A DNA stretch of 20,013 nucleotides from positions 1 through 20,013 of IMG/VR virus record IMGVR_UViG_3300025771_000269; one strand, written 5' to 3'. Position numbers and translations under genes: made by a program. Below the pieces are notes generated by a model. That model worked only from the letters and a program-made list of their open reading frames with translations. It did no database searches and was not told the origin of the DNA. The stretch is from a virus. Positions 1 through 20,013 of this stretch are shown here, in pieces (positions within the stretch are counted from its first letter, which is position 1; every line of letters begins with the position of its first letter).

Positions 1-158
1 CTGAACAAAACAAAGAGCAAAAGCGACTGAGTATCCTTATCAACAGGACACGCGAAGACTATGCAACTCGCATGGAACTGCGCGACGACATGAATAAGGT
101 TATGGACGCTTTGCATCGGGTAGAAGATAAGCTAGATAAAGTATTGAGTAGGGATTAA
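1..158 (+). CDS. 3' end of a small coiled-coil protein, unidentified (partial)
   Basis: An open frame enters from the left edge (first full codon at 3) and ends at TAA 156-158. Its last 51 residues are very rich in charged residues and end in DDMNKVMDALHRVEDKLDKVL, a heptad-like pattern that suggests a helical coiled coil. It stops two bases before the ATG of the next gene, so it belongs to the same transcription unit. I do not recognise the family. Small proteins with such tails occur among phage lysis and scaffolding genes, but nothing here decides between these. Confidence 0.6.
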   Translation, partial: EQNKEQKRLSILINRTREDYATRMELRDDMNKVMDALHRVEDKLDKVLSRD

Positions 159-160
159 GT

Positions 161-1495
161 ATGGCACAAGATGAAAGAGATGTACCTGCTACAGAGGAAG
201 AAGCAAAGCAAAAGATGCTTGAACAGGCAACTCAAGCATCGTTGGAACCAGAACAAGAAATCACTCCTGTTCTTCAACAAGTAAAAAAAGACGAACTCCT
301 CGATGCGTCTCAAAAAACAATCGGCGCACCTACTGTTGCTAAACCTGCAGTGGTAGATGGGACAAAGTTTGTTCAATCTCCACCTACTGTAACGCCAGCA
401 GAAGAGTACAGATCAGCACAAGCCGAACCAAAAGTAGGTGAAGCAAAAGCGGCACAAGGTAACCTGTCAAATAACACCATTATGACTGCCGCTCAAGGGT
501 CGGTTTCTCCCGCTAGTTTGGCTACAGCAGCAACAGCGGAATTAGACCAAAGAGCCACAACTCAATACCAACTAGCACAGTTGATGGCAAGCGTCAGTGC
601 TGGCAAACCTATGCCCCCGTGGGCTTCTCCTGCTGTTCGAAAAGTATCAGGCTTGATGAACGCACGAGGTTTGGGCACAAGTTCTATGGCTTCTGCAGCT
701 ATGGTACAAGCCGTTATCGAATCTGGTATCCCTATTGCCGAATCAGACGCTAATAAATACGCGACCATTCAACTTAAAAACCTGTCCAACGAACAAGAAG
801 CAACCTTGCAAAACGCCGCAACTATGGCTGCAATGGATATGGCTAACCTGAACAACCGACAAGTAGCAGCTGTAAACAATGCAAAGGCATTTCTTTCTCT
901 CGACCTTGCAAATTTAGATAATGAACAAAAATCAAATACAATAACCTACCAAAGTAAGGTGTCTGCGCTTCTTTCTGATACTGCCGCTGAAAACGCTGCA
1001 CGGCAGTTCAATGCAAAGTCACAAAACGAAGTAAACATGTTCTACGAGGAACTTGCATCGTCTATCACGAACACAAGTTTAAATCGTGTTGCAAGTTTAG
1101 AACAATTTAACATCAATACCAAAGTTGCTGTTGATGAGTTCAACGCCCAAATGGAAACAACCCGCGATCAATTTAACGCAAACATGCGGATGCAAATTGA
1201 TCAAAGTAATGCAACGTGGCGCAGAAACATCAACACGGCAAATACTGCTGCACTAAACGACGCAAATCGACAGAACATACTCAGCCTGTTGGGTATTCAG
1301 CAAAATGCAATGAATAACATTTGGCAAGCGTACCGCGATCAAGCATCTTGGAACATGAAGGTTTCTGAAAACGCAAAGGATCGTGCACACAACGCAGCTA
1401 TGCAATCTGCAGCAATTGCAGCAAACAAAGATATGTACGAAGACAAGTTTGAAGACTACTTGATCGTTACCACGATAGATAACATATTCTCATAA
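161..1495 (+). CDS. Putative virion protein, Ala/Asn/Gln-rich helical (444 aa)
   Basis: First complete gene of the late block; the ATG is two bases after the stop of the preceding frame. Residues 1-125 are polar, Pro/Gln/Glu-rich and probably disordered. Around 155-185 is a Gly/Ser/Ala segment (MNARGLGTSSMASAAMVQAVIESG). From about 195 to 430 there is a long run of Ala-, Asn- and Gln-rich helix with loose internal repeats, such as MANLNNRQVAAVNNAKAF then LANLDNEQ, and EFNAQ then QFNAN. No signal peptide, catalytic motif or membrane segment is seen. Position ahead of the large ejection-type proteins and the composition fit an internal or tail-associated virion protein. I recall similar GTSSMA...AAMDMANL proteins in other marine phages, but that is recollection. 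T7 gp14 has a short region of the same flavour, so a gp14-like role is possible. Confidence 0.75.
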   Translation: MAQDERDVPATEEEAKQKMLEQATQASLEPEQEITPVLQQVKKDELLDASQKTIGAPTVAKPAVVDGTKFVQSPPTVTPAEEYRSAQAEPKVGEAKAAQGNLSNNTIMTAAQGSVSPASLATAATAELDQRATTQYQLAQLMASVSAGKPMPPWASPAVRKVSGLMNARGLGTSSMASAAMVQAVIESGIPIAESDANKYATIQLKNLSNEQEATLQNAATMAAMDMANLNNRQVAAVNNAKAFLSLDLANLDNEQKSNTITYQSKVSALLSDTAAENAARQFNAKSQNEVNMFYEELASSITNTSLNRVASLEQFNINTKVAVDEFNAQMETTRDQFNANMRMQIDQSNATWRRNINTANTAALNDANRQNILSLLGIQQNAMNNIWQAYRDQASWNMKVSENAKDRAHNAAMQSAAIAANKDMYEDKFEDYLIVTTIDNIFS

Positions 1496-1508
1496 GGAAA
1501 GAGACACG

Positions 1509-2093
1509 ATGGCAACTAATTGGATAGCTTACGGTGCTGCTGCCTTAGTTGGAAGTGCAGCCAAAACATATTTTGGTGGGGAAACAACTGCAAGCAACGA
1601 ATTTGAAACGTTTGGTAAAGATCAATCCCTAGCAAGTAGTGTAACAGGTGCAGCTATGAATTTTTTGGACATAGATCCATATCAAGGTTCTAGCTTACAA
1701 TCGACGGTGAACAAGTACGTTCCGGGTTGGGTAACAACAGGTATAAGTAATCTGGCTAGTGGCAGCACAGGAAAACCTACAAAAACCGAAACCAAAAAGA
1801 ATGACATGTTTCGGGATATGCGCCAACTACCAGACTATGATATGGTATCACCTAATCGTATTCGTACAGACACAGATTTTTCAGCGTTGCCAGTCGGACG
1901 AAACGGCCTCGTGCAAGCATCTCTTTCCAACCCAGACCTATTGAAGTTTTTAGCTAAACGCTTAGAGACACGTGTACCTAAACGGATACTTGCACAAGTG
2001 CAGCCCGTCGGTTCCACGACTATTGGTAAGGTTAGTGTCAGACGAACAGCCACACGAACATCACCGTATACAAAAGGCATTGATAAGGATTAA
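1509..2093 (+). CDS. Putative internal virion/ejection protein (194 aa)
   Basis: ATG at 1509, with AAGGAAAGAGA just upstream as ribosome binding site, 13 bases after the previous stop. Residues 4-24 (NWIAYGAAALVGSAAKTYFGG) are small and hydrophobic and could insert in or lie on a membrane. The rest is polar, with a basic carboxy end (RRTATRTSPYTKGIDKD). The length is close to T7 gp14 (196 residues), the protein thought to form the outer-membrane part of the ejection channel, and the gene likewise precedes two much larger virion proteins. I see no residue-level similarity that proves this, so the ejection role is an inference from size, order and the hydrophobic start. Confidence 0.65.
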   Translation: MATNWIAYGAAALVGSAAKTYFGGETTASNEFETFGKDQSLASSVTGAAMNFLDIDPYQGSSLQSTVNKYVPGWVTTGISNLASGSTGKPTKTETKKNDMFRDMRQLPDYDMVSPNRIRTDTDFSALPVGRNGLVQASLSNPDLLKFLAKRLETRVPKRILAQVQPVGSTTIGKVSVRRTATRTSPYTKGIDKD

Positions 2094-2098
2094 CAAAT

Positions 2099-2650
2099 AT
2101 GGCTAGAGATAAGATTACACCTCTCGCTGCACCACCCGGACACTCGCTAACCGACGAACCGGGAAGGTGGCCGTGGGAAAGACCCCCTGTCTACGCAGAT
2201 CCAGATGATGCCATCGATTACATAACTCAAAAATTACAAGACGACAATACCCGCGAAGATCTCCTAAAGATGATGCTTGCAGGTATCACTGTCGAGGAAC
2301 TTGTTAATCAGGTATCTTTCAAGGGATTTATGGGCGGCTATTACAATCCTGATGTTGCAGAACTAATCAAACCTGCAATCGGTGTGTTCTTATTTAGTAT
2401 GGCTCTAGAAGAAGGCTTCGAACCTGTGATGTTCCGTGAACCACCAGAAGAAGGTCAGGTAGACGATGTCGGTTTCTTCAGGATTATGAAACAACGTAAC
2501 CCTGAAATGTACCTGAAGATGAACGAGGAAATAAACCGACAGCAACGTATGCAGGTAGATGATTTTATAGAAAAGACAAAGGGCGACTACACGGCTATTG
2601 TGGTTGAACCGTCTGAATCATTTCTTGATGTAGAGGAAACCGCACGATGA
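2099..2650 (+). CDS. Conserved marine-phage virion-associated protein, unknown role (183 aa)
   Basis: ATG at 2099, five bases after the previous stop, ending at TGA 2648-2650 in an ATGA overlap with the next gene. Residues 9-33 hold PLAAPPGHSLTDEPGRWPWERPPVY, a Pro/Trp-rich start, and residues 65-110 hold a Gly-rich part followed by a hydrophobic stretch (ELIKPAIGVFLFSMALEEGF). The carboxy half is acidic and helical (MKQRNPEMYLKMNEEINRQQRMQVDDFIEKT). The PGHSLT...PWE.PP start recalls small structural proteins that I have seen in marine phage genomes, but I cannot name a defined family. Sitting between two virion genes and coupled to the 975-residue protein, it may be a chaperone for that protein or a minor virion part. 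Confidence 0.65.
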   Translation: MARDKITPLAAPPGHSLTDEPGRWPWERPPVYADPDDAIDYITQKLQDDNTREDLLKMMLAGITVEELVNQVSFKGFMGGYYNPDVAELIKPAIGVFLFSMALEEGFEPVMFREPPEEGQVDDVGFFRIMKQRNPEMYLKMNEEINRQQRMQVDDFIEKTKGDYTAIVVEPSESFLDVEETAR

Positions 2651-5574
2651 GTATGGGCTTGGATAAACTTTTGCTTCTTGCTACGTATGCAGGTGGCGTA
2701 AAAGCAAAAAGTGATCGTGAACGCGAAGAACTTAAAAGAATAGAAGAAAAAGAAGCTAAAGCTGCTACTGCAGAGGCGGCAGAAGCAGAGAGGGTTCGCG
2801 TAGACGAAAACACCCCCCGATACGTTTATAAAACACAAGACGGTGCACTAGGTATGCATTCTATCGGTAGCCCGTTTAGATTGCCTCAAGGTTCTAAAAT
2901 CATTCAAACAGGCAACTATAAGAGTGGTTTTAAAGACTACGAGGGTGATTCTAAGATTGAAGATATTTTCAATATTAACGGAACACCTATGACCCGTGCC
3001 CAAGCTGCTGCAGCTATGGGACCATCGGTAAACCAACTAAAATTGGGATCTGCTCAGTTTCCGTTTATCGGTCAATCGGTAGATGGCAAATACGACTACA
3101 TAAATAAAGAAACCCTTGCCGCCTTAAAAGGACCAGATAGAGTTGAATTCCGTGACAGCTTTTATATCGGTGGCAAAAAAGTGGATTCAGAAGCAGAGGC
3201 TGTACGCATATCGCGTAGAGATGGGCTTCCTATTCGTCATGTTACAGATAAGTTTATAAACGGAAATTTGGAAAGCAGATCCGACAAGGACTATCAAGAA
3301 CCTGAAAAAGAAACGGGCGACGAATACTCCTTTGTTTATGGCAAATCTCCTAGCGGCAGAGATGTTATTATAAAAAGAAAAGACCCTAACTTCTTTATAG
3401 GTGAGGGCTATCCGGAAGCCGACATCAGAAAAGGTAGATTTGTTGGGGATCGTCTTGTAACTGAAATCTCTACAGATCTCAGAACTTCCACTGCAACTCA
3501 GTACATCTTAGATGACGGAACTGAAATATTAGATACAGATGATGAGTTTACCAATAAAGATAGAGCACGGGCTACTCAACAACGTCTCGTAACAATCAGT
3601 GCAGACGGTAAAACTATAACACCGAAAACCGACTATTCTTCATTCAGTGCAAAAAAGGAAAATGCAGCAGCTTCTAAAGCTATGGATTTGTCCAAGTATA
3701 CTGTACACATGGAAATGCCAAACGGTACTATTATAGGTGCAAAGGATGAACAATCTGAAATAGAAAAGCTAACAGCTATTCATTCAAATACATTCCCTAA
3801 CCTAGAATACATAAATTCTAAACCAGAAATAGCTGCAGAATACGTTAGAAATTTTGGGCCTGTACTTATTAATTACTTGAAACCCACTACGATGCAAGAG
3901 GGTCAAGTGTCTATAAACTTGACTACGTCTGCACGTAATGCAGCTTTGAATCAGGGTTTTGGTTCTATGCTTGCTGTAAACGGCATGAACGAGTATCTTA
4001 GATCTATAGATCTGCAAGGAAACGAAGACAAGAAACAACAGCTTCAAGTTACTTTAGGACAGCAGCACCCTGACAGCGCAGTCGTTGTTGTCGATGAACC
4101 CGTCACTGATCCAGCAGGAAATGATATTGGTAACCTGATTGTAGGTAAGGTCGCTGGTCCAGAATATAAGCCTTTCGTTGAGTCGGTTTTGTATCCTACA
4201 CTACTTTCAGCAACAGGCGATAAAGTTAAGGCTGAAAGATTTTTAGGTAGGTTAATTAAGGATAAGGTAAACTACGTTACGGGCGAAATTTCTAAAGATC
4301 CCAACGGTAACCCTATTCCTTCTGAGAACCAACCTTCATTAGACGCTCTGAAAACAATGGCTAACAACATAATTGTACCGGGTAAAACCGTGCAAGATAA
4401 GCCTAACGAGCCTCCTAAACAGGTTGTACCTCCTGTTACTGAGTTAGATGCGTTTATTGCAACAGTAAATGCGTCTGATCCCGATTCAGATTCAGTTTTA
4501 ATCGCTTTAGATTCAGATGCAAAAAGAAGAATAGCTAATCAGGCAGTAGCTATAGGCGGCGGTGATACTGAAGACATAATCACAACAGTCAGAGGATTTA
4601 TGTCTGTCACAGGGGCATATCAAACAGGCTTGCTACAAGAAAAGTATGGTTTGAACAACACCTCGCAAGGCCAGCAACGTAGACTAGACTACAAAGGTGT
4701 GGTCGATTCAACTAACCGTGCGGATGCTGTAATCGTAAACGCCCTTAGAACTTTTGTTAATCCTGTAGATGGTAGTGATTTACCTAGTACTGCATTTGCA
4801 AATGCTCTCTTAACAGTAGAAGGTATCCAGTACTTATCAGGAGAATTTAAAAACCGTCTAGTAAAGTTTGTTACGGGTGATGATCCTACAAACTTAGACG
4901 AAACTGAAGTAGCTAACACTTTTGTAAATAGCCTGTTATCTACTGCAGGTAACGCCGTTGACATGTTTAGCCCAGCGGCTGTACAGGAACTGAGGAAAGA
5001 CGCAGCACAAGTTGCAAAAGCAATCAACGAAGCTGACAGTGCTGAAAAAAGACTTCTTGCGGCTCGTGAATTCCACATCACGGTTCTTGCCTACGAACTT
5101 GCTGCAGCTATTCAGGGCGGCACAGGCGGACGTACAATCTCTGACCAAGACGTGGCTTTGATATTAGGCTCACTACGTCAGGGAACTTTTGCCAGCCAGA
5201 AATCACAAAAAGCTGCTTTATTTGCAGCACGGGATATGCTAAAAGACATACGTATACGTGCAACTTACCTGAGTTCACCTAACGTTCTTGATAATGCAGC
5301 GGTTGCTATTGCTGACGACTTTATGACCCGTGCAGATGTCATAGCACAACCGTACACCAGTGTCGATGCAGCTATCAGCTATGCAACAAACAAACTTAAT
5401 AAAGCACTGGCAACAGGCGAAAACGCGGCTGCAAACATGAGTGAGGCTGATCTACTGAAAGCATACAATCGTGCTTTGAGTCTTAGAAAACAACCTGCCG
5501 TAACCGAACTTACTGACGAAATTAAAAATTCACCATTGTATAAGGCCACCGTAGCCGGAATACGCGGGAGTTAA
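2647..5574 (+). CDS. Large virion protein, candidate T7 gp15-like ejection protein (975 aa)
   Basis: Starts at ATG 2647, overlapping the previous stop as ATGA, so it is probably translated by coupling. Residues 18-55 form a highly charged Lys/Glu/Ala helix (SDREREELKRIEEKEAKAA), likely a coiled coil. About 60-330 is mixed polar sequence with many short repeated-looking turns (GSPFRLPQG, YIGGKKVDSEAEA, KRKDPNFFIGEGYPEADIRKGRF). About 640-975 is mainly Ala-rich helix. No enzyme motif, signal peptide or clear membrane helix is visible. T7 gp15 (747 residues) lies between gp14 and gp16; this gene has the same place between a 194- and a 1561-residue protein. Function as part of the DNA-ejection apparatus is inferred from that layout only. 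Confidence 0.7.
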   Translation: MSMGLDKLLLLATYAGGVKAKSDREREELKRIEEKEAKAATAEAAEAERVRVDENTPRYVYKTQDGALGMHSIGSPFRLPQGSKIIQTGNYKSGFKDYEGDSKIEDIFNINGTPMTRAQAAAAMGPSVNQLKLGSAQFPFIGQSVDGKYDYINKETLAALKGPDRVEFRDSFYIGGKKVDSEAEAVRISRRDGLPIRHVTDKFINGNLESRSDKDYQEPEKETGDEYSFVYGKSPSGRDVIIKRKDPNFFIGEGYPEADIRKGRFVGDRLVTEISTDLRTSTATQYILDDGTEILDTDDEFTNKDRARATQQRLVTISADGKTITPKTDYSSFSAKKENAAASKAMDLSKYTVHMEMPNGTIIGAKDEQSEIEKLTAIHSNTFPNLEYINSKPEIAAEYVRNFGPVLINYLKPTTMQEGQVSINLTTSARNAALNQGFGSMLAVNGMNEYLRSIDLQGNEDKKQQLQVTLGQQHPDSAVVVVDEPVTDPAGNDIGNLIVGKVAGPEYKPFVESVLYPTLLSATGDKVKAERFLGRLIKDKVNYVTGEISKDPNGNPIPSENQPSLDALKTMANNIIVPGKTVQDKPNEPPKQVVPPVTELDAFIATVNASDPDSDSVLIALDSDAKRRIANQAVAIGGGDTEDIITTVRGFMSVTGAYQTGLLQEKYGLNNTSQGQQRRLDYKGVVDSTNRADAVIVNALRTFVNPVDGSDLPSTAFANALLTVEGIQYLSGEFKNRLVKFVTGDDPTNLDETEVANTFVNSLLSTAGNAVDMFSPAAVQELRKDAAQVAKAINEADSAEKRLLAAREFHITVLAYELAAAIQGGTGGRTISDQDVALILGSLRQGTFASQKSQKAALFAARDMLKDIRIRATYLSSPNVLDNAAVAIADDFMTRADVIAQPYTSVDAAISYATNKLNKALATGENAAANMSEADLLKAYNRALSLRKQPAVTELTDEIKNSPLYKATVAGIRGS

Positions 5575-5575
5575 T

Positions 5576-8500
5576 ATGCCACAAGACGGGTTTTCACTGT
5601 TTGAAGATGTAGCTAAAAAGGTTGCTAAAACTACCAATCCTACTGTAAGTCTTTTAGGAGAGGCGAAGGAGCAAACCGACCAGCTTCAAGTGCCTAGAAA
5701 AACATACGCACCTCTACCGTCAGGCGAAGCTGATCCACGAGGTGAGGACTTTCCTTTCCTTGCACCGTTTGGTTTAGGCAAAGAAATATCACAAGAACCT
5801 GCCCTAGATCCAGACCCACTCAAGATTGAATACGAATACGGTGAACCATTCTTGGGTGCAAAGGCTGTAGTTAAGCGTCGTCGTCCAGTTTTGGATGAAA
5901 CAAAAATCACACAAATTGTTTCTGTACGAGATTTGGACTTAAAAAAACAAGACGTGATGGAAGCAAACTACGCTGAGTCAAAAACTGGCGAACGGTTTGC
6001 GTTTACCTCTGCAGACGACTATGAAACAAGACTAAACATCTTAGATCAGGGAAAAGCAACGAGTCTTTCATATCAAGTAGGCGATAACGTTCAGACTGTT
6101 CCACTACCTTATGATAAACTAGTAGAAGATCTCACCAGTACTCCAGAAAATATTCGGGATAAGCTTGCGGCTATTCCTATGGTTTCTGATGAAGAAAACT
6201 ACAGATATATGATAAACACGGGCGTAGATGATGAAACCAACCGTGCAATTTTTGCCAATCAGTTTGTAACTTTCCTAAGAAATCAAGGTGTCAAAGATGA
6301 CCGTACAATCGCTGGGATCGTATCCCACAGCGTAAATCTTCCACAATTCGGTGGGGTCGGTTTTGGTGATGCATCAAAACTAGTCGGTTTAACGAATGAA
6401 GTAGTCAAGTTTCCGTTTGAAGCTGGCGCATATGTTCTGGGTGAAGCCTACGACGCCATATCTGAGGATATGGATACAGAAGGTTTTGATCTAGGTGATT
6501 CTGTTGATCGTCAACGCTTCTTTGACAGATACTTTCCACGCATGGCGGCGGCAGTACAAGATAGATACACGCAGCTTGGCTTAGATGTTTCTTATCCAGT
6601 AGCTGAAGCTATTGCCCGGAGGTTTTCTGGCATAGGAACTCAGGCCGTAGCCACTACGGCTGAAGTGGTTGGACCAACTAAGACAGGAACCCTTCTAAAA
6701 AGAGGGTTTGATGTAGCTGGTATAGGTTTCGGCGGTGCTAATGAAGCCCGTATGTTCAAGAACTGGTCAGACGATTACACAAAGCGTTTCCCAAATGAAT
6801 CCCCAGAAGCTGTTATGCAAAAGTACATCGACATTCGTAAGTCTCAGATGTTCGGTAAAGATGTAGCTGGACTATCACAGGAACTGTACGATGTTAAACT
6901 TCTTGGTGGTGTTGCTAAAATAGCAGCTAAACCAATTGCATTTATCAACGGTATTCGTGTAAGTAGTCGGTTTAGAGCAGGTATGCAGCTTACAGATGCC
7001 GCGTTAGCTGCAGACAATCGTATAGAAGTTCGTAACATGACAAGATACAGAACGAACTTACAAGGACAAAAAAACGGCATTATTGATCGTGCACGGAGCG
7101 AGGGTAGAGACTTAAACCCTAGTGAACTTGAAAGACTAGCAGAGGTAGATCGGAAACTAGATGTAACGAATACCGAATTGCGTTCCATCGTTGCACAATC
7201 AGAAGTTCCAAAGTTTATGCGGGAAGCTGCTAAACAGGACAAGTACATAGTTATAGGTTCTGTAGCTGCAAATCAAGCATTTGAAATATACGGTGGAGAT
7301 CCCGCTCTTGGCGAATTTGTAGGTGTGCTGGGGGGTATAGGTTACAGCTTACTTCGTGGACGCAACGAGGCAAAGACACTTCTTAAAAAGTTCAACCTAG
7401 AAAAAGCCTCAGATGCAAAGCTACTAGATGCAGCGGACATGGTTCTTACGAACATGAGGAATCTAGATCCGGACTTCCAAGAAGCACTTCTGACTCGTGT
7501 GAAGTACTTTGAGGGTTTGAAACAGGAGTTGCTACAGGTAGGCGTAAATCCCGAAGTACTAAATAGATCTGTAATTCGTATGATGGGCTTGTCGGTTTTG
7601 CAGGTAATCGAAGAAGGTCACCGAATAGAGATGAACGGCCCTCAAGCTGCAGGGTTTGGTGGTAACTTTCAAGCCCTCACAGAGAACTTGGCACTACAAC
7701 AAAAGTTTGCTGCAGAACTTCGCACTACGTTGCAAACACTTGCAAATGCACAAGGCGTACAGACAAAAGGTACTGCCGTAAACAAGCTTTATGAAACTGT
7801 AGATGCAGCTTTGAAACATGCTGATGGCATGATCCGGCAGTTAGATTCAGACTTGGATGTGTTAGGTCGTAACTATGAAAAGCATGTAAAAGGTCAGATT
7901 TTAGGTGGATCAGAAAACCTACAAGCGTTGTCTGACGGTTCGGTTGCAGACTTGAGAACCACATTCGACAATCTTGCTGAACACAACATCAGTCAAATAG
8001 ACAATAAAAGTGTAGAAGCTATCCGCAACGAAGTACGTCGAACAGACGCCAGCCTCTTAGACGCAGTCAAGCAAAAGGCTAATCAAATTGGACGGGCGTT
8101 GCCTACACAGGGAGATGTACAAAACAAGGTAGAAAAAGTACTGCCTGACGGAAGAATCATACGTCCCGGACGTGCGCCTGTAAAGAACGGACAAATACAA
8201 ACTGCCGGGGATGCACTAGCTGCAGTTGTTGAAAGCGCAAATTTACGGGAACGTAACATAGCTTCTGCGCCGTACCGTAAGCTAGACGCGGAAGTGTTTG
8301 TTACCTCGACGGGCCAACGTATTCAAGGTACGCCTACAACTGACGCTGGACCTGTTCTAGATGAAATGTTCAATGTTCTTGGGACAGACGACGGTATAAC
8401 CATTCTGCTTGAGATGTCTGGTAAAACCTTATCTAGATCACAAAGCAGTAAAACCTTTGCATTCTTGGATGATGTTGCTGGCGGATTCTTAAGTACAGTT

Positions 8501-10261
8501 GCTGAAAGACAAGGCGTATCTGTAGATGACTTGGTAAACGATGCAATACAGGCTGCTGGTGACTATGACAAACGCATACCTAGAAACCTGTTCGCTGCGA
8601 TGCAGATCAGAAAAGACTTAGCAGCCCAAGACATCGATGTAGGCGTTCTGCCTATGACGTTTATTCAGGCAAAAGAACTGACTGATGCGTTGGGCCAAAT
8701 GGCATTTAAGGCACCAGAAGCCGCTTCTGCAAAGATTAGAAATCTTGAAAACATTGCGGAAGGAACAATGGATAGCTTCTCTGTTCGTTTGGAAAACGGT
8801 CAAGTCATAACCCTAGATCAGCTTTACGTAGCAGATGAAGCGTCACCAACAGGTACATCTTCAGTTAGAGAATACTTAGCAAGGGCAAACGAAGGTTGGT
8901 CTGAATACAAGCGCAGATTCTACGACGATGAAAATTTAAGTAAGTGGCTTGGTTGGTCAGACAAAAAAGCAAGAAAGCCTGTTGGCAATTCTGTAGACTA
9001 TCCTCTTGGCATTGACTACGGCAAGAATGCCCCAACAACTTGGTTAAATCTAGACAAAGTAGCGGATGCCAAACCTGAAGAGCAAGCAAGATTGATGCGT
9101 TCTTTGGCAGAAGGTATCGGTCAGCTAGATCCAACTACAGGTACCTATCGTATTGCACTCAACAGCGCAGAAGGTCAAGCTTTCCGTGAGGTGCTTGGTG
9201 CTCACATGCGTGAATGGATGATTAATACGGTCACATCTGGCAAGCCTATTGACTTCAATGAATTCAGGCGCAAGGCAGCATCCCTTGAAAATGCATTTGT
9301 CGGATTCACAGAAGATGGCAAAGAAATTGCTATGATAGATAGTCAACGCATCATGCGCGATGTGTTCCCCGACTTTAGCCCAGATTCTTTGAATGAAGAC
9401 ATCTTCAATGCGGGTGTCGAAAAGATGAACAGCGCAATTAAGCGTGAAGCGGCACGGGTTACCAAAGAAGCAACCATAATAAAGAACGGGCTTCAGGACA
9501 GCCGCAAGTACCTAGAGCGGTTTTCTGCTGGACGATTAGATGCAGCGGATGCCGCGTCGGTTTTGATATCTGGCGGGACTGCACGGGTAGCAGAGGTCAA
9601 GCAGCATCTCAAGCTTCTAGGTCGTACAGACGATGAAATAAACGCCATCCTAAAAGCTTTGATCGTAGATGAGGTAGAAAAGAAAGCCTTTAAGCTTACA
9701 GGCGTACACACCCCAGACCCTGCGAATCCGACTAAATTGATTCCAGAGGTTGATCTTGATGACGAACAGCTAAAGACTATTATGGGCTTCAACGATCCTG
9801 CCCAAAGAGAAGTTGTTAAATCCATAGTCGGTAAAAAAACATATGATGTGTATGAAAGCATTGTACAGTTTGTAGCAAACGAGAAGCTTGCGGGTGTGCA
9901 GGGACTTAACATGACAGGCATCCCTCGCAAATTCTCTATCGAAAGTTACATCAGCCGCTTCTATGCTATCAATCGCGGTGTGGTAAGCTTTCGGTATGTT
10001 GGTACTGAAGCCGTACTACAGGAAATGCGCCGTAAAAATATGAGCATACTTTCGATGGCACTCACTAATCCAAAAGTCGGTGAGTTAGTTATGGAAATGA
10101 TAGCTACAGGAAAGCCACTACCAGCACAAAAAGAAAACGAACTTTTTGAATTGATGGTTATCGGTATGGAACGCTTCGACAACTGGCGTGAACGGTCAAA
10201 AGACCCTGTAAAAGTTGTAAGTGATTACGGTCACGAATTTATATTTAACGCAATTCCATAA
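5576..10261 (+). CDS. Giant virion protein, candidate T7 gp16-like ejection protein (1561 aa)
   Basis: The longest gene here; ATG at 5576, one base after the previous TAA. It begins with a polar, Pro-rich part (1-110), followed by mixed alpha-helical sequence to the end. A Gly-rich hydrophobic stretch near residues 558-592 (VIGSVAANQAFEIYGGDPALGEFVGVLGGIGYSLL) could contact a membrane. Many segments are long charged helices, for example around 505-550 and 1270-1310. I found no lytic transglycosylase signature like that at the amino end of T7 gp16, and no peptidase or nuclease motif. Size, final place among the large late genes and the preceding 194/975-residue proteins fit a gp16-like core protein that travels with the DNA. 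A fibre role is less likely because no beta-repeat or collagen-like region is seen. Confidence 0.7.
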   Translation: MPQDGFSLFEDVAKKVAKTTNPTVSLLGEAKEQTDQLQVPRKTYAPLPSGEADPRGEDFPFLAPFGLGKEISQEPALDPDPLKIEYEYGEPFLGAKAVVKRRRPVLDETKITQIVSVRDLDLKKQDVMEANYAESKTGERFAFTSADDYETRLNILDQGKATSLSYQVGDNVQTVPLPYDKLVEDLTSTPENIRDKLAAIPMVSDEENYRYMINTGVDDETNRAIFANQFVTFLRNQGVKDDRTIAGIVSHSVNLPQFGGVGFGDASKLVGLTNEVVKFPFEAGAYVLGEAYDAISEDMDTEGFDLGDSVDRQRFFDRYFPRMAAAVQDRYTQLGLDVSYPVAEAIARRFSGIGTQAVATTAEVVGPTKTGTLLKRGFDVAGIGFGGANEARMFKNWSDDYTKRFPNESPEAVMQKYIDIRKSQMFGKDVAGLSQELYDVKLLGGVAKIAAKPIAFINGIRVSSRFRAGMQLTDAALAADNRIEVRNMTRYRTNLQGQKNGIIDRARSEGRDLNPSELERLAEVDRKLDVTNTELRSIVAQSEVPKFMREAAKQDKYIVIGSVAANQAFEIYGGDPALGEFVGVLGGIGYSLLRGRNEAKTLLKKFNLEKASDAKLLDAADMVLTNMRNLDPDFQEALLTRVKYFEGLKQELLQVGVNPEVLNRSVIRMMGLSVLQVIEEGHRIEMNGPQAAGFGGNFQALTENLALQQKFAAELRTTLQTLANAQGVQTKGTAVNKLYETVDAALKHADGMIRQLDSDLDVLGRNYEKHVKGQILGGSENLQALSDGSVADLRTTFDNLAEHNISQIDNKSVEAIRNEVRRTDASLLDAVKQKANQIGRALPTQGDVQNKVEKVLPDGRIIRPGRAPVKNGQIQTAGDALAAVVESANLRERNIASAPYRKLDAEVFVTSTGQRIQGTPTTDAGPVLDEMFNVLGTDDGITILLEMSGKTLSRSQSSKTFAFLDDVAGGFLSTVAERQGVSVDDLVNDAIQAAGDYDKRIPRNLFAAMQIRKDLAAQDIDVGVLPMTFIQAKELTDALGQMAFKAPEAASAKIRNLENIAEGTMDSFSVRLENGQVITLDQLYVADEASPTGTSSVREYLARANEGWSEYKRRFYDDENLSKWLGWSDKKARKPVGNSVDYPLGIDYGKNAPTTWLNLDKVADAKPEEQARLMRSLAEGIGQLDPTTGTYRIALNSAEGQAFREVLGAHMREWMINTVTSGKPIDFNEFRRKAASLENAFVGFTEDGKEIAMIDSQRIMRDVFPDFSPDSLNEDIFNAGVEKMNSAIKREAARVTKEATIIKNGLQDSRKYLERFSAGRLDAADAASVLISGGTARVAEVKQHLKLLGRTDDEINAILKALIVDEVEKKAFKLTGVHTPDPANPTKLIPEVDLDDEQLKTIMGFNDPAQREVVKSIVGKKTYDVYESIVQFVANEKLAGVQGLNMTGIPRKFSIESYISRFYAINRGVVSFRYVGTEAVLQEMRRKNMSILSMALTNPKVGELVMEMIATGKPLPAQKENELFELMVIGMERFDNWRERSKDPVKVVSDYGHEFIFNAIP

Positions 10262-10268
10262 AGGTGAA

Positions 10269-10595
10269 ATGATGAAACAGTATCACAACGGTCAGCGCAA
10301 GGGTATGATGTATGGTGGCAATACCCGTAAACCTATGATGTATGGCGGTAAGGCAACTAAGTCCCGCAAGAAGATGCAGATGGGTGGAAATGCAATGATG
10401 TCCACCAGCCAAAACCAACAGCAAATGCAAGAGCGGGATCAAAACCGCATGGGCATCATGTCTGGGCCTACACCTACACAACAGCGGATGGGCATGGCAG
10501 AAGGTTCGTTTGCAAAGCTTGCCCCGCCTTATGATAAGGTAACCTACGCAGACAAGATTGCTGGTGCAACAAAGGGGAAGAAACGTGGCAACTAA
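10269..10595 (+). CDS. Small Met/Gly/Lys-rich MMYGG-repeat protein (108 aa)
   Basis: The frame is open from further upstream, but AAGG at 10261-10264 is well placed for ATG 10269 or the adjacent ATG 10272, seven bases after the previous stop. The protein is basic and very rich in Met, Gly, Lys and Gln. Residues 8-40 carry two copies of an RK-x-MMYGG unit (KGMMYGGN, KPMMYGGK) and then KKMQMGGNAMM. The carboxy end (YDKVTYADKIAGATKGKKRGN) is also basic. I recall short MMYGG proteins near structural genes of pelagiphages and other marine phages, with no known role. DNA binding, or packing beside DNA in the capsid, is a guess based on charge. Confidence 0.7.
   Translation: MMKQYHNGQRKGMMYGGNTRKPMMYGGKATKSRKKMQMGGNAMMSTSQNQQQMQERDQNRMGIMSGPTPTQQRMGMAEGSFAKLAPPYDKVTYADKIAGATKGKKRGN
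10304..10350 (+). repeat. Two direct repeats, 30-base period, coding for MMYGG
   Basis: TATGATGTATGGTGGCA at 10304-10320 recurs as TATGATGTATGGCGGTA at 10334-10350 with two silent changes. The differences at third codon positions suggest selection on the peptide MMYGG rather than a fresh duplication. Confidence 0.7.
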
Positions 10596-10749
10596 GTACG
10601 TATCTGCTCCTAAAGGCTATCACTGGATGAAACAACGTGATGGCAGTTATAAGCTAATGAAAAACCCCTCAACCGGATATAAACGGCATAAGGGGTCTTC
10701 TACTCGTGCAAGATTTGAAATACAGAAGGTACACAAAAAGTCTAAATAA
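10585..10749 (+). CDS. Very small basic protein, GYHWMK type (54 aa)
   Basis: The best start is GTG 10585, preceded at 10574-10580 by GGGGAAG and overlapping the previous gene by 11 bases; a TTG at 10558 in the same frame has poorer support. The product begins MATKYVSAPKGYHWMKQRDGSYKLMK and ends in a Lys/Arg-rich tail (RFEIQKVHKKSK). The APKGYHWMK...YKLMK pattern is something I associate with tiny proteins at the end of structural blocks in marine phages; the function is not known. The gene's stop (10747-10749) lies inside the last codons of the opposing gene, and its own sequence contains the likely terminator of the minus-strand block. Confidence 0.65.
   Translation: MATKYVSAPKGYHWMKQRDGSYKLMKNPSTGYKRHKGSSTRARFEIQKVHKKSK
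10660..10696 (-). terminator. Probable intrinsic terminator of the minus-strand (early) block
   Basis: Read on the minus strand, ACCCCT (10696-10691) pairs with AGGGGT (10669-10664); CCG and CGG in the loop can add three more pairs. The stem is followed by an unbroken run of five T (10664-10660). It lies about 45 bases past the stop of the last minus-strand gene, inside the coding sequence of the convergent 54-residue gene. Confidence 0.6.
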
Positions 10750-10966
10750 ACCGACTGGATTTCTCCATCATTTCATCACCCATCGATCTGAGATATCTTA
10801 ACAGGGATGCTATTGAGTGTGCACCATCATACTCTGGCATCCCTTTATTTATTGTAGCTTCGAATTGATCCGGTGGTATACCATCCCAAACCAACTCAAC
10901 ATTCCCATCCTGATTTAAGTACGCTGTAAATTGAAATAGGTTAGCCTTATGCTGCTTCTTTGCCAT
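10742..10966 (-). CDS. Hypothetical protein, last gene of the minus-strand block (74 aa)
   Basis: ATG at 10966, overlapping the upstream gene by 20 bases; TAG at 10744-10742. It starts with a basic MAKKQHK and continues as a compact, mixed sequence (NLFQFTAYLNQDGNVELVWDGIPPDQFEATINKG) that reads like a small beta-rich fold, then a helix (SIASLLRYLRSMGDEMMEKS). No family recognised. The gene contains the likely terminator of the late plus-strand block, so this DNA carries a protein and an opposite-strand stop signal at once. Confidence 0.6.
   Translation of the reverse strand: MAKKQHKANLFQFTAYLNQDGNVELVWDGIPPDQFEATINKGMPEYDGAHSIASLLRYLRSMGDEMMEKSSRFI
10803..10852 (+). terminator. Strong intrinsic terminator of the plus-strand (late) block
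   Basis: AGGGATGC at 10803-10810 is a perfect inverted repeat of GCATCCCT at 10837-10844, with a second pair GAGT/ACTC (10815-10818, 10831-10834) inside the loop. The stem is followed directly by TTATTTATT. It is about 54 bases after the stop of the last late gene and lies inside the opposing 74-residue gene. On the minus strand no T-run follows the stem, so it should act on plus-strand transcripts only. Confidence 0.8.
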
Positions 10967-11435
10967 TGACAGTCTCTAGTTCTTGTATTGCTAGGTTGTA
11001 ACAGTCAGCTTTGAAAACAAAGCCGTTGGCAGGATCAACATCACCCACCTGATATTTGATTGCCTTCTTGTAATAGTCTGCTTTAGGTATCTCTCCCAAT
11101 ATCCAAGCCTTACTGTGGTCGGTAAGGATACGGACAAAGACATAGCTATCACAGTCCTGTTTCGTACCGTGTGCCGCCACAGAACAATCGTAGTTAGGTG
11201 AAGGGGTTGTGTTGCACCGCTTAGTCTTTACGTCAACACGTCGGTTTCCTACCAATAGGTCGTAATCCTTGCTGTTGGCTTCGATACCGCCAGTGTAGTC
11301 CTGTACGATAATTTCACCAATAGCACCGACAACATTAGATAGGCTACCAGTTATGCTGCCCTGTAGTACACCTACAGAGGCGGCTTTCTTTTTGGCGCGA
11401 CGAATAATTTCAGGTGTTATTTTTACTTGGATCAT
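10947..11435 (-). CDS. PD-(D/E)XK-like putative nuclease (162 aa)
   Basis: A start at ATG 11435 is preferred over a longer frame because AGAGGG lies six bases upstream. A basic helix (PEIIRRAKKKA) opens the protein. The core has E41 in a GAIGEIIVQDY helix, D59 in KDYDLL, and D68-V-K70 in RRVDVKTKR. This helix-E ... D ... D-x-K order is that of the PD-(D/E)XK nuclease fold. A later part has Cys and aromatic residues (CDSYVFVRILTDHSKAWILGEIPKADYYKKA), common in restriction-type or repair-type members of the fold. The target is unknown; breakdown of host DNA or recombination are possible. The 5' end overlaps the zinc-ribbon gene by 26 bases, and the 3' end overlaps the next gene by 20. Confidence 0.6.
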   Translation of the reverse strand: MIQVKITPEIIRRAKKKAASVGVLQGSITGSLSNVVGAIGEIIVQDYTGGIEANSKDYDLLVGNRRVDVKTKRCNTTPSPNYDCSVAAHGTKQDCDSYVFVRILTDHSKAWILGEIPKADYYKKAIKYQVGDVDPANGFVFKADCYNLAIQELETVNGKEAA

Positions 11436-11583
11436 AGATACCCTCTTTCGGTAGGAAGACCATAACAAATGAACCACAGCTAGGGCAACTCAAATTTGTT
11501 TCCATGCAGTATTCTTCGTCTTCTTCCGCGATGTCATGGTCTGCACCCCATACCAACTCGTGTTTACAATGCCAGCAGTTCAA
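11410..11583 (-). CDS. Small zinc-ribbon protein, TTG start (57 aa)
   Basis: This short frame starts with TTG at 11583, with a perfect AAGGAG at 11596-11591 and a seven-base spacer. It encodes MNCWHCKHELVWG, an acidic linker (DHDIAEEDEEY), then LSCPSCGSFVMVFLP. Cys 3, 6, 33 and 36 form two CxxC knuckles, enough for one zinc ribbon. It ends at TGA 11412-11410, overlapping the nuclease-like gene by 26 bases, and its start overlaps the end of the T5orf172 gene by 20. I recall tiny proteins of this kind (CWHC ... CPxC) in pelagic phage genomes; their role is unknown. Binding to host RNA polymerase or nucleic acid would fit a ribbon but is not shown. Confidence 0.75.
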   Translation of the reverse strand: MNCWHCKHELVWGADHDIAEEDEEYCMETNLSCPSCGSFVMVFLPKEGIYDPSKNNT

Positions 11584-12034
11584 TTGCTTTCTCCTTACTT
11601 ATCTTAAACCATTCGCCACGACGCTCGACAGATTCAGCCTCAAACTTATTTAGCAGGTCGGTTTCGGTAGCATGTCTGTCCTCTGTTTTTACAGATTTAA
11701 TTATGATGTAGTCCCGAAAGGGTGAAGATGTTTGGTAGTTGGATAACCTGTCGGTTGCAATTGCCGCCTTACCAACCTTCACCCACTCAGGCCACGCTGG
11801 GTTCATAATCAAGTATACTTCCCCTTCGTACGTCTTTTCAATCTCGCTATGTGACCAAGCATCATCTAAGGATTTGTATTTTCCCGGTTTATGTAAAGGG
11901 CTTTTCTTAGATATTTCTTTACCATTTACATACATACGCAAGGAATCCCGACGCTTTACGGCATCAGGATTATCCTTGTAGTACATAGGCTTTCCTGTGT
12001 ACGGATTTGGGTCGAAGCGATTAGGCACTTTCAT
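11564..12034 (-). CDS. T5orf172/GIY-YIG-like domain protein (156 aa)
   Basis: A frame open from further upstream most likely starts at ATG 12034 or, with better spacing from AGAGG, at GTG 12028. The amino third (NRFDPNPYTGKPMYYKDNPDAVKRRDSLRMYVNGKEI) is basic. The carboxy two thirds hold EGEVYLIMNPAWPEWVKVGKA, then DRLSNYQTSSPFRDYIIIKS, then a conserved Glu (ATETDLLNKF) and RRGEWFKIS. This is the layout of the T5orf172/MUG113 branch of the GIY-YIG superfamily, where VYLI and VKVGKA replace GIY and YIG. Whether it cuts DNA is open. The gene sits among small accessory genes at the end of the replication block. It overlaps a 32-residue gene upstream and the zinc-ribbon gene downstream. Confidence 0.75.
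   Translation of the reverse strand: MKVPNRFDPNPYTGKPMYYKDNPDAVKRRDSLRMYVNGKEISKKSPLHKPGKYKSLDDAWSHSEIEKTYEGEVYLIMNPAWPEWVKVGKAAIATDRLSNYQTSSPFRDYIIIKSVKTEDRHATETDLLNKFEAESVERRGEWFKISKEKAIELLAL
11591..11596 (-). promoter_or_regulatory. Ribosome binding site that decides the TTG start of the zinc-ribbon gene
   Basis: AAGGAG read on the minus strand, seven bases before TTG 11583. It lies within the 3' end of the T5orf172 gene, where it is read as Lys-Glu codons. Confidence 0.7.
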
Positions 12035-12119
12035 CCTCTTTTGGTAAGCCTTCAAAACTATCATAGCGTTCATAGTCAGATAACACAAGGTCAAAACCGC
12101 TGTCGTAGTTGTCAGTCAT
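12021..12119 (-). CDS. Candidate micro-gene, acidic peptide (32 aa)
   Basis: ATG 12119 overlaps the previous stop as ATGA, and the frame ends at TAA 12023-12021 inside the start region of the T5orf172 gene. The peptide MTDNYDSGFDLVLSDYERYD and its acidic tail FEGLPKEDESA are rich in Asp, Glu and Tyr. The coupled start and the fact that the stretch fills an otherwise empty gap argue for translation. No family is recognised. It may serve mostly to carry ribosomes to the next gene, or act as a small acidic inhibitor; both are guesses. Confidence 0.45.
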   Translation of the reverse strand: MTDNYDSGFDLVLSDYERYDSFEGLPKEDESA

Positions 12120-12340
12120 TTTATCAACTCTCCTTTATACAAGTGAACTATTGGTTCTGCCTCTTTCAAATCATCCACATCCAAGCCATCTGCCAGATAT
12201 GAAAGGTCATAATTGTCAGAACGAAACAGTTTCACTGTGCCATCCTTGTTTCGCATAGGCTCATCTGTTTCTGTGTCAATGACATAGAATGTCATGTCCC
12301 ATACGCCAATAGCGTATGATTTGTTTGAGTCAAAGGTCAT
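12116..12340 (-). CDS. Hypothetical protein (74 aa)
   Basis: ATG 12340 has GAGGAG upstream at a good distance; TGA at 12118-12116 overlaps the next ATG as ATGA. The protein is acidic with a beta-like first half (YAIGVWDMTFYVIDTETDEPMRNKDGTVKLFRSDNYDL) and an acidic helix (DGLDVDDLKEAEPIVHLYKGE). It is not a member of any family I recognise. It is the first small gene after the ribonucleotide reductase and is probably translated from the same message. Confidence 0.6.
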   Translation of the reverse strand: MTFDSNKSYAIGVWDMTFYVIDTETDEPMRNKDGTVKLFRSDNYDLSYLADGLDVDDLKEAEPIVHLYKGELIK

Positions 12341-12392
12341 GCCGCACTCTCCTCATCCTGATACTCAGCTATATGCTTTGTAGCGTATATTA

Positions 12393-14321
12393 CTACGCCG
12401 CATTTAAATCAACAACTTCACACACACCTGCAGTACAGGCAAGTTCACGAGAACCGCTGGTATTGTCTTCCTTCTCAAACTCAGAAAGCTTGTTCCAGTC
12501 GATAACCACACCTTCGTACAGCTTCTTCCATTCCAAGTATTCATCTGGTTCAATGTCTTGGTACGGGGCTTGCTGATAGGTATGATCGCTGTGCGGCAAG
12601 AACGATACACCTGATGCCACGTCAAAGTTCTCATACACCCACGCACCGACTTCCATCCACTCGTGTTCCTTAACCGACACGGTGATAGACGGTTTGTGCT
12701 CACACCAGTGAATCGCGTATGTCTTCCACAGTTCTAGCTGTTCAATAGCAGTAGTCTGCGTACGAGTTACGGCACCGTCAGGTGATTTCATTGGGAAGCT
12801 AAAGACTGTTGTAGAGTCCGGCTTCATCATGTCACGCTCGTTGTGTACGCCGCTTTCGATGAGGAACTGTGTCAACGGGTCTTTGTTGTCGCCACGAACC
12901 GTACGAATGAAGTAATCGTTGTGCCGTGCGTGAATACCACTAGCTGCGTCCACGAGTTGAGATACAGTACCCGATGGCTTTACACAGGTGATTGCTGCAC
13001 TCTGAGGTATTCCAAGCATGTTCGCAAACTTCTTGTTTGTATCTACGGCTACTTGCCGCATTTCTTCTAGCCAACGCTTGCTGTCTACGTTCTTTGAAAG
13101 CACGTGATGATCCATGATACCAGTCAAGGATACGCCCAATAAACGCTCTTCCTCTGTGTTGTCCTTCCATATCTTCCTCAGGTATTTGAAGTCAGTCAAG
13201 GTAGATTGCAAAGTACCCAAGATGGTTGCGAGGCGAACCTTGCGCTTCAAATCATATAGCGAGTCGGTTTCACGAACCACCACCTCTGACAAGTTACAGA
13301 ACTGGTAGCCACGCAAGATAATCTCAGAGCAGGGATTTGTACCCCACATGTGGCCTTGCTCACGGCGTCCGTTGCGACCGACTTGCTTGTCTGCCGCCTC
13401 ACGGTTGAACATACCACGTTCACCTGACTTACTGTCGTACAGGGCAAGCCACTCACGCATAAACGTACCCATCTCAGGCTTCTGCTTGTAGGCTACAGAA
13501 TTGTTTGCAAGCGCACGTTGCGGCTCACCTTCCCACCACATACCTGACTTAGCGTGTGCCATCTGGTCATCGTTTAAGTTAGATAAACTAATCAGGGCAG
13601 AGCGTCGTACGCCACCGACAACCACAATCTCGCCAATCTTACACATCAAGTCGTGGCATTCGATAGGAAACAACCGACGCCCTTTAGCTTTCTTGAATGT
13701 CTCAACAACAAAGTTGAAGAGATCTGCAAGAGGCTGGGGGCCGGATGCACGTCCACCCATAATCTTGAGGCGTTCACCTGCTGGGCGAACCTGAGACATA
13801 TCCCAAGACGGGACTTGTCCAGCATAGAGCAACGCAATCAGTTCGCGCAAAGCTTTTGCCCATCCCGGTTTGCTATCGCCTACTGTAATTACAATATCTG
13901 AATCACCAAAGTTGTCTGACACAACGGGAAGCTTGTCCACGTTTTCCCGTTCAACGCTGAAACCGACACCCGTACCACACATCAAAATATACATACATTC
14001 GTCAAACGCACGGGGGCTATCAACAGGAATGTAGCTACAGTTATATCCACAGATATTATCACGAGCCAATGCAGACCCTGCTGTCATCATTGCTCTCATG
14101 GATGGCATGACATCAAGACTCAAGATACCTTCACGTAACTCGTCGGTTACCTTCTTGTCTAGCTTGACGTTGCACTTACCTTGAATTTGGTTTTCCATGA
14201 AACCGACGTATCGGTCAACTGTCTCATCCCAATTCTCACGGCGTTGTTCATTATCTAGCCAACGTGCGTAACGTGACTTGTGAATGAATTGTTGATATGG
14301 TGTTGGTAACATGTTGCTCAT
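12393..14321 (-). CDS. nrdJ: Class II (adenosylcobalamin-dependent) ribonucleotide reductase, monomeric type
   Basis: Reduces ribonucleotides to deoxyribonucleotides using coenzyme B12, supplying dNTPs for phage DNA synthesis in the cytoplasm. Residues seen: C91 and C95 in NICGYNCSYIP (one is the likely N-terminal redox cysteine), MCGTGVGFSVE near 114-124, a GGVRRSA loop near 248, the catalytic NPCSEI with C331 and E333, KPSGTVSQL, and a C-terminal CTAGVC pair (C629, C634) that would pass electrons to the active site. The length (642) and single chain fit the Lactobacillus leichmannii type rather than class I, and there is no small-subunit gene here. The ATG lies four bases after the DUF3310 stop, with GAGG upstream. 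All key cysteines appear present, so it should be active if the host supplies B12. No cobalamin riboswitch is seen. Confidence 0.92.
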   Translation of the reverse strand: MSNMLPTPYQQFIHKSRYARWLDNEQRRENWDETVDRYVGFMENQIQGKCNVKLDKKVTDELREGILSLDVMPSMRAMMTAGSALARDNICGYNCSYIPVDSPRAFDECMYILMCGTGVGFSVERENVDKLPVVSDNFGDSDIVITVGDSKPGWAKALRELIALLYAGQVPSWDMSQVRPAGERLKIMGGRASGPQPLADLFNFVVETFKKAKGRRLFPIECHDLMCKIGEIVVVGGVRRSALISLSNLNDDQMAHAKSGMWWEGEPQRALANNSVAYKQKPEMGTFMREWLALYDSKSGERGMFNREAADKQVGRNGRREQGHMWGTNPCSEIILRGYQFCNLSEVVVRETDSLYDLKRKVRLATILGTLQSTLTDFKYLRKIWKDNTEEERLLGVSLTGIMDHHVLSKNVDSKRWLEEMRQVAVDTNKKFANMLGIPQSAAITCVKPSGTVSQLVDAASGIHARHNDYFIRTVRGDNKDPLTQFLIESGVHNERDMMKPDSTTVFSFPMKSPDGAVTRTQTTAIEQLELWKTYAIHWCEHKPSITVSVKEHEWMEVGAWVYENFDVASGVSFLPHSDHTYQQAPYQDIEPDEYLEWKKLYEGVVIDWNKLSEFEKEDNTSGSRELACTAGVCEVVDLNAA

Positions 14322-14324
14322 GTC

Positions 14325-14606
14325 TTATTCCTCTTCTAATGTTTCGATCAGTTTGTTGAGATACCACTGGGCTTTTTCAAGGTCTTGGATTCCGTTTTTG
14401 TATCGGTATCGCCAGAGGTATTTGATGATGTTTCCTTGCAGGTAGTATTGAAACCCATCGTCTGTCGCCGCCGCGATTGCGTCAACGCATTCGATACCTG
14501 CTTGATTGTAGTGTGGCGGATTATTGACAAGGTCTACTCCCCCGTATGCTTCTTTACCAGCATTCTCTAGTTGTTCCAAACGCTTCATGTAAGCTTCGTG
14601 TTTCAT
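14325..14606 (-). CDS. DUF3310 family protein (93 aa)
   Basis: The core VNNPPHYNQAGIECVDAI, followed by GFQYYLQGNIIKYLWRYRYKNGIQDLEKAQWYLNKLI, is the signature of DUF3310, a small phage family sometimes labelled nucleotide-kinase-like without biochemical proof. The length is normal for the family. ATG 14606 overlaps the MazG stop as ATGA, with GGAG about eight bases upstream. Its place between MazG and ribonucleotide reductase supports a part in nucleotide metabolism, which is inference. Confidence 0.85.
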   Translation of the reverse strand: MKHEAYMKRLEQLENAGKEAYGGVDLVNNPPHYNQAGIECVDAIAAATDDGFQYYLQGNIIKYLWRYRYKNGIQDLEKAQWYLNKLIETLEEE

Positions 14607-14932
14607 CGGTTATCTCCATCACCAGATAACTTACCACGTTTCTTGCGGCTTTGCAACTTCTTTAGGTTAGCTTCTGCAATAGTCTGCAGGTCGGTTTCAA
14701 GAACCTGTGCCATAGCCGCAACGTACCACAAGACATCTCCTAGTTCGGCACGAAGATCGTTTATCTTGTACGGCAATTCTTCAGGGGTATATCCGTCGCG
14801 TACAAACTTCTTGACCTTGTTGGCTATTTCGCCAGCCTCACCAGCCAAACCTAACGCTGTATAGATATAACCGTCTCTTTCAAAAAAGATAGCTGTACGC
14901 ATTGCTTGTTTTTGATATTCATTTAAGTTCAT
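14603..14932 (-). CDS. mazG: MazG-like nucleotide pyrophosphohydrolase (109 aa)
   Basis: Hydrolyses nucleoside triphosphates (or alarmones) to monophosphates and pyrophosphate. The MazG metal-binding pattern ExxE-(12-28)-ExxD is complete: E32 and E35 in GLAGEAGEIANKVKK, E63 and D66 in LRAELGDVLWYVA. The length is that of a single-domain phage MazG. The start ATG 14932 overlaps the previous stop as ATGA. The basic tail (KKLQSRKKRGKLSGDGDNR) is after the fold. In marine phages MazG has been proposed to change host starvation signalling or to recycle nucleotides; next to DUF3310 and nrdJ the second seems natural here, but the sequence cannot decide. Confidence 0.9.
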   Translation of the reverse strand: MNLNEYQKQAMRTAIFFERDGYIYTALGLAGEAGEIANKVKKFVRDGYTPEELPYKINDLRAELGDVLWYVAAMAQVLETDLQTIAEANLKKLQSRKKRGKLSGDGDNR

Positions 14933-15282
14933 TGCATCTTCCCAAAGTCTACTTTAATTACGTTACCTTCAACTTGCTTGGTTAGCTTGGGATCATCGAT
15001 CTCTGCATCCTCTAGCATCTCTTGACCAACCAACTTGAATTGAATAGACGCCACGCCTCTGTCGTATACATCGTCAGTATGAAAGCGGATCAAGTCCAAC
15101 ACACCTTCTTGTACAACCATTGCAGACGTAAAGTCTTCGTCTTCCTCGTAGGTATTGTCGGTTGTGTCATAGGCAGACAAGGTGAATTCATTGTCACCTG
15201 TCGATCTGAGAATGATGTAGTATCTGTCCGGCAAAAGGGACATCACTTCCGCATTCTTGTGCATCTCTTCATCGTCTGTCAT
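14929..15282 (-). CDS. Hypothetical acidic protein (117 aa)
   Basis: Coupled by ATGA overlaps at both ends (with endonuclease I upstream at 15282-15279, MazG downstream at 14932-14929). Highly acidic: MTDDEEMHKNAEVMSLL, then a likely beta region (RYYIILRSTGDNEFTLSAYDTTDNTYEEDED), a helix (MVVQEGVLDLIRF), and more beta (GVASIQFKLVG). No catalytic motif or known family is visible. Acidic charge and position suggest a small regulator or a DNA-mimic type protein, but this is only a thought. Confidence 0.65.
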   Translation of the reverse strand: MTDDEEMHKNAEVMSLLPDRYYIILRSTGDNEFTLSAYDTTDNTYEEDEDFTSAMVVQEGVLDLIRFHTDDVYDRGVASIQFKLVGQEMLEDAEIDDPKLTKQVEGNVIKVDFGKMQ

Positions 15283-15647
15283 TTTTTATACCAATCTGTT
15301 GGGATTGAGCCTTCAGCCCATATAAAATCATATCGTTCACACCATGCAGCATACGTCGTCTTACTGCCTTTGTAAATCTTATTTGACGCCCGAAGAAACA
15401 CAAAACGAATATCCAACTCTGGGTGTTGCCTCTTTACAAGCAACATCTTAACCCTGTCGTCTTTAGTCAGGTGTCCCTTTGCCTCGACGTATATGTCGCT
15501 TTCAGGTAGATAAAAATCGGGTGTGTAATTACGAGGTTCAGGAATATATTGGAATTTAGATTTTTCGTATTCGAATGGAACTTTATTATCTGTAAGTATT
15601 CTAGCTAAATTAAGTTCAAATTGTGATCTGTACCCTGCTTTTTTCAA
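15279..15647 (-). CDS. T7 endonuclease I-like Holliday-junction resolvase (122 aa)
   Basis: Cuts branched DNA, needed to resolve recombination intermediates and break down host DNA. Very close to T7 gp3 in pattern: GYRSQFELNLARIL with a catalytic Glu, then FEYEKSKFQYI, YTPDFYLP with a catalytic Asp, YVEAKGHL with the Glu-x-Lys pair, and RQHPELDIRFVFLRASNKIYKGSKTTYAAWCE, ending IPTDWYKK as T7 has IPAEWIKE. I place the start at TTG 15647, which overlaps the previous stop as TTGA, follows AGGG by about eight bases, and gives a protein starting just before the GYRS motif as T7 starts before its GAFRS. A longer frame from ATG 15755 would add 36 basic residues but overlap the upstream gene by 112 bases. 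Confidence 0.88.
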   Translation of the reverse strand: MKKAGYRSQFELNLARILTDNKVPFEYEKSKFQYIPEPRNYTPDFYLPESDIYVEAKGHLTKDDRVKMLLVKRQHPELDIRFVFLRASNKIYKGSKTTYAAWCERYDFIWAEGSIPTDWYKK

Positions 15648-16027
15648 AACTCTAGCCCTATCGATTGAAATCTTTTTATCAAGTACCCTGCCAGTTTTGG
15701 GGATAGTCTTTCGATGTTGGTAAGTTCTGTTGTTAAAGGGTGCATCGGCACACATACATAAGCCCCGTTAAAAGATTTTCTACTTATACGCTGTAATTCT
15801 TCTTCTACAGTCTTTATATCCCTAACTTCCGTATCTGCGTGAAGCGAACCTTCCTTGCTGTAGTTGTTTACAAGGGTGAGGGGTAGCCCGTTTTCATGCA
15901 AACGCATCTGGGCTACCCGACGTTCTCCCCCTGACTTGGAAACCGACTCAATGTAGATATGATGTAAGCTTTTATTCATGCTCATCAAATCTACCTCGTA
16001 GTTTTTTACAAACAGGTACGGCATCAT
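15644..16027 (-). CDS. Hypothetical protein between Cas4-like nuclease and endonuclease I (127 aa)
   Basis: ATG 16027 overlaps the previous stop as ATGA, with AAGGA close upstream (the following ATG 16024 has better spacing and is also possible). The sequence has a likely beta-rich first half (MMPYLFVKNYEVDLMSMNKSLHHIYIESVSKSGGERRVAQMRLHENGLPLTLVNNY) and a helical second half ending LAGYLIKRFQSIGLEF. No known motif. Being coupled on both sides to two nucleases suggests a partner role in DNA processing. Confidence 0.6.
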   Translation of the reverse strand: MMPYLFVKNYEVDLMSMNKSLHHIYIESVSKSGGERRVAQMRLHENGLPLTLVNNYSKEGSLHADTEVRDIKTVEEELQRISRKSFNGAYVCVPMHPLTTELTNIERLSPKLAGYLIKRFQSIGLEF

Positions 16028-16917
16028 ACTTCCTTCTTCTTTAAAGTGGCGTACCAAACTTGCGGTGGATTCTTAGCCCGTGACGTAACACGGTCGTGCA
16101 AGACTGCATTAGGCCAGCAGTGATGTCTGTAACCACACAAGTTGCATTCCTTCGGTAGTAGTTTGTTTCCAGTCTCTACAACCTCGCCATCCTTCTTGTA
16201 CGTTTCAGGCACAGCCTTGTACGGCTTGAATGGCTTTACGTCGGGGTTGTTAAGAAACTTGATACGCTCTGCCGCATCCTTCAGGTATGCTTCTTTGTCA
16301 TCTTGTGACCAGTCAGGAACCTCAACGATAGCTACCTGACCGTTGGATTTGTTAACGACAATCCACCCGCCAAACGGCATGTCGGTTGCTTCAGCATACA
16401 AGAACCCCTGCATGAGATAGCCAAAGGGATCGTCTTCCTTTAGCTTTTCATATCCACCTAGTCCTGTAAACTTATAGTTGAATGCCCAATCACTGGCTGA
16501 CTTAACATCCCAAACTTTCTCGACACCAGTTTCATCACGGATGATAACGTCAAGAGTTCCCTTTACAACCTCATCACCAATCTTCAATTCAACAGCACGT
16601 TGATAGTCAACGATGTCTACCCCCGCCTCTTTCATAATTAGCATGATGATAGATTCCGTTAGATCACCGAACATAAACCTGAACAGGGTATTATATTCCA
16701 TCTCTTCCTTGATGCCCTGCTTATCCAAAACCTGTTGGCAAAGAGGACGACCCAAGCCCGACATACGAATACGGTAACCGCCGCGTTCAGTTGTAAGTTG
16801 TTTAACTACAGAGTCGCTGCATTCTTTTTGAAAGGCAGCAAGAGTCTCAGGGGAGACAGTAGTTTCCCCCCTGAGAGCCTTAGTCATGTAGTCTTGTATT
16901 TTAAGCAGCGTTAGCAT
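16024..16917 (-). CDS. Cas4/RecB-like PD-(D/E)XK nuclease with a predicted Fe-S cluster (297 aa)
   Basis: Probable exonuclease for host DNA breakdown or end processing. Counted from ATG 16917: C60 (GRPLCQQVL), E88 in FMFGDLTE, D123 in KGTLDVII, D137-V-K139 in VWDVKSAS, the RecB-type QxxxY motif (Q170, Y174 in YLMQGFLYAEA), and a C-terminal CNLCGYRHHC with C258, C261 and C267. One early Cys and a late C-x2-C-x5-C is the four-cysteine arrangement that holds a 4Fe-4S cluster in Cas4 and AddB nucleases. There are no Cas genes or CRISPR here, so it serves DNA metabolism. ATG 16917 lies inside the end of the previous gene; TTG 16959 would be longer, and ATG 16887 shorter. Confidence 0.85.
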   Translation of the reverse strand: MLTLLKIQDYMTKALRGETTVSPETLAAFQKECSDSVVKQLTTERGGYRIRMSGLGRPLCQQVLDKQGIKEEMEYNTLFRFMFGDLTESIIMLIMKEAGVDIVDYQRAVELKIGDEVVKGTLDVIIRDETGVEKVWDVKSASDWAFNYKFTGLGGYEKLKEDDPFGYLMQGFLYAEATDMPFGGWIVVNKSNGQVAIVEVPDWSQDDKEAYLKDAAERIKFLNNPDVKPFKPYKAVPETYKKDGEVVETGNKLLPKECNLCGYRHHCWPNAVLHDRVTSRAKNPPQVWYATLKKKEV

Positions 16918-17761
16918 CTTCGAAGTCCGCCGCCAGATCAATGTCGTCATCGTCAGCAAGAAGCTTTACAGCCTCACGATGCTGATTCATAACGTTCTCA
17001 TTGTGACCCTTTACAGTCTCTGCAAACATGCCCATGAGTTCCTTATCCTGATCTGTGATATAGACTTCCTTCTCCAATGCTGGCACAGGAGTCCAGAAAG
17101 TTACGCTACCATTTTTATGGCGATGTGTAGTAAGGGAGATCTCACACTTCTGCATAAGCTTCTTTTGCTTAGACAAGCCGCCAATAAAATCGCCGATAGG
17201 TTTGTAACCGGAACGCTTGAAGTACGCAACCACTGGCTGGTCTTCAACCTTCACGTCGGTTCCATCTGCTGTCTTGAAGTCACCAGATATCTTACCATAA
17301 ATAACCTGATTACAAACAACGGCACGTGATCGCAAGTAGGCGGGGTCATCTTTCGATAGTTTCTCCTCTTCCTCACGAGTCAATCTTCCAGCTTTATTGA
17401 TACCATCGGTTGATGGGAACATACCAGACAGCGTCGGTTTTTGTACCGACTTAGATGAAAAGGCACCACTCTCCTGATCCCACAGGCTATATTCAAAAGT
17501 ACGCAGTATAAATCTCATGCTTACTTTCTCTGCGTAGATAAACCGACCATCTAGGTACATCTTCCACGCACCACGAGGCAGGGTCTTACCATCTTCAGTC
17601 TCTGCATCGTAGTTGATGTTGAGGCGAGGCAAACCGACCTGACGGTTGGTATTACCGCCTTGACCGCTTGCTTCCATTAGGGCTTCAGCATCGTCACTAT
17701 TAAATGCTGAAACAATTGCGTCCATATCGTCAATGTTCATTACGTCTGTCCCTGTATCCAT
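16901..17761 (-). CDS. Candidate single-stranded DNA-binding protein (286 aa)
   Basis: An acidic leader (residues 1-32) is followed by a mixed beta/alpha core with many aromatic and basic residues (GAWKMYLDGRFIYAEKVSMRFILRTFEYSLWD; VVAYFKRSGYKPIGDFIGGLSKQKKLMQKCEISL; HRHKNGSVTFWTPVPAL) and a strongly acidic tail (LLADDDDIDLAADFEDANAA). An aromatic-rich core with an acidic tail is the general plan of phage single-strand binding proteins such as T7 gp2.5, whose tail contacts the polymerase. The gene lies directly between the polymerase and the Cas4-like nuclease. The tail does not end in Phe as in T7. I see no definite OB-fold signature, so the call rests on context and the tail. AAGGAG lies 11 bases upstream of ATG 17761; ATG 17740 is a possible alternative. 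Confidence 0.6.
   Translation of the reverse strand: MDTGTDVMNIDDMDAIVSAFNSDDAEALMEASGQGGNTNRQVGLPRLNINYDAETEDGKTLPRGAWKMYLDGRFIYAEKVSMRFILRTFEYSLWDQESGAFSSKSVQKPTLSGMFPSTDGINKAGRLTREEEEKLSKDDPAYLRSRAVVCNQVIYGKISGDFKTADGTDVKVEDQPVVAYFKRSGYKPIGDFIGGLSKQKKLMQKCEISLTTHRHKNGSVTFWTPVPALEKEVYITDQDKELMGMFAETVKGHNENVMNQHREAVKLLADDDDIDLAADFEDANAA
17433..17450. repeat. Inverted repeat built on the GTCGGTTT octamer
   Basis: GTCGGT (17433-17438) and ACCGAC (17445-17450) are perfect complements with a six-base loop TTTTGT. It lies inside the candidate single-strand binding protein gene. The left half is one of the dispersed octamers. Confidence 0.6.
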
Positions 17762-17800
17762 GATTTTTCATGCTCCTTATTTTAGGGTTGTAGATAGATA

Positions 17801-19342
17801 TTACAGTTCTACTTCTTCAGAGTCAAGCCAATTTTTGCCTATTTTTAATTCTATTCCGACAGGCATATCGTACTCGACACCGTACCGATTGACTGTTTCT
17901 TCAGGTAAACTCTTCATAGCATAGGCTAACAGCCCGATGCAAGTCTCTTTTTCATCTGGATGTACATCCAATACAATCGAATCGTGTACAGTATTGCAAA
18001 TTACAGAATTCAGATTTCTTACACGCATCATTTTATCTAGGCGAACCAGAGCGGCTGGCAACAAGTCGGCTGTTGCAAACCCCTGTACTGGATAGTTACA
18101 GATAGCCGTACGGTTTGTGGCTGTACCCCACTCAGTCCAACGGGCTGACGGGAAAGCGTACTGTCTACCGCTTGGCAATGTTATAACTTTTGTTCTTACA
18201 GCTTCTTTCTGCAGTTCCTTGTGCCACTCAGTAACGCCCTCATACTTTTCCTTGAACGCACGATAGTAGCGTTGCTGATTTTCTGTACCACTGACACCGC
18301 CATACAAAGGCTTGAACGTGTGTGCCTTTGCTTCTTGACGTGTGCATCCGATAACGCTTGCAGTATAGCTGTGAACATCAGTACCATCCTTCACATCAAT
18401 GTAGGCTTGTGCATCCTTAGACAAGAAACCCGCTACCCTGAATTCTAGTTGCGAGTAATCCCCCTCAAGTATAAAGCCACCCGTGAAGCGGCTCTCGACA
18501 ACCTTCCGTATAGCGAAGGTACTTCCACGCGGCATATTCTGAAAGTTAGGATTCCTAGACGAAAGACGACCCGTTGCCGTAATACATTGCATGAATTCAG
18601 GATGGATGAAATTATTCGCGTCAACATTATTTTTCATTCCTTCTACAAAAGTTGACAGATAGGTACGCAAAGCACTGTAGCGCACATAGGCTACAACGAA
18701 TTCGTGGGCATCACCCATCAAGTCGGTTTGTCGGTTTTCTAAGGTAACCTTGTCGGTTTTGAAACCTGCCGCCGCCGTGTCCATCGGATCACGAGGTATC
18801 AGCTTGAATCCAGCTACTTCCCGTGTAGGTATATAAAGAACACCAGCCCCGTCACACCGCCGACAGACACGCACAGCCTTTCCTATCGTGCCATCCTTCT
18901 TGCGTGGATGAAACCGACCCTCTCCCCTACACTCATCACACTGTTGTCCCCGTGTCTTGTACACAACTTCAGTCATGTTCTTCACGGCAGACTTGAACTC
19001 GCCACGCTTCATCCGTGTACGCATCTTGGGCTTCATTGTGTTGCCGCGCATCTCGTGTCCCAAGTTGAAGATGCGTGACCACGTCTTCTTATCTTTAACA
19101 CGCCGTGAATAGAGCAACACGCTCCTGTCATCGGGGCTGGACAGGTTGACAGGGGTATCCCCCATAGCGTCCCGTGCGAGGCGTTCTAGGCGAACCTCAA
19201 GTTCATCCATCTCCTGCTGGTATTCCTGTCGGATATCTTCTAGGGTATCTAAGTTAATCTTCAGGCCATTCCGCTCCATACGAGCCAGAACGTCTGTCAT
19301 CTCAAGCGACAATCTCAATGTCGGTAGTAAAGTCCGTTGCAT
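17801..19342 (-). CDS. polA: Family-A DNA polymerase, polymerase part only, with DnaJ-type zinc motifs (513 aa)
   Basis: Copies the phage genome. Counted from ATG 19342: VLARMERNGLKIN near 18-30 is the usual start of the PolA domain; C135-x2-C138-x-G-x-G and C160-x2-C163-x-G-x-G are two CxxCxGxG motifs of the DnaJ central domain, able to bind one zinc; TATGRLSSRNPNFQNMP leads to motif A with D295 in GDYSQLEFR; motif B is R335, K339, F343, Y347-G348; motif C is H453-D454-S. So the catalytic aspartates are intact and the O-helix residue equal to E. coli 762 is Phe. The 3'-5' exonuclease domain is not in this chain: it is the preceding gene, in another frame and overlapping by 41 bases. GAGGA eight bases before ATG 19342 supports this start; the frame is open to ATG-free codons at 19369, and ATG 19300 is a weaker alternative. 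Confidence 0.93.
   Translation of the reverse strand: MQRTLLPTLRLSLEMTDVLARMERNGLKINLDTLEDIRQEYQQEMDELEVRLERLARDAMGDTPVNLSSPDDRSVLLYSRRVKDKKTWSRIFNLGHEMRGNTMKPKMRTRMKRGEFKSAVKNMTEVVYKTRGQQCDECRGEGRFHPRKKDGTIGKAVRVCRRCDGAGVLYIPTREVAGFKLIPRDPMDTAAAGFKTDKVTLENRQTDLMGDAHEFVVAYVRYSALRTYLSTFVEGMKNNVDANNFIHPEFMQCITATGRLSSRNPNFQNMPRGSTFAIRKVVESRFTGGFILEGDYSQLEFRVAGFLSKDAQAYIDVKDGTDVHSYTASVIGCTRQEAKAHTFKPLYGGVSGTENQQRYYRAFKEKYEGVTEWHKELQKEAVRTKVITLPSGRQYAFPSARWTEWGTATNRTAICNYPVQGFATADLLPAALVRLDKMMRVRNLNSVICNTVHDSIVLDVHPDEKETCIGLLAYAMKSLPEETVNRYGVEYDMPVGIELKIGKNWLDSEEVEL
18722..18759. repeat. Cluster of three GTCGGTTT octamers, two in direct tandem
   Basis: Copies at 18722-18729, 18730-18737 and 18752-18759, all in the same direction, within the polymerase gene just downstream (in gene sense) of the zinc-motif region. 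This is the densest group of the motif in the window. Confidence 0.9.
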
Positions 19343-19886
19343 TATATAATTCCTCAAAGGTAGTGCCAAAGGCTTCTAGCTGTTTAACTGCAATTTCTTC
19401 TGTAGCAAGTACGTCAGCTTTACCGTACTCTTCTACTATCTCCCACGGTATATCATAGAAGGTCTTACCGCTTTTAAGATACGGCTCCACAAGGTCTTTC
19501 TCCTTGCGGGTAACGTCATACTTTTCTGCAAGAGAAGCAAGTCCAAGAGGCCAACGCTGGGCTTTCGATAGGACATATTCCGCCACCATCGTATCAAAGA
19601 TATGACCGTCATAAACAAACCCGCACTCCCGTATCCACGATAAGTCAAACTTGATGTTTTGTCCCACAACTACATCAGCTTCGTCAAGTGCCTCTTGGAA
19701 TAATTCTGGGGCAAAGTCGTGGGCTTGCCTGTCTGCGTGGTAATAGCAGTGGTAGTGTATGTAGGGTGAAGACAGACGTTTGTACCCGATGGATACGAGT
19801 CGGTTTCCAAAGTATGGCAGGGCAGTAGTGCCGCCGCTATCCTTGTGTATGTGGGTTGTTTCCACGTCAAATGTCATAACGTTCAT
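19302..19886 (-). CDS. DnaQ-like 3'-5' proofreading exonuclease, separate from the polymerase (194 aa)
   Basis: Removes mispaired 3' ends; in most PolA proteins this is a domain of the same chain. Counted from ATG 19886: Exo I MTFDVETT with D7 and E9; Exo II VVGQNIKFDLSW with N77 and D81; a conserved FDTMVAEYVL; Exo III EYGKADVLATEEI with Y154 and D158. The four acidic residues are therefore present and the domain should be active. The last residues (ATDFTTDIEIVA) are unlike a PolA linker and come from the part that overlaps the polymerase gene in a different frame. The start shares its A with the previous stop (TGATG), after GAGGGG further upstream. A longer frame from 19940 runs into the upstream gene and is not preferred. 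Confidence 0.9.
   Translation of the reverse strand: MNVMTFDVETTHIHKDSGGTTALPYFGNRLVSIGYKRLSSPYIHYHCYYHADRQAHDFAPELFQEALDEADVVVGQNIKFDLSWIRECGFVYDGHIFDTMVAEYVLSKAQRWPLGLASLAEKYDVTRKEKDLVEPYLKSGKTFYDIPWEIVEEYGKADVLATEEIAVKQLEAFGTTFEELYNATDFTTDIEIVA
19351..19355 (-). promoter_or_regulatory. Ribosome binding site of the separate polymerase gene
   Basis: GAGGA read on the minus strand, eight bases before ATG 19342, inside the last codons of the exonuclease gene. It supports independent initiation of the polymerase chain rather than a frameshifted fusion. Confidence 0.65.
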
Positions 19887-20013
19887 CAGTAATAAACCCC
19901 TCGTTCGATGTCGATTTGACCGTTGATCATACCGTGCCAACCATTCAGCTTATTCTTGGATATGCAAATGTGACGTACAGTATTTTCTACCTCACTAGAC
20001 CCTGTCTTGCCAA
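19886..20013 (-). CDS. 3' end of an unidentified replication-block protein (partial)
   Basis: An open frame enters from the right edge (first full codon at 20011) and stops at TGA 19888-19886, sharing one base with the ATG of the exonuclease gene. The 41 visible residues begin GKTGSSEVENTVRHICISKN and end IDIERGVYY. I do not recognise this carboxy end. Immediately upstream of the polymerase genes, a helicase, primase or other replication protein would be expected in T7-like phages, but the visible part does not prove it. Confidence 0.65.
   Translation of the reverse strand, partial: GKTGSSEVENTVRHICISKNKLNGWHGMINGQIDIERGVYY

Follow-up and report, generated by a model that had tools for sequence, protein, structure and literature searches.

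Klenow and T7 DNA polymerases are single chains with an exonuclease. The HMO-2011-type polymerases, for which HMO-2011 gp12, HTVC033P gp22, and the enzymes of CRP-1, CRP-3, CRP-207, and CRP-738 were compared here, have the same arrangement. Qin et al. (2022) described all of them as one chain, and their polymerase tree included only sequences longer than 540 aa with at least 80% coverage (PMC9038755). The isolate sequence of HMO-2011 confirmed the single chain that the first-pass annotation had assigned to this phage.

Phage polymerases divided between two genes have also been described. Split PolA occurs in the OM43 phages MEP401 and MEP402 (PMC10580990), and ICP2 and Alcaligenes phage QDWS535 likewise encode a family-A polymerase in two genes. 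The T4-like gp43A/gp43B pairs of Aeromonas phages 25 and 44RR are a further split replicative polymerase; in phage 25 both chains purify together and show polymerase activity (PMC2988022). In E. coli Pol III, the proofreading exonuclease is encoded separately from the polymerase (alpha-epsilon, DnaE-DnaQ; PMC12926913).

The stretch of DNA analysed here (the window) is a virus record of 20 kb (20,013 nucleotides) from IMG/VR. Its exonuclease and polymerase occupy two overlapping reading frames, and the features of the region are as follows.

19886..20013, minus strand: 3' end of a DnaB-like helicase gene, whose TGA overlaps the exonuclease ATG (TGATG)
19302..19886, minus strand (read 19886 to 19302): exonuclease gene, 194 aa plus TGA, a stand-alone 3'-5' proofreading exonuclease of the DEDDy type (PF01612)
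19351..19355, minus strand: Shine-Dalgarno (SD) sequence GAGGA of the polymerase gene, within exonuclease codons and 8 nt 5' of the ATG
19340..19342, minus strand: ATG start codon of the polymerase
19302..19342, minus strand: overlap of the exonuclease and polymerase frames, 41 nt, +1 offset, under polymerase-frame constraint
17801..19342, minus strand (read 19342 to 17801): polymerase gene, 513 aa plus TAA, family A without an exonuclease domain; laid out as thumb, partial DnaJ-like zinc region, palm, and fingers
18854..18940, minus strand: two CXXCXGXG motifs, CDECRGEG and CRRCDGAG, in the partial DnaJ-like region, a signature of HMO-2011-type polymerases

Both ORFs are present exactly as the first-pass annotation had described them, one base apart with a 41-nt overlap, and the polymerase has its own GAGGA (19355-19351), 8 nt ahead of the ATG at 19342-19340. 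The full helicase ORF is present in contig L005, which is identical to the window there. The locus resembles the HMO-2011-type polymerases in its order (exonuclease first, then a partial DnaJ-like region that carries two CXXCXGXG motifs, then polymerase), in an identity of 38-48% across the polymerase part, and in the helicase, which lies upstream in several of those phages; unlike them, it does not encode a single chain. It shares the two-gene form of the family-A enzyme with MEP401/402, ICP2, and QDWS535, but in those phages the break lies inside the polymerase domain, whereas here it lies at the boundary between exonuclease and thumb. MEP401/402 have a small ORF between the pieces, whereas the genes of the window overlap and have no insert. 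The gp43A/gp43B pairs differ in belonging to family B and in that their split accompanies an inserted endonuclease gene or an untranslated stretch. With Pol III alpha-epsilon we propose a likeness in mode, that of a polymerase with a separate DEDD-type proofreading exonuclease, although the Pol III polymerase is of an unrelated family (C), its exonuclease is of the DEDDh type, and the origin is different from that of the window pair. Split phage polymerases and a separate Pol III proofreading subunit are known; a boundary split in HMO-2011 relatives is apparently new, as no report of one was found in the literature searched, outside which most subscription papers fall.

The 194-aa protein matched Pfam PF01612 (DNA_pol_A_exo1) with E = 3.7e-12, and the 513-aa protein matched PF00476 (DNA_pol_A) with E = 1.9e-51, which passes the cut-off. 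Exonuclease residues D7, E9, D81, Y154, and D158 were invariant in 42 homologues; the DEDDy catalytic residues of the family-A 3'-5' exonuclease are intact, but on a separate chain. The PF00476 palm and fingers and motifs A (D295), B (R335/K339/F343), and C (H453/D454), invariant in 41 homologues, identify the larger protein as a family-A polymerase, and the partial DnaJ region with its two CXXCXGXG motifs ahead of the polymerase core identifies it as HMO-2011-type. The DnaJ-like region itself matched PF00684 at E = 5.8e-4, under the curated cut-off. The invariance of the catalytic residues and of motifs A, B, and C bears out the earlier description of both proteins as complete.

No four-letter code word considered for joining the chains in one model gave a clean read in more than 19 relatives, and the commonest words failed for the window, so the two chains were modelled separately with AlphaFold. 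The exonuclease model (pLDDT 87.7) had PolA exonuclease domains as its top PDB matches. In the polymerase model (pLDDT 84.2), the first thumb helix begins at residue 6, and the Foldseek matches in the PDB were Bst and Klenow, with E down to 5.6e-19. Among PHROG families, the exonuclease matched the single-chain polymerase family phrog_17 at 1.8e-23 and, weakly, PHROG 403/192 at 9.9e-12, a stand-alone phage exonuclease of the same superfamily named 'DNA polymerase exonuclease subunit'. At 18275-18345 (minus strand), the residue equivalent to position 762 of E. coli Pol I is Phe (RQEAKAHTFKPLYG), as in HMO-2011-like virioplankton polymerases (PMC6302109).

We then compared the junction among relatives. 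The polymerase, the exonuclease, and a pair of divergent relatives served as queries against viral contigs, and the best 80 matches per search were taken; the 80 best-matching loci of the first search came from 68 data sets, counted by their IDs. Both parts were readable in at least 296 loci, a redundant count in which overlapping loci of one contig recur. The polymerase frame was +1 to the exonuclease frame in 296 of 296 loci, and a joined exonuclease-polymerase was found in none of these 296 loci of the split clade. Collapsing left at least 174 distinct junction sequences, all with the +1 offset, and at least 56 clusters at 92% polymerase identity, all split. Every close relative found in IMG/VR had the same split and offset. 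Since independent data sets give the identical arrangement, the split is not an assembly error, and the refutation by an indel that the first-pass annotation had envisaged fails. Judged from these sequences, a stable inherited split in a large, uncultured marine phage group, rather than a sequencing error, is confirmed. Single-chain enzymes were found in 168 loci, comprising 160 contigs that are relatives of HTVC033P and HMO-2011 (best matches listed), six HMO-2011-type isolates, and, at a greater distance, two Vibrio phages. The phage collection searched contained no cultured representative of the split clade, bacterial genomes yielded only distant matches (27-32%), and plasmids yielded one distant PolA only.

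The start signal of the polymerase was conserved together with the split. An SD-like tetramer lay within 45 nt 5' of the polymerase part in 56 of 56 split clusters, compared with 7 of 168 single-chain genes; because of shared ancestry, these cluster counts are descriptive and are not independent trials. Every split relative kept an SD, in the form GAGGA, AAGGA(G), or GGAG. In the 54 clusters for which a common anchor could be set, the start codon, ATG in almost all and TTG or GTG in a few, was located 10 or 13 nt from it. The Glu residue whose codon contributes the SD was encoded by GAG in 47 of 47 clusters, although GAG accounts for 42% of the Glu codons in the rest of the exonuclease, and in the seven remaining clusters Glu was replaced by Lys (AAG) or Gly (GGA) with the SD still formed. 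As a control, an ATG with an SD of at least 4 bases occurred in 21% of random +1-frame windows of polymerase genes, compared with 169 of 174 junctions. An automated SD picker chose a later ATG in 7 of 174 junctions through a longer chance match; the usual GAGGA and ATG were also present there. These patterns indicate that the ribosome-binding site of the polymerase is under selection, and they support separate polymerase initiation from the internal SD and ATG. The proposal that the split was stabilised by internal initiation agrees with the SD and start codon kept throughout the split clade. A subgroup of loci (L042, L046, L047, L050, and L105) has TTG for ATG at the polymerase start and a longer SD match, TAAGGAG, which is perhaps compensatory.

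The overlap had the diversity pattern of a polymerase reading frame. At polymerase codon positions 1, 2, and 3, diversity was 0.306, 0.086, and 0.550 in the overlap (26 sites before the exonuclease stop; 50 clusters) and 0.317, 0.174, and 0.597 in polymerase-only sequence, so that the overlap evolves as polymerase sequence. Position 3 of the polymerase codons coincides with position 1 of the exonuclease codons, which leaves the exonuclease tail free to vary. The tails measured 9 to 25 residues from the FEE anchor and differed in sequence as well, and tail residues 185-194 had pLDDT below 50 in the AlphaFold model and are predicted to be disordered. The codon-position diversity and the low-confidence tail model uphold the earlier view that RTLLPTLRLSLEM, just after the polymerase ATG, is natural PolA sequence and that the exonuclease tail is not. 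The shortest overlap, 17 nt, was seen in L342, L346, and L347, where a TAA ends the exonuclease only nine residues from the start of the FEE anchor, an illustration of how freely the tail can be trimmed. We also considered a polymerase start at the ATG just past the exonuclease stop (TGAgATG). This candidate was rejected: some groups have GTT or GTC at that codon, and the overlap 5' of that ATG is under polymerase-frame constraint, a pattern which shows translation of the overlap in the polymerase frame.

A tree built from 105 polymerase sequences by a quick method, with some long branches among the isolates, set all 30 split representatives apart from the single-chain sequences by a branch with support of 100. 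Single-chain relatives surround the split clade, and the tree needs one change of state. In the alignment to single-chain homologues, the exonuclease part extends to the final helix and is followed directly by the polymerase part, with no inserted element and no lost conserved residue at the junction; the composite rows of this junction alignment were built for alignment only. The exonuclease/polymerase domain boundary of Klenow lies at about residue 520. A profile alignment paired polymerase position 14 with Klenow chain position 210, which is residue 533, so the break is close to the domain boundary. The nearest single-chain sequences are about 50% identical to the split clade, a gap across which the ancestral event is not directly visible. 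Among the best 80 matches for each of six queries, none was intermediate between the split clade and the single-chain clade of HTVC033P; such intermediates may exist beyond these matches. The wider group as a rule has single chains, as do Klenow and T7 polymerases, which makes one ancient fission the simplest reading. The earlier suggestion that a one-base shift split an ancestral single gene is supported, as far as one origin in the tree and a junction that aligns without insert or loss can indicate, with the qualification that the shift could have been a +1 insertion or a -2 deletion, between which the sequences do not tell.

On this evidence, we consider it highly probable that a single ancient fission between exonuclease and thumb became fixed through internal initiation and yielded a two-subunit proofreading polymerase. 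The window would carry the replication module of an HMO-2011-related marine phage, in whose ancestor a single-chain exonuclease-polymerase gene would have been split once by a frameshift of +1 (or -2) in the exonuclease-thumb linker. The polymerase would then be started separately at the ATG inside the end of the exonuclease gene, using an SD embedded in exonuclease codons, and the exonuclease, with a stop codon of its own, would end in a short tail that is not conserved. The two chains would meet at the former domain interface and proofread as two subunits, like Pol III alpha and epsilon. For the gene arrangement, sequence comparison shows a single origin, separate intact frames, and conserved start signals. 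Each of nine long relatives (45-56 kb) carried one PolA and one exonuclease of this family. From these single members of each family, together with the catalytic residues kept in both parts, we infer a two-subunit polymerase, whose proteins would be made separately, bind each other, and proofread together.

The alternative with the strongest standing accepts separate translation and holds that the exonuclease has become detached from the polymerase and works by itself, perhaps in recombination or DNA degradation, while replication proceeds without bound proofreading. Stand-alone phage DEDD exonucleases do exist, although the match to the 'DNA polymerase exonuclease subunit' of PHROG 403/192 is weak. 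However, the exonuclease adjoins and overlaps the polymerase at every locus, its catalytic residues never vary, and the parts are arranged overall as in the single-chain enzyme, and we therefore regard independent action as rather unlikely.

Programmed +1 ribosomal frameshifting, by which the two frames would be joined and the main product would still be a single exonuclease-polymerase chain, is in our judgement very unlikely. The offset is always +1, the overlap is long enough for a shift, and other genes, with RF2-type sites, are known to shift by +1 at a stop codon. The junctions of the relatives, however, share no common slippery site or conserved stop context: fifteen different stop contexts were present among the 174 junctions, the stop itself was TGA, TAG, or TAA, and the codon before it was variously GCT, ATT, GTT, ACT, TAT, CTT, GAT, AAT, ATC, or TCT. 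The exonuclease stop also occupies different codons by group, several codons earlier or later in some, and frameshifting would leave the conserved SD and start codon without need. Some residual frameshift product may be made.

An indel from sequencing or assembly in one contig, of the kind that often produces a one-base offset in assemblies, has a negligible chance of explaining 174 homologous junctions that differ by synonymous changes and in-frame indels and always keep the +1 offset. Just as improbable is a decaying gene, an intron, or an intein, which the polymerase genes broken at other places in the related phages MEP401, ICP2, and QDWS535 might bring to mind, but against which stand two intact frames under coding constraint, alignments with no insert at the junction, and the lack of a second PolA in the nine long relatives.

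Several neighbouring genes of the window were also noted. Downstream of the polymerase, 16024-16959 (minus strand) encodes a Cas4-domain-like exonuclease (phrog_1990, E = 2.9e-27); this gene overlaps the end of the preceding gene, whose 286-aa product has no family match. A 642-aa ribonucleotide reductase with B12-dependent (class II) features is encoded at 12393-14321 (minus strand), near MazG and DUF3310 genes. The ORF at 11564-12094 (minus strand), within the replication/metabolism module, has a T5orf172/MUG113 (GIY-YIG-like) domain and is possibly a mobile or homing-type nuclease. A 1561-aa protein encoded at 5576-10261 (plus strand) has no Pfam or PHROG match, and the 975-aa protein of the adjoining gene (2647-5574) has no PHROG match.

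The split clade offers a clean natural case of gene fission by frameshift at a domain boundary, after which an internal ribosome-binding site came under selection; the single-chain relatives allow comparison. Family-A proofreading between two chains thereby becomes a directly testable question. It is conceivable, if doubtful, that the exonuclease has become an exchangeable subunit made at its own rate, in which case the ratio of exonuclease to polymerase, and hence the mutation rate, would be set by translation. The 513-aa polymerase falls short of the >540-aa filter, so the split lineage was presumably left out of the HMO-2011 survey. This suggests that surveys of marine phage polymerases filtered by length or coverage miss a diverse lineage, comprising at least 56 clusters at 92% identity.
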